Source of the DNA: a virus | IMG/VR virus record: IMGVR_UViG_3300013014_000035 | Location: 1 to 57,866 of that record | DNA length: 57,866 nucleotides | Strand: one strand, 5' to 3' | Shown: positions 1-57,866 of the stretch, one piece after another | How the letters are laid out: each line of letters starts with the position of its first letter | Position numbering within the stretch: the stretch's first letter is position 1 | Made by a program: the position numbers and the translations under genes | The notes under the pieces: model-generated | Told to the model about the DNA's origin: nothing | Seen by the model: only the letters and a program-made list of their open reading frames with translations | The model's database searches: none

Positions 1-13
1 AATAAATCTCTGG

Positions 14-42
14 TTGACAGCCGTGCCTAAGCTTGATATAAT
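14..42 (+). promoter_or_regulatory. Sigma-70 early promoter P1
   Basis: Perfect -35 TTGACA (14-19) and -10 TATAAT (37-42) are separated by 17 bp and lie about 30 bp before the start codon at 71. The sequence just upstream matches the promoter before 1605, so the window opens inside one of the repeated promoter cassettes. Confidence 0.9.
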
Positions 43-70
43 CCAACTGTAGACAAAAGGATACATCATC

Positions 71-295
71 ATGAACACTGACAACATTTGGACTGCCTTG
101 GCCACCTTCGGTAACGCTAGGATCTCTAATGATGCGATCTACGCCATGGCCCTTGATTGGAATGTGATGGTTGAGGTCGCTCAGCGCTGGATCCGGAATC
201 AGTTGAACTCTGAGGCTAATCTCGAGGGTGTGTCACTCCGAATCAATTCACTGGCCGATGGTCGCCTCGACGTCTACCTCCGGAAGTTCACCTAA
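71..295 (+). CDS. Small early protein, MNTD family (paralogue of 6823-7053)
   Basis: This 74-residue protein of unknown function follows promoter P1. Its N-terminus, M-N-T-D-x-I-W-x-x-L, and a later stretch ending E-G-V-x-L-R closely parallel the protein at 6823-7053, so the two look like paralogues within this early region. The gene is GC-rich compared with its paralogue, which suggests a different history. No domain, signal peptide or membrane segment is visible. The next cassette promoter starts about 20 bp after the stop, so it is probably a single-gene unit transcribed early. Function is not assigned. Confidence 0.8.
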   Translation: MNTDNIWTALATFGNARISNDAIYAMALDWNVMVEVAQRWIRNQLNSEANLEGVSLRINSLADGRLDVYLRKFT

Positions 296-317
296 CACAT
301 ATGTAATAAGTTAACCG

Positions 318-346
318 TTGACAGTCACCCTCTAGCCTGATATAAT
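318..346 (+). promoter_or_regulatory. Sigma-70 early promoter P2
   Basis: TTGACA (318-323), 17 bp, TATAAT (341-346). A TTAAC element is present but only 7 bp upstream of the -35, unlike most other cassettes. Confidence 0.9.
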
Positions 347-367
347 CCACCATATAAGGAGACAGAC

Positions 368-553
368 ATGACCTCAGCTTACTTTGCCGGCCGCAAGGCC
401 TACCACTATGGATTGCCGACCACGGGTAACCCCCACCGGTACTACACTGCAGAGTATCATGATTGGCGCGATGGTTGGGAAGATGAGCAGTACGAAGAAG
501 ATGAACGCTATGACCGTGATATGGAAATGGCGCTGCATGAGGAGGATTGCTGA
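368..553 (+). CDS. RMF-like small protein 1
   Basis: This 61-residue, strongly acidic protein starts at an ATG preceded by GGAGA. The first half has a pattern typical of ribosome modulation factor-like phage proteins: an aromatic-x-x-G-x-x-A-Y helix, a spacer with N-P-H, then D-W-x-x-G-W. RMF (Pfam family Ribosome_mod) binds ribosomes and promotes dimerisation in starved bacteria; whether this protein does so is inference. Its last residues are very Asp/Glu-rich. It is followed by a second RMF-like gene at 556 that overlaps its end region and uses an AGGAGG inside this gene. Assignment to the RMF family rests on spacing of aromatic and Gly residues only. Confidence 0.7.
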   Translation: MTSAYFAGRKAYHYGLPTTGNPHRYYTAEYHDWRDGWEDEQYEEDERYDRDMEMALHEEDC

Positions 554-555
554 TC

Positions 556-765
556 ATGCTCTATGGATTAATTGATGCTGCATACAAAGAAGGATATGCA
601 GCATACCCAGGTAAGGGACCATGTCCTTACTTAACTATTGATAATGATCCGGAACAAGTATCATTGGAAAAAGCTTGGTATGAAGGTTGGGATGCAGCAT
701 ATTCCGACGAGCTAGATCGCTATATGGAAGGCCTCAGTCGACTGAATGCCGATGCCAAAGATTAA
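556..765 (+). CDS. RMF-like small protein 2
   Basis: This 69-residue protein is the clearest RMF-like member here. It shows A-Y-K-E-G-Y-x-A, then G-x-x-x-C-P-Y, then W-Y-E-G-W-x-x-A-Y, which is the Gly-Tyr...Cys-Pro-Tyr...Trp-x-x-Gly-Trp framework of ribosome modulation factor. I chose ATG 556 because AGGAGG at 540-545 is correctly spaced for it; an in-frame TTG at 547 is too close. It lies just after the stop of the upstream RMF-like gene, so the two are co-transcribed from P2. It is more AT-rich than the preceding gene. A role in binding host ribosomes is inference from the family. Confidence 0.75.
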   Translation: MLYGLIDAAYKEGYAAYPGKGPCPYLTIDNDPEQVSLEKAWYEGWDAAYSDELDRYMEGLSRLNADAKD

Positions 766-835
766 CAACTTGTAATAATTTCCCTATTGACAACGGCCTC
801 TGGCCATGGTATAATCCACTCATAGACAAAGGGAT
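759..835 (+). repeat. 77-bp exact direct repeat, copy 1 (promoter cassette)
   Basis: Positions 759-835 are identical to 1805-1881. Each copy spans the end of a gene (including its TAA), the upstream TTAAC box, the whole promoter and the leader up to the ribosome binding site. The genes on either side are unrelated. Confidence 0.9.
787..815 (+). promoter_or_regulatory. Sigma-70 early promoter P3
   Basis: TTGACA (787-792), 17 bp, TATAAT (810-815). TTAAC lies exactly 25 bp upstream of the -35 (762). The spacer contains the inverted repeat GGCC-TCT-GGCC. Confidence 0.92.
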
Positions 836-842
836 GCATGAC

Positions 843-1226
843 ATGACCGTTACGACCTACACCTATGACGACCAGACCGTTTCCGACCTCCACAAGGATG
901 CCTATGGTACCCGGCCCGGCGCCAGGTTCATGCAGCTTTGGAAAGGTCTGAGCCCGGACGACAAGCAGGGCCTGTGGGAATCCATGTGCATCGAGCTTGA
1001 CCGCAAACAAGAGCGTGAGCGCGAGGGTTATGACTGCGCCTGGAGCTCCTGGATCGATCGGATGTTTGACCTCGCTATAGCGCAGGAAATCTCGGTCGGT
1101 GATGCCATACGTCGGCATGTGAAGGCTGCTGACGTGGGTGGCGACTATGGCTACTACTGCTTCCGTGAAGGCCTGTCCTACGATCGCGAGGCGTATATCA
1201 AGGCGACGGTTGAGTCTCAAGGTTAA
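843..1226 (+). CDS. Hypothetical early protein with DLHKDAYG-RP motif
   Basis: This 127-residue protein starts at ATG 843, eight bases after an AAAGGGA ribosome binding site; an ATG at 834 lies within that site. Near its N-terminus it carries V-S-D-L-H-K-D-A-Y-G-x-R-P, a motif I recognise from many small proteins of unknown function in unrelated phages. A charged helical middle (D-R-K-Q-E-R-E-R-E) follows. No catalytic motif is apparent. The gene is clearly GC-rich with host-like codons (CTG, CGC, GGC), in contrast to the AT-rich arrays further on. It has its own promoter (P3), and P4 follows directly after the stop. Confidence 0.8.
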   Translation: MTVTTYTYDDQTVSDLHKDAYGTRPGARFMQLWKGLSPDDKQGLWESMCIELDRKQEREREGYDCAWSSWIDRMFDLAIAQEISVGDAIRRHVKAADVGGDYGYYCFREGLSYDREAYIKATVESQG

Positions 1227-1247
1227 CACTTTGTAATAATTTCTTGG

Positions 1248-1276
1248 TTGACAACGGCCTCAGGCCATGGTATAAT
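1248..1276 (+). promoter_or_regulatory. Sigma-70 early promoter P4
   Basis: TTGACA (1248-1253), 17 bp, TATAAT (1271-1276). TTAAC at 1223 is 25 bp upstream of the -35 and contains the stop codon of the preceding gene. The spacer holds GGCC-TCA-GGCC. Confidence 0.92.
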
Positions 1277-1301
1277 CATTTTATAAACAGGAGATAGAGA
1301 C

Positions 1302-1529
1302 ATGGAACTTTTGGTTGTTGACTTTGGTGACTCCTACGACCGCTCGGTGGTGGGTGTGGCTCGTGACCTGGCTGAGGCCCGGGTGATGGCTCGAGCCTAT
1401 GTGGCCTCCGTGTGCTGGGAACAGCGCGTGTTGGACGGCCAGTACTTTGCCGTGCAGCGGCATGTGGTTGGTGAGGCTTCCGTCGCGTACGTCCAGGATG
1501 AAGAACTTGACCTGGACGTGGAAGGTTAA
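1302..1529 (+). CDS. Hypothetical small early protein
   Basis: This 75-residue protein starts at an ATG preceded by AGGAGATAGAG. It has a beta-like N-terminus, an Ala-rich helix around residues 22-38, a second strand region and an acidic C-terminus (E-E-L-D-L-D-V-E-G). No known family is recognised. It is GC-rich, forms a single-gene unit between promoters P4 and P5, and its TAA lies in the TTAAC box of the next cassette. Confidence 0.75.
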   Translation: MELLVVDFGDSYDRSVVGVARDLAEARVMARAYVASVCWEQRVLDGQYFAVQRHVVGEASVAYVQDEELDLDVEG

Positions 1530-1550
1530 CTCTTTGTAATAAATCTCTGG

Positions 1551-1579
1551 TTGACATTGGCCTCTGGCTATGGTATAAT
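1551..1579 (+). promoter_or_regulatory. Sigma-70 early promoter P5
   Basis: TTGACA (1551-1556), 17 bp, TATAAT (1574-1579). TTAAC at 1526 is 25 bp upstream of the -35. The spacer is a near-copy of P4 with one arm of the GGCC inverted repeat altered. Confidence 0.92.
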
Positions 1580-1604
1580 CACCATATAAGGAAAGGGATA
1601 CCAC

Positions 1605-1811
1605 ATGGCTCGCAAAACCGCTCGTGTCACTCAGGTCTGGACCATTCGGGAGGTTGGCTCCAACGGCTTCCTTGGCACTTATCGGACTTATACGGCTGAT
1701 CAGGCCATCCAGAAGTTCTGGGACGACCAGGCAGCCACTGCCGCTACTTTCCGCCGCTCTCAGCCGATGCGCAAGTTTGCAGTCACGGCCACTGTGGAAC
1801 CGGTAGATTAA
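1605..1811 (+). CDS. Hypothetical small basic early protein
   Basis: This 68-residue protein has a basic N-terminus and the strand-turn-helix pattern W-T-I-R-E-V...L-G-T-Y...Y-T-A-D-Q-A-I-x-x-F-W. That layout recurs in small phage proteins of unknown function. It is GC-rich and preceded by AAGGAAAGGGA. It is a single-gene unit between P5 and P6, and the 77-bp repeat copy 2 begins at its 3' end. Confidence 0.75.
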   Translation: MARKTARVTQVWTIREVGSNGFLGTYRTYTADQAIQKFWDDQAATAATFRRSQPMRKFAVTATVEPVD

Positions 1812-1881
1812 CAACTTGTAATAATTTCCCTATTGACAACGGCCTCTGGCCATGGTATAATCCACTCATAGACAAAGGGAT
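1805..1881 (+). repeat. 77-bp exact direct repeat, copy 2 (promoter cassette)
   Basis: Identical to 759-835. It begins in the last codons of the 1605 gene and ends at the ribosome binding site of the 1886 gene. Confidence 0.9.
1833..1861 (+). promoter_or_regulatory. Sigma-70 early promoter P6
   Basis: TTGACA (1833-1838), 17 bp, TATAAT (1856-1861). TTAAC at 1808 is 25 bp upstream of the -35. The promoter is identical to P3. Confidence 0.92.
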
Positions 1882-1885
1882 ACCG

Positions 1886-2272
1886 ATGAAGCTTTATCAC
1901 TCCATCTATCACTATCGTGGTTGCAACCAGCCTCGGACTCCTCGTGAGGTCAAGGATGCTGTCGAACGGGATGAATATGTCAAGATCGCCGTTGTGCAAT
2001 GCCATTCCATGGATGAGGCTTATGCGCTGACTCAGAACATCGATCAGCCATGGACTATGAACCCATGGGTGGAGATGCGACCAGTTCCCGGTCCTTTCAG
2101 GTCGACTATGCCTGGGGATATGATCTCGTGCTGTTACGAGGTTTACATTGTCGGCAATAGTGGATTCGTCTACCTGCCGCACAAAGCCTTCAAAGATCGG
2201 CAACGTGCCCGCCGTGCAAAGGCCATGGCTGAATTCGATCAGTACAACGCTCGCCGCCAAGCGGTAGGTTAA
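1886..2272 (+). CDS. Hypothetical early protein with LTQNID-W-N motif
   Basis: This 128-residue protein contains A-L-T-Q-N-I-D-x-x-W-x-x-N-x-x-V followed by R-S-T-x-x-G-D. I recognise this as a motif shared by many phage and plasmid proteins, usually written LTQNI...RSTSxGD; its function is unknown. Here the usual second Ser is replaced by Met-Pro. The C-terminus is a basic helix rich in Arg, Lys and Ala. It starts at ATG 1886 after AAAGGGA within the repeated cassette and is a single-gene unit under P6. Confidence 0.8.
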   Translation: MKLYHSIYHYRGCNQPRTPREVKDAVERDEYVKIAVVQCHSMDEAYALTQNIDQPWTMNPWVEMRPVPGPFRSTMPGDMISCCYEVYIVGNSGFVYLPHKAFKDRQRARRAKAMAEFDQYNARRQAVG

Positions 2273-2293
2273 CAATTTGTAATAATTTAGGCG

Positions 2294-2322
2294 TTGACAT
2301 CGACGTGTCGGCTTGGTATAAT
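2294..2322 (+). promoter_or_regulatory. Sigma-70 early promoter P7
   Basis: TTGACA (2294-2299), 17 bp, TATAAT (2317-2322). TTAAC at 2269 is 25 bp upstream of the -35. The spacer has a different inverted repeat, CGAC-GT-GTCG. Confidence 0.92.
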
Positions 2323-2347
2323 CATTTTATAAACAGGAGACATACAG

Positions 2348-2725
2348 ATGCCGAAACGTGAAACTGCCGCTGAACGCGAAGTCCGCTATGCCGAAGAAGC
2401 TCAAGCTGCATTGGCAAAGTTCGAAGCTGAAAAGCCTCTGCGGTTGCTTCGAGTTCTGGCACGTGCTCAAGTGCACGGGATTGCAACATATTTTTCTTAC
2501 GATGATGCAATCGATAATGCTAGCATAAAGATCGTGGGTCATGATTACGAGGTATATCTTGAATCTGATTATTATGGATTGGATGAATATAAATTCAGCA
2601 ATATTGAATATGAGCTGGATGCATTAGACGAGGAGTTGAAGGAAAAGCAACGACTGGCTGAGTTGAAGAAAGTGGCGCTGTCTAAGTTAACTAAGGAAGA
2701 ACAACAACTCTTGGGTCTCGTATAA
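2348..2725 (+). CDS. Hypothetical charged protein
   Basis: This 125-residue protein has a charged helical N-terminus (R-E-T-A-A-E-R-E-V-R), a central strand-rich part containing Y-F-S-Y-D-D-A and Y-E-V-Y-L-E-S-D-Y-Y, and a Lys/Glu-rich C-terminal coiled-coil-like helix. No family is recognised. Base composition shifts within the gene, from GC-rich at the start to AT-rich from about 2480, which hints at a recombination joint. The next gene begins 10 bp after its stop with an AAGGAGAT site, so the two form one transcript. Confidence 0.75.
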   Translation: MPKRETAAEREVRYAEEAQAALAKFEAEKPLRLLRVLARAQVHGIATYFSYDDAIDNASIKIVGHDYEVYLESDYYGLDEYKFSNIEYELDALDEELKEKQRLAELKKVALSKLTKEEQQLLGLV

Positions 2726-2735
2726 GGAGATAGCT

Positions 2736-2918
2736 ATGACCAACGTATCCACTATCATCGATCGCCTTCATGCCGCCGCCTGGGCATCAAAGAATGACCG
2801 GGAATCCAATTTCATCTCGGCTCTGGCTAACCGCCTCGAGCATCGGTCGTCCCTGTTCGAGAAGGATCTGACCAAAGTCGAGATTGCCATGATCAGCCGT
2901 TACGCGGGTCTGCAATAA
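2736..2918 (+). CDS. Hypothetical small protein
   Basis: This 60-residue protein follows a strong AAGGAGAT ribosome binding site. It looks all-helical, with a positively charged middle (R-L-E-H-R). The stop codon overlaps the next ATG (TAATG at 2916-2920), so it is translationally coupled to the small membrane protein downstream. Function unknown. Confidence 0.7.
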   Translation: MTNVSTIIDRLHAAAWASKNDRESNFISALANRLEHRSSLFEKDLTKVEIAMISRYAGLQ

Positions 2919-3085
2919 TGGCCCTCTCTGCAGACGTTGATTTCTCGGCTATTCGAATGCCATCTAGTGTTGTGTTCCTGCTGTTCGTGGCTATTATCAC
3001 TACAGGAATTACATTGACAACCATCTTTGGTCCTGCGCAATTGCCTCCAGGTTCAAAGCTCCAATGTGAGGTTGTGCCTCGCTAG
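2918..3085 (+). CDS. Small single-pass membrane protein
   Basis: This 55-residue reading frame starts at ATG 2918, overlapping the previous stop by one base. Residues about 17-35 form one hydrophobic segment (S-S-V-V-F-L-L-F-V-A-I-I-T-T-G-I) followed by a short polar tail with a single Cys. The predicted topology is one membrane helix. The tight coupling argues that it is real. Candidate roles for such early membrane peptides include exclusion or envelope modification, but nothing here decides that. Confidence 0.6.
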   Translation: MALSADVDFSAIRMPSSVVFLLFVAIITTGITLTTIFGPAQLPPGSKLQCEVVPR

Positions 3086-3110
3086 ATTAACTTTTTTAAT
3101 AATTTAATCG

Positions 3111-3139
3111 TTGACAACGGCCTCTGGCCATGGTATAAT
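3111..3139 (+). promoter_or_regulatory. Sigma-70 early promoter P8
   Basis: TTGACA (3111-3116), 17 bp, TATAAT (3134-3139). TTAAC lies 24 bp upstream of the -35. The spacer carries the same GGCC-TCT-GGCC inverted repeat as P3 and P6. Confidence 0.92.
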
Positions 3140-3162
3140 CCACTTCTAAACAGGAGATAAAC

Positions 3163-3603
3163 ATGACCGATTTTGAAAACGAAGTCCTGGCTATGATGTC
3201 CTTCAGAGAGCAGGATCTCCTGCTTCGTGTCTTGGCCTTGTCTTCTTGTCGTGAGGGTGCTATCGTCAGTCTGGTGGCTGGACGACTGCAGGACATGATG
3301 AATAGCGGTCTAATGGATCGCCTCTATCCGGAACTGGTTGATGCAGTCGAAGCGGAAACGGTAGTAGTGAAATCAAAGCCTGTCGAACCTGTGGTTACAC
3401 CTGAAGTGGTTACAACTACCACTTCTATGGAGGTTGGCGATATTGTTATTGCCAATTGGAATATTGCTAACACGCCTGGTCTGAACGGCGATGTTGTAAA
3501 GATCCTCGTATTTGAAGGTGATCAAGTTTGTGTCAAGCATCCGGGTGGTACAATTTCAGTTTTCAATGTAAAGAATCTTCGACCCATTCCAAAGGATTTT
3601 TGA
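3163..3603 (+). CDS. Hypothetical two-part protein
   Basis: This 146-residue protein has a helical N-terminal half (residues 1-65), a linker rich in Val, Pro, Lys and Thr (about 68-90), and a beta-rich C-terminal half. The C-terminal part (M-E-V-G-D-I-V, L-N-G-D-V-V-K-I, V-C-V-K-H-P-G-G) resembles a small SH3-like or KOW-type barrel by pattern only. It begins a run of closely spaced genes (3163 to 4833) under P8. Function unknown. Confidence 0.75.
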   Translation: MTDFENEVLAMMSFREQDLLLRVLALSSCREGAIVSLVAGRLQDMMNSGLMDRLYPELVDAVEAETVVVKSKPVEPVVTPEVVTTTTSMEVGDIVIANWNIANTPGLNGDVVKILVFEGDQVCVKHPGGTISVFNVKNLRPIPKDF

Positions 3604-3605
3604 TT

Positions 3606-3911
3606 ATGGTAAACCGTGAACGTATGATGTCCCCAAGGCGTATGGAAACTCTTGATCTAGATTATTCGACTCTGAGTAGCGCATTGGAGACAATCCAATG
3701 TCTCATTGACAAGTATGGTCCGGATGCTATGATCTGTGAATATGATGCAGATTATAGTGACAACAAATATTTGGCTGTATCTGTCAAGGTGCCCGAGACG
3801 GATCAGGAAATGGCCAAGCGTATTAGGGAAGAAGAGCGGTGGGAAGCCGACATGACTGCTCGTGATCGTGTAGAGTTTGAACGGCTCAAGGCCAAGTTTG
3901 GAGATAAGTGA
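3606..3911 (+). CDS. Hypothetical charged protein
   Basis: This 101-residue protein begins at ATG 3606, two bases after the upstream stop; a longer frame upstream would overlap the previous gene heavily and lacks a ribosome site. The middle reads like a strand-helix unit, and the C-terminal third is a highly charged helix (R-I-R-E-E-E-R-W-E-A-D). No family is recognised. It is the second gene of the P8 unit. Confidence 0.65.
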   Translation: MVNRERMMSPRRMETLDLDYSTLSSALETIQCLIDKYGPDAMICEYDADYSDNKYLAVSVKVPETDQEMAKRIREEERWEADMTARDRVEFERLKAKFGDK

Positions 3912-3913
3912 TT

Positions 3914-4135
3914 ATGACTGCGCTCGAATACGAAGAGGTAATGGCGAATTTTGACTTGTTGATTGTCCATGTACAAAAGCTCCGGACTGATTATAATAAT
4001 GATTATAATAAGCTTCAGGAGAAGTTCCGAACAGCTTGTTGGCTATTACGTGATGCTGCAGATACATTGGCCTGTATGGATGGTGCAAACTATCCACTGA
4101 ATAGTATTATGCAATTCCTAGAGGAGAATAATTAG
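3914..4135 (+). CDS. Hypothetical small helical protein
   Basis: This 73-residue protein is predicted to be mostly helical. A GTG at 3908 overlapping the previous stop is an alternative start; I prefer ATG 3914. Heptad-like spacing of Leu, Tyr and Phe in the first 45 residues suggests a helical hairpin or coiled coil. It is the third gene of the P8 unit, and its 3' end supplies an AGGAG for the next gene. Confidence 0.65.
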   Translation: MTALEYEEVMANFDLLIVHVQKLRTDYNNDYNKLQEKFRTACWLLRDAADTLACMDGANYPLNSIMQFLEENN

Positions 4136-4137
4136 TG

Positions 4138-4380
4138 ATGACTGATCGAGGAGACACCTACGGCGGTATATTCTGGGTACGTGCGACTGATGGTGGCTGG
4201 CATTCTGCAACCCCGGCCGAATCTTGTGATGAAATCAAGCGGTTGCGTGCCGAGAACATACGGCTACGGGAGTCTCTAACTAACGCTAGCTCTGAAACGT
4301 TTGACACAATTGTACACAACGGAATAGCAATGGAAAATCTACTTAAAATCATTAACGCTGCATTAGAGGTGAAACCATGA
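4138..4380 (+). CDS. Hypothetical protein with short coiled coil
   Basis: This 80-residue protein starts at ATG 4138 behind an AGGAG in the preceding gene. After a Gly/Trp-rich N-terminus it contains a coiled-coil-like segment (E-I-K-R-L-R-A-E-N-I-R-L-R-E-S-L). The 3' end overlaps the next gene by four bases (ATGA). Function unknown. Confidence 0.65.
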   Translation: MTDRGDTYGGIFWVRATDGGWHSATPAESCDEIKRLRAENIRLRESLTNASSETFDTIVHNGIAMENLLKIINAALEVKP

Positions 4381-4631
4381 ATGAATGCAAAGATTGTGAT
4401 CGGATGGACTGCCGTGCACGGGGCTGTATTGCACCTTGCTCTGATTTGGATTACAATAGCGTTTTAAAAGATCGCCTTTATCGGATTTCAGGCATGCCTA
4501 CCCGTACTACCTGGACTAGTGGTCCTATGCCACAGTCCATGGGTTGTATTTGTCCACCTACTAGTGAACAGACGTGTATGAATCCTCTGTGCCCTAGGAA
4601 GCCTATTGGTAAAGCTAATGATGTCACCTGA
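4377..4631 (+). CDS. Cysteine-rich small protein, probable zinc binder
   Basis: This 84-residue protein contains ten cysteines in two clusters: C-x2-C-x4-C-x4-C-x3-C near the N-terminus and C-x-C-x7-C-x5-C near the C-terminus. The spacing suggests two small zinc-binding units. The central part is Pro/Thr/Met-rich. It overlaps its upstream neighbour by four bases (ATGA) and its downstream neighbour by 14. Function unknown; phage zinc-ribbon proteins often contact nucleic acid or host polymerase, which is only a possibility here. Confidence 0.65.
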   Translation: MNECKDCDRMDCRARGCIAPCSDLDYNSVLKDRLYRISGMPTRTTWTSGPMPQSMGCICPPTSEQTCMNPLCPRKPIGKANDVT

Positions 4632-4833
4632 TCCTTATTGGTCTGGTTATGATGACTATAAGCGTGGTCGACATTTCGCGGACAATCCCTATAATTATGA
4701 CACTGACCTGAGTCTTCATCTGATGTGGGGAGAAGGTTATCTGAGTGCATATGAAGATGTCATGAAGAGAATTGAGGCTATTGGCGATCAAGCTCGTGGT
4801 CCTGAACGCCCGCCGCCTTGGCAGAATCCTTAA
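4618..4833 (+). CDS. RMF-like small protein 3
   Basis: This 71-residue protein has the RMF-like arrangement Y-W-x-G-Y-x-x-Y-x-x-G...N-P-Y...W-G-E-G-Y-x-x-A-Y, close in layout to the proteins at 368 and 556. Two adjacent ATG codons (4618 and 4621) are both possible starts. A Pro/Arg-rich tail ends the protein. It is the last gene of the P8 unit. Ribosome binding is an inference from family resemblance. Confidence 0.65.
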   Translation: MMSPDPYWSGYDDYKRGRHFADNPYNYDTDLSLHLMWGEGYLSAYEDVMKRIEAIGDQARGPERPPPWQNP

Positions 4834-4875
4834 CATTAGTTAATGGTACATTAACATTTTGTAATAAAATAATTG

Positions 4876-4904
4876 TTGACATTGACCAGGTTTTTTGGTA
4901 TAAT
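4876..4904 (+). promoter_or_regulatory. Sigma-70 early promoter P9
   Basis: TTGACA (4876-4881), 17 bp, TATAAT (4899-4904). TTAAC at 4851 is 25 bp upstream of the -35, followed by the usual TTGTAATAA. Confidence 0.92.
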
Positions 4905-4919
4905 AACCATATAAGGAAG

Positions 4920-4938
4920 GAAAGGCATAGGGCCTTTC
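4920..4938 (+). promoter_or_regulatory. 5' leader stem-loop
   Basis: GAAAGGC (4920-4926) pairs perfectly with GCCTTTC (4932-4938) around a 5-nt loop. It lies about 12 bases after the predicted start of transcription and before the ribosome binding site of the 4952 gene. It may stabilise the mRNA 5' end. Confidence 0.55.
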
Positions 4939-4951
4939 AGGAGACATTGAT

Positions 4952-5410
4952 ATGAACATCATTGAACGACTCGAAGAATTATATGCTCGCGCCAGGGATA
5001 GTGATAGTGTGACAATCCAAGATGCCATCAGGCTGATTGAACTCTATGACGATGCATTGCATACTATTGCTAAAGTGAATCCTAGCGCTAATGCTGCATT
5101 GTTGGATAATGTTGTCCATATGGTAAAAGATACTATTGCACTAGGTCAGCCACAATATTATCGATCTAAGAAGTCTCCTGAAGAAACCGTTGTAGATCTT
5201 AAGAAAATGGCATTTGATCGTAATCGCCATGGTAGCCTCTATGATCGTGGTAGTGCCGACAGTTATTACGAGAGAGAACGGTATCCTCATTGGTATCCGA
5301 ATGGTACTTATAATGGAGACTGTGTTCTTGCTGTAACTGAAGATGAAATTGCCGAATATATGGCTGGATATGATTGGAATGAAGAATTTGGAGACAAAAA
5401 GGGATGGTAA
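4952..5410 (+). CDS. Hypothetical protein with C-terminal RMF-like region
   Basis: This 152-residue protein has an all-helical N-terminal half. Its C-terminal half contains Y-D-R-G-S-A-D-S-Y-Y, then P-H-W-Y-P-N-G, then E-I-A-E-Y-x-x-G-Y-D. I recognise this layout as a common phage family that spaces Gly and aromatic residues much like RMF. It is translated from a leader with a stem-loop and strong GGAGA. The next gene starts inside its last codons (overlap at 5404-5410). The link to ribosome modulation is inference. Confidence 0.7.
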   Translation: MNIIERLEELYARARDSDSVTIQDAIRLIELYDDALHTIAKVNPSANAALLDNVVHMVKDTIALGQPQYYRSKKSPEETVVDLKKMAFDRNRHGSLYDRGSADSYYERERYPHWYPNGTYNGDCVLAVTEDEIAEYMAGYDWNEEFGDKKGW

Positions 5411-5622
5411 CTGCAACCAATGACGCGGCTTCATTCTCTCATAGAGATTTGTATGAGGAAGGTCGCGCCGCATATATTGATCTTGGTACGGCATGGATGC
5501 AGCCTAGGTACTATTTTACGCACGAAGAGTTGCTGGATTGGTGGAATTCTGTATATGAATGGGATGATGCTATGAAAGCGTGGGTTTATACACTAGAAGT
5601 ACAAAAAGCCCTAGAACGTTAA
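5404..5622 (+). CDS. Possible RMF-like small protein 4
   Basis: This 72-residue protein overlaps the preceding stop by seven bases. It contains D-L-Y-E-E-G-R-A-A-Y near the N-terminus and a Trp-rich second half (L-L-D-W-W-N-S-V-Y-E-W). This is weakly RMF-like and fits with the neighbouring RMF-like genes. It is the last gene before a strong bifunctional terminator/promoter element. Confidence in the reading frame is higher than in the family. Confidence 0.6.
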   Translation: MVTATNDAASFSHRDLYEEGRAAYIDLGTAWMQPRYYFTHEELLDWWNSVYEWDDAMKAWVYTLEVQKALER

Positions 5623-5646
5623 CATAGGTTTATGATATGTTATAGA

Positions 5647-5666
5647 GATATGATTTACATCATATC
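5647..5666 (+). other. Perfect 8-bp stem-loop
   Basis: GATATGAT (5647-5654), loop TTAC, ATCATATC (5659-5666). It lies in the gap between the 5404 gene and the terminator. No T-run follows, so it is not itself a typical terminator. It could be an RNA processing or stabilising hairpin. Confidence 0.6.
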
Positions 5667-5670
5667 AAGA

Positions 5671-5715
5671 AACCCGGTTTTGTTAACTTAATTGTTGACA
5701 GGTGCCGGGTTTTTT
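5671..5715 (+). terminator. Terminator hairpin that contains the next promoter's -35 box
   Basis: AACCCGG (5671-5677) pairs with CCGGGTT (5705-5711). Inside it GTTAAC (5682-5687) pairs with GTTGAC (5694-5699), allowing one G-U. A T-run (5710-5715) follows. The -35 of promoter P10 (5695-5700) forms part of the inner stem. Confidence 0.75.
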
Positions 5716-5723
5716 GTTATAAT
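5695..5723 (+). promoter_or_regulatory. Sigma-70 early promoter P10
   Basis: TTGACA (5695-5700), 17 bp, TATAAT (5718-5723). It drives the first EDL array and overlaps the terminator at 5671-5715. Confidence 0.92.
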
Positions 5724-5745
5724 AAGACTATAGGAGACACGGAGA

Positions 5746-5931
5746 ATGCGTAATATTACAACTATTCGTTCTGTACCAAATGATACAGCTAATGATCTAG
5801 TGTGGAAAGAAGCGCGCGGGAAAGGTGTCCATTGCGTGATAAACGCTCGGAATGAGTTGGGTTATCAAGTTACAATAGATATCAGAGAACCTATATTGGA
5901 TCAATTTGCAGAAGATTTAGATGATGTCTGA
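5746..5931 (+). CDS. EDL-array protein 1
   Basis: This 61-residue protein is the first of a tandem family. It has a variable N-terminal two-thirds and ends R-E-P-I-L-D-Q-F-A-E-D-L-D-D-V. The closing motif (D-Q-x-x-E-D-L-x-x-V) recurs in the following genes. The final codons GATGATGTCTGA contain the start codon(s) of the next gene. It is translated from a GGAGA site after P10. The family is not one I recognise; size and acidity would fit host-factor-binding early proteins, but function is unknown. Confidence 0.75.
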   Translation: MRNITTIRSVPNDTANDLVWKEARGKGVHCVINARNELGYQVTIDIREPILDQFAEDLDDV

Positions 5932-6109
5932 AGTTACTATGTTGATGATAGATTCAATTCATCATTCACTCGATACGTATCTTGATGCATTATCCGAGGA
6001 AGTACTTGTAGGTGTGACTCTAGGTCCTGTTAGTGATCAAATTGCACTTCAATTACGATATAACCTTCATGATCAGATATATGAGGATCTAGATGTCAAT
6101 TATAAATGA
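5921..6109 (+). CDS. EDL-array protein 2
   Basis: This 62-residue protein starts within the last codons of protein 1 (ATG 5921 or 5924; the second matches the M-S-E start of other members). It ends H-D-Q-I-Y-E-D-L-D-V-N-Y-K, so the motif is followed by a few extra residues because the reading frame continues 17 bases into the next gene. The N-terminal part is hydrophobic and acidic without recognised motifs. Confidence 0.72.
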   Translation: MMSEVTMLMIDSIHHSLDTYLDALSEEVLVGVTLGPVSDQIALQLRYNLHDQIYEDLDVNYK

Positions 6110-6278
6110 AATTAGGCTTCAAGTCAGAATTCAAGCCGGTCATAAGCTCCATGAACCCGAAAGTATTTCTTTAGAGATTTGGGGTGAAGCATATGTTATT
6201 CAGGAAGATGCTGTGCATTTACTTATTATGAATCGTATAATTGCAGATCAGATAGATGAAGATCTAGAAGATGTCTGA
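6093..6278 (+). CDS. EDL-array protein 3
   Basis: This 61-residue member ends I-A-D-Q-I-D-E-D-L-E-D-V. It starts at ATG 6093 inside the preceding gene, with the ribosome site GAGGATCT formed by the codons of that gene's E-D-L. Its own E-D-L codons again serve the next gene. No other motif is recognised. Confidence 0.72.
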   Translation: MSIINEIRLQVRIQAGHKLHEPESISLEIWGEAYVIQEDAVHLLIMNRIIADQIDEDLEDV

Positions 6279-6462
6279 AACTAAAATTCCAATTTATTAT
6301 GGTCCATATAATAAGGTTCGGAGTCAAATAAGACCTCTAATAGATAGTAATATATGGTATACGATTTATCTTGCGACTCATCATAATATTTTTCAAATTT
6401 CAGATATACAAGTTAGAGAACCAGTTAAAGATCAAATGGAAGAGGATCTAGATCTTGTCTAA
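6271..6462 (+). CDS. EDL-array protein 4
   Basis: This 63-residue member begins ATGTCTGA, an eight-base overlap with the upstream stop. It ends V-R-E-P-V-K-D-Q-M-E-E-D-L-D-L-V, closely matching the end of protein 1 (R-E-P...D-Q). The body is Tyr/Ile-rich. Its last codons replace the usual GATGTC with CTTGTC, so the next gene must use TTG. Confidence 0.72.
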   Translation: MSETKIPIYYGPYNKVRSQIRPLIDSNIWYTIYLATHHNIFQISDIQVREPVKDQMEEDLDLV

Positions 6463-6649
6463 GAATATACGATATATAATAAAAAGCCAGTGTGCAGAAG
6501 AAGCCTCGGGTAGAACATGGGATACTACAGATGATGGTACCATGCGCCATATAGCATTAAATATACGTATGGATCTGAATGGTCGTATTCATAGACCGGT
6601 AATGGATAATGTGTTTATACAAGTGGATGAGGATTTACGAGATGTCTAG
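6455..6649 (+). CDS. EDL-array protein 5 (TTG start)
   Basis: This 64-residue member appears to start at TTG 6455, at exactly the place where other members have ATG. The next in-frame ATG would remove nearly half the protein. A GAGGATCT ribosome site precedes it. It ends F-I-Q-V-D-E-D-L-R-D-V and overlaps the next ATG (GATGTCTAG). A weaker start may lower its level relative to its neighbours. Confidence 0.68.
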   Translation: MSKNIRYIIKSQCAEEASGRTWDTTDDGTMRHIALNIRMDLNGRIHRPVMDNVFIQVDEDLRDV

Positions 6650-6836
6650 AATTGTTGAACGGATACACACTGATGTATCAAATGCCGTCTGGAAACAAAC
6701 GGCAATGTCGATGATTGGCTTGGAAGTTCGTAATAAATTTTGGCTTGAACATTTTGTTGTAATTGAAGTTGAAGCTAGAATTGAAGATTATATGGTCAGT
6801 CAAGTTTATGAGGATTTGGAAAATGATGAATACTGA
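6642..6836 (+). CDS. EDL-array protein 6
   Basis: This 64-residue member starts at ATG 6642 in the ATGTCTAG overlap. Its interior contains D-V-S-N-A-V-W-K-Q and E-V-R-N-K-F, which resemble protein 9 (D-V-S-D-A-I-W-H-K...G-I-R-S-Y-V). It ends Y-M-V-S-Q-V-Y-E-D-L-E-N-D-E-Y. The GAGGA of its E-D codons precedes the ATG pair of the next gene at the correct spacing. Confidence 0.72.
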   Translation: MSRIVERIHTDVSNAVWKQTAMSMIGLEVRNKFWLEHFVVIEVEARIEDYMVSQVYEDLENDEY

Positions 6837-7053
6837 TGCTATTTGGTTAACATTAGGTGAATGTGGTTGGTATCATAAGACTTTTAATATAGTATATTCT
6901 TATACTGATGTTTTAACGCTCAGAGATATTCTACAGCAAGAAGCAAGAGAAGAAGGTGTTATGCTGAGATGTGAAATTTATACTGGTGGTATGTTTACAT
7001 CCGATACTAATATCACGATGTATGTTTGGTTGGTTCATAAACCATGGTTGTGA
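6823..7053 (+). CDS. MNTD-family protein within the EDL array
   Basis: This 76-residue protein (75 if ATG 6826 is used) does not carry the E-D-L ending. Its N-terminus, M-N-T-D-x-I-W-x-x-L-x-x-x-G, and the segment ending E-E-G-V-M-L-R match the protein at 71-295. It is inserted in frame-overlap style between EDL members 6 and 8. Function unknown. Confidence 0.7.
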   Translation: MMNTDAIWLTLGECGWYHKTFNIVYSYTDVLTLRDILQQEAREEGVMLRCEIYTGGMFTSDTNITMYVWLVHKPWL

Positions 7054-7208
7054 ATAAAATTCAAAACATGCGACATATTGACATAACTGAAATTTCTCCT
7101 TATGTACAATTTGCAGTCGGTGATAAATTGTTGCACGAATTTTTGCTTGTTTTGGTCCCATTAAAAGTACAAATAAAAGAAGATCTAAAAAATGTACAAA
7201 ATGACTGA
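7044..7208 (+). CDS. EDL-array protein 8
   Basis: This 54-residue member is easily missed because it is short. It starts at ATG 7044, overlapping the upstream stop by ten bases; ATG 7068 is an alternative. It ends P-L-K-V-Q-I-K-E-D-L-K-N-V-Q-N-D, with the family motif. The codons for E-D-L (GAAGATCTA) lie just upstream of the next ATG at 7192. Confidence 0.65.
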   Translation: MVVNKIQNMRHIDITEISPYVQFAVGDKLLHEFLLVLVPLKVQIKEDLKNVQND

Positions 7209-7389
7209 AACAGTGCGTAATATTATGGCGGATGATGTATCAGATGCTATTTGGCATAAAACTCATAATATGTTTGCTGTTGGTATTCGAAGTTATGTGA
7301 TTCGTCATGTTGAACCAGCATTCATAGATGACATTTATACGTTACTCGATGAACAAATCAAGGAAAATCTAAATTATGAAGATTATTGA
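7192..7389 (+). CDS. EDL-array protein 9
   Basis: This 65-residue member starts at ATG 7192 (7201 is possible) and ends D-E-Q-I-K-E-N-L-N-Y-E-D-Y, with Asn replacing Asp in the motif. The internal D-D-V-S-D-A-I-W resembles protein 6 and the second-array protein at 10208 (D-D-V-E-D-A-I-K), so these three form a closer subgroup. Confidence 0.7.
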   Translation: MYKMTETVRNIMADDVSDAIWHKTHNMFAVGIRSYVIRHVEPAFIDDIYTLLDEQIKENLNYEDY

Positions 7390-7555
7390 TGTACTTTTGA
7401 GTCATGTATTGTATGATTCTATGCGCGAATCACATAAATCTGTTAGAAAAAACGTTCGATTTATGACATATGCTAGGTTGCAAATGCCAATTTATGATAG
7501 ATTGTCCAATATAAGCTTAGAAAATCAGATTGCAGAAGATATTAACGAAAATTAA
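7376..7555 (+). CDS. EDL-array protein 10
   Basis: This 59-residue frame starts at ATG 7376 inside the previous gene and ends L-E-N-Q-I-A-E-D-I-N-E-N. It is the last member of the first array, and no overlapping gene follows, yet the Q-x-x-E-D pattern is kept. That argues the motif has a protein role besides housing a ribosome site. Its TAA is part of a TTAAC box upstream of the next promoter. The body is Arg/Ser-rich and more basic than the other members. Confidence 0.65.
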   Translation: MKIIDVLLSHVLYDSMRESHKSVRKNVRFMTYARLQMPIYDRLSNISLENQIAEDINEN

Positions 7556-7566
7556 CAAATTTTTTG

Positions 7567-7595
7567 TTGACATTGTGATCAAAATTTGATATAAT
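7567..7595 (+). promoter_or_regulatory. Sigma-70 early promoter P11
   Basis: TTGACA (7567-7572), 17 bp, TATAAT (7590-7595). TTAAC lies 15 bp upstream of the -35, ten bases less than the usual 25. Confidence 0.9.
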
Positions 7596-7621
7596 CATCT
7601 TATAGACCAAGGAGATATACT

Positions 7622-7957
7622 ATGGATGTTCTATCAGCTTATGTGACACGTATGCGTGATAAAGCAACAGAAAATCAATTGAGTCATGATCAGGTTCCGC
7701 CTCTGGTTTGCCGTGATGGGCTCAAATTGTCAGTTCAAGCGAGTTCTTCTCACTATTGTGAGCCAAAAAATCACGTTGGTCCATGGAAATCGATGGAACT
7801 TGGCTTTCCTAGTAAACCGGTCCCTGAATTGCGACAATGGCGTGAGGATCTAGGAGATGATTCTCCGGATGAAGAATGTGTTTTTGGATGGGTTCCCGTT
7901 GATATGCTATTGAAAACCATTGAAAAGCATGGTGGGTGTGATCAACTCGAAGAGTAG
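7622..7957 (+). CDS. Hypothetical protein
   Basis: This 111-residue protein starts behind AAGGAGATATACT. It is rich in Pro, His and Trp in the middle (S-S-H-Y-C-E-P-K-N-H-V-G-P-W) and acidic near the C-terminus (E-D-L-G-D-D-S-P-D-E-E). No family is recognised. It is a single-gene unit between P11 and P12. Confidence 0.7.
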   Translation: MDVLSAYVTRMRDKATENQLSHDQVPPLVCRDGLKLSVQASSSHYCEPKNHVGPWKSMELGFPSKPVPELRQWREDLGDDSPDEECVFGWVPVDMLLKTIEKHGGCDQLEE

Positions 7958-7990
7958 CCATAAAATTAACATTTTGTAATGATTTTTTTG

Positions 7991-8019
7991 TTGACACAAC
8001 CATCAAAGTTTGTTATAAT
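7991..8019 (+). promoter_or_regulatory. Sigma-70 early promoter P12
   Basis: TTGACA (7991-7996), 17 bp, TATAAT (8014-8019). TTAAC at 7966 is 25 bp upstream of the -35. The -10 region and leader resemble those of P15. Confidence 0.92.
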
Positions 8020-8044
8020 AACTTTATTAACATAGGATTGTGAT

Positions 8045-8455
8045 ATGCAACTCCCCACCGAAGGTTCAGTCGTAGAGATTATATTGGACAATGCTGCAGC
8101 ACGTTATGCTATGGCTCCGTGTTCAGTGCATAGGGCACAACCTACATTGACTCTTCGTGGGGTTGTTGTACCCACTCCTAAGTGGATGACTTCTGTTGCC
8201 GATCTTACTATTCTAAATAGTGAGACCAAAGGCTTTAATTATATCCCTAGACACAAGATCTTGACTATTGGTGGTGTTACGGTAAAACAACCGAAGGTCA
8301 CTGCAGACAAGGTCTTAAATATGACTTCATCTAAAACTGGCGAAGTCTATACTGTGCGACAAGATGGTCGTACTAAACGTTGGTCGTGCACTTGTATTGG
8401 ATTTCAATTCCATAAGAAGTGCCGACATGTAACAAAAGCTATGGAGAATAAATAA
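8045..8455 (+). CDS. Small protein with C-terminal SWIM-type zinc finger
   Basis: This 136-residue protein ends with a likely SWIM zinc finger: W-S-C-T-C-x-G-F-x-F-x-x-K-C-R-H-V, that is C-x-C-x(n)-C-x-H. SWIM fingers bind DNA or protein partners. The N-terminal 80 residues look like a small beta-rich domain, and a basic stretch (T-V-R-Q-D-G-R-T-K-R) precedes the finger. It is co-transcribed with the 8455 gene (TAATG overlap). A nucleic-acid-binding or regulatory role is likely but not specified. Confidence 0.75.
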   Translation: MQLPTEGSVVEIILDNAAARYAMAPCSVHRAQPTLTLRGVVVPTPKWMTSVADLTILNSETKGFNYIPRHKILTIGGVTVKQPKVTADKVLNMTSSKTGEVYTVRQDGRTKRWSCTCIGFQFHKKCRHVTKAMENK

Positions 8456-8703
8456 TGGCTATTACAGATACCGAAACATTCCGTGCTCTTGTCACGCAAG
8501 GACCAACTGTTATTATGGTCGAAAAGACACATATGTTGGCCTTGCTAGATGAACGAGATGAACTTCGTGATGCCCTTGTTAATATGTTAATGGTTCTTGA
8601 CTGTGCACACCAAGCAAGCGGATTCATCTCGACTGGTCATATGACAGACACAGAGAATGCTCTCACTAAAACAAAAAACATTTTGTTCAAAAATAACCCT
8701 TGA
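8455..8703 (+). CDS. Hypothetical small helical protein
   Basis: This 82-residue protein overlaps the previous stop by one base. Residues 25-45 form an amphipathic helix with repeated Leu, and the C-terminus is Lys/Asn-rich. No family is recognised. Its stop overlaps the -35 box of promoter P13. Confidence 0.65.
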   Translation: MAITDTETFRALVTQGPTVIMVEKTHMLALLDERDELRDALVNMLMVLDCAHQASGFISTGHMTDTENALTKTKNILFKNNP

Positions 8704-8727
8704 CTTTTTACTAAAACCATATATAAT
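8700..8727 (+). promoter_or_regulatory. Sigma-70-like promoter P13
   Basis: TTGACT (8700-8705), 16 bp, TATAAT (8722-8727). It departs from the others in its -35 and spacer length and lacks the TTAAC box. The -35 overlaps the stop codon of the preceding gene. Confidence 0.8.
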
Positions 8728-8737
8728 AACATAACCA

Positions 8738-8751
8738 GGGCAATGTCGCCC
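8738..8751 (+). promoter_or_regulatory. 5' leader stem-loop (GGGC...GCCC)
   Basis: GGGC (8738-8741) and GCCC (8748-8751) form a short GC-rich hairpin close to the predicted start of transcription. An almost identical element lies in the leader of the 10860 gene. Confidence 0.55.
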
Positions 8752-8774
8752 ATTTATACCAAGGAGACTATATT

Positions 8775-9137
8775 ATGAAGATTATGCGTAACATGGCTGC
8801 TCAGGGTGACTTCATTATCCTGCGTATTCAGAATATCCCCGAGGGTGTTGTTCCTGTTGCTCCTGAGAATGGCAAGGTAATTGTCGCTCACAGTGAAACT
8901 GGGCACAATCACGTGATGGAAGCAACTCGAGTCGAGGCATTCGAAGTTCCTGCTGATAAGTCCAACTCTCAGAATGTTGACTTGTACAAGATGTTCCTTC
9001 TTGTCAAGGAAGACACTCAGATTGACCATCTTCGGTCTTTCGATACTCACGAGGCTATTATGGTACCGCCCGGTATGTATGAGGTTCGCCGTCAACGCGA
9101 ATATACCGCCGAAGGTTTCCGTAAGGCGGCTGACTGA
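8775..9137 (+). CDS. Conserved phage/plasmid protein of unknown function
   Basis: This 120-residue protein is beta-rich, with H-S-E-T-G-H-N-H-V at residues 39-47 and P-P-G-M-Y-E-V-R-R-Q-R-E-Y near the C-terminus. I recognise this combination from phage and plasmid proteins often found near DUF932 genes. The His-rich loop could bind metal (cupin-like), but that is only a guess. Codon use is strongly biased (CTG, AAG, GTT, ACT), and the gene has a strong AAGGAGA site and a leader hairpin, so it is probably highly expressed. Confidence 0.78.
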   Translation: MKIMRNMAAQGDFIILRIQNIPEGVVPVAPENGKVIVAHSETGHNHVMEATRVEAFEVPADKSNSQNVDLYKMFLLVKEDTQIDHLRSFDTHEAIMVPPGMYEVRRQREYTAEGFRKAAD

Positions 9138-9196
9138 TCTTTGATCTAGGTTTTATTTTTAGAAGCTTTCCACTTATATAATGTAAAGGTGATAAT

Positions 9197-10063
9197 GTGA
9201 TTACTAGTTTGAATGAAGACCAACTGGCGCAAATTCCCGTGTATCGGGACCGCTGGTTGGAAATCGGTCTTCGTACTGAAGTTCTTGACTTTGCTGCAGC
9301 TAAGACTGCTCTTGCAAAGTGCTACACCTCCCGTGATCTTGAATCACCTTCTAATGTTTATTATGCTACTGGACCTATGGATGCCTACAAGATCTATAAG
9401 TCAGTAAAGCCTGGCGGTACTTCTACCGAATTCATGAACTCTATGATCTATGGCGCTCATGATAGTTCTTGGTTGAGTTTCTATGCTTACTTTAAGGAAG
9501 TCTGTGGTCTGGATCTGGAGATTGTCCAGCCACTGATTGAATATGCCCAAGTTGCTTGCTGGACTTATGTCGACAAGGACTTTGCTATTATTCAAGAGTT
9601 CCCGATGTATATCCGATTCGATGATCAGAATCGTCTGCATTGTGAAGATGGTCCTGCCATTGAATATCAAGATGGTACCATGGTGTTTGCATGGCATGGT
9701 GTTCGTCTGAGCCGTGACAAGTGGTTCTGGATCACCAATAAGCAAGAGTTGTCTGCTAAGGCAGCCCTGAAGGAAGACAACTTGGAACTCCGCCGAGTTG
9801 CCTGTGAAATTCTTGGTTGGGTCCATATTCTTAAGGAACTGAAGTCTAAGGTTATTGATCAGGATGAAGATCCGCAGATTGGTACTCTTCTGCAGGTGAA
9901 TATTCCTGATATCGGTAAGGAACAGTTCCTGCGTGTTGTTTGTGGTACTGGTCGTGAGTTTGCTATTCCGGTGCCGCCTACTGTCAAGACCGCGTTGGAA
10001 GCAAATGCTTGGACCTATGGTGTTGATCCCGAGGTGCTTCGAGACTTGGAATTCCGTACTTAG
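9197..10063 (+). CDS. DUF6745-like protein
   Basis: This 288-residue protein contains R-L-H-C-E-D-G-P-A-I-E-Y-x-D-G-T...W-H-G-V (about residues 148-170), the hallmark of DUF6745-type proteins in phages and plasmids. Function is unknown. The start is GTG 9197: the overlapping ATG at 9195 is followed at once by a stop, while AAAGGTG lies upstream. A helical N-terminal half includes S-W-L-S-F-Y-A-Y-F. It is probably co-transcribed with the 8775 gene and ends before a clear terminator. Codon use is biased like that of its neighbours. Confidence 0.78.
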   Translation: MITSLNEDQLAQIPVYRDRWLEIGLRTEVLDFAAAKTALAKCYTSRDLESPSNVYYATGPMDAYKIYKSVKPGGTSTEFMNSMIYGAHDSSWLSFYAYFKEVCGLDLEIVQPLIEYAQVACWTYVDKDFAIIQEFPMYIRFDDQNRLHCEDGPAIEYQDGTMVFAWHGVRLSRDKWFWITNKQELSAKAALKEDNLELRRVACEILGWVHILKELKSKVIDQDEDPQIGTLLQVNIPDIGKEQFLRVVCGTGREFAIPVPPTVKTALEANAWTYGVDPEVLRDLEFRT

Positions 10064-10090
10064 TTTATAAAACATATTGAGTTTAACTCG

Positions 10091-10124
10091 GAGGGTGGTA
10101 TTAAGGTTATCACCCTCTTTTTTT
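10091..10124 (+). terminator. Rho-independent terminator
   Basis: GAGGGTG (10091-10097) pairs with CACCCTC (10111-10117), and a run of seven T follows. It ends the 8775-9197 transcript. Confidence 0.85.
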
Positions 10125-10137
10125 GTGCATTTTTTTG

Positions 10138-10166
10138 TTGACAGTGATATATGGTTGTGTTATAAT
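10138..10166 (+). promoter_or_regulatory. Sigma-70 promoter P14
   Basis: TTGACA (10138-10143), 17 bp, TATAAT (10161-10166). It drives the second EDL array and has no TTAAC box; a terminator occupies that position. Confidence 0.9.
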
Positions 10167-10207
10167 CAGTAATGACAAAATGTGAATAATATAAAAGGAA
10201 TATAAAA

Positions 10208-10405
10208 ATGTATAGTAAAATGTATAGTCAAACTATAGTTGATATAATGGATGATGTTGAAGATGCTATTAAGACAAAGGTTAGGAAACAAGTAGCATAT
10301 CATAACTTTATGGAAGTTTTTGAACTTAGACATATTGGTCAGATACTCGATTGCGAGTTCCATATTAGAGAACAATTTATGGATGATGTAGAAAATGAAA
10401 GTTAA
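10208..10405 (+). CDS. EDL-array 2, protein 1
   Basis: This 65-residue protein follows AAAGGAA. It contains D-D-V-E-D-A-I, like members 6 and 9 of the first array, and ends H-I-R-E-Q-F-M-D-D-V-E-N-E-S, a variant of the family motif with D-D-V. Its last codons contain the ATG of the next gene (10395). Confidence 0.72.
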   Translation: MYSKMYSQTIVDIMDDVEDAIKTKVRKQVAYHNFMEVFELRHIGQILDCEFHIREQFMDDVENES

Positions 10406-10559
10406 AGATATTATCTTTCCACTATCGACATGGAATATTAGAATTATTGCTGACAATCAAATCAAAAGTCAAGTTTACGACCATAATAAAGTATTATATG
10501 ATCTTATGTTGTATGTTCCACATATTCATGAACAACTCAGAGACGATTTAGATGATTAG
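10395..10559 (+). CDS. EDL-array 2, protein 2
   Basis: This 54-residue frame starts at ATG 10395, overlapping the upstream gene by 11 bases, and ends H-I-H-E-Q-L-R-D-D-L-D-D. It has the same length and overlap habit as the first array. The GATGATTAG end supplies the ATG of the next member. Confidence 0.68.
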   Translation: MKVKDIIFPLSTWNIRIIADNQIKSQVYDHNKVLYDLMLYVPHIHEQLRDDLDD

Positions 10560-10740
10560 TTTATTCGTCTATCATCTTTATTCAAGAAAAGAATGTGAAT
10601 CTAAAACTAATAACGAAGTAAAATATCTTATTTCTGAAAAAGTAAGAAACGGACTTCTTGATCTGGAAATGTATTCCAAAATAAGACGTGCAGCTTGGAT
10701 GGAAGTTAACCATCAATTCATAGACGATCTCAAAGATTAA
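10552..10740 (+). CDS. EDL-array 2, protein 3
   Basis: This 62-residue member starts at ATG 10552 in the upstream stop region and ends V-N-H-Q-F-I-D-D-L-K-D. It is the last in its array and still carries the motif. The body is Lys/Glu-rich and probably helical. A TTAAC follows the stop, 35 bp before the next -35 box. Confidence 0.68.
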   Translation: MISLFVYHLYSRKECESKTNNEVKYLISEKVRNGLLDLEMYSKIRRAAWMEVNHQFIDDLKD

Positions 10741-10781
10741 AAAAAGTTAACAAAAAAGTTTTGAAAACCGTAATTTTTTGG

Positions 10782-10810
10782 TTGACATTACCCCCAAAGT
10801 TTGTTATAAT
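10782..10810 (+). promoter_or_regulatory. Sigma-70 promoter P15
   Basis: TTGACA (10782-10787), 17 bp, TATAAT (10805-10810). TTAAC is 35 bp upstream of the -35, one helical turn more than the usual 25. Confidence 0.92.
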
Positions 10811-10823
10811 AACTTTATTAACA

Positions 10824-10836
10824 GGGCATATCGCCC
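10824..10836 (+). promoter_or_regulatory. 5' leader stem-loop (GGGC...GCCC)
   Basis: GGGC (10824-10827) and GCCC (10833-10836) flank a 5-nt loop near the predicted start of transcription. This is the counterpart of the hairpin at 8738. Confidence 0.55.
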
Positions 10837-10859
10837 ATCATATGAAAGGTTTTTTTATA

Positions 10860-11813
10860 ATGGCTCATAATATCGAAATGATCGACGGTAAGGCTCAGAT
10901 GGCATATGCCGGTGATGTGCCTTGGCACGGTCTGGGTACTCGGGTACCTGGTGATCTTACCCCCGAACAGATGCTCGATGCAGCTGGTCTGAATTGGGAG
11001 GTCAATAAGGTCCCTGCCTTTGCTAAGGTTGCCGGCAAGAATGTTAATGTCGGTTGGTCTGCTCTGGTTCGCTCTAGCGATAGCAAGATCGTTGATGTGG
11101 TTTCGGATGACTGGAATCCGGTGCAGAACTCTGAGGCTTTCGAGTTCTTTAACGACTTCATTGCTGAGGGTGACATGGAAATGCACACCGCTGGTAGTCT
11201 CTGTGACGGCAAGATTGTCTGGGCTCTGGCTAAGGTGAAGGATTCGTTCGAACTCTTCGGTGGTGATAAGGTTGACTCTTACCTTCACTTCACCAACTTC
11301 CATAAGTATGGCTGCAGCACCGACGTTCGGTTCACTCCGATCCGTGTGGTGTGTAACAACACCTTGACTTTGTCGCTCAATACCAAGGTCGAGCGTATGG
11401 TCAAGATCAGCCACCGTCGTGAGTTTAACGGTGACCAGACTAAGCTGATGCTTGGTGTTGCAGCCGAAAAGCTTGCGCAGTACAAGGAAATGGCTCAGTT
11501 CCTCGGTTCTAAGCGCTACAGTGATGAAAACGTGGTTGAATACTTCAAGCGTGTGTTCCCTGCCTCGGAAAATGCCAAGCGCTCTGAAATTACCAAGAAT
11601 GCTCGTACTGCTCTTGGTATCCTTGAGACTCAGCCTGGTGCTGAATATGCTCCTGGTTCTTGGTGGCAGGCGTTTAACGCCACTACCTATATGACCGATC
11701 ACCTTATCGGTCGCTCTACTGATACCCGGATGACTTCGGCTTGGTATGGTGCCAATAAGAATCTTAAGGTTCGTGCTCTTGAGACCGCGATCGAAATGGC
11801 GGAAGCGGCCTAA
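10860..11813 (+). CDS. DUF932 / TIGR03299-type phage-plasmid protein
   Basis: This 317-residue protein belongs to the DUF932 family (phage/plasmid-like TIGR03299 proteins) on the basis of G-D-V-P-W-H-G-L-G-T near residue 20, W-N-P-V-Q-N-S-E-A-F-E-F-F, the central P-I-R-V-V-C-x-N-T-L, and the Thr/Trp-rich C-terminus. Length is normal for the family. Its role is unknown, although it is widespread in phages and plasmids. I chose ATG 10860 because AAAGG lies about ten bases upstream and the longer frame would start before the promoter. Codon bias, promoter strength and leader hairpin suggest very high expression. Confidence 0.88.
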   Translation: MAHNIEMIDGKAQMAYAGDVPWHGLGTRVPGDLTPEQMLDAAGLNWEVNKVPAFAKVAGKNVNVGWSALVRSSDSKIVDVVSDDWNPVQNSEAFEFFNDFIAEGDMEMHTAGSLCDGKIVWALAKVKDSFELFGGDKVDSYLHFTNFHKYGCSTDVRFTPIRVVCNNTLTLSLNTKVERMVKISHRREFNGDQTKLMLGVAAEKLAQYKEMAQFLGSKRYSDENVVEYFKRVFPASENAKRSEITKNARTALGILETQPGAEYAPGSWWQAFNATTYMTDHLIGRSTDTRMTSAWYGANKNLKVRALETAIEMAEAA

Positions 11814-11821
11814 ATCAACCG

Positions 11822-11845
11822 GGGAGGGGAAACCCTCCCTCTTTT
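11822..11845 (+). terminator. Rho-independent terminator with GAAA tetraloop
   Basis: GGGAGGG (11822-11828), loop GAAA, CCCTCCC (11833-11839), then TCTTTT. It ends the DUF932 transcript and may leave partial read-through into the 11859 gene, which has no separate promoter visible. Confidence 0.85.
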
Positions 11846-11858
11846 GAGGATATACCAT

Positions 11859-12191
11859 ATGAAACTTATTTTATGTGAAAAGTGTTGTGATCTAGTCACA
11901 CTCAGAAAAAACGTAGACAGGATTTGCGAATGTGGTGAGTCCGGTGGGAAGTACGTTGATGATTTAAATGCTGAAATTTGGGGCCCTTGTTATAAGATCG
12001 GTTTTGCCAACCATTCATTTACAGCTGCTATCATCGCTCAGAGATTGAGTGGTGATTCGACTGAGAAGATGGTATATGGACTAGGGTATGTTACCAAGGG
12101 TCGTGACTTTGAAGCGTTTATTATCCCCGAAAGCGCCAAGACCATGAAGCGGGTCGATAAAAAAGTGGTTGACAACTCCCATAGTTTATGA
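11859..12191 (+). CDS. Small protein with N-terminal Cys-rich (zinc-ribbon-like) motif
   Basis: This 110-residue protein starts at ATG 11859 after GAGGATATACC. The N-terminus has C-E-K-C-C-D-L-V-x-L followed by C-E-C-G-E-S-G-G-K-Y, two paired Cys knuckles of a likely zinc ribbon. I recognise this layout from phage proteins of unknown function. The 3' end of the gene contains the -35 and -10 elements of promoter P16, so coding and promoter sequences overlap. Confidence 0.75.
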   Translation: MKLILCEKCCDLVTLRKNVDRICECGESGGKYVDDLNAEIWGPCYKIGFANHSFTAAIIAQRLSGDSTEKMVYGLGYVTKGRDFEAFIIPESAKTMKRVDKKVVDNSHSL

Positions 12192-12197
12192 TATAAT
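12169..12197 (+). promoter_or_regulatory. Sigma-70 promoter P16 inside the 3' end of a gene
   Basis: TTGACA (12169-12174), 17 bp, TATAAT (12192-12197). It overlaps the last seven codons of the upstream gene and drives the 12228 gene. Confidence 0.9.
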
Positions 12198-12227
12198 AAC
12201 TTATAAATCGAAAAGGATATACCAAAT

Positions 12228-13346
12228 ATGGCTCGGTTAACTAAACCCAAACCTAAAAAGAATGAACGTGTAGGTAAGACTGCACAATACATTGCTGATC
12301 TTAAGTTTATGGGTGAAGAACCAGTCGTCAAGGGTATTGTTGAACTTGACGACATGACCATAACCAAGATCTTTGGTTGGTACAATTATATGTGCACCAG
12401 ATCGGATGCCCGTCAGTATCTTAAGGACTTTTTTAAAATTCAAGGTGAAGATACTAATCTGGAAATGTTGGCAACAGTGCCGGACATTTGGATTAGTGTT
12501 ACAGCTGCTTGGTATGCACGTATTCTGAATCGTGGTGGTATCCTTGAAGTACCCCATGTAAAAAAGTTTAGGTTTAGGTTGACGGAGATGTTTTCAAAGT
12601 CGACTTTGAATAAAGTATTGGAAGTTCCCGATGAACCAGTCACTGAGGAAGTGACTGTTAAGGTTCGTAAACCAAGCGCCAAGATATCCGACTTTATCGG
12701 TGAGTTTGAGGAAGCCATAGATAAGTCAGGCTGGACATTATCCATGTATGAATGGCTGCAAAACAAACAGATTCCCTCGAATCAGGCAAAGATTGTTGAG
12801 GAATTTTATGCACCAATTGCCGAAGAGGCTAATCTGTCTCTCACCAGCACTAAGGTCAAAGAAGGGTATAACCATTATACCAGTGCTGAGTTGAAGAAGA
12901 GAGCGGCATTTTACTCTGGTATCGTGGCGGATTGTCAGCGCCATGCCTCGAACAAGAAGCAAATCGTCCGTAAGAAGAAAACAATTTCAGCTGATAAGAA
13001 ACTCAAGGATTTAAAGTTCCAAGCCGAAAGCAAAGACTTTAAGGTGGTATCCATCAATCCTGAAAAGATCCTAGGCTCTAGCGAGCTGGTGACGTTTAAT
13101 ACAAAATATAAGACACTCACACAGTTCATTGCTATGACCGAATCGGGTCTAGATGTAAAGGGCACCACCATCCTAAACTATGATGAAGACAAGAGCAAGA
13201 CCTATAGGATTACCAAAAATACTGAGATAAATATTGAGATGGTTTTCCGCAGCGGTCGGAAGGCATTTCTTAAGAATTTGGAAAAACTAAAAACTGCAAC
13301 ACTACAACATCGTATCAACGAAAACACAGTTCTTTTGAAGGCATAA
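12228..13346 (+). CDS. Conserved phage hypothetical protein
   Basis: This 372-residue protein has a Lys/Pro-rich start, a helical N-terminal half containing W-Y-N-Y-M and W-Y-A-R-I-L, a linker, a basic stretch (K-K-Q-I-V-R-K-K-K-T-I-S-A-D-K-K-L) and a C-terminal beta-rich domain. The C-terminal S-I-N-P-E-K-I-L-G-S-x-E-L, T-K-Y-K-T-L-T-x-F and V-K-G-T-T-I-L-N-Y-D-E resemble a protein conserved in many T4-like and related phages without assigned function. The basic region suggests nucleic-acid or virion binding. The next gene starts four bases after its stop. Confidence 0.78.
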   Translation: MARLTKPKPKKNERVGKTAQYIADLKFMGEEPVVKGIVELDDMTITKIFGWYNYMCTRSDARQYLKDFFKIQGEDTNLEMLATVPDIWISVTAAWYARILNRGGILEVPHVKKFRFRLTEMFSKSTLNKVLEVPDEPVTEEVTVKVRKPSAKISDFIGEFEEAIDKSGWTLSMYEWLQNKQIPSNQAKIVEEFYAPIAEEANLSLTSTKVKEGYNHYTSAELKKRAAFYSGIVADCQRHASNKKQIVRKKKTISADKKLKDLKFQAESKDFKVVSINPEKILGSSELVTFNTKYKTLTQFIAMTESGLDVKGTTILNYDEDKSKTYRITKNTEINIEMVFRSGRKAFLKNLEKLKTATLQHRINENTVLLKA

Positions 13347-13350
13347 CATT

Positions 13351-13638
13351 ATGGCAAAACAAGATAAAACCACCAGCTTTGACTATGTAATTATTGATGG
13401 CGAACGAGTGAAGGTACCCGCATATCGCTATAATAAGAAAGGTGATAAGGATGGTCTTGAACCTTCACATGGCTACTACAAGAAAGTTAAGACGCCATGG
13501 GGCGCTATCGAACGTTGTTTCATTGTCTCAGTTCCTAGTCTTGCCGGTGGTAAAGATTCTTATGCCAGTGTCTTTAAGCCAGAAAGCAATCCTGGTGTTC
13601 GTTGGTCCGTGTTTCAGTTGCAAGAATCTTATAATTAA
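13351..13638 (+). CDS. Hypothetical small basic protein
   Basis: This 95-residue protein follows directly after the 12228 gene and is probably co-transcribed. It is beta-rich and basic, with Y-R-Y-N-K-K-G and W-G-A-I-E-R-C-F-I-V-S-V-P. No family is recognised. Confidence 0.68.
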   Translation: MAKQDKTTSFDYVIIDGERVKVPAYRYNKKGDKDGLEPSHGYYKKVKTPWGAIERCFIVSVPSLAGGKDSYASVFKPESNPGVRWSVFQLQESYN

Positions 13639-13641
13639 TAG

Positions 13642-13670
13642 TTGACATACACTTAAAAGTATGATATAAT
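13642..13670 (+). promoter_or_regulatory. Sigma-70 promoter P17 for the tRNA operon
   Basis: TTGACA (13642-13647), 17 bp, TATAAT (13665-13670). The first tRNA base follows at 13680, so the transcript starts at or just before the tRNA 5' end. Confidence 0.92.
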
Positions 13671-13679
13671 AATTATATT

Positions 13680-13756
13680 GGTCCCATAGCTCAGCTGGAT
13701 AGAGCAACAGACTTCTAATCTGTGGGTCGCACGTTCAAGTCGTGCTGGGATCACCA
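13680..13756 (+). tRNA. tRNA-Arg (anticodon UCU)
   Basis: A complete cloverleaf can be drawn: acceptor GGTCCCA with TGGGATC (one G-U pair), anticodon stem ACAGA/TCTGT with loop CTTCTAA giving anticodon TCT, T-arm GCACG-TTCAAGT-CGTGC, and an encoded CCA. It decodes AGA and AGG. AGA is the dominant Arg codon in the AT-rich late genes of this window, whereas early genes use CGN codons, so it probably supports late protein synthesis. Confidence 0.95.
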
Positions 13757-13762
13757 AGTTTT

Positions 13763-13840
13763 GGACCTGTAGCTCAGTTGGTTAGTAGCGGACCGCTCAT
13801 AACGGTTTGGTCGTAGGTTCGAGTCCTACCGGGTCCACCA
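13763..13840 (+). tRNA. tRNA-Met (anticodon CAU)
   Basis: Acceptor GGACCTG pairs with CGGGTCC, anticodon stem GACCG/CGGTT encloses CTCATAA giving CAT, the T-arm has TTCGAGT, and CCA is encoded. The sequence resembles elongator tRNA-Met of alphaproteobacteria. A lysidine-modified tRNA-Ile2 reading AUA also has a CAU anticodon and cannot be excluded. The D-loop has one extra base. Confidence 0.92.
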
Positions 13841-13841
13841 G

Positions 13842-13978
13842 TTTGTGGTAAGTAGAGTCTACTGTATGGCTACGCAAGTCTCGAGAACAGTAGAGCGGAC
13901 TGATCATTCGTAAAAGGAGGATGGGCAACCTAGGTGCAATAATCTAGGCAGATACCCCACCTGCCACAATTGATTTTT
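13842..13978 (+). ncRNA. Candidate structured non-coding RNA downstream of the tRNAs
   Basis: No gene covers this stretch. It can fold as a multi-branched structure: closing helix GTGGTA (13845-13850) with TGCCAC (13962-13967); helix CTACTGT (13859-13865) with ACAGTAG (13887-13893); helix GG-A-TGGG (13919-13925) with CCCACC near 13956-13961; and an inner CCTAG (13929-13933) with CTAGG (13944-13948). A run of seven T (13974-13980) follows, as expected for an RNA 3' end. It would be co-transcribed with the tRNAs from P17. I do not recognise the family. Confidence 0.55.
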
Positions 13979-14001
13979 TTATAATCGTTCAAAGGTGATA
14001 T

Positions 14002-14412
14002 ATGTTCGAAAAGATTGACTATGATGAATTGGTCTCAAAATATGATTATCAAACCAAGCTAGATATTGCTGCATGGGTCATCAGCAAAATTGATGAGCAT
14101 GGAACAAATCCAGGATCATTCCGATATTTGATTTATGATCGTCTTGGTTTTGATCTTGATGCATATGTACCTTTGTATTCAGCAGGTGGTATGAATATCT
14201 CAAATGAACTAGATTACTCATATCGTGAAAATCTTGCCAATGTTGTCAAGGAACAAAACATTGATAACAAGGAACTTAAGTCCGCTCTTTTGATTTGTGA
14301 TGAGCCTGGGTGTTATAATTACGCAAGCTGCGGCTTTCCTACATCTGATGGCGGTTATCGCAGAACTTGCCATGATCATAGTGATTTTAAAATAAATAAA
14401 TCGGAGACATAA
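14002..14412 (+). CDS. Conserved phage protein with C-terminal Cys/His motif
   Basis: This 136-residue protein has a helical N-terminal part with Y-D-Y-Q-T-K-L-D-I-A. The C-terminal segment is C-D-E-P-G-C-Y-N-Y-A-S-C-G-F-P-T...C-H-D-H, a likely zinc-binding knuckle that I recognise from conserved phage proteins of unknown function. It starts at ATG 14002 after AAAGGTG. It opens the group of short overlapping genes leading to 33-59-32. Confidence 0.75.
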   Translation: MFEKIDYDELVSKYDYQTKLDIAAWVISKIDEHGTNPGSFRYLIYDRLGFDLDAYVPLYSAGGMNISNELDYSYRENLANVVKEQNIDNKELKSALLICDEPGCYNYASCGFPTSDGGYRRTCHDHSDFKINKSET

Positions 14413-14414
14413 AA

Positions 14415-14594
14415 ATGCTCACCACAATTCTTTTTATTACTTTTCTTTTTAATGGTGAAGTTAAGAATACCTATCTGGCATCCACCACACCTAGTCAATG
14501 CATTAATGATATTGGAGCATCATTGGCTATTTTAGAAAATATGGGTGCTACGGTTATTACTGCTTATTGCACATTTGAAGGGGAATATGAATGA
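14415..14594 (+). CDS. Small exported or membrane protein, DUF1482-like
   Basis: This 59-residue frame starts at ATG 14415 after GGAGACAT. It has a hydrophobic N-terminus (L-T-T-I-L-F-I-T-F-L-F-N-G-E) and two Cys spaced about 26 residues apart. The layout resembles short DUF1482-type phage and prophage proteins with a hydrophobic start and an N-G-E turn. It overlaps the next gene by four bases (ATGA). An envelope location is inferred. Confidence 0.65.
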   Translation: MLTTILFITFLFNGEVKNTYLASTTPSQCINDIGASLAILENMGATVITAYCTFEGEYE

Positions 14595-15226
14595 AGATTT
14601 TTCTAGGACCATATAAAAACTTTATTGGTCCATATCAGATTGCCGAAGGTATTCTATTTTGGAAGAACAGAGATTCTGACATTGTAGAAAAACTTGGTGA
14701 TTGGTTGGCAACTAATAAGGATGGTACTGATTCTGCTCTCTATCGCCTTTGTCGTTGGGTAGATACTTTTAAGGAACGTAAGATCAATATTCGTATTGAT
14801 GATTATGATATTTGGTCCATGGATCATACTTTGGCTATGATTATTGTTCCTATGCTTAAACAACTTAGTAAGAATAAGTACGGTGCACCATTTGTTGATG
14901 ATGAAGATGTTCCTCTAGAATTCCAATCAATTTCTGCGCCTGCTCTATCTGAAGAGCAAAAGAATACAGGTGATACGGATGAAAATTGGATTCCTCGTTG
15001 GGAATGGGTTCTAAATGAAATGATTTGGACATTCGAACAACATTCTTCGAATTGGGAAGAGCAATATTATACTGGTGAGTCTGATATTCTTTTTGATAAT
15101 GGTGTTATGAAGAAGGGACCAAATGATACCTTTACGGTTGACGAAAAGGGCGTCGCAACACATCGTGAAAGAATGAAGAACGGTCGCCGTCTTTTTGCTA
15201 AGTACTATGAGGCACTTTGGGACTGA
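14591..15226 (+). CDS. Conserved phage hypothetical protein (I-G-P-Y-x-I family)
   Basis: This 211-residue protein has I-G-P-Y-Q-I-A-E near its start, R-I-D-D-Y-D-I-W-S-M-D-H-T-L-A-x-I-I-x-P near residues 77-96, and R-W-E-W-V-L-N-E-M-I-W-T-F-E in the second half. I recognise this as a family very widely found in T4-like and other large phages, function unknown. It overlaps both neighbours by a few bases, so it is translationally coupled. Confidence 0.82.
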   Translation: MKIFLGPYKNFIGPYQIAEGILFWKNRDSDIVEKLGDWLATNKDGTDSALYRLCRWVDTFKERKINIRIDDYDIWSMDHTLAMIIVPMLKQLSKNKYGAPFVDDEDVPLEFQSISAPALSEEQKNTGDTDENWIPRWEWVLNEMIWTFEQHSSNWEEQYYTGESDILFDNGVMKKGPNDTFTVDEKGVATHRERMKNGRRLFAKYYEALWD

Positions 15227-15441
15227 TGGCAAAAGAAATTCCAAAGCGCAATAGACTTGGTGGCCTAGCATATCTGTTATTCAGTTTGCTTTTTATAGGT
15301 GCAATTTATAATACAGCATATCCTTATCTTGCTGGTTATATGCATATGTTTTTTATATGGATTTTTTGTTATCATGCATCTATTCATTTTCTTGGTAAAG
15401 CATTAATTAAATTTTTTCCGGAGTTGCTATCTAATGATTAA
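15226..15441 (+). CDS. Small membrane protein with two hydrophobic segments
   Basis: This 71-residue protein starts at ATG 15226 (TGATG overlap with the previous stop). A basic N-terminus (K-E-I-P-K-R-N-R) is followed by two hydrophobic segments at about residues 14-36 and 39-60. The predicted topology is a membrane hairpin with both ends inside. Function unknown. It overlaps gene 33 by eight bases. Confidence 0.68.
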   Translation: MAKEIPKRNRLGGLAYLLFSLLFIGAIYNTAYPYLAGYMHMFFIWIFCYHASIHFLGKALIKFFPELLSND

Positions 15442-15652
15442 GAATGTAAATTTTTCGGCTGATATTCGTCAATTATGTGAAGAGAAGGGAATGGAATTTA
15501 TTGATGCTGTAATTCATTGGTGTGATGTGAATAGTCTTGAACCTGAATATGCAGCATCACTAATTAAGAAAGATCCTACAATTCTTTCTAATATCACATG
15601 TGAGGCCGAAAATTTAAATATCCTTAAGAAGACTGCGCGATTACCTGTATGA
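15434..15652 (+). CDS. 33: gp33-like late transcription co-activator
   Basis: This 72-residue protein matches the pattern of T4 gp33 and its cyanophage counterparts: M-E-F-I-D-A-V-I-H-W-C, E-P-E-Y-A-A-S-L-I, then E-A-E-N-L-N-I-L-K-K-T-A-R-L-P. T4 gp33 bridges host RNA polymerase to the sliding clamp and, with gp55, activates late promoters. The position before genes 59 and 32 supports the call, as do the TATAAATA late-promoter sequences elsewhere in the window. It is shorter than T4 gp33 (112 residues). gp55 and gp45 are not in this window. Confidence 0.8.
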   Translation: MIKNVNFSADIRQLCEEKGMEFIDAVIHWCDVNSLEPEYAASLIKKDPTILSNITCEAENLNILKKTARLPV

Positions 15653-16227
15653 CACCATTCGAGACATATAAGGACTATTTGTCTCTTAAAAACCATTTTA
15701 ACTCCCCTGGATATGATTACTTTAAATATAAAGGTAAGGTATCCGGAAGTATAGGCTCTTTTAATAAGCGCAAAGATAAATTCTTTTTTGAAAAAATGGC
15801 TAAGCATAAAGATGCACATAATCTTATGCTCGCTAATTTTATACAAAATCCTAAATGTTGGATTAGAGAATTAGCATATGATGAATCAGCCGAACAAATA
15901 TATCTTAATTGGTTGAAACGAAGTCAATCTTTAACTTATATGGTTTCCGGTGATCTTAAGAAACTAGAAGAAAAGTTTAATGAGAACTTTATAGTTAGAG
16001 ATAATCAACACCCAGTACTGCTTAAGCTTTTCTGTAGTGATTCTATATCAGTAGAAACTCTATGTATACTGGTGGATATTTCCAGATGTTTTAAACACTG
16101 GGATAAGGAACTTAATGATGATGTTGTATGGACCGATATTAAACTTCTTATCAAGAAATACACACCATTCATTAAGTATGATAGAGAAAAAATCCAAAAA
16201 CTATTGATTGACTTTTTCTCTGTTTAG
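15649..16227 (+). CDS. 59: gp59-like helicase loader
   Basis: This 192-residue protein begins M-T-P-F-E-x-Y-K-x-Y-L-x-L-K-N-H-F, and then has Y-D-Y-F-K-Y-x-G-K-V and F-N-K-R-K-D-K-F-F-F-E-K, the recognisable start of T4-type gp59. gp59 loads the gp41 helicase onto gp32-coated DNA at forks. Length is close to T4 gp59 (217). It overlaps gene 33 by four bases and lies directly before gene 32, the standard T4 order. Confidence 0.9.
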   Translation: MTPFETYKDYLSLKNHFNSPGYDYFKYKGKVSGSIGSFNKRKDKFFFEKMAKHKDAHNLMLANFIQNPKCWIRELAYDESAEQIYLNWLKRSQSLTYMVSGDLKKLEEKFNENFIVRDNQHPVLLKLFCSDSISVETLCILVDISRCFKHWDKELNDDVVWTDIKLLIKKYTPFIKYDREKIQKLLIDFFSV

Positions 16228-16233
16228 TGGTAT

Positions 16234-16241
16234 TATAAATA
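16234..16241 (+). promoter_or_regulatory. Late promoter, exact TATAAATA
   Basis: An exact T4-type late -10 element lies 70 bp upstream of the gene 32 start. In T4 such elements are recognised by gp55 with gp33 and gp45. A gp33-like gene is 600 bp upstream. Confidence 0.75.
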
Positions 16242-16310
16242 GTTATGAGGGTTTACTCTCATATACAAACATACAGTTATACAAATATACAAAACATACG
16301 GAGACTACAT

Positions 16311-17243
16311 ATGAACTTTTCACAACTTAAGCAAAATTCCGGTAAGAACTCACTTGAAAAGCTTACCGCAGAACTAGCAAAACTCAATTCAGCAGGTGAA
16401 TCCAGCAAGGGTGATGATCGCCTCTGGTATCCTAATGTCGACAAGGCAGGTAATGGTTTTGCAGTTATTCGTTTTCTTCCAGCACCTAGTGAAGAAGATG
16501 TTCCGTTTATTCGGATGTTCGAACATGGATTCAAGGGACCGACTGGGCTTTGGTATATCGAAAATTCCTTGACTACTCTCGGTAAGACTGATCCAGTTGG
16601 TGAACTTAATTCCAAGCTTTGGAATATTTCTGAGGATGACAATTCACCTACTCGTAAACAGGCGCGCGCTCAAAAGCGTAAGTTGACTTTTATCAGCAAT
16701 ATCTATATCATTCAAGACCAGGCCAATCCCGAAAATAACGGTAAGGTTAAGTTATTCAAGTTTGGTAAGAAGATTTATGATAAGCTCAATGAGGCTATGA
16801 ATCCTCAGTTTGCAGATGAACAACCGATGAATCCTTTCGATCCATGGTCTGGTGCTAACTTCAAGCTTAAGATTCGTAATGTTGAAGGTTACCGCAACTA
16901 CGATAAGTCTGAATTTGCTTCTGCCGGTCCTCTCTTCGAAAATGACAATCAAATTGAGTCTGTTTGGAAACAGGAACATTCACTTCAGGCATTCCTTTCT
17001 CCTTCTAACTTTAAGACCTATGAGGAACTTAAGGCTAAGTTGAACAAGGTTCTTAATCTTGATGAAAGTACTCCTGCTGGTTCTCGCCAGGCTGCAGCTA
17101 ATCGGAAGCAGAATGATGAGGATGAACTTCCTTGGAAGGACTCAACACCTCAACGTGAAGCTCCTGCTCGCTTGGCACCATCTACTAATACTGATGATGA
17201 CGATGGTGAGGATTTGGAATTCTTTAAGCGACTTGCAAGTTAA
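16311..17243 (+). CDS. 32: gp32 single-stranded DNA-binding protein
   Basis: This 310-residue protein is T4-type gp32. It has the N-terminal cooperativity region (residues 1-20, basic), a core with L-W-Y-P-N and G-F-A-V-I-R-F-L-P-A-P, F-E-H-G-F-K-G-P-T-G-L-W-Y-I-E-N-S in the OB-fold, and an acidic C-terminal tail (D-D-D-D-G-E-D-L) that recruits partner proteins. The zinc-binding Cys/His set of T4 gp32 is not evident; cyanophage-type gp32 often differs there. I chose ATG 16311 behind CGGAGAC. A strong terminator follows. Confidence 0.93.
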   Translation: MNFSQLKQNSGKNSLEKLTAELAKLNSAGESSKGDDRLWYPNVDKAGNGFAVIRFLPAPSEEDVPFIRMFEHGFKGPTGLWYIENSLTTLGKTDPVGELNSKLWNISEDDNSPTRKQARAQKRKLTFISNIYIIQDQANPENNGKVKLFKFGKKIYDKLNEAMNPQFADEQPMNPFDPWSGANFKLKIRNVEGYRNYDKSEFASAGPLFENDNQIESVWKQEHSLQAFLSPSNFKTYEELKAKLNKVLNLDESTPAGSRQAAANRKQNDEDELPWKDSTPQREAPARLAPSTNTDDDDGEDLEFFKRLAS

Positions 17244-17252
17244 TACTGAAAA

Positions 17253-17277
17253 GGGAGGCTTTCGCCTCCCTTTTTTT
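17253..17277 (+). terminator. Strong terminator between convergent blocks
   Basis: GGGAGGC (17253-17259), loop TTTC, GCCTCCC (17264-17270), then seven T. It ends gene 32; leftward transcription from the opposite block ends here too (the A-run upstream on the other strand is only partial). Confidence 0.9.
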
Positions 17278-19300
17278 ATGCCGCCATGCTAAATAGTCTA
17301 GCATATCGGGAACCAGAATCTGGTGGTTCAACGGATCCAGGATTATTAGGGTCAATTGGACTTGAGGAACTTTGAGTTCTTGGTGCTGGTGTTGTAGGTG
17401 TATCAACCGAAGTTGCCGGTGGTGTTGGTGGTGTGGGAATGACTCTTTCTGCAATTGCGTTTTGAGTGGAAACAGTAGATAATGTTTGTCCTGTATTCAC
17501 AGGTGATGTGTATAATACTGCAGGTGCATTTTGAGATTGGGATGGTTCTGCATCTGTTGTTGTTTCTTCACCTGCCCACGAACGCATTGGTCGACCACCT
17601 TGCCAATTAAGTGGATCCGAACGTCGTGTAGGATTAATTCTTGCCGGTGTTATTGAATTAAAAGCTCTTTCGGTATCGCTATTAATTCTTCTGGCAGGTG
17701 ATTCGCCTCTACCCATTAATTGAGCAGCAGTTGTCCCAGCTAGTTCAATACGTGCTCTTTGTGCTTGTTGTATACCGGATATAGTTGTTTCGGATGGTGC
17801 TGGTTCAGGATTGTAGTTACCAACGGAACTAGGTGATAATAATGTTGCACCACCGCCATTTTCTTCTCCCATAAATGTTCTTCCAGGCATGCCTATTATA
17901 GGTGCACGATATGGAGCTGGAAACGCTGCTTCACCATTAAAAGATCTATTTTGAGCTAATGTTTCACGTCCCGTTTCCGTATTTGGTTCAGGCCAAAATT
18001 CTCTTGATGAACGAAAAGGCGCGCCAAATTCATTAGATACTGCAGCCTCAGCATTAAAAGATCTTAAACGGTCCGTAGTACGACCACTCAGTGTGTGACG
18101 TTCATTTAAACCAACTTCAGCAATTATACGCGATACAGATAAAGGTTCGGGAAAATTTGAAATAGATTGTGATTGTGGTGTTGATCCTTCACCGGCAAAT
18201 GTTCTGCCTGCAGCACCCATACGCATAGGTTCTGGTTCGGGACTATAATTATTAACATTGGGACTAATAAGCCCTCGTTGTGCTGGTGGTAAACTATTAA
18301 ATGCTCTTTCGGTATCACTATTAATTCTTTGAGCAGGTGGTTCACCTCTACCCATAAGTTGGGCTGTGGTAGTACCAGCAAGTCTTAAACGTGATTCATT
18401 AGCTCTAGTAGCATCAATTCTTGTGGGTGTCGACTCGGGATTTGAATTATTAACATTTGGACTTATTAATTCAGGTACTTGGGGTGGTGTTGGATTAAGA
18501 TTTGTAACAGTATCCGACTGTTCATTGGATCTAGAATTACCTAAAGCTGAGATACCAGCAACTCCTAAACCAATAGCACCTGCAGCAACACCTAACAGTT
18601 TTAAAAAATTTTTAAACCCATCAAGAATTCCAGTATTTGTATTTGTATTTGTATTATTAGTTGGAACTAGATTATTATTACGAACACCTTTTATATTATC
18701 AAGTATTTCTGTTAAAATATTATTAGTAGTTCTTTGACTATTAACAATACTAGATAAAATTACAGTAACACCACTTTCATTTGTTTGTGTATTGGATTGT
18801 GATCTATTAGTATTTTCATTTTTATTATCACCACCGCGATACACACCACCCATTAATGAACCCAATAATGGGAACATTCTATTAAATGCTTTACTGCCTT
18901 TACTTAAAATAAAATCTTTTAAAGATCTTTGTGTATTTTCCTGTTGTTCAAACTCTTGTTGCTTTCTAGTTTTTTGTTTTACTTTTATGACTTTATTTTG
19001 TTTATCTACAACAATCGGTTTATCTGTATCATCAATCCTTGATTTTTCATCAATTTTTTTTAAAAATTCCTCCGCGGCTTCTTCTCCAATTTTTTCTTTA
19101 ATAGCTTTAACCATAGCGGGATTTGCAAGAACTTCTTCTGTAGAAATCAAGGTTTTATTTCTTGGTTTTGGTAAAGCTGGCTTTCCTTTACTTTCTGCTA
19201 ATGCTGATTCAATTTGAGCTTTTACTGAATTATTCATACCTTTATATTCAGGGCTATTAATTATATCCGCCAAGGTTGTGGTTGTTGGTTTCTTTGCCAT
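17276..19300 (-). CDS. Tail-associated structural protein with internal duplication
   Basis: This 674-residue leftward protein has a charged N-terminal third, a motif F-N-R-M-F-P-L-L-G-S-L at about 139-149 followed by N-N-I-L-T-E-I-L-D-N-I-K (193-204), a hydrophobic glycine-rich segment at 226-254, then a long Ser/Pro/Asn-rich region. That region contains a duplicated unit (305-337 and 517-549, sharing A-Q-L-M-G-R-G-E) and repeated R-x-x-x-G-E-E/G elements. The first two motifs recur in the 933-residue neighbour, so the pair is related. Position beside gp26 and the lysozyme protein suggests a hub, tape-measure or injected protein. No T4 gene is assigned. Confidence 0.72.
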   Translation of the reverse strand: MAKKPTTTTLADIINSPEYKGMNNSVKAQIESALAESKGKPALPKPRNKTLISTEEVLANPAMVKAIKEKIGEEAAEEFLKKIDEKSRIDDTDKPIVVDKQNKVIKVKQKTRKQQEFEQQENTQRSLKDFILSKGSKAFNRMFPLLGSLMGGVYRGGDNKNENTNRSQSNTQTNESGVTVILSSIVNSQRTTNNILTEILDNIKGVRNNNLVPTNNTNTNTNTGILDGFKNFLKLLGVAAGAIGLGVAGISALGNSRSNEQSDTVTNLNPTPPQVPELISPNVNNSNPESTPTRIDATRANESRLRLAGTTTAQLMGRGEPPAQRINSDTERAFNSLPPAQRGLISPNVNNYSPEPEPMRMGAAGRTFAGEGSTPQSQSISNFPEPLSVSRIIAEVGLNERHTLSGRTTDRLRSFNAEAAVSNEFGAPFRSSREFWPEPNTETGRETLAQNRSFNGEAAFPAPYRAPIIGMPGRTFMGEENGGGATLLSPSSVGNYNPEPAPSETTISGIQQAQRARIELAGTTAAQLMGRGESPARRINSDTERAFNSITPARINPTRRSDPLNWQGGRPMRSWAGEETTTDAEPSQSQNAPAVLYTSPVNTGQTLSTVSTQNAIAERVIPTPPTPPATSVDTPTTPAPRTQSSSSPIDPNNPGSVEPPDSGSRYARLFSMAA
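17654..17752 (-). repeat. Internal protein duplication, unit B
   Basis: Codes for residues 517-549 of the 674-residue protein; nearly the same residues as 305-337 (18290-18388), with diverged codons. Confidence 0.75.
18290..18388 (-). repeat. Internal protein duplication, unit A
   Basis: Codes for residues 305-337 of the 674-residue protein, containing L-A-G-T-T and A-Q-L-M-G-R-G-E followed by I-N-S-D-T-E-R-A-F-N-S. Confidence 0.75.
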
Positions 19301-19316
19301 GTTTTATACTCTTACT

Positions 19317-22118
19317 TTATAACTTTTTATAACTAAATGCTGATTCTAAGCGATCACGTAAGGATACCTCACTAAACATAGTACTTGTTTCAGCACTACT
19401 TGACGCTATAGAACTTGATTTCATTTGAGTTTGTTGGTCACCTAATACACCCGTTATATTATTGATTATTTCTTGGAATCTTCTTATTTGTTGTTGATCT
19501 CTAGAAATCATATTTGTTCCAGCTTGTGATAAAGAAGTACCTGTTTGTGGTTCATTTGTATTCATACTAGCTTGAGGTATTCCAAGACTACCAAGCTCTA
19601 CACCAATTGAAGAAGCAGGATTTAATTGGCTTTGGGCTTGTTGAATTTGTGGTTGAGATGCCGACTGTGGTATACCACTTGCATATTCAAGAGCTCTTGC
19701 CGTTCTTCGTGAACGTGCAGCACGATCTGATACTTCATAAAGTTCATCTACGATTGCCGCCGCTTGATCCGCCGTGGTAGCTTCACGAAGTATATCACCT
19801 ATAATATCATTTCTACGAGAACCGGCACGAGGTCCTGCTTTTTTTCGCATTAACTCATATTGTACAAATTCAAGTTGTTCTTCAAATGTGGCCTGAAGAA
19901 CATGTCTCCCGCCCGACCAGTTTTGAAAATCAGTTAATCTACTTTCTCTCCATTGTGCAATACCATATGATGCTCCGCGAGGATTATTACGATCTCCGAT
20001 TGCGCGGGGATTAAAGCCACTTTCTTCTTGTAAATTAGAAGCAATACCTGCAGCTTGGGCCGGGGTCCATCCTTTGGATATAAAAAATGCTATAGCGGCT
20101 GAAGCAGAACCAGAAATAGCTTCAGCACGGTTTGCTCGATTACTTTGACGATGTTCTGTCGCTGGTATATTTTCCACTTGCTTGGCACTAACCGAATCTC
20201 TATTAATCGGAGTTGCATCACTACCAGATCCACCACTTTCTCCATCACTACCGGAACCATCGTTGTCATCTTTATTTTGCACATCTGGTTGTTGTTGAGA
20301 ACCAGACGCGCCAGTATTTGCTAAAATATTTAAATATGGTGCTTGTCTTTGATTCTCGGGAATATTTTGTCCATTACGTAATCTACGAGCAATGTCTTGA
20401 TTATATTCTTTATCTAGATTTTCGGCCATTTCAACAATACGATCATATTGAGATGATATTTCAGCATTCTCTTCTTTGATTGTATTTTCTAAGTCTTGTA
20501 TTTTAGCAAGGTCTGTTTCATTATCAAATTGATCTAAAAGACTACTATATGCTTCTAGTCTTCTTATTAGATTATTTAAAGTGGTAAAAAATGCTTGTCT
20601 ATTTCTAACACTTACGGATACTGTTCTAGCTTTAAGTTCAACCAAACCTACATATATATCTTCAACTAATTTCACTCCACCAACTATCCCTAGTACCCTA
20701 AGTCCAAGCGATCCTAAAATTCTTAAAGTTCCTAGACCAAGTCTAATTGATCTGTAAGGAGTTGATCTTGGTACTCTCGATTCTGATAATGTTGATATTC
20801 TTTGTCTTACAACAGGTGTAACAAGACCTGCAGCCGGAGGCGGTGGTGGTGGTACAAGATTTATTGGTCCTGGGAGTCTAGGTGTAGCAGCTGGGGGCGG
20901 CACCGCAGTTACTGTTGGCGGGATTCTAGGTATTGGTGCAGAAGAAGATGATAGTGGTGGTAAACTACTAGTTCCTACATTAGGAGTTGGTATACCTCTC
21001 CCCGGTACTACGCTCACAGCGGAAGATGGCACAGCACTTACCGTTGGTGGGATTAATTGTTCAGCCCGGCGACTCACTAATCTTTGAAGTTGATCAACTT
21101 GTTGGGATGTTTGTCTTTGAATTACCCGAGCTCTTTCAACAGATCTTATATTTTCAAGTGCTTGCCTTTGTGTAGTTCCTAATCTTTCAAATTCAAGATT
21201 TTGTATAGCACGTAGTTCTTCAATTGTACTAGCCTGTGCAATTCTTTGACTAATACTGAGTGAATTAACCGGTCGTGGTATAGTAGTTGCTGTCCCAGGT
21301 GGTGATGCAGGTCTTATTGGCGCTGCTGGTGTCGCAGGTCTTGGTGGTATATTTCCTGGTGTTGCTGGTCTTGGTGGTATATTTCCTGGTGTTGCTGGTC
21401 TTGGTGGTGCACTTGCTGGAGTTGCTGGTCTTGCCGGCGTTGTTGCCGGCAATACTGGTCTTGGCGGTGAATTTGCTGGTGCACCGGGTCTTGCTGAAAC
21501 TGGAGGTACACTGGGTCTTGGTGGTGAACTTGCTGATGCACCGGGTCTTGGTGGTGCTGGTGGTACTGATGGTCTTGGCGCATTAGTTGGCGGTGCTACA
21601 GCCGGACCTGATCTTGATAATTTTCGTATTAAATCCCATGTTGAATAACCTGCTGCACCTAACCCTAATATATTAAGTAAATTATCAAATGTATTACTAT
21701 TACTATTATTACCATTATTATTTGAACCACCACCACGATTATTATTTGGTGATTCATTATTTTGATTATTATTTAATAATAATGGTCCGGCAAAGTTATT
21801 GTTCGAATTTTTTATCTGCTGTAAAATTTGATTTAGTATATCATTTTGTTTATTTTGATTTTCTAATATTTGCCCATACAGATTACCAACTACTCGTGTA
21901 GCAGATCCATCCGAAGTCAAGAATGAATCTTGATTTGAATTATTACGACTCCCATTCGTTAATCTCCCCAGTTGTGGGAACATTTTATTAAATGTATTAC
22001 TATCTATTTTTGATGATTGTTTATTATCATATTTTGCTGTTATACGACCTGCTGTTTTAGGTCTCTTTGCAGCTATATTTGCTAGTCTTGTAGTTCTAGG
22101 TAAAGATCTTCTTGTCAC
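19317..22118 (-). CDS. Large tail protein with tail-lysozyme domain; tape-measure candidate
   Basis: This 933-residue protein has the same F-N-K-M-F-P-Q-L-G-R-L and N-D-I-L-N-Q-I-L-Q-Q-I-K motifs as its 674-residue neighbour near residues 43-105. A hydrophobic segment (about 148-162) follows, then a proline-rich region with P-P-R-P-x-x-P repeats, a central helical region, a hydrophobic stretch near residues 455-480, and a C-terminal enzyme-like domain at about 675-815. That domain has G-W-T-P-A-Q-A-A-G-I, N-L-Q-E-E-S-G-F-N-P and Y-G-I-A-Q-W, the marks of phage tail lysozymes (Phage_tail_lysozyme type; the Glu after N-L-Q is the likely catalytic residue). It probably opens peptidoglycan during injection, replacing the lysozyme missing from gp5. 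Tape-measure function is inference from size and position after gp26. Confidence 0.82.
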   Translation of the reverse strand: MTRRSLPRTTRLANIAAKRPKTAGRITAKYDNKQSSKIDSNTFNKMFPQLGRLTNGSRNNSNQDSFLTSDGSATRVVGNLYGQILENQNKQNDILNQILQQIKNSNNNFAGPLLLNNNQNNESPNNNRGGGSNNNGNNSNSNTFDNLLNILGLGAAGYSTWDLIRKLSRSGPAVAPPTNAPRPSVPPAPPRPGASASSPPRPSVPPVSARPGAPANSPPRPVLPATTPARPATPASAPPRPATPGNIPPRPATPGNIPPRPATPAAPIRPASPPGTATTIPRPVNSLSISQRIAQASTIEELRAIQNLEFERLGTTQRQALENIRSVERARVIQRQTSQQVDQLQRLVSRRAEQLIPPTVSAVPSSAVSVVPGRGIPTPNVGTSSLPPLSSSSAPIPRIPPTVTAVPPPAATPRLPGPINLVPPPPPPAAGLVTPVVRQRISTLSESRVPRSTPYRSIRLGLGTLRILGSLGLRVLGIVGGVKLVEDIYVGLVELKARTVSVSVRNRQAFFTTLNNLIRRLEAYSSLLDQFDNETDLAKIQDLENTIKEENAEISSQYDRIVEMAENLDKEYNQDIARRLRNGQNIPENQRQAPYLNILANTGASGSQQQPDVQNKDDNDGSGSDGESGGSGSDATPINRDSVSAKQVENIPATEHRQSNRANRAEAISGSASAAIAFFISKGWTPAQAAGIASNLQEESGFNPRAIGDRNNPRGASYGIAQWRESRLTDFQNWSGGRHVLQATFEEQLEFVQYELMRKKAGPRAGSRRNDIIGDILREATTADQAAAIVDELYEVSDRAARSRRTARALEYASGIPQSASQPQIQQAQSQLNPASSIGVELGSLGIPQASMNTNEPQTGTSLSQAGTNMISRDQQQIRRFQEIINNITGVLGDQQTQMKSSSIASSSAETSTMFSEVSLRDRLESAFSYKKL

Positions 22119-22120
22119 TA

Positions 22121-22420
22121 TTATCTACTCGCTGTCATTTTTTCTTGACTTCTGCTAAAGGCATAAACACCAAGAATAGCACCAAATGATAAATGAATTA
22201 GTCCGCCATTTGAAAGGGTCAGACTTTCCCATTTAGCATATGGTGAATGAGTAAAAACAGGTAGAAACATCATAATTAAAGGAAATATTATAAAATCAAA
22301 TGCACACATTGCCATGTATAGCCAACCCATTGCTGGGCGCCAGTACTGTTTAACCCAGTGCTCATTTTGTATTGATAACTGTTGATTTAAAATAGTATTA
22401 TCAATATTACTATCAGACAT
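22121..22420 (-). CDS. Holin-like protein (3TM type)
   Basis: This 99-residue protein starts at ATG 22420 with AAGGAA upstream. The segment W-V-K-Q-Y-W-R-P followed by three hydrophobic stretches (about residues 30-52, with F-I-I-F-P, and 70-88) matches the GTA/T4-cyanophage 3TM holin family. It would permit lysis or lie near the tail lysozyme gene for export. Its first codons overlap the end of the -1 extension of gene 26 by eight bases (ATGTCTGA). Confidence 0.75.
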   Translation of the reverse strand: MSDSNIDNTILNQQLSIQNEHWVKQYWRPAMGWLYMAMCAFDFIIFPLIMMFLPVFTHSPYAKWESLTLSNGGLIHLSFGAILGVYAFSRSQEKMTASR

Positions 22421-22595
22421 TACGATTCCTTTGATCTTCAAGTTCCTTCAGATATTGCAGGAGCATTTCGACAAAGACATCACGTTCAAATGGTATTAAA
22501 TTTTCAACATCTGCAATTGAATATTTATGATGTTGGATCAATGAAAATAATGAAATATAGTAATTTTCTAATGTATTATGATTTAACCCAACATA
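22413..22595 (-). CDS. 60-codon -1 frame extension of gene 26 (probable frameshift product)
   Basis: This open frame has no plausible start codon of its own at the 5' end. It runs from the T-heptamer at the end of gene 26 in the -1 frame for 60 codons to TGA at 22415-22413. Its product contains V-E-N-L-I-P-F-E-R-D-V-F-V and a Leu/Glu-rich helix at the end. P-F-E-R-D-x-(Y/F) style motifs are typical of the shifted 'T' domains of tail assembly chaperones. A frameshifted gp26 would be 293 residues. See the finding at this position. Confidence 0.65.
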   Translation of the reverse strand, partial: YVGLNHNTLENYYISLFSLIQHHKYSIADVENLIPFERDVFVEMLLQYLKELEDQRNRNV

Positions 22596-23293
22596 AAAAA
22601 ATCGGCGAGCGAAGTCAGCTCAATTATCCTATCATTTTCATTTTTGTTTTTATATTCAATACGATGATACAATTTAGGCATTTTAGACATGAATGTTTGA
22701 ATCTTTTCAAATATCGTCACATCCAAATCATTTAGAAATTCTTCTATTTCTTCTTTGGTATATTCCGATGGATCATAAACATCATCACCTTCATAAATCT
22801 TATCAATACAACGAAGGATTAGTTCATAAAAAGCATCTTCACCTGAATTAGCAAAATCTTTATCATCAAATAATGATGCAGGTGGATGTTTCATAACAAT
22901 AGTGATCTTGTCATTCACTTTAATAATTTGATCTACTTTTTCGGGAAACTTGACTTCTACTTTTAAAAGATCAATTTCAAAATCATATACTTCTGTATCT
23001 TCATTATCAATATATGAAACCTTTACCATATTATTGATTGAAACCGCTCTCAATCGTAGAAACAAATATTCAACATCAAAGATCGCAACTTTATCAATAT
23101 CAAATGACTTATTAATAGCACAATTATTGACTACTTGTTTTACTGCTCTTAGAATATCACCTTGATCACCTGATGCTTTTGCCATCAGAAGGATTTTTTC
23201 CTCACGAACAAGAAAAGGTCTGAATAATTCTTTTTTTCTTGTTGATGGGATTGTAAATTCGTGAATTGGATGTTTGATTTTAGGTAGTGGCAT
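22583..23293 (-). CDS. 26: gp26-like baseplate hub assembly protein
   Basis: This 236-residue protein matches the T4 baseplate gp26 family (PF12322 type): an N-terminal P-L-P-K-I-K-H-P-x-x-E-x-x-I-P-S-T, F-R-P-F-L-V-R-E-E-K-I-L-L-M-A, then acidic helices and a C-terminal segment ending in A-D-F-F-M-L-G. T4 gp26 is needed for hub assembly. The final codons contain a U-UUU-UUU heptamer. It lies downstream of the gp54-like gene in the leftward operon. Confidence 0.88.
   Translation of the reverse strand: MPLPKIKHPIHEFTIPSTRKKELFRPFLVREEKILLMAKASGDQGDILRAVKQVVNNCAINKSFDIDKVAIFDVEYLFLRLRAVSINNMVKVSYIDNEDTEVYDFEIDLLKVEVKFPEKVDQIIKVNDKITIVMKHPPASLFDDKDFANSGEDAFYELILRCIDKIYEGDDVYDPSEYTKEEIEEFLNDLDVTIFEKIQTFMSKMPKLYHRIEYKNKNENDRIIELTSLADFFMLG
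22595..22601 (-). promoter_or_regulatory. Slippery heptamer T-TTT-TTT
   Basis: Seven consecutive T on the coding strand lie in the register T|TTT|TTT of gene 26, which fits a -1 ribosomal slip (X XXY YYZ rule). The zero-frame stop is nine bases further on. Confidence 0.7.
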
Positions 23294-23323
23294 AATATAA
23301 CTCCATTGTTAAAAATAGTAAAA

Positions 23324-24100
23324 TTAAGGCGTTAAACCACCAGGCCCAAAAAGTCTGCCTGCAGGATCTACATTTGAATTTTGTTGATTATAGGGATTTG
23401 TTGGTGTATTAACTCGGGGGTCGAGTCCGGGTTCCATTCTAGATTGGTCCGGTTGTGAAGGTTGTGGTGCAGGTGCAACTTGATTTGATGCAAAGACTCT
23501 ATCACCCGGCCTATTTATTGACGATTGCGATCTATTTTCTCCTACATCGACCCCAGGTATTCCCCAATACCAATCGGTAAAGGAAATTCCGACTTTAACC
23601 ATCATGAGATTATTTTTATCATTCCAAGATAAACCAATATTACCTAAAGAGCTCGGGAAAGCTTCAGTAAGTATCACTTTGTTAACTGGTGTACCTAAGT
23701 TATTAAATACTATAATTTCAAAATTAGGTGATGTATATTCGCTTTTATAACGAGCAACATACATACGATCTGTATCAAAATTGAATATTTCATTTGTCCA
23801 ACGACTAAAGAATTTCCAAATTCTATTTTGATCATCTTCAATAAACGAAATGGTTATATCGTTAAAATTTGGATTTCTAGGCGTTTTTTGTTGTGGTCCA
23901 ACACCGTAACGAAAAGAATTTGAAAATTCAAATGAAACACCAGGAATTTCGATCGAAGATGCTCTAAAAAATAAATCTTCTTCTTTATAAACGTTTGCAA
24001 GAATTCCTGGAAAACTTATTTTTATTAAAAATTTATTATTCTGTAACGTACCACGTTCATTAATTTTTGCCGAAAATTCAGCTATATTAAATCCAGCCAT
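23324..24100 (-). CDS. 54: gp54-like baseplate tail-tube initiator
   Basis: This 258-residue protein has an N-terminal tail-tube-type fold (N-K-F-L-I-K-I-S-F-P, then F-R-A-S-S-I-E-I-P-G) and the central F-N-D-I-T-I-S-F-I-x-D-x-Q-N-R-I-W-K-F-F. This is typical of gp54/gp19-like proteins; length and neighbours favour gp54. T4 gp54 tops the hub and primes gp19 polymerisation. I chose the ATG at 24100, which overlaps the upstream stop (TAATG); a longer frame upstream overlaps gene 2. The Pro/Gln/Asn-rich C-terminus is unlike T4. Confidence 0.75.
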   Translation of the reverse strand: MAGFNIAEFSAKINERGTLQNNKFLIKISFPGILANVYKEEDLFFRASSIEIPGVSFEFSNSFRYGVGPQQKTPRNPNFNDITISFIEDDQNRIWKFFSRWTNEIFNFDTDRMYVARYKSEYTSPNFEIIVFNNLGTPVNKVILTEAFPSSLGNIGLSWNDKNNLMMVKVGISFTDWYWGIPGVDVGENRSQSSINRPGDRVFASNQVAPAPQPSQPDQSRMEPGLDPRVNTPTNPYNQQNSNVDPAGRLFGPGGLTP

Positions 24101-24699
24101 TAGATCATGCCTCTCGAATCTTTCCAGACTTGTTCCCTGGTTGCTTTCTTGAATTGTTCTGTCGGTAGCATTAGAGCTGAATCCCAATTTGTAGGTTCAA
24201 TATTTAGGTAACTACTCTGTACATGAGTGGCAAGATATTGCTTGATACAAGGCTTAAAATAACGATATTTTGATGCATTGCTTAAAATGCTGTATGATAG
24301 TTTGAGTTTTGTTGTATCATTATAGATATCATTATTGATTGTTTGATATATTGCATTCATTAACTTCGCTCTGAGAACAGGCGGTAAATAATGCAAATTA
24401 ATACCTAAAAATCCATCTTTTCTTAAATCAATTGGAAATACTAAAGGAAACATATCATAATAAGGGAGTGTTTCTTTATGTTTTGGATCATATGAAAACA
24501 TATACATTTTGCCGATTGATTCAATGTCAATCGACTTAACCAAATTTTCACGATCATCGAGCATTAAATTTTTATTGACTCTTTGTACTTTCTGCGCAGC
24601 ATTTTGAAACCACTTTCTGGCATCTCTACGACGTGTAGTTTCATTAATACCTTCGGCCCGACCTCTCTCCGATAACTGTTGGAAAATATAAGCTGTCAT
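24100..24699 (-). CDS. 2: gp2-like DNA end protector
   Basis: This 199-residue protein contains M-Y-M-F-S-Y-D-P-K-H-K, L-P-Y-Y-D-x-F-P-L-V-F-P, G-F-L-G-I-N-L-H-Y-L-P-P and R-A-K-L-M, the signature of the T4-like family annotated as DNA end protector gp2. In T4, gp2 caps packaged DNA ends and shields them from host RecBCD. It is shorter than T4 gp2 (274). It overlaps gene 4 upstream by four bases. The family call rests on memory of cyanophage homologues. Confidence 0.72.
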   Translation of the reverse strand: MTAYIFQQLSERGRAEGINETTRRRDARKWFQNAAQKVQRVNKNLMLDDRENLVKSIDIESIGKMYMFSYDPKHKETLPYYDMFPLVFPIDLRKDGFLGINLHYLPPVLRAKLMNAIYQTINNDIYNDTTKLKLSYSILSNASKYRYFKPCIKQYLATHVQSSYLNIEPTNWDSALMLPTEQFKKATREQVWKDSRGMI

Positions 24700-25127
24700 T
24701 TACCGTAAATGTCCCTCTCAGTCATTATTTGGAATTTCCATCCTCGAGTTTTGCAATATTCTTCTGCGGCAGACCATTTTGCTGAATTTACTCCCCAAGT
24801 ATAGACTTCATTAATATATCGTTTAGTCGGAGTCTTTTGTTTCTTAGGTTCAATTGTTTGAGCCAGAGGCTTTACTTCTATCATAATCGTTTCTTTATTC
24901 TTTGTATTTATTATAAAGTCAGGAAAATAACGATGAATTTTTCCATCAATTGGTGAACGATATTGAACGACATGTTCTTCGGATGACCACCATACAATAT
25001 CTTGATGTGCATCAAAATGAGACATCAGTCGTAATTCCCAACTTGATCTATACACAATATTAGTTGGATTACCTTTATATTTATGTGGGTTCAAAGGTTT
25101 GAAAAAGCCCTGAAGATATTTTGCCAT
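24696..25127 (-). CDS. 4: gp4 (gp50/65) head completion protein
   Basis: This 143-residue protein begins M-A-K-Y-x-Q-G-F-F-K-P and contains K-Y-K-G-N-P-T-N-I-V-Y-R-S-S-W-E-L, W-S-S-E-E, Y-R-S-P-I-D-G-K-x-H-R-Y-F-P-D-F and E-V-K-P, which is clearly T4 gp4. The E...P-D-F...E-V-K set is that of a PD-(D/E)XK nuclease fold. gp4 completes filled heads before tail joining. ATG 25127 is chosen because the longer frame would run through the divergent gene 48 and its promoter. Confidence 0.92.
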   Translation of the reverse strand: MAKYLQGFFKPLNPHKYKGNPTNIVYRSSWELRLMSHFDAHQDIVWWSSEEHVVQYRSPIDGKIHRYFPDFIINTKNKETIMIEVKPLAQTIEPKKQKTPTKRYINEVYTWGVNSAKWSAAEEYCKTRGWKFQIMTERDIYGK

Positions 25128-25141
25128 TTTTGTTTTATCAG

Positions 25142-25149
25142 TATAAATA
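25142..25149 (+). promoter_or_regulatory. Late promoter, exact TATAAATA, for the rightward tail block
   Basis: An exact T4-type late element lies 31 bp before the preferred gene 48 start (25180), in the divergent gap between genes 4 and 48. Confidence 0.8.
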
Positions 25150-25156
25150 ATGATGA

Positions 25157-25164
25157 TATTTATT
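25157..25164 (-). promoter_or_regulatory. Possible divergent late promoter (AATAAATA)
   Basis: On the minus strand this reads AATAAATA, one mismatch from the late consensus, about 30 bp before the gene 4 start. The same 8-mer also occurs by chance in AT-rich stretches, so the evidence is positional. Confidence 0.45.
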
Positions 25165-25179
25165 CTAGGATTAAAAAAA

Positions 25180-26238
25180 ATGTTAGCAGCAGCGGGTAGA
25201 GTTGGCGCGGGTCTTGGTGTTGGAGGTGCCACGGTACAAACTATAGTGGCAGGGGCAACAATTGCTGGTGTCGCCGGTGGTGCATATTTAGCCTATCAAG
25301 ATGCTAGTAATTTATATAATTCTAGACAAACAATGTCAAATCAATTTCAACAACAAAGCGAATTTCCTAGCGATCTAACTACAACTACTAGATTTTATAT
25401 GTCATTTCTTTTTCAAGCATATGAAAAAAGAGCAATTAATAATTCACCATTTTTAAGATCTACAGGGACAATTAGACTTCCTATTCCAGAAGGTTTAAAA
25501 GATAATACAGCTGTTAGTTATAGTGATTCATCACTTGGCCCTCTTGCGGGTGCAGTATTGGAACAAGCATCAACAAATCGAGCACAAACAGGTAGTGCTA
25601 TCCCATCACTACAATCTGGTGTTAATACAGTAGGTAAAGCTTTTCAAGGAGTAGCTGGACAGTTTGCACAAGGTCTTCAAGATACTGGTGTTGGTGGTGC
25701 AATTAGATCTTATTTTGGTATGACGGTAAACCCATATCAAACAATCTTATTTGAACGCCCGCAATTTAAATCTCATTCATTTAGTTGGAAATTAATACCT
25801 AAAAATGAAACAGAAAGTGGTATTATACGAGATATTATCAGTACATTTCAATATCATTCTTTACCGGGTGTGAGTGATGGCATTGGTCTACTATTTTCGT
25901 TTCCAAGTATGGTAACGGTTAGTTTATATCCATCAAGTGAATTTTTATACAGATTCAAACCTGCGGTTATTGAAAGTATCTCAGTAAATTATGCCCCAGG
26001 AGCATCACCTTCTTTTTATAGAAGAACAAATGCACCAACTGCAGTTACAATTACTGTGCAATTAAAAGAAATTGAATACTGGACCAACAGAGATTATACA
26101 GCAACAAAATTTAATGATACAGTTGCTGAAAACAATACAACAGGCATGCTTACAACAAATTTGATAAACGGTATTCAAACTGAAAGACAACAAACAAATA
26201 GCAATTTATCTGCTGGTTCATTAACTGGTGCTGGATAA
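25180..26238 (+). CDS. 48: gp48-like baseplate tail-tube cap
   Basis: This 352-residue protein is T4 gp48-like. It has an Ala/Gly-rich hydrophobic N-terminus (residues 1-40), P-F-x-R-S-T-G-T-I-R-L-P-I-P, and the signature N-P-Y-Q-T-I-L-F-E-x-P-x-F-K-x-H-x-F-x-W-K-L-I-P with F-x-Y-H-S-L-P near the middle. gp48 joins gp54 to form the platform for the tail tube. ATG 25180 is preferred over 25150 because 25150 lies one base after the late -10 element and would precede the transcript start; an AGGA is correctly placed. Confidence 0.88.
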   Translation: MLAAAGRVGAGLGVGGATVQTIVAGATIAGVAGGAYLAYQDASNLYNSRQTMSNQFQQQSEFPSDLTTTTRFYMSFLFQAYEKRAINNSPFLRSTGTIRLPIPEGLKDNTAVSYSDSSLGPLAGAVLEQASTNRAQTGSAIPSLQSGVNTVGKAFQGVAGQFAQGLQDTGVGGAIRSYFGMTVNPYQTILFERPQFKSHSFSWKLIPKNETESGIIRDIISTFQYHSLPGVSDGIGLLFSFPSMVTVSLYPSSEFLYRFKPAVIESISVNYAPGASPSFYRRTNAPTAVTITVQLKEIEYWTNRDYTATKFNDTVAENNTTGMLTTNLINGIQTERQQTNSNLSAGSLTGAG

Positions 26239-26253
26239 TTAGGATTTTAAGGG

Positions 26254-27153
26254 ATGGCTGAAAGATACTTCGAAAAATTTCCTATTATTAAATATAATGG
26301 TGCGCCAGTTCGTAATATTACGGAACGCGTGGTAACTCTTAATTCTGTTTATAATAATCCGATCTTTTATTATCCATATGATATTCAACAAAGTGAACAA
26401 CCTGATGATATAGCAAATCGTTATTATCAAGATGAATATATGGGTTGGATTCTTCATGTAACAAATAAAGTTATTGATCCATATTATGATTGGTATATTG
26501 ATCAAGCAAGTTTTAATGATTTTATTATCAAGAAGTATGGTAGTATATCAAATGCCACTTCAAAAATAAAGTACTACAGAAATAATTGGTATGCTAATGA
26601 GGGTATGATTTCAAATGTAATTTTTGATAATTTATATTCAACTGTTAAACGATTTTATGAACCCGTATACGGTGATATTCTTTATTCCACTACTCCACTT
26701 GGATATAAACGAAAACAGATTGATTGGAAAATAACAACAAACGCGGTTATTCAATATGCACTAGATCCATCAGATCCATCAGACCCACCCATGAATGGAT
26801 CTAAATTTATCACAGATGAAATAGTTGATGTATATAATAACACTGCAATTATAGGCAGCGGTCAAGTTTGCGGTAAAAGTAAAACACTGCTTTTAATACA
26901 ACATACATCAGGTAATGTAACTGAAACTGGTTCGTTGCATTATGTTATGGGTAGAGAAAGTAAAAAGAAAATATTATATACTGGCGCCACATTAATAACC
27001 AGTAATATTCCAGTATTTGAATCAACATATTGGAGCCCAGTTTATTATTATGATTATGAATCTGAAATCAATGAAAAAAATAAATCTATTCAAGTTTTAA
27101 AGAAACAATATTCAAGTCAAATTGCAGGTGAACTGAAAGCTTTGTTAAAATAA
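26254..27153 (+). CDS. 53: gp53 baseplate wedge protein
   Basis: This 299-residue protein has the gp53 layout: Y-F-x-x-F-P-I-I-x-Y-N-G near the start, Y-N-N-P-I-F-Y-Y-P-Y, D-D-I-A-N-R-Y-Y-Q-D-E-Y-M-G-W-I-L-H-V-T-N-K-V-I-D-P-Y-Y-D-W interrupted by no gaps (about residues 50-80), and a LysM-like positioning typical of this wedge subunit. T4 gp53 is 196 residues; the extra C-terminal part is usual in cyanophage-type members. gp53 locks the wedges together around the hub. The next gene starts directly at the stop. Confidence 0.9.
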   Translation: MAERYFEKFPIIKYNGAPVRNITERVVTLNSVYNNPIFYYPYDIQQSEQPDDIANRYYQDEYMGWILHVTNKVIDPYYDWYIDQASFNDFIIKKYGSISNATSKIKYYRNNWYANEGMISNVIFDNLYSTVKRFYEPVYGDILYSTTPLGYKRKQIDWKITTNAVIQYALDPSDPSDPPMNGSKFITDEIVDVYNNTAIIGSGQVCGKSKTLLLIQHTSGNVTETGSLHYVMGRESKKKILYTGATLITSNIPVFESTYWSPVYYYDYESEINEKNKSIQVLKKQYSSQIAGELKALLK

Positions 27154-28392
27154 ATGGGAAATAATATTTCAATCGGTGATGTAAGAGTAGAAAAATTAGT
27201 TATAACTTCTCCTCGTGGTACCTTAACACTTACAACATCATTCGTATCCGCATCAATTTACGAAAGTATTTTTACACCAGGAATAGTTTGTGACATAATG
27301 GTTCTTGATTCACAAGATATCGTTGGCAATTTGCGTTTACTTGGCGATGAATTAATTGAATTTAATATGTTGAGCCCAAGTGATGTGAGGGCAAATTATA
27401 AGTTTGCTCTTTATGAACGAGGTGAAGGTCAACAATTACCAAATCAAAGGGCAAAAACATATGTACTGAAGTGTGTCAGTATTGAAGCAATGTATGCTCA
27501 AAATGAATATGTACAAAAAGGTTATGAGAATGTTCTTAATTCTGAAATAGTTCAAGATATAGCAAAAACATATCTTCGTACTGATAAACAAATAATTACG
27601 GAACAGACTAAAAGTCCACAAATGTTACCTATCAGCAATTTAAGTCCATATGCTGCTATTAATCTGGTAAAATCTAGATCAATATCGGCAGAAAATCAGT
27701 CATCGTCTTATGTATTCTTTGAAACAAGAAACGGTGATAATCAAATATTTAAATTTGTTACAATTGAAAATTTATTTGCTACAAATGTTGTTAAAAATTT
27801 TATACAATCAAGTGCTATAAACATTAATGTATTGAGTCCAGATCAAGATAGAAATATTTTATCATATCAATTACCTACAGCTTTTTCAGCTCTTGATCGT
27901 ATAACTTATGGTGGGCCGACAAGAGTAACCACATTTAATTTTACTACATTAGGATTTAATATTCAGGATATTCACGCAAATGATACGATATTTAAAGATG
28001 GTGGCACTGGAAGATCAGATGTTTCGGATGTTTTTACAAATCGCTATTTGTATCCAAGAATTCCACCACAAGTATTCATACCGGTGGATAATTCACAAAG
28101 ACCTGTAACTTATATTCCTGAAGGTTCACCAAAATTACAAGCATATATAGCATTACTATTACAAAATTCATTAAAGATAAGAGTACCGGGAGATTTTATT
28201 TTAACACCTGGTTCTACTATTAATTGTACTTTTCCGAATAATTCTGCTACTACTGGTAACGTTACAGAAGATCCATTATTATCTGGTAAATTTCTTATCT
28301 CTAGAATACATCATAAGATAGGTCTTGTTCAAGAAAAGCCTAGATATACTTGTATTGTAGAATGTCTCAAAGGTCGTTATCGAGAGGGTTAA
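27154..28392 (+). CDS. 27: gp27-like baseplate hub protein
   Basis: This 412-residue protein has a beta-rich N-terminus (V-E-K-L-V-I-T-S-P-R-G-x-L-x-L, S-I-Y-E-S-I-F-T-P-G-I-V-C-D-I-M-V-L-D) typical of gp27/gpD-type tail hub proteins and an S-I-E-A-M...N-S-E-I-V-Q-D-I turn. It lies directly upstream of gene 5, the partner of gp27 in the T4 hub. Overall assignment is by pattern and position; gpD-like hub proteins of other myoviruses are the alternative. Confidence 0.7.
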   Translation: MGNNISIGDVRVEKLVITSPRGTLTLTTSFVSASIYESIFTPGIVCDIMVLDSQDIVGNLRLLGDELIEFNMLSPSDVRANYKFALYERGEGQQLPNQRAKTYVLKCVSIEAMYAQNEYVQKGYENVLNSEIVQDIAKTYLRTDKQIITEQTKSPQMLPISNLSPYAAINLVKSRSISAENQSSSYVFFETRNGDNQIFKFVTIENLFATNVVKNFIQSSAININVLSPDQDRNILSYQLPTAFSALDRITYGGPTRVTTFNFTTLGFNIQDIHANDTIFKDGGTGRSDVSDVFTNRYLYPRIPPQVFIPVDNSQRPVTYIPEGSPKLQAYIALLLQNSLKIRVPGDFILTPGSTINCTFPNNSATTGNVTEDPLLSGKFLISRIHHKIGLVQEKPRYTCIVECLKGRYREG

Positions 28393-28395
28393 ATC

Positions 28396-30033
28396 ATGGT
28401 TGAGAGAAATCTTGGTCAAAATATGATATACTGGGTTGGTGAAGTAGTCGATGTAAATGATCCCCACCAATCAGGAAGAGTTAAGATTAGAGTATATGGT
28501 CGGCACGATGATAGGACCAATATACCTGATTCTGCTTTACCTTGGGCACAAGTAACACAATCAGTAACTTCAGCAGCTATTGGTAGAATAGGAACCGCTC
28601 CTGTTGGACTTGTTGTTGGATCCAGAGTTATAGGGTTTTGGGCAGACAGTAGTGATCTTCAATATCCATTAGTAATTGGTTCGCTCGGTAAAGCAGGTGA
28701 TGAAATAACCGGTGAAATGCTTAATGGTGCACCAGCAATTAATACAGATACTGGCAGTATACCTGGGGCTGCACAAGGTACTCCCAATAACCCATATTCT
28801 TCTCAAAGTGATAGTAGAGTTTCAATTTCGAATATTGATTCCGGTAGTGCAAATATTTTCTCTGTAAATAATACAGAAGGTGTTAATGTTACAACGGCCG
28901 TTGAAAGAAACATGGCTAACTTTGGTTTGCCAACAACAGCTTCATATGATAAAGATAGTACTAGTGATGTTTTAGATATTAAAAAAGCAGTTGATCCTCT
29001 CGGTACATTATCGTCCTTGCCTTGTTTAAATGGCAATCTTATTTCAATTAGTTCAATACTCCGGTTTCTTGGTAGTACTGTTCAAGGTATTGTTTCCGGT
29101 ATTGTTAGAACAGCTGTTCAAGCCATCCGCAATGCCATTCTATCATTTGCTAAGCAAATCGGTTTATTCAAATTAGTAGGAATGCTAAATGGCGCTATTT
29201 CCGGTATAAAAACCATACAAAATCTTATCAATGCTTTAAGTGCAATTACATGTGGAATTAGTCCTATCAATCAAGGTTTATTTAAAACTGCAGATTTTGC
29301 TATAGCTTCTGTAATCGGCGGATTAAATAATGTTGTCGGTTCAATTACGGGTGGTCTTGATAAAGTAATTAATATGACAACTGGTGCCGTTATTGGTGGT
29401 GCTACTGCTATTACAAATGCAACAAACACCGGTATCAAAACATTAATTGATTCGGTACCATCAGCACCTTTGGCTGCAACAATTACTGATACATCACCTA
29501 GACCTGAAGCAACCAGTATCGAACAATCACCACCATTTAGTTATGCCCAACAATATTATACAGTTGAAAATGATCCTTATCCTGGTTATATTGAATGGAG
29601 AGATCCAACAGGATCCGGAACAGCTGTTTATACATTGAGAAATGGCCAACCTAATTATAAAGATGCACAAGAACATACTACCTTTGCAGCACAAGATCAT
29701 TTTACAAGTGTAATCGGCAATACATTATTAAGTGGTAAACCTCTTACATTTAATACATTATCACAAGCTGTGTCTAGTAATCTTAATTTTACTCAGGGTT
29801 TTGCTATTTCAAAAGTTCTTGGCTCGGGATTTAGCGGTGCTAATAAAATTGCTACCATCGCAGCTCTTATTCCAACTATTGCATTCGGTCTACAAACCGT
29901 ATTTCAAACAAATAATAAAAAAGCAAAGTTAATATCTACCAGTACCTCAACAGCTGTGGATAATTTTGCGAGAGCACAAGGATTATTGGCTATACAAACA
30001 CAAAATATACGAACAGGTTTAAATGTATCCTAG
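28396..30033 (+). CDS. 5: gp5-like baseplate hub protein, OB-fold, without lysozyme domain
   Basis: This 545-residue protein starts with the gp5 OB-fold (Y-W-V-G-E-V-V-D-V-N-D-P-H-Q-S-G-R-V-K-I, then L-P-W-A-Q-V and G-S-R-V-I-G-F-W-x-D, then Y-P-L-V-I-G-S-L-G). In T4 this fold is followed by a T4-lysozyme-like domain and a needle beta-helix. Here a low-complexity stretch and hydrophobic Gly/Ile-rich helices (about residues 215-345) follow instead, and no T4-lysozyme motif (such as E-x8-D-x5-T) is visible. The needle appears to be a separate gene (30042). Confidence 0.82.
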   Translation: MVERNLGQNMIYWVGEVVDVNDPHQSGRVKIRVYGRHDDRTNIPDSALPWAQVTQSVTSAAIGRIGTAPVGLVVGSRVIGFWADSSDLQYPLVIGSLGKAGDEITGEMLNGAPAINTDTGSIPGAAQGTPNNPYSSQSDSRVSISNIDSGSANIFSVNNTEGVNVTTAVERNMANFGLPTTASYDKDSTSDVLDIKKAVDPLGTLSSLPCLNGNLISISSILRFLGSTVQGIVSGIVRTAVQAIRNAILSFAKQIGLFKLVGMLNGAISGIKTIQNLINALSAITCGISPINQGLFKTADFAIASVIGGLNNVVGSITGGLDKVINMTTGAVIGGATAITNATNTGIKTLIDSVPSAPLAATITDTSPRPEATSIEQSPPFSYAQQYYTVENDPYPGYIEWRDPTGSGTAVYTLRNGQPNYKDAQEHTTFAAQDHFTSVIGNTLLSGKPLTFNTLSQAVSSNLNFTQGFAISKVLGSGFSGANKIATIAALIPTIAFGLQTVFQTNNKKAKLISTSTSTAVDNFARAQGLLAIQTQNIRTGLNVS

Positions 30034-30041
30034 GATAAATT

Positions 30042-30761
30042 ATGTCAGACTCAAATAATAGGCGTCATCCACAATCTACTTTTGAAGCTAAGTACCCATA
30101 TAATCAAGCAACTATTACACGTAGTGGCCACGAAATTCATATTAACGATACGCCAGGTAGTGAAAGTTTACGTGTTTCACATACAAAAGGCTCTTATGTT
30201 GAATTGTCTAAGGATGGAAGAACCGTAGTCAATTCAGTCGGCAAAGCTTATTATTATATGTGTGATGGTTTTTCAACTACAGTAGATGGTCATTATGATT
30301 TAAAAGTAAAAGGTGTTATGAATGTTAACATCGACGGATCTGTCAGTGAAGAAACCAAAGGCAATAAGTATATGGCCGCTGGTGCCGATTTTGTACTAGG
30401 TATAGGCGGTACTTCAACCGAAACTATTATTGGGGATAAATTTAATTCTGTTGGTGGTGATGCAACAATTGCAATTACAGGATCTGAGTATAAAAATATT
30501 GGCAGTGAGTCTGTAACAAATTTTACTGGTGTAAAAACAGAGATATTAAATGATGATTGGTCCGTAAATTCTCATGGTAATATTGAGATTCTTAGTGATG
30601 GTAGTGTAAGAATTCAGTGCAAAAATTTTATTATTGATGCTGAATCCATTACCTTGACGACATCGACCGGTAATGTAACAATCAATTCTTCTTCTGGTTT
30701 TGTATCTACTTCTACTGCGCAAACTTCTATCACCGCCAGTAGAATTATTTTGAACGGATAA
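30042..30761 (+). CDS. Needle-like beta-helix protein (gp5 C-terminal-like)
   Basis: This 239-residue protein looks like the spike part of gp5/VgrG proteins. It has Y-P-Y-N-Q-A-T-I-T-R-S-G-H-E-I-H-I-N-D-T-P-G near residues 18-40, then S-Y-V-E-L-x-x-D-G, followed by short repeating strands with alternating Val/Ile and Gly up to the C-terminus. It would trimerise into the membrane-piercing needle under the hub. In T4 this is the C-terminal part of gp5; here it is split off and starts eight bases after the gp5-like stop. Confidence 0.8.
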   Translation: MSDSNNRRHPQSTFEAKYPYNQATITRSGHEIHINDTPGSESLRVSHTKGSYVELSKDGRTVVNSVGKAYYYMCDGFSTTVDGHYDLKVKGVMNVNIDGSVSEETKGNKYMAAGADFVLGIGGTSTETIIGDKFNSVGGDATIAITGSEYKNIGSESVTNFTGVKTEILNDDWSVNSHGNIEILSDGSVRIQCKNFIIDAESITLTTSTGNVTINSSSGFVSTSTAQTSITASRIILNG

Positions 30762-30767
30762 CAAATA

Positions 30768-31862
30768 ATGACTATAAACACTTCTGATATAGTTAAGGAT
30801 GTTGGTTGTTCTGCAACTCTTATACCAAAGCCTGGTGATCTTGCCATACCATTAAAAAAATTGGCTTCATTACCTGCAATATTGACCGTTCTTGGTTATA
30901 ATGAATTGGCAGGTCAAATTAGACAATCACTTAAATCAATTGATGATTTACTTGGTAACTTTCCAATTTCTGTAACAAAACCAGTTTTTGGAACATTATC
31001 CGTGCCAGAATATGAATGGGAAATTAAAGCAAGAGCAATAGTTGCTGAATTTAAACTTTATGTTCTGGCAAAATGTTTGGAAATTATTGGATCAATTATC
31101 AATGGATTAGTTACAATTCCTGTACCATTTCTTGGTAATGTGAATATTCTACAATTATTTACAGACGCCGAATATAGAGCCGAAGTGAAATCAAGAATAA
31201 CAAAAAATCTAAATGGTGCTCTTGCAGTTGTAGGTCGACTTGGTAAATCATTCAGTGGTGAATTCGGTCTTAAAGCACCTGAATTGCAGATTCAAGAAAT
31301 TTGGTCTTGGTTTGTGATGGAAATGACAAACATTGCTACCGGCATATTACACGCGGCGTTCAATACATTAATCGGGATGTTTAATTCAATTTGGATATCC
31401 CTGGGTTTACCATCACTTGTAGCTTTGGTTACTTTGGATATTGAAACAATTATAGAAGATGCAATTGCATCCGTTTCTAAACTTTTACCAATAGCACAAT
31501 ATTATAAAATGATAATAGCAACTTTAAAATCAATTAATATTTTTGGATATACTCTTTTGGATTTATTAGGCGGTGTATATGAAGATGCTACAGAATCTGC
31601 AGAAATTACAATAAATAGATTGATCTCTGCTGCTAAAGATTTTGTTGTCAAGTGGCCACTATACTTAATAGAGAATTGGATGAAACTTGTAAAAGAGTTT
31701 TTCAATCAAATTGGTCTAGGTGCACTATTGACGTATATACCATTTACATTTTGTAGTTTTCTTCAATTAATTGGTTTTCCTTTATCATTTGCTGGATTAA
31801 TACCAGCTACATTACCTGTAACTCAAGAACAAATAACACCACCAGCAAATGTATCAGGATAA
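30768..31862 (+). CDS. Virion structural protein, baseplate-associated
   Basis: This 364-residue protein of unknown function contains several hydrophobic helices (about residues 100-130, 195-225, 265-275 and 325-355), interrupted by charged turns. Its place between the needle gene and gene 25 matches a structural gene in T4-like cyanophages. It could sit in the hub or spike complex or be delivered to the membrane. No PAAR-tip motif is visible. The start at ATG 30768 is four bases after the upstream stop. Confidence 0.72.
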   Translation: MTINTSDIVKDVGCSATLIPKPGDLAIPLKKLASLPAILTVLGYNELAGQIRQSLKSIDDLLGNFPISVTKPVFGTLSVPEYEWEIKARAIVAEFKLYVLAKCLEIIGSIINGLVTIPVPFLGNVNILQLFTDAEYRAEVKSRITKNLNGALAVVGRLGKSFSGEFGLKAPELQIQEIWSWFVMEMTNIATGILHAAFNTLIGMFNSIWISLGLPSLVALVTLDIETIIEDAIASVSKLLPIAQYYKMIIATLKSINIFGYTLLDLLGGVYEDATESAEITINRLISAAKDFVVKWPLYLIENWMKLVKEFFNQIGLGALLTYIPFTFCSFLQLIGFPLSFAGLIPATLPVTQEQITPPANVSG

Positions 31863-31865
31863 GAA

Positions 31866-32288
31866 ATGTCAACAAGAGCCGATAATTTTACACAAACAAA
31901 ATTAATACCGGATCTCTTTTCAGATTTCCTTGGTGATCTTACACCGCATCCAATTACAAAAGATGTGGTACGATTAAAGAATGAACAAGCAATAAAGCAA
32001 TCATTAAGAAATATACTTCTTACAAATCTAGGTGAAAGAAGATTTAATCCAAATTTTGGTTCGGATGTTAATCATGCTCTTTTTGAGCCAAATGACATTA
32101 TCCTTCAGGAAAATTTAAGAAATGCTATAACAAACTCTATACGATTTCATGAGCCAAGAGTAAATTTACTTTCAGTGCAAATTTATAATTACCCGGAAGA
32201 AGATCGTTTAGCAGTAAATCTTATTTTTTCTATAATAAATAGTATTACACCACAAAATTTAAATCTGATCCTTAGACGAGTACGTTAA
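31866..32288 (+). CDS. 25: gp25 baseplate wedge protein
   Basis: This 140-residue protein is GPW/gp25 family: I-K-Q-S-L-R-N-I-L-L-T-N-L-G-E-R-R-F-N-P-N-F-G-S near residues 42-66 and an E-P-R-V motif near residue 98. It belongs to the conserved inner wedge core with gp6 and gp53 and initiates sheath assembly. Length is close to T4 gp25 (132). It starts two bases after the upstream stop region with AGGATAAG. Confidence 0.95.
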   Translation: MSTRADNFTQTKLIPDLFSDFLGDLTPHPITKDVVRLKNEQAIKQSLRNILLTNLGERRFNPNFGSDVNHALFEPNDIILQENLRNAITNSIRFHEPRVNLLSVQIYNYPEEDRLAVNLIFSIINSITPQNLNLILRRVR

Positions 32289-32290
32289 GA

Positions 32291-34114
32291 ATGGCAAATA
32301 ATTCAATCAGTCTTGTAAATCTTGACTTTGATACATTAAAATCTACATTAAAGACTTATCTAAAAAATCAATCACAATTTGCTGATTATGATTTTGATGG
32401 TTCAAACATGTCGGTACTGCTTGACATTCTGACTTATAATACACATTTGAATGCTTTTTATACTAATATGGCCATATCAGAAATGTTTCTTGATTCCGCA
32501 CAATTAAGAAATAGTGTGATTAGTAGATCGAAAGAATTAAATTATACCCCTAGATCTACAAGATCATCTGAGGCAACAATAAACATTTCATTCCCACAAT
32601 CGGGCTTAAACGTATTTCAAATTCCATTTGGAACTAGATTTACTGGTAAAAGCAGTAATGGTACATATACTTTTACTACAAAACAATCATATGTTTTATA
32701 TCCATCTGCCGGCGTTTTTTCAACATCTTTAAATATATATGACGGTAGTTATATTACTGATACTTTTGTAATTGATACTTCGGTTGAAGGTCAACGTTTC
32801 ATTATGAGTAATGAAAATGTTGATACGGATAGTCTTACCGTTATTGTAACACAAGACGGCGGTCAAACCAATACTCTTTATACACAAGCTACAAATTTAT
32901 ATGGTTTGACACCAACATCAAATGTATATTTTCTTCAAGCCACAGAAGATACCAAATATGAATTAGTATTTGGTGATGGTATTTTTGGTGATTATCCACT
33001 TAACGGATCGGTGGTATATTCAACTTATAGAATAAGTGCTGCTGGGACTGCGGATGGATGCACAAATTTTACTCTTGATGATAATTTAGGACATGTAAAT
33101 GGGTATACTGCATTACCAATAATACCAACAATAAAAGTAACTAATGTAGCATCTGGTGGTGCTACTGCAGAATCCATTGAATCAATTCGGTTTAATGCAC
33201 CTAGACATTATCAAACACAAGATAGAGCAGTCACAGCAAATGACTTTAAAAATATTGTATTGATGAATTATAAAGATGTTAAAGCAGTAAATGTTTATGG
33301 CGGTGAAACTATTGCTAATAGAGTTGAATATGGTAAAGTTTTCATTTCGGCTGTCACAAACTCAGGATCACCGCTTTCTGTAATTGAGAAACAAAATATA
33401 GAAGCATTTCTTTCTGATAAATGTACTATGGGTATAGTACCAAAAATGATTAATCCAGATTATCTTTATTTGCTTGTAACATCATCAGTTAAATTTAATC
33501 CTAATATAACAGTTTATACGCCTGCTGATATAAAGAATATTGTAACCAGTGCAATTACTAATTATGATGTAAATTATCTGACAGACTTTGATATAGAATT
33601 TAAGTTATCAAGATTAGAAGCAGCAATTAATGACTCTGATAAAAGTATCAGTAGTAATCAAACATATATTATTTTAAGAAAAGATGTAAATCTTGAACTT
33701 AATACTGATACTTATATTGACATTAATTATCGAAATAAAATCAATCCAGGTACATTATCATCGACTGTTTTTTTAAGTAATGGTAGACAATATCAGTATA
33801 CTGATTATAATTCTTTTAATAATACAATAACTGTATCACAGTTATCAGGTGGTCAAATAAGCATAACAAATTCATCAACAAATATATATTTAAAAGATGT
33901 GACAACTCCTGGATATGAATCATATGCTGTGGCTGGTATTATTGATTATCTCAGTGGTAAGATTAGTTTAAATAAAATTTCAGTGAATGGTTTTGTAAAC
34001 TCTTCATCAATTCAGTTTTTTGCCACACCAAGCAATCAAGATATTATGGCTAAAAATAATGACTTAATACAGATTGATTTGGAAAATTTGTCTATTGAGG
34101 TATTATCAGTTTAA
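32291..34114 (+). CDS. 6: gp6 baseplate wedge protein (baseplate J-like)
   Basis: This 607-residue protein is gp6/Baseplate_J type. It shows D-G-S-N-M-S-V-L-L-D-I-L-T-Y-N-T-H-L-N-A-F-Y with N-M-A-I-S-E-M-F-L-D-S-A (the split of the N-terminal helix motif), R-S-K-E-L-N-Y-T-P-R-S, F-G-D-G-I-F-G-D, and a central A-P-R-H-Y-Q-T-Q-D-R-A-V-T-A-N-D-F near residues 300-318. gp6 dimers form the ring that links wedges. Size matches T4 gp6 (660). The stop overlaps the start of the next gene. Confidence 0.95.
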   Translation: MANNSISLVNLDFDTLKSTLKTYLKNQSQFADYDFDGSNMSVLLDILTYNTHLNAFYTNMAISEMFLDSAQLRNSVISRSKELNYTPRSTRSSEATINISFPQSGLNVFQIPFGTRFTGKSSNGTYTFTTKQSYVLYPSAGVFSTSLNIYDGSYITDTFVIDTSVEGQRFIMSNENVDTDSLTVIVTQDGGQTNTLYTQATNLYGLTPTSNVYFLQATEDTKYELVFGDGIFGDYPLNGSVVYSTYRISAAGTADGCTNFTLDDNLGHVNGYTALPIIPTIKVTNVASGGATAESIESIRFNAPRHYQTQDRAVTANDFKNIVLMNYKDVKAVNVYGGETIANRVEYGKVFISAVTNSGSPLSVIEKQNIEAFLSDKCTMGIVPKMINPDYLYLLVTSSVKFNPNITVYTPADIKNIVTSAITNYDVNYLTDFDIEFKLSRLEAAINDSDKSISSNQTYIILRKDVNLELNTDTYIDINYRNKINPGTLSSTVFLSNGRQYQYTDYNSFNNTITVSQLSGGQISITNSSTNIYLKDVTTPGYESYAVAGIIDYLSGKISLNKISVNGFVNSSSIQFFATPSNQDIMAKNNDLIQIDLENLSIEVLSV

Positions 34115-36366
34115 TGTCAAAAATAGAAAAATTTGTATCATCTTTTATACCACAACAGTTCCCATCTTTTTATAAAGATGAAGGGCCTAATTTTATTGCA
34201 TTTATAAAAGCATATTATGAATGGCTTGAATCAAATAATCAAGTTTTAGATCATGCTAGATCATTACTTGATTATAATGATATTGATACAACTGAAGCAC
34301 AATTTCTGACTTATTTTAAAAATACATATCTAAATTCTTTACCAGAATCAATGCTTGTTGACAAGAGACTTTTGGTAAAACATGTCCTCGATTTGTATCG
34401 CTCTAAAGGCACACCGAGATCATATGAACTTCTGTTTCGTATGTTATTTAATGAGTCGATTGAACTTTATATACCAGGTAATTTTCTTCTTAAACCATCT
34501 GATGGCGAGTGGGTTGTTCCTAGATACATTGAAGTTTCAGATAGCTTATATCTTGAAAAATTAATTGGCAAACAAATCTACAATAGCAGTCATACAGCTA
34601 CAGCTGTTGTTGAAACGGTCAATCAAAAGATTGTCAACAGTCGCTTGATGCATGTTCTTTATCTTTCATCAATTGATGGTAGATTTAAATATGGTGAGAA
34701 AATACTATCTGAATCAGTTCCTGAAATAACTCTTGATAATGCGCCAAGAATTCTTGGTTCTTTAACCGCTGTTGCAATTGAAAATGGTGGCGCCGGTTTT
34801 GAGGTAGGTGATACAGTTGATATTACTGGTACCGGTGTTGGCGGTAAAGCAAGAATTGCCGGTATTCGTGATGAAAATGGTAAAGTTAATTTTAATTTAA
34901 TTAACGGTGGTAGTGGATATAGTGTGAATGCTGTTGTTACAGTAGCTACAGCACTTGATCTTGTTATTTCAAATACCGTTGGTACTTTTGGTGTTAGTAG
35001 TAAGGTAACAAGTTCAAATACAGCGGCTAATGGTAATATAGCATTCGCTAACAGTACTTTTATACAAATGACGGAGTTTAGTACAGGATTAAATTTTTAT
35101 ATCGGTGATAATATTACAAGTAATACTGGCGCATCTGCTACTGTCGTTAGTGTTATCGGCGGTGGTGGATCTGGCGCTTCATTTCAAATTGGTGGTATTG
35201 TAAATAAAGAAATTCTTTCTATTAATACGGATAAAATTAGTAGTAGTAATAATACAGGAACAAGTTATCTGGATAGAAATTTAAATGTTACTTGGTCATT
35301 TCCGAAAAATCCTACTGCAAATTTAACTTCCACAATTGATGAAACTCTCACTTTTAAAATAATTGAAACAGGTACTATTGCATTTTTATCAAATATTAAT
35401 CCTGGATCCGGTTATTCAGCAAATCCATATATTGATGTAATCGAACCCGATGTTGCAGGTCAAAGTTTTAATGATGGATTTGGTGGTATTAAAGGTCATA
35501 ATGCTACTGTAACATCTAAGGTTTCTAGTGCAAAAGGTGTTGTTACCGCTGTTGATGTTATTAATTCTGGCTTTGGATATACACCGAGTGATACTGTATT
35601 TCTTTCTTCACTTTATAATAGCGGTATAGTGGTTACTGGTTCCGCTGTGATTGACACTGACGGCAAAAGTGACGGTTACGCAAAAGATAACAAAGGTTAT
35701 CTAAGCGATGTTATGAAAATTCAAGATAGTTATTATTATCAGAATTTCTCATATGAAATTCTAGTGAATAGAATGTTGAGTGTATATGAGAAATTGGTAA
35801 AGGATTTGATTCACCCGTCTGGTGTTGCGTTGTTCGGTCGTTTCAGATTGAAGAATGAAATAACAGCGGATCAATCTGAAGCAGAAGCTTTTATAAAAAC
35901 AAAATACGATATATTCGTCGCTTCAGCCAATCAGACTTTGTTTACTCCACAAACTGGTTATACAGCTGGTAATTTAGATGTCTATCGAAATTATAAAATT
36001 ATAGCGAACACATCATATGCAAATAATACCGCAGATGTATTATCAGTTACGAATGCAAACACTTACATCGATGTGAATGATCCGATTTACTATAGCGTTC
36101 CTGTCGGTAATACGGCAATTTCTAATTTAACAGGCAATACATACTACTACGTTACATTTGCAAATTCGAGCTCGATTGCGCTGTCAACCACTATAGGAGG
36201 AACCAATGCAAATATTTTGGAAACAAGAACTGGAGCTGGAGAAATTCATGAATTCAAGGGTATCAAATTATCAAATTCCGAATTTACTGCAACAAATGGG
36301 GTTTCAGTAGCGTTGAATTCGGCAGCTGCTCTTGGTGACATTATCGAAATTCGCGCTTATTCTTAA
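34114..36366 (+). CDS. 7: gp7-like baseplate wedge protein
   Basis: This 750-residue protein begins with a conserved tail-protein-I/gp7-type domain: F-V-x-S-F-I-P-Q-Q-F-P-S-F-Y, F-I-K-A-Y-Y-E-W-L-E, R-S-L-L-D-Y-N-D-I-D and Y-R-S-K-G-T-P-R-S-Y-E-L-L-F-R-x-L-F within residues 8-115. The middle has repeated glycine-rich beta modules (G-G-A-G-F, G-S-G-Y, G-F-G-Y). Near the C-terminus G-N-T-Y-Y-Y-V-T-F-A-N-S is also found in the following gp8-like protein. T4 gp7 is longer (1032). The call rests on its position between gp6 and gp8 and on the N-terminal domain. Confidence 0.75.
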   Translation: MSKIEKFVSSFIPQQFPSFYKDEGPNFIAFIKAYYEWLESNNQVLDHARSLLDYNDIDTTEAQFLTYFKNTYLNSLPESMLVDKRLLVKHVLDLYRSKGTPRSYELLFRMLFNESIELYIPGNFLLKPSDGEWVVPRYIEVSDSLYLEKLIGKQIYNSSHTATAVVETVNQKIVNSRLMHVLYLSSIDGRFKYGEKILSESVPEITLDNAPRILGSLTAVAIENGGAGFEVGDTVDITGTGVGGKARIAGIRDENGKVNFNLINGGSGYSVNAVVTVATALDLVISNTVGTFGVSSKVTSSNTAANGNIAFANSTFIQMTEFSTGLNFYIGDNITSNTGASATVVSVIGGGGSGASFQIGGIVNKEILSINTDKISSSNNTGTSYLDRNLNVTWSFPKNPTANLTSTIDETLTFKIIETGTIAFLSNINPGSGYSANPYIDVIEPDVAGQSFNDGFGGIKGHNATVTSKVSSAKGVVTAVDVINSGFGYTPSDTVFLSSLYNSGIVVTGSAVIDTDGKSDGYAKDNKGYLSDVMKIQDSYYYQNFSYEILVNRMLSVYEKLVKDLIHPSGVALFGRFRLKNEITADQSEAEAFIKTKYDIFVASANQTLFTPQTGYTAGNLDVYRNYKIIANTSYANNTADVLSVTNANTYIDVNDPIYYSVPVGNTAISNLTGNTYYYVTFANSSSIALSTTIGGTNANILETRTGAGEIHEFKGIKLSNSEFTATNGVSVALNSAAALGDIIEIRAYS

Positions 36367-36399
36367 AATAAATAGCATAAAAGGTAGTTGGGCGAAATA

Positions 36400-39300
36400 A
36401 TGGCAATACTTACAATTAATCATTACATCAATCAAGCAAATAGTTTTATTACGGATATCCGTAATAACAGAAATGCTTATTATTTGTTTGCGGCAAGGTC
36501 ACAACCATGGACTAACAGTTCAGGTGGCAATGATGATAGTACAAATTCAGTATTGCCTGCTAATAATTCCGTTGCTCAAGTCGAACAGTCTATTTACAAC
36601 GACATCCTTTATGGCAAGCTTCTAAAAGACGAAGATGTAACTAATTTAATCCCACGTTATAATTGGACTCAAGACACAATTTATGCCACGTATGATCAAA
36701 ATGAATCTGATCTTTATAGTAAAAAATTCTTTGTTGTAACCGACAAATACGAAGTTTATAAGTGCATTGATAATAACAATGGCGCTGTTTCATATGTTAA
36801 ACCTACACTTACCTCTACAAGTGGTACATTCAAAACTGGGGATGGTTATCTTTGGAAGTATATGTACACCATTGATTCAACTTCTAATACAAAATTTACT
36901 ACATCAAATTACATTCCTGTAAGTACAAATACTGCCGTTCAAGGAAATGCTACCCCTGGTTCCATTGATTTAATCAAAATTACCAATGGGGGTAAAGGAT
37001 ATTCTGTTTATGAAACAGGGTATATTGGTGGTGTTGTAAATTATGATAAAATTCAACTTCCAAATACTTCTTCCAGTATAAATGATTATTATACAAATTC
37101 ATCAATTTATTTAAAATCAGGTTTTGGCGCAGGTCAAATCAGAGAAATTAAAGCATCAAGTGGCACATCAAAACAAATAACGGTAAGCAAACCATTCAGC
37201 ACATTTGCTCGTCTTGATCTTGCTAATGTTCAAGGGACAATTACAACCGGTTATTATGCCGAACAGTCTTACGATCAGATTGATTATCTTTATACACAAG
37301 GTTACTATAATATAAAATCAACTATAACACAAACCGATACCGGTGCTACAGGTATTGTTATCTCTGCAAATACATCATCATTACAAGTTACACGAAACGG
37401 TTCGGCAGTTCAATTCGCACTTGGGTTGCCAATTGTAGACACAAGTCAATCCGGTACATCAAAACTTGGAACTGTATCTGTTGGTAATGTCGGCGCTTGT
37501 AATGTTGCATTTGTTACATCGGGTGGGTCTGGTTATAGTGCTAATGCTACAGTAACAATTACAGCCGCAGATTTAGGTTCTGGTGCGGTAGCAAATGCAC
37601 AAGCTACCACAGGAAAAATATCAAATATTAATATTCAAACTGCTGGGTCCAAATATTTTGTAGCACCAACACTGACAATTTCGGATCCAACACCTTTGAG
37701 TATTACCGCTAATACAAAAGGTGTCAATACTACGGCAAATGTTATTTTCCTTTCATCTGCTAATTCACTTTTTCAAGTAGGTGATAGACTTTATTACAAA
37801 GTTGTATCTAGTAATGCAATCCCTAGTCTTACTGGTAATGCATTTTACTATGTGACATTTGCCAATTCAACAGCTTTTGCTCTTTCTACAACAAAGACTG
37901 GTGCAAATATTGCGATTACAGAATCAAGAACTACCGATCCTTCTGAAAGCGGTCATACATTAACAGGTGATACTGCAACTGCTTTAATGTATTGTGATAA
38001 TCAGATTGTTCGTGGTTCCGGAACACAATTAAATGATAGCGCGAATGGTTATGCAAATGGTGAATATATTAGAGTAGGCCCAAATGCTGCAAATAATATT
38101 AGAAGAGTGGCTAATAATGTAAATACCTCATTATTAATTGTAACTTCTCCATTTAATACTTTATTTACAGCAACTTCCAATTCTCATTTTAAAATGCCTG
38201 TTGTTGCTGAACCGATATCAATTGGTCCCACAACAGTTAGTGGTGCTATTTCAAATACAAATTTGTCGTCTATTAAAATAGGAATTACAAATTCAGCTTT
38301 AACCAGTACATATTTTACAGTCGGTGAAAAGGTCAATATGACTAATTCAAGTCGTATTAATCAAGGCGCGAATGCTATAATTGCATATTCAAATTCATCG
38401 ACGGTTATTCTTTCTAGTGTATCTGGTACTTGGTCGGCAAATAGTGGTGGTGTTCAATTCTTTTTAAGTGGTGAATCTTCACAACAACTTTCACAAGTTA
38501 ATGAATTAACTACTAATCCTAATATAACAGTTAGTAGTCCTACAGGAACATTTAAACTTAATTATCCAGTATTAATTAGATCAAGTGTAACTAATTTGTT
38601 AAGTGGTAATGCCTTTATAATAGCACAAAGTACTTTACCTAATGATCAAACGGAATATCAAATAGGCCCAACAGTAAAAGTTACCGGAGATGGATCAAAT
38701 ACGGTTGGAATTGCGATCGTTAATACAGGAATTAATTCAAGTTATGATATTATTGGTGTTGATGTTATTAATCCTGGTTCTGGATATACTCAAGCAAATA
38801 TTAGCATATATGCAGGTTCCAATTATGGAAGCGGCGTAAATGCAACAGCTATAATCTCACCAATTAATGGTCACGGATATGATGCCGTAACAGAACTTGG
38901 TGGAAGATATGTTGGTATTGATGCTATATTTGATACAATCTCTAATGAAAATTATGATATTTTAGGATATGGTTCTTATAGAAAAGTAGGAATTTTGCAA
39001 AATCCACAATATAAAGATATTAAAGTTACTTTGACTGACTTTGATCGTGCTAATCTTACAATTAACCCATCAGGAATTCCAACATGGACTCCAGGGGAAG
39101 TTGTTTTACAATCTAATACTAATGCTGCTGGTGTTGTTGTATATGGTAATTCATCATTCCTTCAATTAAAAAATGTTAAGGGAACTTTTAATACCGCAAA
39201 TACAATAAAAGGTTATTATTCTAATTCCACAGCAAATGTAATTTCATTCAGTACAATATATTTCCCTGTCGGAAATTCGGCTGATATAGTAACCGAATTA

Positions 39301-40038
39301 AATTCTGGTGCAACTGGTATTATAACAAGAGCTTTTAGTAATACAGTATATTCTATGAGTAATGTTGTAGGTCAATTCGCAACGAATGATGTTATGTATG
39401 ATGGTATTGTAAATGCTTATGCTACTGTATCAAGCATTTACACAGCAAATGGAACAAAAGATGTTTCTTCAAGTTTTGGTAATAAGTTTAATCAAACGAC
39501 AAGAATAACTCTTACAGCAAATACCGGTACATTCCTTGATAATGAAAATGTACAACAAGAAATATCACTTGCAAGTGGTAGAGTTATTTCTTCTTCATAT
39601 GAAAAAGATCTTATAATTACAGGTATTAGTAGCGGCGGTTCATTTACTGTCGGTCAAACAATATTGGATACAACAACAAATGCATATGGTATTTGTACAT
39701 TTGCAAATAGTACATATATAAAACTTACAAATATAAGTCAGAATCTGGCTTTTGGTACTACTCATACCATAAATAATGGATTGGGAGTTACAGCTACTAT
39801 TTCTTCCGTTCTTCCAGTACTTGTTCTTAATAATATCTCTGATGTCAGTAGTTTCCAAACCAATAATCTTATTACCGGAATCACGTCAGGTGCTTCCGCA
39901 ACTTGCAACAATTATGCGTTAATTACAAATCCAGATTTAGTAAGAGATACAGGTAAATTAATTTATTCAGAGAGTTTTACACCAGTAACACGAGCTGCTG
40001 CTACCAAAGAAGAATTCAAATTGGTAATAAAGTTTTAA
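36400..40038 (+). CDS. 8: gp8-like baseplate wedge protein, greatly extended
   Basis: This 1212-residue protein has a gp8-type N-terminal domain: M-A-I-L-T-x-N, A-Y-Y-L-F-A-A-R-S-Q-P-W, L-I-P-R-Y-N-W, F-F-V-V-T-D-K-Y-E-V-Y-K-C and G-D-G-Y-L-W-K-Y-M-Y-T-I. T4 gp8 is only 334 residues, so about 900 residues are added. These are glycine/serine-rich beta modules with recurring G-S-G-Y-x-x-x-A and V-T-F-A-N-S elements. I start at ATG 36400, where homologues start. It is probably a peripheral baseplate wedge protein with added surface domains. Confidence 0.82.
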   Translation: MAILTINHYINQANSFITDIRNNRNAYYLFAARSQPWTNSSGGNDDSTNSVLPANNSVAQVEQSIYNDILYGKLLKDEDVTNLIPRYNWTQDTIYATYDQNESDLYSKKFFVVTDKYEVYKCIDNNNGAVSYVKPTLTSTSGTFKTGDGYLWKYMYTIDSTSNTKFTTSNYIPVSTNTAVQGNATPGSIDLIKITNGGKGYSVYETGYIGGVVNYDKIQLPNTSSSINDYYTNSSIYLKSGFGAGQIREIKASSGTSKQITVSKPFSTFARLDLANVQGTITTGYYAEQSYDQIDYLYTQGYYNIKSTITQTDTGATGIVISANTSSLQVTRNGSAVQFALGLPIVDTSQSGTSKLGTVSVGNVGACNVAFVTSGGSGYSANATVTITAADLGSGAVANAQATTGKISNINIQTAGSKYFVAPTLTISDPTPLSITANTKGVNTTANVIFLSSANSLFQVGDRLYYKVVSSNAIPSLTGNAFYYVTFANSTAFALSTTKTGANIAITESRTTDPSESGHTLTGDTATALMYCDNQIVRGSGTQLNDSANGYANGEYIRVGPNAANNIRRVANNVNTSLLIVTSPFNTLFTATSNSHFKMPVVAEPISIGPTTVSGAISNTNLSSIKIGITNSALTSTYFTVGEKVNMTNSSRINQGANAIIAYSNSSTVILSSVSGTWSANSGGVQFFLSGESSQQLSQVNELTTNPNITVSSPTGTFKLNYPVLIRSSVTNLLSGNAFIIAQSTLPNDQTEYQIGPTVKVTGDGSNTVGIAIVNTGINSSYDIIGVDVINPGSGYTQANISIYAGSNYGSGVNATAIISPINGHGYDAVTELGGRYVGIDAIFDTISNENYDILGYGSYRKVGILQNPQYKDIKVTLTDFDRANLTINPSGIPTWTPGEVVLQSNTNAAGVVVYGNSSFLQLKNVKGTFNTANTIKGYYSNSTANVISFSTIYFPVGNSADIVTELNSGATGIITRAFSNTVYSMSNVVGQFATNDVMYDGIVNAYATVSSIYTANGTKDVSSSFGNKFNQTTRITLTANTGTFLDNENVQQEISLASGRVISSSYEKDLIITGISSGGSFTVGQTILDTTTNAYGICTFANSTYIKLTNISQNLAFGTTHTINNGLGVTATISSVLPVLVLNNISDVSSFQTNNLITGITSGASATCNNYALITNPDLVRDTGKLIYSESFTPVTRAAATKEEFKLVIKF

Positions 40039-40047
40039 GAGGACAGA

Positions 40048-43000
40048 ATGGCATTAGATACAGATCTTTCACGTAAGCCGTATTTTGACGATTATGTTGT
40101 AACAAAAAACTTTTACCGTATACTATACAGACCTGCCGCGGCAGTTCAAGCACGCGAACTCAATCAAATGCAAACTATCATGCAAGATCAGATTGGTAAA
40201 TTCGGTCGTTATGTTTTTAAAGAAGGTTCAGTTGTAGAAGGTTGTGCTTTTACCTTTGATAATGCATATAACTATGTAAAAATCGGGGATAATTATGCTA
40301 ACAATTTTGCAATATCAAATATCAATGATTTTGTTGGTAAAATTGCGATTAATTCAAACGGACTTAAAGCTCGTGTTGTTAATGCATTAGGTGGTTACGA
40401 ATCTGAAAATCCAAATTTAAATACATTATATGTTAAGTATATTAATTCCTCAACTTATTCCAATGGTGTTCAACAAACAGCATTTTCTAATTCCGAGGTA
40501 ATCCAAATACAAACAGATTCTGCTGTAAATATTGGTAATACTATTGTAGCTACAGTAACAAATTCAACAGGTCAAGGGTATGCATTTACCACTACCGAAG
40601 GTGTTATTTTCAAAAAAGGCTTCTTTATTAGAGTTGAGCCGCAGACTCTGGTTGTTACCAGATATAATAATGTACCAGATGGTATTTCGGTTGGTTTTGA
40701 AGCAGATGAACAAATCATAACACCTGAAATTGATACTTCACTTCTTGATAATGCCGCAGGTTCACCAAATTATGATGCACCTGGTGCACATCGTTTAAAG
40801 TTAGTTCCTAATCTTATTACAAGAAGTTCTTCTGATATAGCAAATTCCACTTCATTTTTCTCAGTCTGTGATTTTAAGAACGGTCTTCCAGTAAGTATCA
40901 AGAATGATCCGCAACTTGCTGTTCTTGGAAAACAACTTGCTCAGCGAACATATGAAACAAATGGTGATTATGTAGTAAATCCATTCTTACTTACAGTTGA
41001 TAATAGATATACAGATGGTGTTGCAAATACAAATTATTTAAATCTAGTTTCATCTGCAGGCGTCGGTTATGTAAAAGGCTCCAGAGTAGAATTTATTAAT
41101 AATAATACAATCCCACTACGTAAAGGTACTGATTATGAAACTGTTGTCAATCAAATTATATCATCAAATTTTGGTTATTATTTCAATGTAACTGAATATT
41201 GTGGTGATTTTAATAATGATCAAATAGCGCAGATTGATCTACATCGCGAAGCAAAATATGCTATTAGAGATAGAGGATTTTTGAGTACTGGAATAACAAC
41301 GGCTACAAAAATTGGTACCGCTTATTGCCGTGGTGTAGCATATAGTTCTGGAATTCCAGGAGCCGATGCTGTATATAGACTTTATATATTTAATATTAAT
41401 ATGCTTTCTGGCTATAGAATTGCAGATGTTCGTAGTGCCGTATATAAAACCGGAAGTACTTTAGCTATTGCCGATATTGTACTCACATATGATGCAGCAT
41501 CAAGTTCAAACATTGCTGTAATCCAAGATTCCGCAAACGAACTTATGATTCACCCATTCGGCCAAAAAGCTTTAAAGCTTGATGGATTTTCAAGTAGTCA
41601 ATATGTTTATAGAAATAAAGTAAGTCCACAAACATTTCAAACAAATGGTGCTGTTACCGTAAGTATATCAGCACCCGGGGAATCATTTCTTTATACGGGG
41701 CAATATTCACCTACAGCAGAAACTACTTTTATTGTAGTACCAACCACAAATGGTTATTCAACTTATAAAACAGGAAATGTAACAGTCACAAATAGTTCTG
41801 TGACTGTTACGGGTACTACGGGTACATTATTTTCATCTGAATATATTGTAGGTGATTATATCTATACAACGAATGGTATAGGTAGAATTTCGGCAATTGC
41901 AAATAATACATCAATGACTTTAGCTAGTATATTTGATGGTGCAACCGCCGGCAGTCCAATACAACATCAAAAAATTTGGCCTGCTGGTGTGCCTATAAAT
42001 TTTGTGAATGCACCTTCAAGAACAATATCGGCAACAACCTCGACTGCAACATTGAGTTTAAACGAGTCAACTAATGGCACATTTAACTCAAGTTTCTATT
42101 TTGATGTGCTTCGTTCTGGTACAGACAGTGCTGGTGCAAAACCTATAAAAAAAGTAATAAATAAAAATTCATATGTCAAAATTAAAGTATCAAATAATGT
42201 TGGTGGTACTACTGGTCCATGGTGTCTAGGTATACCTGATGTACTAAAAATAAATCACGTATATGTAGGTAATGGAACTTATTCTTCCAATACTACCACA
42301 AATCCTGATCTTGTATCAAATTTTGTTTTGGATAATGGTCAACGCGATTCATTTTATAACTTAGCATATATCTCATCAAAAACACCAATAAGTAATAATG
42401 CTACACTTCTTATTTCTTTGGATAATTTTACTTTTGATACATCTGGTGGCGTTGGATTCTTTACTGCTAATTCATATCCGATTGATGATGCTAATACAGC
42501 AAATACAACCGCCATTCAAACATATCAGATACCGACTTATACCACAACTTCAGGTACTTTAATTGATCTTAGGGATTCTGTTGATTTCAGACCATACGCA
42601 GTAAATACTGCTATAGCTAATGCTTCATATTCAGATGTATCATCACTTAATCCAAATCCCGCAAATACTTTAACTCTTTATTCATATTCCATTAATGGTT
42701 CATATCTTCCAAGCCCGGATTCAAATTACCAGTCAACTATTCAACATTATCTACCAAGACAAGACAGAGTAGCATTAACTACATCGGGCGAAATTTTAAT
42801 TACGGAAGGTATATCTTCTAATATACCAACACTTCCTGTTGAAGTACCAGGTACAATGACTATTGGTGCTGTTTCAATGACACCATATCCATCATTGAAA
42901 CCTGCCGATGCAAGTAATATTAATCGTTATGATTATGCGGTACAAACGGTAATTCAACAAACCAAACGATATACAATGGCAGATATTGGTAAGATTTCAG

Positions 43001-44343
43001 GTCGTATTGATCGACTTGAATACTATACATCACTATCACTGCTTGAGCAATCAGCTTCATCATTACTTGTACGAAGTAATGCAACAGGACAGAATAGATT
43101 TAAAAATGGTATTCTAGTTGATCCGTTTAAAGATCATAATATTGGTAATACACTAGATTCAAATTATCGTATCGCTATTGATTCAAATAGAGGTGAGGCA
43201 AGACCTTTCTTTAAGAATTATGGTGTTACCATGGTTTTTGATAGTGCTGCATCTACCGCAGTAAAAGTAGGTGAAATAGTATTATTACCATATACATCAG
43301 TGGTTGAACAACAACAAGTATATGCTTCAAAATATAGAAATTGTATTGAAGGTAATATCTATAATTATAGAGGATCGGTAACTCTTGATCCACCAGCCGC
43401 AATTACTCCAGATCTTACAGTAAATCCTGATATCGTAAGTAATCTTGATCAATCATCAAATTGGATTAACGTTGCAAATTATATTTCAACTGCTTGGGGA
43501 ACACAATGGGGTGCTTGGACTAACGTCGGTCAAGCGGCCTATGTTTCACAAGATAGTCAAACTTATCAAACGGGTCAGGCAACCAATCCCGACGGAAGTA
43601 TTTCCCAGAGTTATCAAACACAAACGACCACAACACTATCACAGCAACAACAACAAGTCGGTCAGCAAATAACTACTACTCCATCCACTACTACAATTGC
43701 ACTTGGTGATTTTGTAACGAATGTCTCTATTTTACCTTATGTAAAAGCAATGAATGTATTGTTTACTGCATCAGGAATGAAGCCCGGTACAAAATTATAT
43801 GCTTATTTTAATGGTATTCCGGTTTTAAATCGCTGTATACCTGTAATACCATATAGTGGTTCTGTGTCAACCGTTGGTGGTATAGTGGTATCTTCAAATA
43901 ATAAACCAGTTTGGAAAGATTCTGCGGGTAAATATTATGAATTTGTGTCCGGAAATTGGGGTGCTTCAATTACGGCTGATTCATCCGGAAATGTTTATGG
44001 TATATTCTCTATCCCGGATTCCACATTTAAATCTGGTGATCTTGAATTTAAATTAACAGATATTTCTAATCTAACACAGGGTGAATCGGCAGTTACAACA
44101 CAAGCTACTACAATGTTTCTTGCAAGTCAACTTTCAGTACAAAAAAGTTCTGCTAAACTTCAAGTTAGATCGGCAACAATAAATACACAAGAAGTTGTAC
44201 AAAATAGAACCATTCAGCAAAATACAGTTCAATATACTGACTTTACTCAATATATTCCGGCACCATATGTGGATCCGGGACCAGTTGACTACGGTTGGTA
44301 TTCATATGGATCTGCCGATGGCGGCTCTGGTGGCGCCGAATAA
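40048..44343 (+). CDS. DUF4815-type virion structural protein
   Basis: This 1431-residue protein starts like DUF4815-containing structural proteins of T4-like cyanophages: R-K-P-Y-F-D-D-Y and Y-R-I-L-Y-R-P-A-A-A-V-Q-A-R-E-L-N-Q-M-Q near residues 10-45. The protein is largely beta, with a Thr/Gln-rich stretch near residues 1165-1215 and a Gly/Ser/Tyr C-terminus (Y-G-S-A-D-G-G-S-G-G). It follows an AAGAGGACAG site. It is probably an outer baseplate or fibre-attachment protein. Confidence 0.82.
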   Translation: MALDTDLSRKPYFDDYVVTKNFYRILYRPAAAVQARELNQMQTIMQDQIGKFGRYVFKEGSVVEGCAFTFDNAYNYVKIGDNYANNFAISNINDFVGKIAINSNGLKARVVNALGGYESENPNLNTLYVKYINSSTYSNGVQQTAFSNSEVIQIQTDSAVNIGNTIVATVTNSTGQGYAFTTTEGVIFKKGFFIRVEPQTLVVTRYNNVPDGISVGFEADEQIITPEIDTSLLDNAAGSPNYDAPGAHRLKLVPNLITRSSSDIANSTSFFSVCDFKNGLPVSIKNDPQLAVLGKQLAQRTYETNGDYVVNPFLLTVDNRYTDGVANTNYLNLVSSAGVGYVKGSRVEFINNNTIPLRKGTDYETVVNQIISSNFGYYFNVTEYCGDFNNDQIAQIDLHREAKYAIRDRGFLSTGITTATKIGTAYCRGVAYSSGIPGADAVYRLYIFNINMLSGYRIADVRSAVYKTGSTLAIADIVLTYDAASSSNIAVIQDSANELMIHPFGQKALKLDGFSSSQYVYRNKVSPQTFQTNGAVTVSISAPGESFLYTGQYSPTAETTFIVVPTTNGYSTYKTGNVTVTNSSVTVTGTTGTLFSSEYIVGDYIYTTNGIGRISAIANNTSMTLASIFDGATAGSPIQHQKIWPAGVPINFVNAPSRTISATTSTATLSLNESTNGTFNSSFYFDVLRSGTDSAGAKPIKKVINKNSYVKIKVSNNVGGTTGPWCLGIPDVLKINHVYVGNGTYSSNTTTNPDLVSNFVLDNGQRDSFYNLAYISSKTPISNNATLLISLDNFTFDTSGGVGFFTANSYPIDDANTANTTAIQTYQIPTYTTTSGTLIDLRDSVDFRPYAVNTAIANASYSDVSSLNPNPANTLTLYSYSINGSYLPSPDSNYQSTIQHYLPRQDRVALTTSGEILITEGISSNIPTLPVEVPGTMTIGAVSMTPYPSLKPADASNINRYDYAVQTVIQQTKRYTMADIGKISGRIDRLEYYTSLSLLEQSASSLLVRSNATGQNRFKNGILVDPFKDHNIGNTLDSNYRIAIDSNRGEARPFFKNYGVTMVFDSAASTAVKVGEIVLLPYTSVVEQQQVYASKYRNCIEGNIYNYRGSVTLDPPAAITPDLTVNPDIVSNLDQSSNWINVANYISTAWGTQWGAWTNVGQAAYVSQDSQTYQTGQATNPDGSISQSYQTQTTTTLSQQQQQVGQQITTTPSTTTIALGDFVTNVSILPYVKAMNVLFTASGMKPGTKLYAYFNGIPVLNRCIPVIPYSGSVSTVGGIVVSSNNKPVWKDSAGKYYEFVSGNWGASITADSSGNVYGIFSIPDSTFKSGDLEFKLTDISNLTQGESAVTTQATTMFLASQLSVQKSSAKLQVRSATINTQEVVQNRTIQQNTVQYTDFTQYIPAPYVDPGPVDYGWYSYGSADGGSGGAE

Positions 44344-44382
44344 TTTTTGATTTATAGAAAATAAGAAGGAAAGTTTCATTAG

Positions 44383-46875
44383 ATGAAACCAATTGCGCAA
44401 ACATTTATAATTAATCAACCTGAAACTGGCGTTGAAGCAGTATTTTTAACGAGTGTTGATCTTTATTTTAAGGAAAAATCATCAACATATGGGGTCGAAT
44501 TACAGATTCGTGAAACAACAAACGGTTATCCAAATCAGAATCAATTACCATATGCGTCAAAAATATTATCAGCTTCTAGTGTTAATATAAGTGAAAATGC
44601 TTCGTCTGCAACCAAGTTTACTTTTGATACACCTGTACTTGTAAGAACAAACGAACAGTTTGCACTTGCTGTTATTCCAGTAGGTGGTTCTAATAATTAT
44701 ACTATTTGGACGGCAGATTATAATCAGAAAGATGTAATTTCGGATGTTCCTATCCGTACTAATAATCAACTTGGATCTTTGTTTATCTCATCAAATGACC
44801 TAAATTTTACACCTATTCAGAGTGAAAGTATGAAGTATACTCTTTATACTGCTCAATTTACTTCCACTTCAGGTACTGCTGTATATCGTAATTCCGATAG
44901 TGATGCATTTGCTGTTACCGATATTATAGGTAATTTTGGTGTTGGTGAGCAAGTTGTTGTTGCAAATAATCTTCTTTCAATTGCTGCTATTACAAGTTCT
45001 GCATCGTTTACAAGTAATGAAATTGTAGTGCAACCAAATACTGCAACATCAATTTATAATGCTACTGCATATGGTACATATGTTGGATCCGAAAGTGGTA
45101 AGATTATATTGACGAATGTCGGTGGAGCATCACCATTTTCAAATACCGGCGGCGGTCTTAAAGGTTTAACATCTGCTGTAACTACTGCAAACTTTACCGG
45201 TATACCATCTTTAGCACCAGTCACATATTCAAATACCACAATTTTAGTACAAACTGCAAATTCAACTTTTGTCCCAGATTTTGTTATAGGTAATTATATT
45301 TACGTTGGTACAAATACAAGATCAACAATTAAAATTTTTAAAATAACTGATGTTGATGCTACCAATAAACTTTTGAAAGTGGATTCAAATATTACATTCA
45401 GTGATTCTGCCGCGCAGATTGGACGAGTTAGAGCTGATGCCAATCTTTATGGTTACTATTCAGCTGCTTCTAGAAATACAGATGGTGTGGTTGGTATGCT
45501 TTTAAATTATGTTACAGCAACATCGTCACAAAATTTTGCAAATGCAACTAATAATTTCCTGATTGGTCGTTCTTCTGGCGCTTCAGGAAGAAATCTTGGA
45601 TTAGTAAATGCTTATTATAATTCCATCACATCTCAATTTACATCAATTTCACCAAAGCAAACATCTGAAGTATGGAGTTTTCAAGGTACTGATGCATCAA
45701 GTGGTAGTCTTGACGGATCTTATACATCACTTACACCAGATGTACCATACGAATTTATTGATAACAGACGAGTTATAGTTTCAAAAAGTTCAAATACAAC
45801 TGGCAAATCTCTTACAATAACTTCAAGTCTTATTACCTCGAATAATAAGATTTCACCATATATTGATAGAATTCAAAACCAAGCTCATATGACCCGTAAT
45901 ATCACCAGACAGGGTTGGCAGCATAATGGTTATATTATTACTATTGCAAATTCATCTGCAAATGCTACCAATCAATTTTCCTTTGGTGATACTATTTGGC
46001 AATCAAATTCGACTGTTAATACAACAGCTACAATTGTTTATGCTAATTCATCAACCCTATATGTTGCAAATTTAGTTTCATCTAATTCCTCTAATATCCC
46101 AAAACTTAATGCGAATGGCACCAGTTATATTACAGATTCAACAAGTAGTGTTGTAGCTAATGTTACTGCAATTGTGGCTTATAATGAAGCAAGTAACATA
46201 AATCTTTCAAATGCCACTCGTTATATAAGTAAAAATGTTATTTTGGCTGATAAACAAGATGCTGAAGATTTAGTTACTTATATTGGTGCTTATAGACCAC
46301 CCGGCACAGAATTTCAAGTATATGGTAAATTCTTAAGTAGTTCTGATGGTGATGTTTTTGGATCAAAAGATTGGTCTTTGTTGGTAGAAACTTCAAATCC
46401 AGCTACACGCTCTAGTATAATCAACCGTGATGATATTGTTGAATTGACTTATGATCTTCCTTCATCTGTCCAAGTATTCGGTGCAAGCGCAGTTGCAAAT
46501 TCAGGTTCAGCTACTATTAAAATTGATTCAACGGCATCTTTTAGTCCAGGGCAATTTATATATTTTAGAGACAATGCTAATGGTTATTTTAATGTTAGAC
46601 AGGTAGTTAATGTAACTAATTCTACATTTTTAACATTATCATCTACCCCTTCTGTAAATACCATAAATGCTTCTGTTGGATATATCCCAGAGCTGCAATC
46701 ACAGTATGGCGCATTCAGATATACCAATAATTACAGTGTAGCTCGTTACACAACATCCGCCGATGGCGTTTTTGATAGGTTTAAAACTTTTGCCGTAAAA
46801 ATTGTTCTTACTTCCGATACAGAAGTCGTTATACCAAGAATGACCGATATGCGATGCTTGGCACTTCAGGTATAA
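44383..46875 (+). CDS. Virion structural protein, baseplate/fibre region
   Basis: This 830-residue protein starts K-P-I-A-Q-T-F-I-I-N-Q-P-E-T-G-V-E-A-V-F-L-T-S, with D-L-Y-F-K-E-K and Y-G-V-E-L-Q-I-R-E-T-T-N-G-Y-P, a start that I recognise from cyanophage structural proteins placed after the DUF4815 gene. The rest is Thr/Ser/Asn-rich beta sequence. An AAGAAGGAAAG lies upstream of the ATG. It is likely part of the short-tail-fibre or gp10-like zone of the baseplate. Confidence 0.78.
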   Translation: MKPIAQTFIINQPETGVEAVFLTSVDLYFKEKSSTYGVELQIRETTNGYPNQNQLPYASKILSASSVNISENASSATKFTFDTPVLVRTNEQFALAVIPVGGSNNYTIWTADYNQKDVISDVPIRTNNQLGSLFISSNDLNFTPIQSESMKYTLYTAQFTSTSGTAVYRNSDSDAFAVTDIIGNFGVGEQVVVANNLLSIAAITSSASFTSNEIVVQPNTATSIYNATAYGTYVGSESGKIILTNVGGASPFSNTGGGLKGLTSAVTTANFTGIPSLAPVTYSNTTILVQTANSTFVPDFVIGNYIYVGTNTRSTIKIFKITDVDATNKLLKVDSNITFSDSAAQIGRVRADANLYGYYSAASRNTDGVVGMLLNYVTATSSQNFANATNNFLIGRSSGASGRNLGLVNAYYNSITSQFTSISPKQTSEVWSFQGTDASSGSLDGSYTSLTPDVPYEFIDNRRVIVSKSSNTTGKSLTITSSLITSNNKISPYIDRIQNQAHMTRNITRQGWQHNGYIITIANSSANATNQFSFGDTIWQSNSTVNTTATIVYANSSTLYVANLVSSNSSNIPKLNANGTSYITDSTSSVVANVTAIVAYNEASNINLSNATRYISKNVILADKQDAEDLVTYIGAYRPPGTEFQVYGKFLSSSDGDVFGSKDWSLLVETSNPATRSSIINRDDIVELTYDLPSSVQVFGASAVANSGSATIKIDSTASFSPGQFIYFRDNANGYFNVRQVVNVTNSTFLTLSSTPSVNTINASVGYIPELQSQYGAFRYTNNYSVARYTTSADGVFDRFKTFAVKIVLTSDTEVVIPRMTDMRCLALQV

Positions 46876-46876
46876 T

Positions 46877-47101
46877 ATGCAGTCTCTCCCAGAGTTCTTA
46901 AAAGTAAAAGATAAACCTGATCTTATTCGTGAAAAAAATAGTAGTGCTATTCTCAATACTAATTTGAGCGAGTTGAATAAATATAAGCAAGATCGTGAAG
47001 AAAAAATAAAGTTAAAAAAGTTGCTTGAAGAAAGTGACCAGATGAAAAATGATATAGAAGAAATCAAGTCTTTATTAAGACAATTGATAGGACAGATGTA
47101 A
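46877..47101 (+). CDS. Small coiled-coil protein
   Basis: This 74-residue protein follows the structural gene almost without a gap. From about residue 28 it is a continuous charged heptad-rich helix (L-S-E-L-N-K-Y, K-L-K-K-L-L-E-E, I-E-E-I-K-S-L-L-R-Q-L). It is probably a trimeric or dimeric coiled coil, possibly a fibre connector or chaperone. A similarly small gene at this site is common in related phages. Confidence 0.72.
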   Translation: MQSLPEFLKVKDKPDLIREKNSSAILNTNLSELNKYKQDREEKIKLKKLLEESDQMKNDIEEIKSLLRQLIGQM

Positions 47102-47104
47102 AAC

Positions 47105-50100
47105 ATGACTATTTTTGTATCCAATACCGGAAATACAGCTACTTTTTATTCTTGGTTAACAGCAACCAATTTACTTGCCACTATTGCATCTCAAAATGCG
47201 GTTACTGTAGACACAAGTCCTACCGGATCTAATTCCATCGGCAATGGTTATGTGGTTGGTTATTTTGGTGCAAATACACTTGTTGCTTATAATGGTATTG
47301 CAGGTGGTACTCTTAATACTGGTAATACACTTAATCTTCTTACAAATACTGCTTTTGTATACAGTGGTACAAATTTGGTTTCGTTTACCGCCAACAGTTT
47401 AACTTCAAATGTTTCTATTGTATCAAATGCAGTTAATATTATATCAGTGAGTGGTAATACCACTCTTGGTGGTATATTTTTAAATATTAATGCCACAACA
47501 ACCAATATAAATTCAGCTACATTTTATGCTAATACTACTGCCACGATTACAGGTAATACCACATTAAAAGCAAATACTTCATTTGCTTCCTTTACACTTA
47601 CTGGTAATACTTCAGCAGTTGTATTACTTGCAAATACATCAAATACCACTATCGTTGGTAATGTTTATTTGTCAAATACAGTAAATATTACTGGTGCCGC
47701 AATTCTTTCAAATACAATTTCAGTTACTGGCGCCGCAACACTTAGTAATACCTTAAACGTAACTGGCTTTGCTAATTTACAATCATCTGCGAATGTGGCA
47801 GGTTACTTAGGAGTAGTTGGTAATGCTAATGTTGGTGGTACGATTGGTGTTATCGGTGCCGCATCATTTAGTAATACTTTAAACGTAACTGGTGCGGCTA
47901 ATCTTCAGTCATCTGCTAACGTTGGTGGTACTATTGGCGTTGTAGGTGCTGCATCATTTAGTAATACAATTTCCATTACAGGTAATGCCAACGTTGGTGG
48001 TACTATTGGTATTACAGGTGCTGCCAATATTGGTGGTACCATCGGTGTTGTAGGTGCCACAACTTTATCAAACACCTTAAATGTGGTAGGTGCTGCTAAT
48101 TTACAATCATCTGCTAATGTGGCAACTTATTTGAGTGTAGGTGGTAATGCCAATGTCGGTGGCACTATTGGTATTGTAGGATCTACAACTTTATCAAATA
48201 CTTTAAATGTTGTGGGAACCGCAAATCTCCAATCGGCAGCTAATATTGGTGGAAATTTAAGTGTTGCTGGTAATGCCAATGTCGGTGACACTATTTCAGT
48301 TACCGGCGCTACAACCTTATCCAATACTTTAAATGTGGTAGGTGCTGCTAATTTACAATCTTCCGCTAATATAGCAACTTATTTGGGAGTAGGTGGTAAT
48401 GCTAATGTTGGTGGTACCATTGGTGTTGTAGGTAATGCGAATGTCGGTGGTACTATTTCAGTTACAGGTGCCGCAACATTTAGTAATACTTTAAATATAA
48501 TAGGCGCTGCTAATTTACAATCATCTGCTAACGTTGCTGGATATTTGAGAGTAGTTGGTAATGTAACTTTTAGTAATACAATTTCAATTACAGGCGCCGC
48601 AAATGTTTTAAGCACAATTGGTGTTACAGGTGCTACAACTCTATCAAATACTTTAAATGTGGTAGGTGCTGTAAATCTTCAGTCATCTGCTAATATAGCA
48701 AGTTATTTGGGGGTAGTTGGTAACGCTAATGTCGGTGGTACTATTGGTATTGCAAGTAATGCTAACGTTGGTGGTACTATTGGTATTACAGGTGCTGCAA
48801 CTTTATCCAATACCTTAAACGTAACTGGCGCCGCAAATCTTCAATCATCTGCTAATGTGGCAGGTTATTTGGGGGTAGTCGGTAATACTAATATTGGTGG
48901 TACTATTTCAGTTACCGGTGCTACAACTTTATCCAATACAATTTCAGTTGCTGGTGCGGCCAATGTTTTGAGTACTATGGGGGTTACAGGTGCTACAACT
49001 CTATCAAATACTTTAAATGTAGTAGGTGCCGCCAATTTACAATCGGCAGCTAATATTGGTGGGAATTTAGGTGTTGCTGGTAATGCTAACGTAGCTGGTA
49101 GTATGGACATTCGCGGAAATTTTACCGTTAATGGAAATATAACCGTCAACGGAAGTATGACTTACGTTGGATCAACTATCGGTAGTATTATTCCATCAAC
49201 AATAAATTCCGATTATACCCTTGGAAATACAACTTATGTGTGGAAATATGGCTATTTTGAAACCGTTGTATCCGCAAATTTAATTTCAGCTTCCAATATT
49301 ACTTCAACAGGTATTGCATCACTCAATACAGTAACTGTTGCAAATACATTTACAGTAACTAAAAGTGCTACACTCAATAATACTATTTCCGTTACAGGTA
49401 ATGCAACTTTTAGTAATACAATTTCAGTCGCCGGTAATGCCAATGTTGGTGGTACCATTGGTGTTGTAGGTGCCACAACTTTATCCAATACTTTAAATGT
49501 GGTAGGTGCTGCTAATTTACAATCTTCCGCTAATATAGCAACTTATTTGGGAGTAGGTGGTAATGCTAATGTTGGTGGTACCATTGGTGTTGTAGATGCT
49601 GCAAGATTTAGTAATACGTTAAATGTAACTAATACTGTTACATTTAGTAATACTTTAAACGTAACTGGTGCTGCTAATCTTCAATCATCTGCAAATGTGG
49701 CAGGTTACTTGGGAGTAATTGGCAATACTAACGTTGGTGGTACTATTGGTGTTGTAGGTGCTGCATCATTTAGTAATACAATTTCTATTACAGGTAATGC
49801 CAACGTTGGTGGTAGTATTGGTGTTGTAGGTAATGCAAATGTTGGTGGTACCATCGGTGTTGTAGGTAATGCTACATTTAATAATACAATATCGGTTACT
49901 AATACAGCAACATTTTCAAATACTTTATCTGTTGCAGGTGTAACTACATTATCTGCAAACGCTGCAATTGCTGGCAGAGTAATATTAAACGGATTCAGCC
50001 ATCTATTTGCAAATAGTTATACATTTGCAAATAGCACTACCCAAGCAAATATTGATACAGTACCCGCTACTTTATATAGTTCATTCGAATATATGATACA

Positions 50101-50323
50101 ACTTTCAGATACTTCAACTGCAACAAAATATTATCATATGACTAAAATTCTCATTCTAAGTGATGGTGTAGTTCCATACATAACCGAATATGGCACGATG
50201 TTTAACAATTTGTCTCTTGGTACATTCAATGTATCTACCGGTGATGGCAACGTTGTGTTACAACTCACACCAACTACTGCTAATGTTGTCGCTAAATTCA
50301 TCAGAACTTCTATAGTTCAATAA
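47105..50323 (+). CDS. Repetitive beta-helix tail fibre protein
   Basis: This 1072-residue protein has an N-terminal domain (about residues 1-180), a long region made of repeating six-residue steps such as N-A-N-V-G-G, T-I-G-V-V-G, A-A-S-F-S-N, T-L-N-V-T-G and A-N-L-Q-S-S (about 190-670 and 770-950), an intervening segment (about 680-760) and a C-terminal domain of about 110 residues. A period of six with an inward hydrophobic residue suggests a triangular beta-helix or fibrous trimer. The most likely role is a tail fibre or whisker shaft. Confidence 0.85.
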   Translation: MTIFVSNTGNTATFYSWLTATNLLATIASQNAVTVDTSPTGSNSIGNGYVVGYFGANTLVAYNGIAGGTLNTGNTLNLLTNTAFVYSGTNLVSFTANSLTSNVSIVSNAVNIISVSGNTTLGGIFLNINATTTNINSATFYANTTATITGNTTLKANTSFASFTLTGNTSAVVLLANTSNTTIVGNVYLSNTVNITGAAILSNTISVTGAATLSNTLNVTGFANLQSSANVAGYLGVVGNANVGGTIGVIGAASFSNTLNVTGAANLQSSANVGGTIGVVGAASFSNTISITGNANVGGTIGITGAANIGGTIGVVGATTLSNTLNVVGAANLQSSANVATYLSVGGNANVGGTIGIVGSTTLSNTLNVVGTANLQSAANIGGNLSVAGNANVGDTISVTGATTLSNTLNVVGAANLQSSANIATYLGVGGNANVGGTIGVVGNANVGGTISVTGAATFSNTLNIIGAANLQSSANVAGYLRVVGNVTFSNTISITGAANVLSTIGVTGATTLSNTLNVVGAVNLQSSANIASYLGVVGNANVGGTIGIASNANVGGTIGITGAATLSNTLNVTGAANLQSSANVAGYLGVVGNTNIGGTISVTGATTLSNTISVAGAANVLSTMGVTGATTLSNTLNVVGAANLQSAANIGGNLGVAGNANVAGSMDIRGNFTVNGNITVNGSMTYVGSTIGSIIPSTINSDYTLGNTTYVWKYGYFETVVSANLISASNITSTGIASLNTVTVANTFTVTKSATLNNTISVTGNATFSNTISVAGNANVGGTIGVVGATTLSNTLNVVGAANLQSSANIATYLGVGGNANVGGTIGVVDAARFSNTLNVTNTVTFSNTLNVTGAANLQSSANVAGYLGVIGNTNVGGTIGVVGAASFSNTISITGNANVGGSIGVVGNANVGGTIGVVGNATFNNTISVTNTATFSNTLSVAGVTTLSANAAIAGRVILNGFSHLFANSYTFANSTTQANIDTVPATLYSSFEYMIQLSDTSTATKYYHMTKILILSDGVVPYITEYGTMFNNLSLGTFNVSTGDGNVVLQLTPTTANVVAKFIRTSIVQ
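47650..49130 (+). repeat. Degenerate 18/36-bp tandem repeats within the fibre gene
   Basis: The DNA is a patchwork of related 18-bp units coding for the hexads; recurrent versions include GGTAATGCTAATGTTGGT and CAATCATCTGCTAATGT. Units vary by synonymous changes. A second block runs from about 49430 to 49930. Confidence 0.8.
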
Positions 50324-50332
50324 GAGGTTAAC

Positions 50333-50659
50333 ATGGCTTCAAAAATAAACGTTGTAATTGATCAAGGTACTACATTTAACACGATGTATACAATACACAA
50401 TGCTGCTGATGAACCGATTGATTTTACTGGATACAGTGCCAATTCTCAAATGAGAAAATCTTATTCATCTTCGGTTGCATACGTTTTTGACGTTGGGTTA
50501 AATAGTAACGGGCAAATTACTATTTCAATGAATGCTGCCACTACAAATAGCGTTACAGCTGGTCGTTATGTTTATGATATCGAAGTCCAGGATTTGTCTG
50601 GTGTTAGATCTCGTATTGTTGAAGGAATAGTTACGGTAACACCACAAGTATCGAGGTAA
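50333..50659 (+). CDS. Small Ig-like virion protein
   Basis: This 108-residue protein reads as a compact beta-sandwich: G-T-T-F-N-T-M-Y-T-I-H-N-A-A-D-E-P-I-D-F-T-G with strands separated by turns, and G-R-Y-V-Y-D-I-E-V-Q-D near the C-terminus. The pattern (I-D-L/F-T-G-Y...A...M-R) matches small structural domains found in many phages next to fibre genes. It lies behind AAGAGG. It may cap or link the fibre proteins on either side. Confidence 0.75.
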   Translation: MASKINVVIDQGTTFNTMYTIHNAADEPIDFTGYSANSQMRKSYSSSVAYVFDVGLNSNGQITISMNAATTNSVTAGRYVYDIEVQDLSGVRSRIVEGIVTVTPQVSR

Positions 50660-50660
50660 T

Positions 50661-53600
50661 ATGACTTATATAGTTAAATCCGTAACAAACAATCAATACA
50701 CTGTAAAAGTAGTAAATCAAAACGGTTCACTGCTTCAGGTACCAACGACAGTTCCTACTGTAACTACCTCTGCAATTTCTGATATTTCTAAATATTCTAC
50801 AACAGTAGATATGTTGGCAAATGACACCACAACATATGCAAATGCAGTAACTTATGTCACAAGTAAGTCTTACGTCAACACTTCACAACTATCCGCAAAT
50901 CTTATAAATTATCAGACAACGGCTGGTTTATCATCTAATGTCGCAATGTTGACTGCCAATAATGCAAATTATCTTGGCGGGACTATAGCGTCAAGTTATC
51001 AAACAACCGCAGGTCTAAGCGCCAACGTAGCTGCTTTGACTGCTAACAACTCTTTGTATCTTGGAAGTGTTGTTGCCGCTTCGTATGTTAATTCCGCACA
51101 ATTGACTAGTAACCTTTCCAATTATCAAACAACAGCTGGTATGTCTAGTAATGTGGCAACGCTGACTGCTAATAATTCATTGTATCTAGGAACTGTTGCT
51201 GCAGCTTCATACGTTAACACTTCCGGCGCATACACTATTACCGGTATTCATACTTATAATGCTAATGTAACATTTGGTTCTACATCAGCAATTATTGCTA
51301 ATAGTATTTTTGGTTCCGCAGGACAAGTACTTGCTTCAAATGGAACAGGTATGTACTGGTCAACTTTTTCGAGTGTTAATACCAATTTTCAATATGCTTG
51401 GTCAAATACTCAAACATTTTCAAATACAATCACTTTCACACAAGTAATAAATGGTACTGCCAATAATGCAAATTATCTTGGTGGTATTGCCGCGGCATCA
51501 TATGTTAATTCTGCACAGCTGTCAAGTAATCTTGCACTTTATCAAACAACAGCAGGATTAAGCGCGAATGTAGCAACATTAACCGCCAACAACACATCGT
51601 TTGTTGGTTCAATATCAGCCGCTAACATTGTTTCAAACGCGCAATTACAATCTAATCTTGCAAACTATCAGACAACTACAGGTCTTTCCGCTAATGTAGC
51701 TAAATTAGATGCTAACAACGCATTGTATCTCGGTGGTATCATTGCTGCATCGTATGTTAATTCAGCACAGTTATCAAGCAATCTTACAAACTATCAGACG
51801 ATAGCAGGATTAAGTGCTAATGTAGCAATATTAACTGCCAATAATACAAATTATCTTGGTGGTATTATTGCGGCTTCCTATGTTAATACTTCACAGCTGT
51901 CAGGTAATCTAACGAATTACCAAACTACGGCGGGGTTAAGTTCCAATGTTGCAACTTTAACTGCTAATAATTCTAGTTATCTTGGCGGTACTTTAGCCTC
52001 AGGTTACCAAACAACAGCAGGTCTATCAAGTAACGTAGCAACTTTAACTGCTAACAACTCATTGTATCTTGGTGGTACTCTAGCATCAGGTTACCAAACA
52101 ACAGCAGGTCTATCAAGTAACGTAGCAACTTTAACTGCTAATAATACATCGTTCGTTGGTACTGTATCAGCCGCTAACGTGGTATCAAATGCTCAGTTAC
52201 AAGCCAATTTAACAAACTATCAGACTACCGCCGGTTTATCAGCAAACGTTGCAACATTAACTTCAAACAATGCTGGTTATCTTGGTGGTATCATTGCCGC
52301 ATCATATGTTAATTCAGCACAACTTTCATCCAATTTGGCTTTATACCAAACAACAGCTGGTTTGTCGGCTAACGTAGTAACGCTTACTGCCAACAATACT
52401 AATTTTGTAGGGTCAGTTTCTGCAGCAAATGTAATTTCGAACGCACAATTACAATCTAATCTAACGAATTATCAAACAACCGCAGGATTGAGCGCTAACG
52501 TAGCAAAACTAGACGCTAATAACGCTCTGTATCTAGGAACAGCAGCTGCAGCATCTTACGTTAACACTTCTGGCGCGTACACTATTACTGGTATTCATAC
52601 GCATAACGCAAACGTAATATTTGGTTCTACTTCAGCAATTATCGCGAATGGCATTTTCGGAACTTCTGGTCAGCTATTAACTTCCAACGGCACAGGTTTG
52701 TATTGGTCGACTCCTGGCGCTGCGGGAGTTAATACTGCTGCACAATACTCGTGGTCGAACACTCAGACGTTTTCCAACACGATTACGTTCACGCAAGTAA
52801 TAAATGGCACCGCGAACAACGCAAATTATCTTGGAGGAATTGCTGCAGCGTCGTATGTAAATTCGGCGCAACTATCAAGCAACCTTTCTAATTACCAAAC
52901 AACGGCTGGATTAAGTTCTAACGTAGCAACGTTAACCGCTAATAATAGCAACAACTTCGGCGGCGCGTCGCTAACCACTATTCAGTCTCAGATTACCGGT
53001 AATGCTGGTACTGCTTATACTAATGCTGTGAATTACGTAACTGCGGCTGCTTACGTTAACACTGCGCAGCTTTCGGCGAATTTAACAAATTACCAAACGA
53101 CTGCCGGATTGAGCGCAAACGTTGCCGTTTTGACCTCAAATAATTCGTTGTATCTCGGCGGAACTTTAGCGTCTGGTTATCAAACAACGGCTGGTCTTTC
53201 TGCTAATGTTGCTACACTTACGTCTAATAATGCATTATATCTCGGCGGTGTAATTGCTTCGTCGTATGTAAATTCGGCTCAACTTTCTTCAAATTTAAGT
53301 AATTACCAAACAACGGCTGGTTTAAGCGCGAATGTTGCTATTTTAACTTCAAACAATGCTGGCTATCTTGGCGGTATTATAGCATCAAGTTATGTTAATT
53401 CGGCGCAGCTATCAAGTAATTTAACAAATTACCAAACTACGGCTGGTTTGTCGGCTAACGTAGCTACCTTAACTGCTAATAATTCAAATTATTTGGGAAC
53501 TGTTGCTGCTGCATCTTACGTTAACACGTCGGGTAATTACACTATTGCAGGTAATTTAAATTTTACTGGAACAAATAACTACTTCAGCGCTTTATATGCT

Positions 53601-55079
53601 GGAGCTAACGTTACCGTCAATGCTACAACATTGTTTGTTGGAAACGCTACAATTAACACCAGTATTACTTCAGGTCAGATTTCACTATCAGGTGTTACTG
53701 TTAACTCAACTTCCTATGGTGGTTCAGCAAACAATGCTTCTTATCTGGGAACTGTTGCAGCGTCTGCGTATCTTACCAATTCTGGTAATTATACAGTTTC
53801 TGGCAATCTTAACTTTACTGGTACAAATAATTACTTTAGTGCCTTATATACCGGCGCTAATGTAACTATCAACACATCAACAGTTTTTGTTGGTAATTCT
53901 TCCGTTAATACAAATATCACTGGTGGTCAGATATCTCTATCCGGCATTACAGCTAACTCTACAATTTACCAGGGAACGGCAAACAATGCCAATAATCTGA
54001 ATGGACAGTTGGCATCATACTATACAAATGCTACAAACATTACCACTGGCACGTTGCCGTATGCCCAGCTTGACGCAAATGTTATTAATACATCCGCTAA
54101 TTTCACTATTACCGGTATTCATACATATAATTCAAATATATTATTTGGATCCACAGCTGCAATTATTGCAAATAGTATTTTTGGTACCGCTGGGCAATTA
54201 TTGACTTCAAACGGAACAGGTTTGTATTGGTCTAGCCCAGGCGCTGCGTCGCTTAATACAGCTGCTTCATACACTTGGACCAATACACAAACATTTAACG
54301 CAAACGTTATTCTTGGCGCCGGTTTATCTGCTAATGGATCTTACGGAACTACTGGTCAGTTATTGACCTCAAACGGAACAGCTACATATTGGAGCACAGT
54401 AACCGCAGGTGGTGGTGGCGGTAGTGCAAACTTTAACACAAACAATAACACCGCGATCGGATTTGCAGCAAATACAACTCTACAAGCTGCATACACAGCA
54501 CCTGCAACCGCTGGTATACGTTATATTATCTACTCTGTGCACTTAACCAATATTGGTACTGCTAGTGCTAGCATTTCGGGTAGTTTCAACGGTACTACAT
54601 ACGCAAATATCGCGTTTGCGCAATCAGTTCCAATCCCGGTCAGTTCTTCTATTGAAATACTTAAGAAACCAAAGATTATGCAGCCATCAGATGTATTAAG
54701 ACTACAGGCTAGTGCTGATGCAACTCTACATGCTACGATCTCGTATGAGACACAAACTAGTGCGGTGCTGTTTGGAACAGGTGTAAATATTACGTCTGCT
54801 GCAACATATACCGATTTATACACAGCAACTGGAGTTTGCGTAGTTGAAAGCGTTCTGTTGACTAACTATGATACTTTCTATGATGCTAAAGCTCGCGTGG
54901 TTTGGACGGACGCTTCAAATAACATTCAAGGTTATTACTGTTACGAATTGGTTATTCCTCAAGGTGCTACCGTGGAAGTTCTTGAAGCATCAAAAGGATT
55001 ACCGAACGGCTACAAAGTTAGAGTGTATTGCGGCGTTGCAAACCGTTTACAAGCTATCATTGCTGGTAAGGTGGCTTGA
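50661..55079 (+). CDS. Giant repetitive tail fibre protein
   Basis: This 1472-residue protein is composed largely of repeats of about 42 residues containing A-S-Y-V-N-S-A-Q-L, S-S-N-L-x-N-Y-Q-T-T-A-G-L, S-A-N-V-A-T-L-T-A-N-N and Y-L-G-G. Shorter 29-residue versions (L-A-S-G-Y-Q-T-T-A-G-L...) and beta modules also occur (G-I-H-T-Y-N-A-N, N-G-T-G-x-Y-W-S). About the last 220 residues form a non-repetitive, probably globular domain that may contact the receptor or attach the next protein. It is likely a long tail fibre component. Confidence 0.85.
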   Translation: MTYIVKSVTNNQYTVKVVNQNGSLLQVPTTVPTVTTSAISDISKYSTTVDMLANDTTTYANAVTYVTSKSYVNTSQLSANLINYQTTAGLSSNVAMLTANNANYLGGTIASSYQTTAGLSANVAALTANNSLYLGSVVAASYVNSAQLTSNLSNYQTTAGMSSNVATLTANNSLYLGTVAAASYVNTSGAYTITGIHTYNANVTFGSTSAIIANSIFGSAGQVLASNGTGMYWSTFSSVNTNFQYAWSNTQTFSNTITFTQVINGTANNANYLGGIAAASYVNSAQLSSNLALYQTTAGLSANVATLTANNTSFVGSISAANIVSNAQLQSNLANYQTTTGLSANVAKLDANNALYLGGIIAASYVNSAQLSSNLTNYQTIAGLSANVAILTANNTNYLGGIIAASYVNTSQLSGNLTNYQTTAGLSSNVATLTANNSSYLGGTLASGYQTTAGLSSNVATLTANNSLYLGGTLASGYQTTAGLSSNVATLTANNTSFVGTVSAANVVSNAQLQANLTNYQTTAGLSANVATLTSNNAGYLGGIIAASYVNSAQLSSNLALYQTTAGLSANVVTLTANNTNFVGSVSAANVISNAQLQSNLTNYQTTAGLSANVAKLDANNALYLGTAAAASYVNTSGAYTITGIHTHNANVIFGSTSAIIANGIFGTSGQLLTSNGTGLYWSTPGAAGVNTAAQYSWSNTQTFSNTITFTQVINGTANNANYLGGIAAASYVNSAQLSSNLSNYQTTAGLSSNVATLTANNSNNFGGASLTTIQSQITGNAGTAYTNAVNYVTAAAYVNTAQLSANLTNYQTTAGLSANVAVLTSNNSLYLGGTLASGYQTTAGLSANVATLTSNNALYLGGVIASSYVNSAQLSSNLSNYQTTAGLSANVAILTSNNAGYLGGIIASSYVNSAQLSSNLTNYQTTAGLSANVATLTANNSNYLGTVAAASYVNTSGNYTIAGNLNFTGTNNYFSALYAGANVTVNATTLFVGNATINTSITSGQISLSGVTVNSTSYGGSANNASYLGTVAASAYLTNSGNYTVSGNLNFTGTNNYFSALYTGANVTINTSTVFVGNSSVNTNITGGQISLSGITANSTIYQGTANNANNLNGQLASYYTNATNITTGTLPYAQLDANVINTSANFTITGIHTYNSNILFGSTAAIIANSIFGTAGQLLTSNGTGLYWSSPGAASLNTAASYTWTNTQTFNANVILGAGLSANGSYGTTGQLLTSNGTATYWSTVTAGGGGGSANFNTNNNTAIGFAANTTLQAAYTAPATAGIRYIIYSVHLTNIGTASASISGSFNGTTYANIAFAQSVPIPVSSSIEILKKPKIMQPSDVLRLQASADATLHATISYETQTSAVLFGTGVNITSAATYTDLYTATGVCVVESVLLTNYDTFYDAKARVVWTDASNNIQGYYCYELVIPQGATVEVLEASKGLPNGYKVRVYCGVANRLQAIIAGKVA
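51999..52054 (+). repeat. 56-bp exact direct repeat, copy 1
   Basis: Identical to 52086-52141, offset by 87 bp (29 codons), so one protein repeat was duplicated recently. Confidence 0.85.
52086..52141 (+). repeat. 56-bp exact direct repeat, copy 2
   Basis: Identical to 51999-52054 in the same reading frame of the fibre gene. Confidence 0.85.
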
Positions 55080-55082
55080 TAA

Positions 55083-56210
55083 ATGAGCGTTAGTACCACA
55101 ACCACAAAAGGTATTTGGAAATTACAAGACGTTAGAGATAACATTCTGAACAACATGTGGGTTAATTATGGTAATTTGTATGTTTGGGGTTTAGGATCTT
55201 CGGGTCAGTTGGGTGTTAATAACACTATTAGTTATTCTTCTCCGATTAAACTTTCGGGCGAATGGAATAATATATCTACAAGCATTACGCCGCATTCTAT
55301 GGCTATAAGAACAGACGGCACTCTTTGGTCTTGGGGAAGTAATGTTTGCGGTCCATTGGGCGACGGAACTATTACTAATAGATCCTCTCCAGTTCAAATA
55401 CCTGGTACCACTTGGAACGATATATCGGCGGGTTCTTGTTTTTCGTTAGCCAGAAAAACAGATGGCACTTTATGGGCTTGGGGAAGTAATGTTAATGGTC
55501 AATTAGGCGACAACACTACTGTATCTAAATCGTCGCCAGTTCAAATTCCTGGGACCACTTGGAACGATATATCTACAGGCGGTATTAATCTTAACGCCAA
55601 TTCTTTAGCTAGAAAAACAGACGGAACTCTATGGGTTTGGGGTTATGGGTTGCAAGGACAATTAGGCGACAACACTACTGTATCTAAATCATCACCGGTT
55701 CAAATTCCTGGTACTACCTGGAACGATATATCGAGTGCACAGCTTTTCTTTTCTTTAGCCAGAAAAACGGATGGCACTCTATGGTCTTGGGGTTGTAATG
55801 TTAATGGTCAATTAGGTGATGGTACTGTTGTAAATAAATCGTCGCCAGTTCAAATTCCCGGAACCACTTGGAACGACATAGCAGCTAAATGTCATTCTTT
55901 AGCTAGAAAAACAGACGGCACTTTATGGGCTTGGGGATATAATCTTTGCGGTCCTATAGGTGACGGAACTGTTAGTAATAGATCATCACCAGTTCAAATT
56001 CCCGGAACCACTTGGAACGATATATCGGCGGGATGTCTTTTTTCGTTAGCCAGAAAAACAGATGGCACTTTATACGCTTGGGGATATAATATTTCCGGTC
56101 AATTAGGCGATAATACAGTCGTACCTAAATCGTCGCCAGTTCAAATACCTGGAACTTCTTGGAATAAAATATCAGCCGGCGGAACTCATACATTGGCTCT
56201 TCTTGTTTAA
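55083..56210 (+). CDS. RCC1-type seven-bladed beta-propeller protein
   Basis: This 375-residue protein has a short helical N-terminus (about 35 residues) followed by seven RCC1 repeats of about 48-50 residues. Each has the form L-W-x-W-G-x-N-x-x-G-Q-L-G-D, S-S-P-V-Q-I-P-G-T-T-W-N-D-I and A-R-K-T-D-G-T. Seven repeats make exactly one closed propeller. RCC1-like propellers in phages are usually found in tail fibre tips and are candidate receptor-binding modules. The ATG overlaps the upstream region by a TGATAAATG junction. A related gene starts at 56948. Confidence 0.88.
   Translation: MSVSTTTTKGIWKLQDVRDNILNNMWVNYGNLYVWGLGSSGQLGVNNTISYSSPIKLSGEWNNISTSITPHSMAIRTDGTLWSWGSNVCGPLGDGTITNRSSPVQIPGTTWNDISAGSCFSLARKTDGTLWAWGSNVNGQLGDNTTVSKSSPVQIPGTTWNDISTGGINLNANSLARKTDGTLWVWGYGLQGQLGDNTTVSKSSPVQIPGTTWNDISSAQLFFSLARKTDGTLWSWGCNVNGQLGDGTVVNKSSPVQIPGTTWNDIAAKCHSLARKTDGTLWAWGYNLCGPIGDGTVSNRSSPVQIPGTTWNDISAGCLFSLARKTDGTLYAWGYNISGQLGDNTVVPKSSPVQIPGTSWNKISAGGTHTLALLV
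55780..55816 (+). repeat. 37-bp block shared with the second RCC1 gene
   Basis: Identical to 57651-57687. It covers part of blade 5 here. Confidence 0.8.
56097..56131 (+). repeat. 35-bp block shared with the second RCC1 gene
   Basis: Identical to 57677-57711. It covers part of blade 7 here, yet in the second gene it is joined directly to the blade-5-like block. Confidence 0.8.
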
Positions 56211-56225
56211 AGGATTAAATTTGGA

Positions 56226-56945
56226 ATGAAATATTTTAAATTCACAATGGTTGACGCAAAAACTGGAATTTCTATTAACAGAGAAACTTCGTTGGAAGGA
56301 CCTGTACTACCTCCTATTGATGGTCTTGAAGTGCTTTTCCAAGACACCGCAATTTCGGAATTTTGGTATGGCAGATCAGATTCTGATGAAGTGGTTGATA
56401 ATCCAGAGAATCAAACTTGGGAACTTTCATTATCAGAATTTTCTGAAATTATTGAAATCACAATACAAAGATCAATTAATCGTCATAAAGACAATCTTTA
56501 CGTCGCGGAAAAAGAAGCAAGAGATATTATCCTGGGAAAATATCATGCAACCGCTTCCCTCGCTGGTATTTACAAATACGATCAAGCAGTAGCATACCTA
56601 AAAGATTCCAATGTAGTCGGATCGGAACTTACTGTTGAAGCTAATGTCCGTGGGCTTTCACTCCATGACTTGGCTACCAAAATCAAAACGAATCATGAGA
56701 CATTTAGATTGAAAGAAGCAACAATTGCCGGTATTCGTGGTATGTTGCTTGATAGGCTGAATGATTATACTTACAATGGAAACGCAGATCCTTGGGGCGC
56801 TTACCAAGAGTATTTAAGATTAGAGCAAGTCGGAACAATAACAGAAACGGTTTTTGAAGACGACAACGTGGTAGAAAAACAAGTGCCGGTCACCGCGTCT
56901 TATTACGGTTCTGATATTATAATAAGATTCACCTACAGGGATTAA
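56226..56945 (+). CDS. Hypothetical fibre-associated protein
   Basis: This 239-residue protein lies between the two RCC1 genes. The N-terminal half has strands (F-K-F-T-M-V-D, W-E-L-S-L-S-E-F). The C-terminal half has a helical segment of a type seen in tail-fibre-linked proteins: A-T-A-S-L-A-G-I-Y-K-Y-D-Q-A-V-A-Y-L, then L-T-V-E-A-N-V-R-G, then L-A-T-K-I, A-T-I-A-G-I-R-G. It may be a fibre connector or an assembly chaperone, but neither is shown. Confidence 0.72.
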   Translation: MKYFKFTMVDAKTGISINRETSLEGPVLPPIDGLEVLFQDTAISEFWYGRSDSDEVVDNPENQTWELSLSEFSEIIEITIQRSINRHKDNLYVAEKEARDIILGKYHATASLAGIYKYDQAVAYLKDSNVVGSELTVEANVRGLSLHDLATKIKTNHETFRLKEATIAGIRGMLLDRLNDYTYNGNADPWGAYQEYLRLEQVGTITETVFEDDNVVEKQVPVTASYYGSDIIIRFTYRD

Positions 56946-56947
56946 TC

Positions 56948-57866
56948 ATGACCATCACGGTAAATAAATGTGGCGCATGGTTTCTTGATGAAGTTTATCA
57001 AAAAATAAATGCTGGGTACTATCCATATAAAGGATTAACCACAGATCCAAGTAATATATGGGGATGGGGAACAAACAATATAGGGCAATTAGGTATTAAT
57101 GATACTATAAATCGCTCTTCTCCGGTTCAAATGTTAGGAAATAATTGGTGTGATGTGGCTGCTCAAGGTTGTTCTGTTTTAGCTAAACAAACTGATGGAA
57201 CTTTATGGGCTTGGGGATTAGGTAATGCCGGACAACTGGGCGATAGCACGTGCATCAGTAAATCCTCGCCCATTCAAATTCCAGGCGCCACTTGGGCTTG
57301 TATATCCACAGGCGATAATTTTTCTTTAGCCACCAGAACAGATGGTACTTTATGGGCTTGGGGAATAGCATCAAGTGGACAGTTAGGCGACAATACTACA
57401 GTTAGTAAATCGTCGCCTATTCAAATTCCTGGTACCACTTGGAGTTCCGTGGGTACGGGTGCTCAAACCACGTTTGCTATTAAAACAGATGGCACTCTAT
57501 GGGCTTGGGGCAGAAACGACGCCTATGGAGCTCTGGGAGACGGCACTGTTAACAGCAAATCTTCACCCGTTCAGATTCCAGGCACCACTTGGGCTGCTGT
57601 TATAGGCATGACCTCTTTTACGACTTTAGCCAGAAAAACTGATGGTACCTTATGGTCTTGGGGTTGTAATGTTAATGGTCAATTAGGCGATAATACAGTC
57701 GTACCTAAATCATCACCAGTTCAAATTCCTGGAACTACCTGGAATGACATAGCAGCAGGTTGTACCCACGGACTAGCCAGAAAAACAGATGGTACTTTAT
57801 GGGCTTGGGGTTTAGGAACTTCGGGTCAGTTAGGAGATAATACCACTGTTAGTAGGTCATCACCAG
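56948..57866 (+). CDS. Second RCC1 beta-propeller protein (runs off the window)
   Basis: It starts at ATG 56948 and has no stop before the end. The N-terminus is different from the 55083 protein (M-T-I-T-V-N-K-C-G-A-W-F). Six RCC1 blades are visible (I-W-G-W-G-T-N; L-W-A-W-G-L-G; L-W-A-W-G-I-A; L-W-A-W-G-R-N; L-W-S-W-G-C-N; L-W-A-W-G-L-G), and a seventh probably lies just beyond. Blades share long identical DNA blocks with the 55083 gene. It is a likely receptor-binding or decorative fibre protein. Confidence 0.88.
   Translation, partial: MTITVNKCGAWFLDEVYQKINAGYYPYKGLTTDPSNIWGWGTNNIGQLGINDTINRSSPVQMLGNNWCDVAAQGCSVLAKQTDGTLWAWGLGNAGQLGDSTCISKSSPIQIPGATWACISTGDNFSLATRTDGTLWAWGIASSGQLGDNTTVSKSSPIQIPGTTWSSVGTGAQTTFAIKTDGTLWAWGRNDAYGALGDGTVNSKSSPVQIPGTTWAAVIGMTSFTTLARKTDGTLWSWGCNVNGQLGDNTVVPKSSPVQIPGTTWNDIAAGCTHGLARKTDGTLWAWGLGTSGQLGDNTTVSRSSP
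57651..57711 (+). repeat. Chimeric blade made of two blocks from the first RCC1 gene
   Basis: 57651-57687 equals 55780-55816 (blade 5) and 57677-57711 equals 56097-56131 (blade 7); the two blocks overlap by 11 bases here. Confidence 0.75.

Follow-up and report, generated by a model that had tools for sequence, protein, structure and literature searches.

A bipartite element at a fixed position upstream of early promoters in an uncultured T4-like phage lineage, a candidate UP-type module

Early promoters of the window and their second fixed signal

The window, the whole stretch of DNA that we analyzed, is a 57,866-base virus fragment. Its proteins include a gp32-like single-stranded DNA-binding protein (SSB), a gp59 helicase loader, a gp33 late coactivator, a gp2 end protector, and baseplate wedge and hub proteins of the T4 superfamily, to which the genome belongs. 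The first 13.7 kb hold 16 perfect sigma70 promoters (exact TTGACA-N17-TATAAT), all on the plus strand, while the reversed control of the window contains none. Most of these early promoters have a second fixed DNA signal, beginning 25 bases upstream of the -35 box. In 8 of the 15 testable perfect promoters, the first base of TTAAC lies at position -60, exactly 25 bp upstream of TTGACA (starts at 762, 1223, 1526, 1808, 2269, 4851, 7542, and 7966); the mean expected after dinucleotide shuffling of these promoters' upstream regions is 0.01.

The original prediction placed this box in P3, P4, P5, P6, P7, P9, and P12, and it is present in all seven, each with a perfect TTGACA-N17-TATAAT core. The box proved to belong to a bipartite element, of which it forms the left arm; the element lies on the plus strand throughout. 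In P3 the element spans 762 to 778, with TTAAC at 762 to 766 and a right arm, TAATAA, ending at 778, followed by a TGn-containing core promoter at 787 to 815 (TTGACA at 787). The same arrangement is found at P4 (element at 1223 to 1239, core promoter at 1248 to 1276), P5 (1526 to 1542 and 1551 to 1579), P6 (1808 to 1824 and 1833 to 1861), P7 (2269 to 2285 and 2294 to 2322), P9 (4851 to 4867 and 4876 to 4904), and P12 (7966 to 7982 and 7991 to 8019). The P9 element is entirely intergenic, the upstream gene having its stop codon at 4831 to 4833. Two further promoters have a shifted left arm: P8, whose predicted 24-bp spacing was confirmed (element at 3087 to 3102, core promoter at 3111 to 3139), and P2, where the variant CTAACACATATGTAATAA places CTAAC at 26 bp (292 to 309 and 318 to 346). 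In a related contig (G006), the counterpart of P8 shows the 25-bp spacing, lies between near-identical flanks, and precedes a similar gene start. P1 (core promoter at 14 to 42) is cut by the start of the window and retains only a right-arm remnant, AATAA, at 1 to 5; the matching promoters in G006 and G009 have the complete element.

The element is confined to a subset of the early promoters. It is absent from 5 of the 16 perfect promoters in the window, at 5695, 10138, 10782, 12169, and 13642, the last of which is a tRNA promoter. These promoters account for several stray TTAAC copies. Copies at 12 bp are part of a terminator stem, the hairpin at 5666 to 5716 (plus strand) that overlaps the -35 box of P10; a copy at 55 bp, upstream of the promoter at 10138, precedes a terminator. 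Copies at 35 bp all represent one orthologous promoter, P15 in the window (10747 to 10810, plus strand; promoter at 10782) and its relatives, which precedes a DUF932 gene and has neither the right arm nor the rest of the element.

It had been proposed that spacings of 15, 25, and 35 bp form a series in which the box moves by helical turns. The TTAAC at 35 bp in P15 does exist, yet as part of this element-less promoter it does not belong to the box series. The copy at 15 bp in P11 (7552) is also real, but it is not the only one there: P11 has a further TTAAC at 25 bp (7542) that had been overlooked, and the copy at 7552 is the second half of the two-TTAAC version TTAACGAAAATTAACAA (element at 7542 to 7558, plus strand, with a stop codon in the right arm; core promoter at 7567 to 7595). 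All eight copies at 15 bp in the family lie in elements whose left arm starts 25 or 26 bp before the -35 box, such as GATTAACAAAAGTTAACAAATC. The box as a whole thus never moves by whole turns, and the one-turn periodicity is internal to a single element.

Architecture of the bipartite element

Two versions of the element occur, TTAAC-N3-TTGTAATAA and TTAAC-AAAA-GTTAAYAA. They are interchangeable, the block at -53 to -50 covarying with the center, and left and right arm types combine freely. The predicted continuation of the box as TTGTAATAAT is accurate for most cassettes, though not for all. The right arm, TAAYAA (T-49 to A-44), is locked to the -35 box and is better conserved than TTAAC; the position of the left arm varies by one base, as in P8 and the CTAACG-type variants. 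A TG at -15/-14 is present in 10 of 10 element promoters of the window. We rejected a cryptic promoter inside the element, formed by TTAACA as -35 and TGTAATAAT as extended -10, because the distance between them is wrong and the GTTAAYAA variants have no TG.

The element occupies an AT-rich island that reaches from -60 to -40. The AT fraction is 0.80 at -60 to -37 versus 0.47 immediately upstream. Two A/T tracts, centered near -53 and -43, are one helix turn apart and are framed by TTAAC and GTAAT/GTTAA. Such tracts at a 10-bp spacing would be expected if phased curvature made the DNA upstream wrap around polymerase and no protein read its bases. However, there are only two tracts, and they are unequally kept: a tract is present at -45 to -42 in 51 of 55 elements and at -55 to -52 in 36 to 38 of 55, the distal one being broken in about 17 of 55 (about 30%; GCTTT, TCTTT, or AACTT), where TTAAC/GTAAT is retained. 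The framing bases are better conserved than the distal tract, and we regard curvature as the sole function as very improbable. A positional profile, built from promoters selected on the right arm, likewise has the half-sites better conserved than the center.

Conservation in related phages

We compared the window with four related contigs that have many early promoters (G005, G006, G008, and G009) and a few promoters from a fifth (G003). All sequences other than the cultured comparison phages are metagenomic fragments. The family set comprises 76 promoters, the window included, chosen regardless of the element, and has fewer independent origins than promoters. The box is at -60 in 37 of the 76. 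Over these unselected promoters, the right arm is conserved at 1.12 bits/bp and the box at 0.69, compared with 0.25 in the -35/-10 spacer of the same cassettes (14 bases between -29 and -16) and 0.01 just upstream of the element.

These values bear on whether the element has any function of its own. The cassettes could have spread by duplication or gene conversion, with TTAAC serving as a stop codon and the spacing inherited by descent. Such copying does happen: the P3 and P6 cassettes are near-identical over about 75 bp, a recent copy or gene conversion. In 24 of 58 family cassettes, the upstream gene terminates at the TAA of the box, and a box without TAA occurs only if that gene has its stop at another site. 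In the window, the box had been said usually to contain this stop codon, which is so in 6 of 10 cassettes and not in the remainder. However, of 23 cassettes whose upstream gene stops earlier, 18 still have TAAC and the other five have TTAC, which excludes the stop codon as sole cause of the box. Thus, the stop codon rides on the element and explains only part of it. The spacer between the -35 and -10 boxes has diverged where the element has not. Grouping the promoters by spacer gave 34 clusters, 28 of which have the element, and orthologous genes in different phages retain it while both spacer and element version change. These results disfavor recent copying as the only cause, and with the divergent sister group, which has the element in the same place, they make an element that is a mere by-product of descent a strongly disfavored explanation.

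In this sister group (L035, L038, L047, L148, and L220), GATTACAAATTTGTAATAA occupies the same place, with TTAC at the same -60. It is a perfect, nearly invariant 16-bp palindrome centered at -53.5 and found before many different genes, with 6.2 of 7 dyad positions paired on average.

We also searched all viral contigs for TTAACNNNTTGTAATAATTT without making a promoter part of the query. The related contigs contain 12 copies, and all 12 lie 25 bp before a sigma70 promoter. None of some 66 copies in other contigs has a promoter nearby (at most one mismatch). Parts of related genomes outside the early region (L294 to L297) gave nine relaxed element matches, none of them with a promoter. In unrelated phages (L027/L041, L044, L062, L074, and L080), GTAATA falls at the element offset in about 6 of 25 cases versus 3 of 38 at neighboring offsets, a hand count that is suggestive but that we do not count as significant.

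Host and cultured relatives

The first 12 kb of the window and the consensus cassette have no DNA-level match among 50,697 cultured-phage records. The sister cassette matches cultured phages over short stretches only, mostly the -10 box and leader, and mainly in T4-like phages of Acinetobacter. A contig of the sister group (G011) encodes a major capsid protein closest to those of Stenotrophomonas phage DLP6 (76%) and Methylophilales phage Melnitz (70%), with Sinorhizobium phages also among the nearest by the capsid of a relative; therefore, the host is likely proteobacterial. DLP6, the closest cultured relative by capsid protein, has no such promoters and no element.

We considered whether the element could be a site for a host regulator. 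Across 84,980 bacterial and archaeal genomes, the exact motif with a -35 box matched once, with a spacing of 26, which we estimate to be about chance. Host regulons thus do not commonly use the motif in this exact form. We also set aside a cyanobacterial RpaB/HLR1 site, since no psbA was found and the capsid of a relative is nearest to those of Stenotrophomonas, Methylophilales, and Sinorhizobium phages.

A UP-type module or an operator

The signal is most likely an extra handle for host RNA polymerase, or for a regulator that sets this promoter group apart. Early promoters of T4 have been described as UP/-35/TGn/-10 (PMC2988021), those of T4 relatives are A-rich at -40 to -44 (PMC1524935), and the UP region is the contact site of the alpha C-terminal domains (PMC2613000). 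The promoters studied here have the sigma70 -35 and -10 boxes, the 17-bp spacer, and the TGn of this early-promoter type, and their upstream region is AT-rich from -60 to -40. The best explanation, which we hold with roughly even confidence based on sequence, is that the element is the UP-type module of such a promoter, bound on one face of the DNA. On this view, a T4-style early promoter would be completed by the bipartite element (-60 to about -41), with the TTAAC box as the outer half of that element. The alpha C-terminal domains of host RNA polymerase may bind the two A/T tracts on one DNA face, which would give the host-takeover genes an immediate advantage in the competition for polymerase once infection begins. 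The original prediction had likewise suggested a protein on one face of the DNA or a UP-like element. This remains the best reading, on account of the AT-rich island and the tracts one turn apart; the spacing evidence offered for it fails.

The match to the E. coli UP element is partial. We scored the consensus nnAAAWWTWTTTTnnnAAAnnn. In the E. coli register, the full consensus scores 6.95 in the window family versus 6.82 in shuffled sequence (z of 0.6), so it is not matched in register there; of the subsites, the distal gives a z of 0.8 and the proximal 3.4. The best fit in the window family is 3 bp upstream of the E. coli register, a post hoc observation. The positive control, 18 early promoters of the cultured phage Acj61, gave a z of 7.5, and the sister group 4.8, so that both fit the consensus better than their composition would predict, the sister group less strongly. 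The element therefore has the location and gross composition of a UP element, but its conserved bases are the framing TTAAC/GTAAT rather than the A/T tracts. The framing bases may reflect more sequence specificity in the UP module of this lineage than in the E. coli UP element.

Because the consensus is not matched in register, an operator remains a serious rival. A dimeric, sequence-specific protein of phage or host could bind TTAAC and GTAAT/GTTAA as half-sites one turn apart and, from upstream of polymerase, activate or later shut off only the host-takeover early promoters. We consider this possible, though not the likelier account. It would suit the half-sites being conserved above the center, the presence of the element on only some of equally perfect promoters, and the sister lineage, whose near-invariant perfect dyad before many different genes is more specific than known UP elements and thus argues against the UP-type reading. 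Deletion of modA in T4 leaves early transcription still shut off, by a mechanism that is still unknown (PMC2988021). On the other side, the symmetry is inconsistent, since direct-repeat character (period 10) in the window family exceeds dyad character (4.7 versus 4.0 of 7 positions). The free mixing of arm types, the one-base float of the left arm, and the near-absence of the exact motif from cellular genomes also stand against an operator. A Pfam scan of roughly 20 early-region proteins, which are the phage's own and cover part of the early open reading frames of an incomplete genome, found no DNA-binding early regulator. We suggest only tentatively that a novel regulator, from phage or host, uses the element as its operator, thereby marking the host-takeover subset of early promoters and timing their activation or shut-off in this T4-superfamily lineage.

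The element adds a second, nearly invariant signal to the promoters of an uncultured T4-like phage group, placed before many unrelated small early genes, and the 12 of 12 scan result indicates that early gene sets can be found by pattern. It makes testable a question that is open in T4, namely, which features besides the consensus hexamers allow early promoters to outcompete those of the host, and how early promoters later switch off as a class. A single genome here offers perfect promoters both with and without the element, which amounts to a natural experiment.

Comparison with known systems

Response-regulator boxes (OmpR, PhoB/PhoP, WalR, and cyanobacterial HLR1) are 10- to 11-bp repeats with half-sites such as GTTACA or TGTAAT upstream of the -35 box. 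The element resembles them in having half-sites about one turn apart upstream of -35, a likeness that we take as a lead only. With UP elements of the E. coli rrnB P1 type it shares the position from -60 to -40, AT-richness, and two subsites one turn apart. It differs in that their consensus is not matched in register here and in its conserved C/G positions and TpA steps, which are atypical of such elements.

The early promoters of Acj61, a T4-like Acinetobacter phage, have a G at -36 (17 of 18), TGn, and TATAAT, as here, with A-tracts upstream in the UP slot. Their UP element, in the same slot, is a clear one: unlike the window family, they fit the E. coli UP consensus in its own register. TTAAC/GTAAT framing is absent from them. 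Those of T4, RB69, RB49, Aeh1, and 44RR resemble the promoters described here in their strong sigma70 core, extended -10, G before the -35 box, AT-rich conserved upstream region, and one or few small early genes per promoter. They differ in the -35 box itself, which is GTTTAC there and TTGACA here, and T4-type logos have not been described with the bipartite TTAAC/GTAAT motif that is present here.

Hairpins and inverted repeats at early promoters

A terminator-like hairpin at 5666-5722, which ends in a U run, overlaps the -35 element of the early promoter P10 (TTGACA at 5695). The hairpin has a predicted folding energy of -28.5 kcal/mol (z, -7.8), and the segment looks like it doubles as a terminator for the genes upstream and a promoter for the next gene. 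This overlap of hairpin and promoter is conserved in the related viral contigs G005, G006, and G008.

Short inverted repeats are frequent in the spacers between the -35 and -10 elements, including the window spacer at 793-809 (promoter P3); examples are GGCCTCTGGCC, TCGGTACCGA, and GGCCATCCGGCC. They occur in 22 of 47 unique spacers, compared to 7.6 expected from shuffled sequences. Several early leaders also carry a small stem-loop immediately 3' of the expected start site and 5' of the Shine-Dalgarno sequence, as at 4914-4939 and 10823-10837.

Short early proteins

Approximately 13 short overlapping open reading frames (ORFs) of 54 to 75 amino acids lie in series at 5746-7555 and 10208-10740. 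Their sequences differ, and most share a similar acidic C-terminal tail (DQ..EDL.DV), and they are possibly diverged tandem paralogues. A separate early protein of 69 amino acids (556-762) weakly resembles the ribosome modulation factor RMF, with a Pfam E value of 0.0003 that falls below the curated cutoff; it may be a ribosome-targeting takeover protein.

Repeats upstream of promoters in other phages

Outside the family of the window, phage contigs L203, L207, and L213 have a longer palindrome, GCAACATTACAAATTTGTAATAATGCAA, that recurs 5' of short genes, roughly 30 bp upstream of a TTGCAT-like -35 element, and is probably these phages' own operator. Contigs L099 (at 3826), L116, and L091 carry TGTAAY repeats with 11-bp spacing immediately 5' of TTGACA, which resemble WalR/PhoP-type boxes.

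Follow-up and report, generated by a model that had tools for sequence, protein, structure and literature searches.

The window analysed here, meaning the whole stretch of 57,866 nucleotides, is a 57.9-kb virus contig (IMG/VR record IMGVR_UViG_3300013014_000035) with T4-type tail and baseplate genes. It also carries two tRNAs, and an Rfam search of the window returned tRNAs only. As read from the list of open reading frames and the sequence, array 1 (5746-7555) consists of nine member genes for proteins of 54-65 residues plus one unrelated gene for 75 residues (the MNTD gene), and array 2 (10208-10740) consists of three further member genes. Successive array genes overlap by 8-17 nt. The arrays of overlapping mini-genes described in an earlier note on this DNA are therefore real, and their coordinates are collected in Table 1.

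Table 1. Array genes, promoters and associated genes in the window.
Feature	Position	Strand	Remarks
Sigma-70 type promoter, 5' of array 1	5695..5723	+	perfect TTGACA-17-TATAAT, TG-extended
Array member 1	5746..5931	+	61 aa; tail DQFAEDLDDV
Array member 2	5921..6109	+	62 aa; SDQI ALQL RYNL HDQI YEDL
Array member 3	6093..6278	+	61 aa
Array member 4	6271..6462	+	63 aa
Array member 5	6455..6649	+	64 aa; TTG start
Array member 6	6642..6836	+	64 aa
MNTD gene, outside the array family	6826..7053	+	75 aa
Array member 7	7044..7208	+	54 aa
Array member 8	7192..7389	+	65 aa; EPAF IDDI YTLL DEQI KENL
Array member 9, last of array 1	7376..7555	+	59 aa
Companion gene, phrog_27831	8775..9137	+	120 aa; directly upstream of DUF6745
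DUF6745 protein, repeat-less form	9197..10063	+	288 aa; between both arrays; PF20530 E 5.4e-28
Sigma-70 type promoter, 5' of array 2	10138..10166	+	perfect TTGACA-17-TATAAT with TG
Array 2 member 1	10208..10405	+	65 aa; 145 nt 3' of the DUF6745 gene
Array 2 member 2	10395..10559	+	54 aa
Array 2 member 3, last of array 2	10552..10740	+	62 aa

The strong promoter that had been claimed for the arrays is present in consensus form 5' of both. Between positions 4500 and 11000 there are six perfect (12/12) TG-extended sigma-70 promoters (at 4876, 5695, 7567, 7991, 10138 and 10782). Six in 6 kb is far above expectation, which suggests an early region. The DUF6745 protein encoded between the arrays scores 98.1 bits against PF20530 (cut-off 27); the phage family of DUF6745 proteins is phrog_31813. 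Its upstream neighbour, the phrog_27831 companion with a QGD...GHxH motif, is also encoded in locus L207 (2875-3243). In 39 of 98 testable loci, one of them in a Gastranaerophilales genome, a companion homologue lies 5' of DUF6745, and this protein is likely part of a DUF6745 module. Another gene between the arrays, at 8045-8455, encodes 136 residues with a SWIM zinc finger, whose match to PF04434 is just above the cut-off.

Every one of the 12 array members ends with Q-[IVMLF]-x-[ED]-[DN]-[LIV]. As a regular expression this tail matched 85 open reading frames in a first set of loci, against about 12 expected from the internal frequency of the motif, and most of the matches fall within overlapping small-gene clusters. 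Comparison of the window with five relatives gave a dN/dS of 0.47 for the bodies, 0.18 for the six tail codons and 0.08 for neighbouring genes (0.03-0.08 for DUF6745). This contrast of body and tail across relatives, which the earlier note had proposed to measure, bears out its view of a single family with a constant tail and variable bodies: the tail is constrained and the bodies evolve fast. Purifying selection on both parts argues that the frames are translated. Within the clade, no homologue was seen that keeps the DNA overlap and has lost the protein motif.

The close relatives L031 and L032 carry overlapping arrays of plain x-x-Q-V repeats ending in QVxDDLRW. These canonical arrays flank DUF6745 and have the same stop/start overlap as in the window. 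A search with one canonical protein of this type reached 37 viral loci, and a repeat pattern search gave at least 600 matches. Among canonical small arrays, 58 neighbouring gene pairs overlap by 4 nt, and the median distance from DUF6745 is 38 nt (within 2 kb in 37 of 40). Each canonical array has common ends of its own, such as MKLKSV...TIHR, MKSV...WDDIQ or MTSQNKV...NDLTK, and loci L025 and L035 mix canonical with degenerate members.

Searches of the array proteins against Pfam, PHROGs and NCBIfam found nothing significant, and neither blastn with the array DNA nor tblastn with member 6 found a match among annotated phages. A canonical QV protein scanned against genome contigs gave no confirmed hit. 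Several Pfam matches of the QV proteins (DUF4816, TBPIP/Hop2, YpjP, Trigger_C and others) were below cut-off and were rejected as composition effects; the YpjP match in L093 is just above cut-off but falls on the repeats and was rejected likewise. No paper was found that contains DUF6745 or the repeat strings, although a string search is a weak test of novelty. In the literature, Pfam and NCBIfam, the earlier remark that no described family of this kind was known thus stands.

The earlier note had also stated that the first two-thirds of the proteins differ strongly. The bodies do evolve fast, but they are not unrelated, since a cryptic four-residue pattern runs through them. Pairs of hydrophobic residues are in excess at lag 4 (z 5.9) and at lag 8 (z 3.6); lags 3, 5 and 7 are not raised (lag-5 z -2.0). 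The register is anchored on the tail (p 2e-4), so that member 1, read back from its tail, becomes GYQV TIDI REPI LDQF AEDL. Its orthologues read GYQV SNQV REPL LDQF AEDL, and relatives of member 6 end in EDQV LNQV YEDL. In an hhalign comparison the window family matched the canonical QV proteins in register with a probability of 94.9 (E 4e-8), over the C-terminal 18 columns only. With a matrix of the canonical repeats, the correct register is the one in which the window bodies score highest (combined p 0.003); only five of the 12 proteins are individually significant, and two score worse than shuffled sequence. The window proteins have one to three Q-hydrophobic pairs each, mostly near the C-terminus, and lack the Q-V pairs repeated through the body that define the canonical family. 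They are therefore better called a diverged form than canonical members. Taken as a family with its gene module, the window array is very likely a diverged branch of the widespread [xxQV]n arrays.

DUF6745 proteins themselves often hold the same kind of repeat. Many contain a [xxQV/L]n stretch like that of the canonical arrays, and the window's own copy sits between its two arrays. Internal xxQ[VL] repeats occur in DUF6745 proteins of L090, L093, the Mycobacterium prophage prophiGD102-1 and five bacterial genomes (L204-L208, in Pseudonocardia, Gluconacetobacter, Sphingobium, Gastranaerophilales and Arthrobacter). They enter the protein at a single place, between the N-terminal segment and the YGxHEAxWLSFY block. 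The contigs compared are metagenomic fragments, and their loci were reached through a neighbouring DUF932 gene or by QV or DUF6745 queries, so that the following frequencies are not population estimates. Among 94 loci, each from a different contig as far as could be told, DUF6745 has internal repeats (in cis) in 44, and in none of these 44 were small repeat genes present. It has no internal repeats in the other 50, where 40 have canonical small arrays (in trans) and 8 form the window clade with its EDL-tailed arrays; the trans label of this clade leans partly on the equivalence argued above, and the exclusion holds without it. In the remaining two (L029 and L048) no array was found in the DNA examined. 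A tree of the repeat-free DUF6745 domain, built by a quick method with SH-aLRT support only, requires 7 changes of layout by parsimony, and its well-supported branches alone demand at least 5. In this tree the window clade falls together with L031/L032 (support 80). By the established Rosetta-stone principle, mutually exclusive cis and trans layouts with repeated switching between them are a classic sign of proteins acting together. By this reasoning, the separate repeat proteins should act together with DUF6745.

The canonical repeats have a peculiar pattern of variation. Within one genome, two residues vary per unit and there is nearly no synonymous variety; repeats of the cis loci have a median pN of 0.15 and pS of 0.014. 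Single Q and V codons are used throughout in L193, L157 and L145, the first residue of the unit being W, R, G, E or V, and L145 has 6 distinct 12-mers across 29 units. Between genomes the fixed codons differ (GTC, GTT, GTA or GTG; CAA or CAG) and Q-V stays; Q-V is therefore held as protein. In the targets of diversity-generating retroelements, variation is specific to adenines and comes from a template repeat and a reverse transcriptase, whereas the adenines of the CAA/CAG codons are invariant in the canonical repeats. In L100, L101, L108, L115 and L118 the DUF6745 domains are identical, yet some of the repeat genes differ. In our reading, recent duplication of units together with selection for variety at exposed positions explains the pattern; a targeted mutational process may lie behind the variety. 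As a separate observation, the 12-bp repeats of L193, L157, L145, L126, L088 and other loci vary within a genome at amino-acid-changing positions only and draw on few unit types.

Taken together, the small overlapping genes probably encode the tetrapeptide-repeat arm of DUF6745 in trans and in diverged form, as a set of interchangeable helical arms. Many phages and some bacteria hold the [x-x-Q-V/L]n stretch inside one DUF6745 polypeptide; elsewhere, as in the window, DUF6745 lacks it and the repeats are carried by proteins of 50-90 residues from overlapping arrays alongside. Each small protein may then be a helical arm docked on the DUF6745 core where the internal arm would otherwise sit, its tail end being the most constrained contact. 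An array would offer a large choice of arms, expressed from strong promoters early in infection, and the variable arm faces could contact varied partners, such as host or competitor molecules. Physical assembly of array proteins with DUF6745 is reasonably likely, and a role against host or rival molecules is put forward only tentatively. AlphaFold2 predicts the cis DUF6745 protein of L161 (39-row alignment) as a two-part domain with pLDDT above 90 and its repeats as one 93-residue helix at low confidence (pLDDT 50-70), and window member 2 as a two-helix hairpin (pLDDT 86). Foldseek found no match in the PDB for the DUF6745 model or the hairpin. The low pLDDT of the repeat helix, the two repeat-less loci with no array and the window proteins that fall short of significance against the repeat matrix speak against the arm reading. 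We also considered a residue code, a reading that we think rather unlikely: each four-residue unit would take its two variable residues from a short list (in L145, for example, {G,W,R} x {D,A}), the units would be shuffled along the helix with synonymous sites fixed, and phages would maintain, within DUF6745 or as separate genes, a repertoire of coded arms presented by the DUF6745 core against changing partners. The window array would then be an old repertoire whose units have specialised beyond the code.

Two alternatives place selection on DNA or RNA. The tail codons of most members extend over the start of the following gene (GAGGATCTAGATGTC etc.), and the tail might accordingly be a translation-coupling sequence, its codons carrying the Shine-Dalgarno sequence and start of the next gene and the peptide being a by-product. 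This is largely refuted, as synonymous change is not suppressed in the tail (dS 0.34, against 0.27 in the bodies) and amino-acid change is reduced (dN 0.06 against 0.13). Moreover, the array-final members at 7376 and 10552 still carry the motif, and no following gene overlaps them. The tail is therefore conserved for its protein sequence, beyond any use as a start signal. It is equally hard to believe that the repeats are selected as DNA, for example as 12-bp recombination or protein-binding sites, with the frames incidental. Third positions and the Q and V codons are indeed near-invariant within a genome, all 64 units of L193 reading CAA GTT, but it is the codons that change from genome to genome and the Q-V that persists. 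In addition, the repeats lie in frame inside conserved DUF6745 proteins, and in the diverged window members the period of the amino acids has outlived the DNA repeat.

The other alternatives accept the proteins and differ about their partner. The array proteins could be independent small early effectors with a docking tail and many host targets, DUF6745 being a mere neighbour. Phages commonly carry small early effector genes, and the consensus promoters, high gene turnover and fast bodies would suit such a set; independent genes would not be expected to adjoin DUF6745 (37 of 40 trans loci) or to be strictly absent where the repeats are internal, and we consider this reading improbable. The related proposal of the earlier note, adaptors with one docking tail and many targets, is partly supported, by the constrained tail and fast bodies. 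It did not foresee that the bodies are related through a four-residue repeat, that the family is a diverged branch of the [xxQV]n arrays or that DUF6745 is the likely common partner. The tail varies between canonical arrays (DDLRW, DDIQ, NDLTK, TIHR), and a helix end or a contact specific to each partner would account for this better than a universal tag for docking to the host. Somewhat less improbable, though still doubtful, is that the period-4 helix is a self-assembling coiled-coil in which array proteins bundle together, with DUF6745 as a cap or chaperone rather than the core. A V every 4 residues would give a continuous hydrophobic stripe, and the predicted hairpin of member 2 is vaguely Rop-like (not significant); on the other hand, many cis proteins have a single repeat copy per chain.

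Some known systems resemble parts of this arrangement. One is gene 38 of the Mycobacterium phage prophiGD102-1 (MW584211.1), which encodes a DUF6745 protein holding some 46 tandem xxQL units; unlike the window, its repeats lie within one 481-aa protein and there is no array. Pentapeptide-repeat proteins also combine a short period with fixed and variable positions, but they form a beta-helix of period 5, whereas the window family has period 4 and is predicted to be helical; an identity with them was rejected, given the lag-5 value above and no Pfam match. In the internal proteins of phage T4 the common element is N-terminal and cleaved. In the window family it is C-terminal and the N-termini differ, and T4-type internal head proteins were rejected as an identity. 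Those proteins (IPI etc.) are phage-encoded and have a capsid targeting sequence in common, with varied bodies (PMC3012670). Type I restriction S subunits contain 12-bp tandem units encoding 4-residue central repeats of varying copy number (PMC3077401). Such repeats are a fixed spacer between two DNA-recognition domains, where copy number matters and not residue variety, and, unlike the window family, they have another sequence and no separate array genes. The split layout of DUF6745 and separate repeat-protein arrays is absent from the papers and family models searched; judged against these libraries and this literature, it had not been found before. Apparently unrelated mini-genes would thereby be tied to a widespread, undescribed protein module, with DUF6745 named as a testable partner. 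Repeated switching between internal and separate arms, together with the nonsynonymous-only variety of the repeats, points to a modular recognition device in phages, and the split-arm reading would also account for many short hypothetical proteins in phage genomes.

Array genes are conserved in the related contigs L005-L013, with gains and losses. Member 3 is absent from L007, L008, L009 and L010, and in L007, L008 and L009 member 2 continues directly into member 5. In L013 the body of member 3 is joined to the tail of member 4, followed by member 5. These junctions mark the tail as the site where deletions join. No orthologue of member 4 was found in the five clade loci compared. The slot of the MNTD gene is occupied in L013 (2883-3029) by a different small, hydrophobic, membrane-like protein, so the arrays carry exchangeable cargo. 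Extra tail-bearing members, which the window lacks, lie upstream or at the start of array 1 in L013 (563-745), L007 (476-646), L009 (3871-4041) and L010 (4943-5104), with tails such as LMEDLCNVS, QVVEDICDED and QIQEDLEDAS among them.
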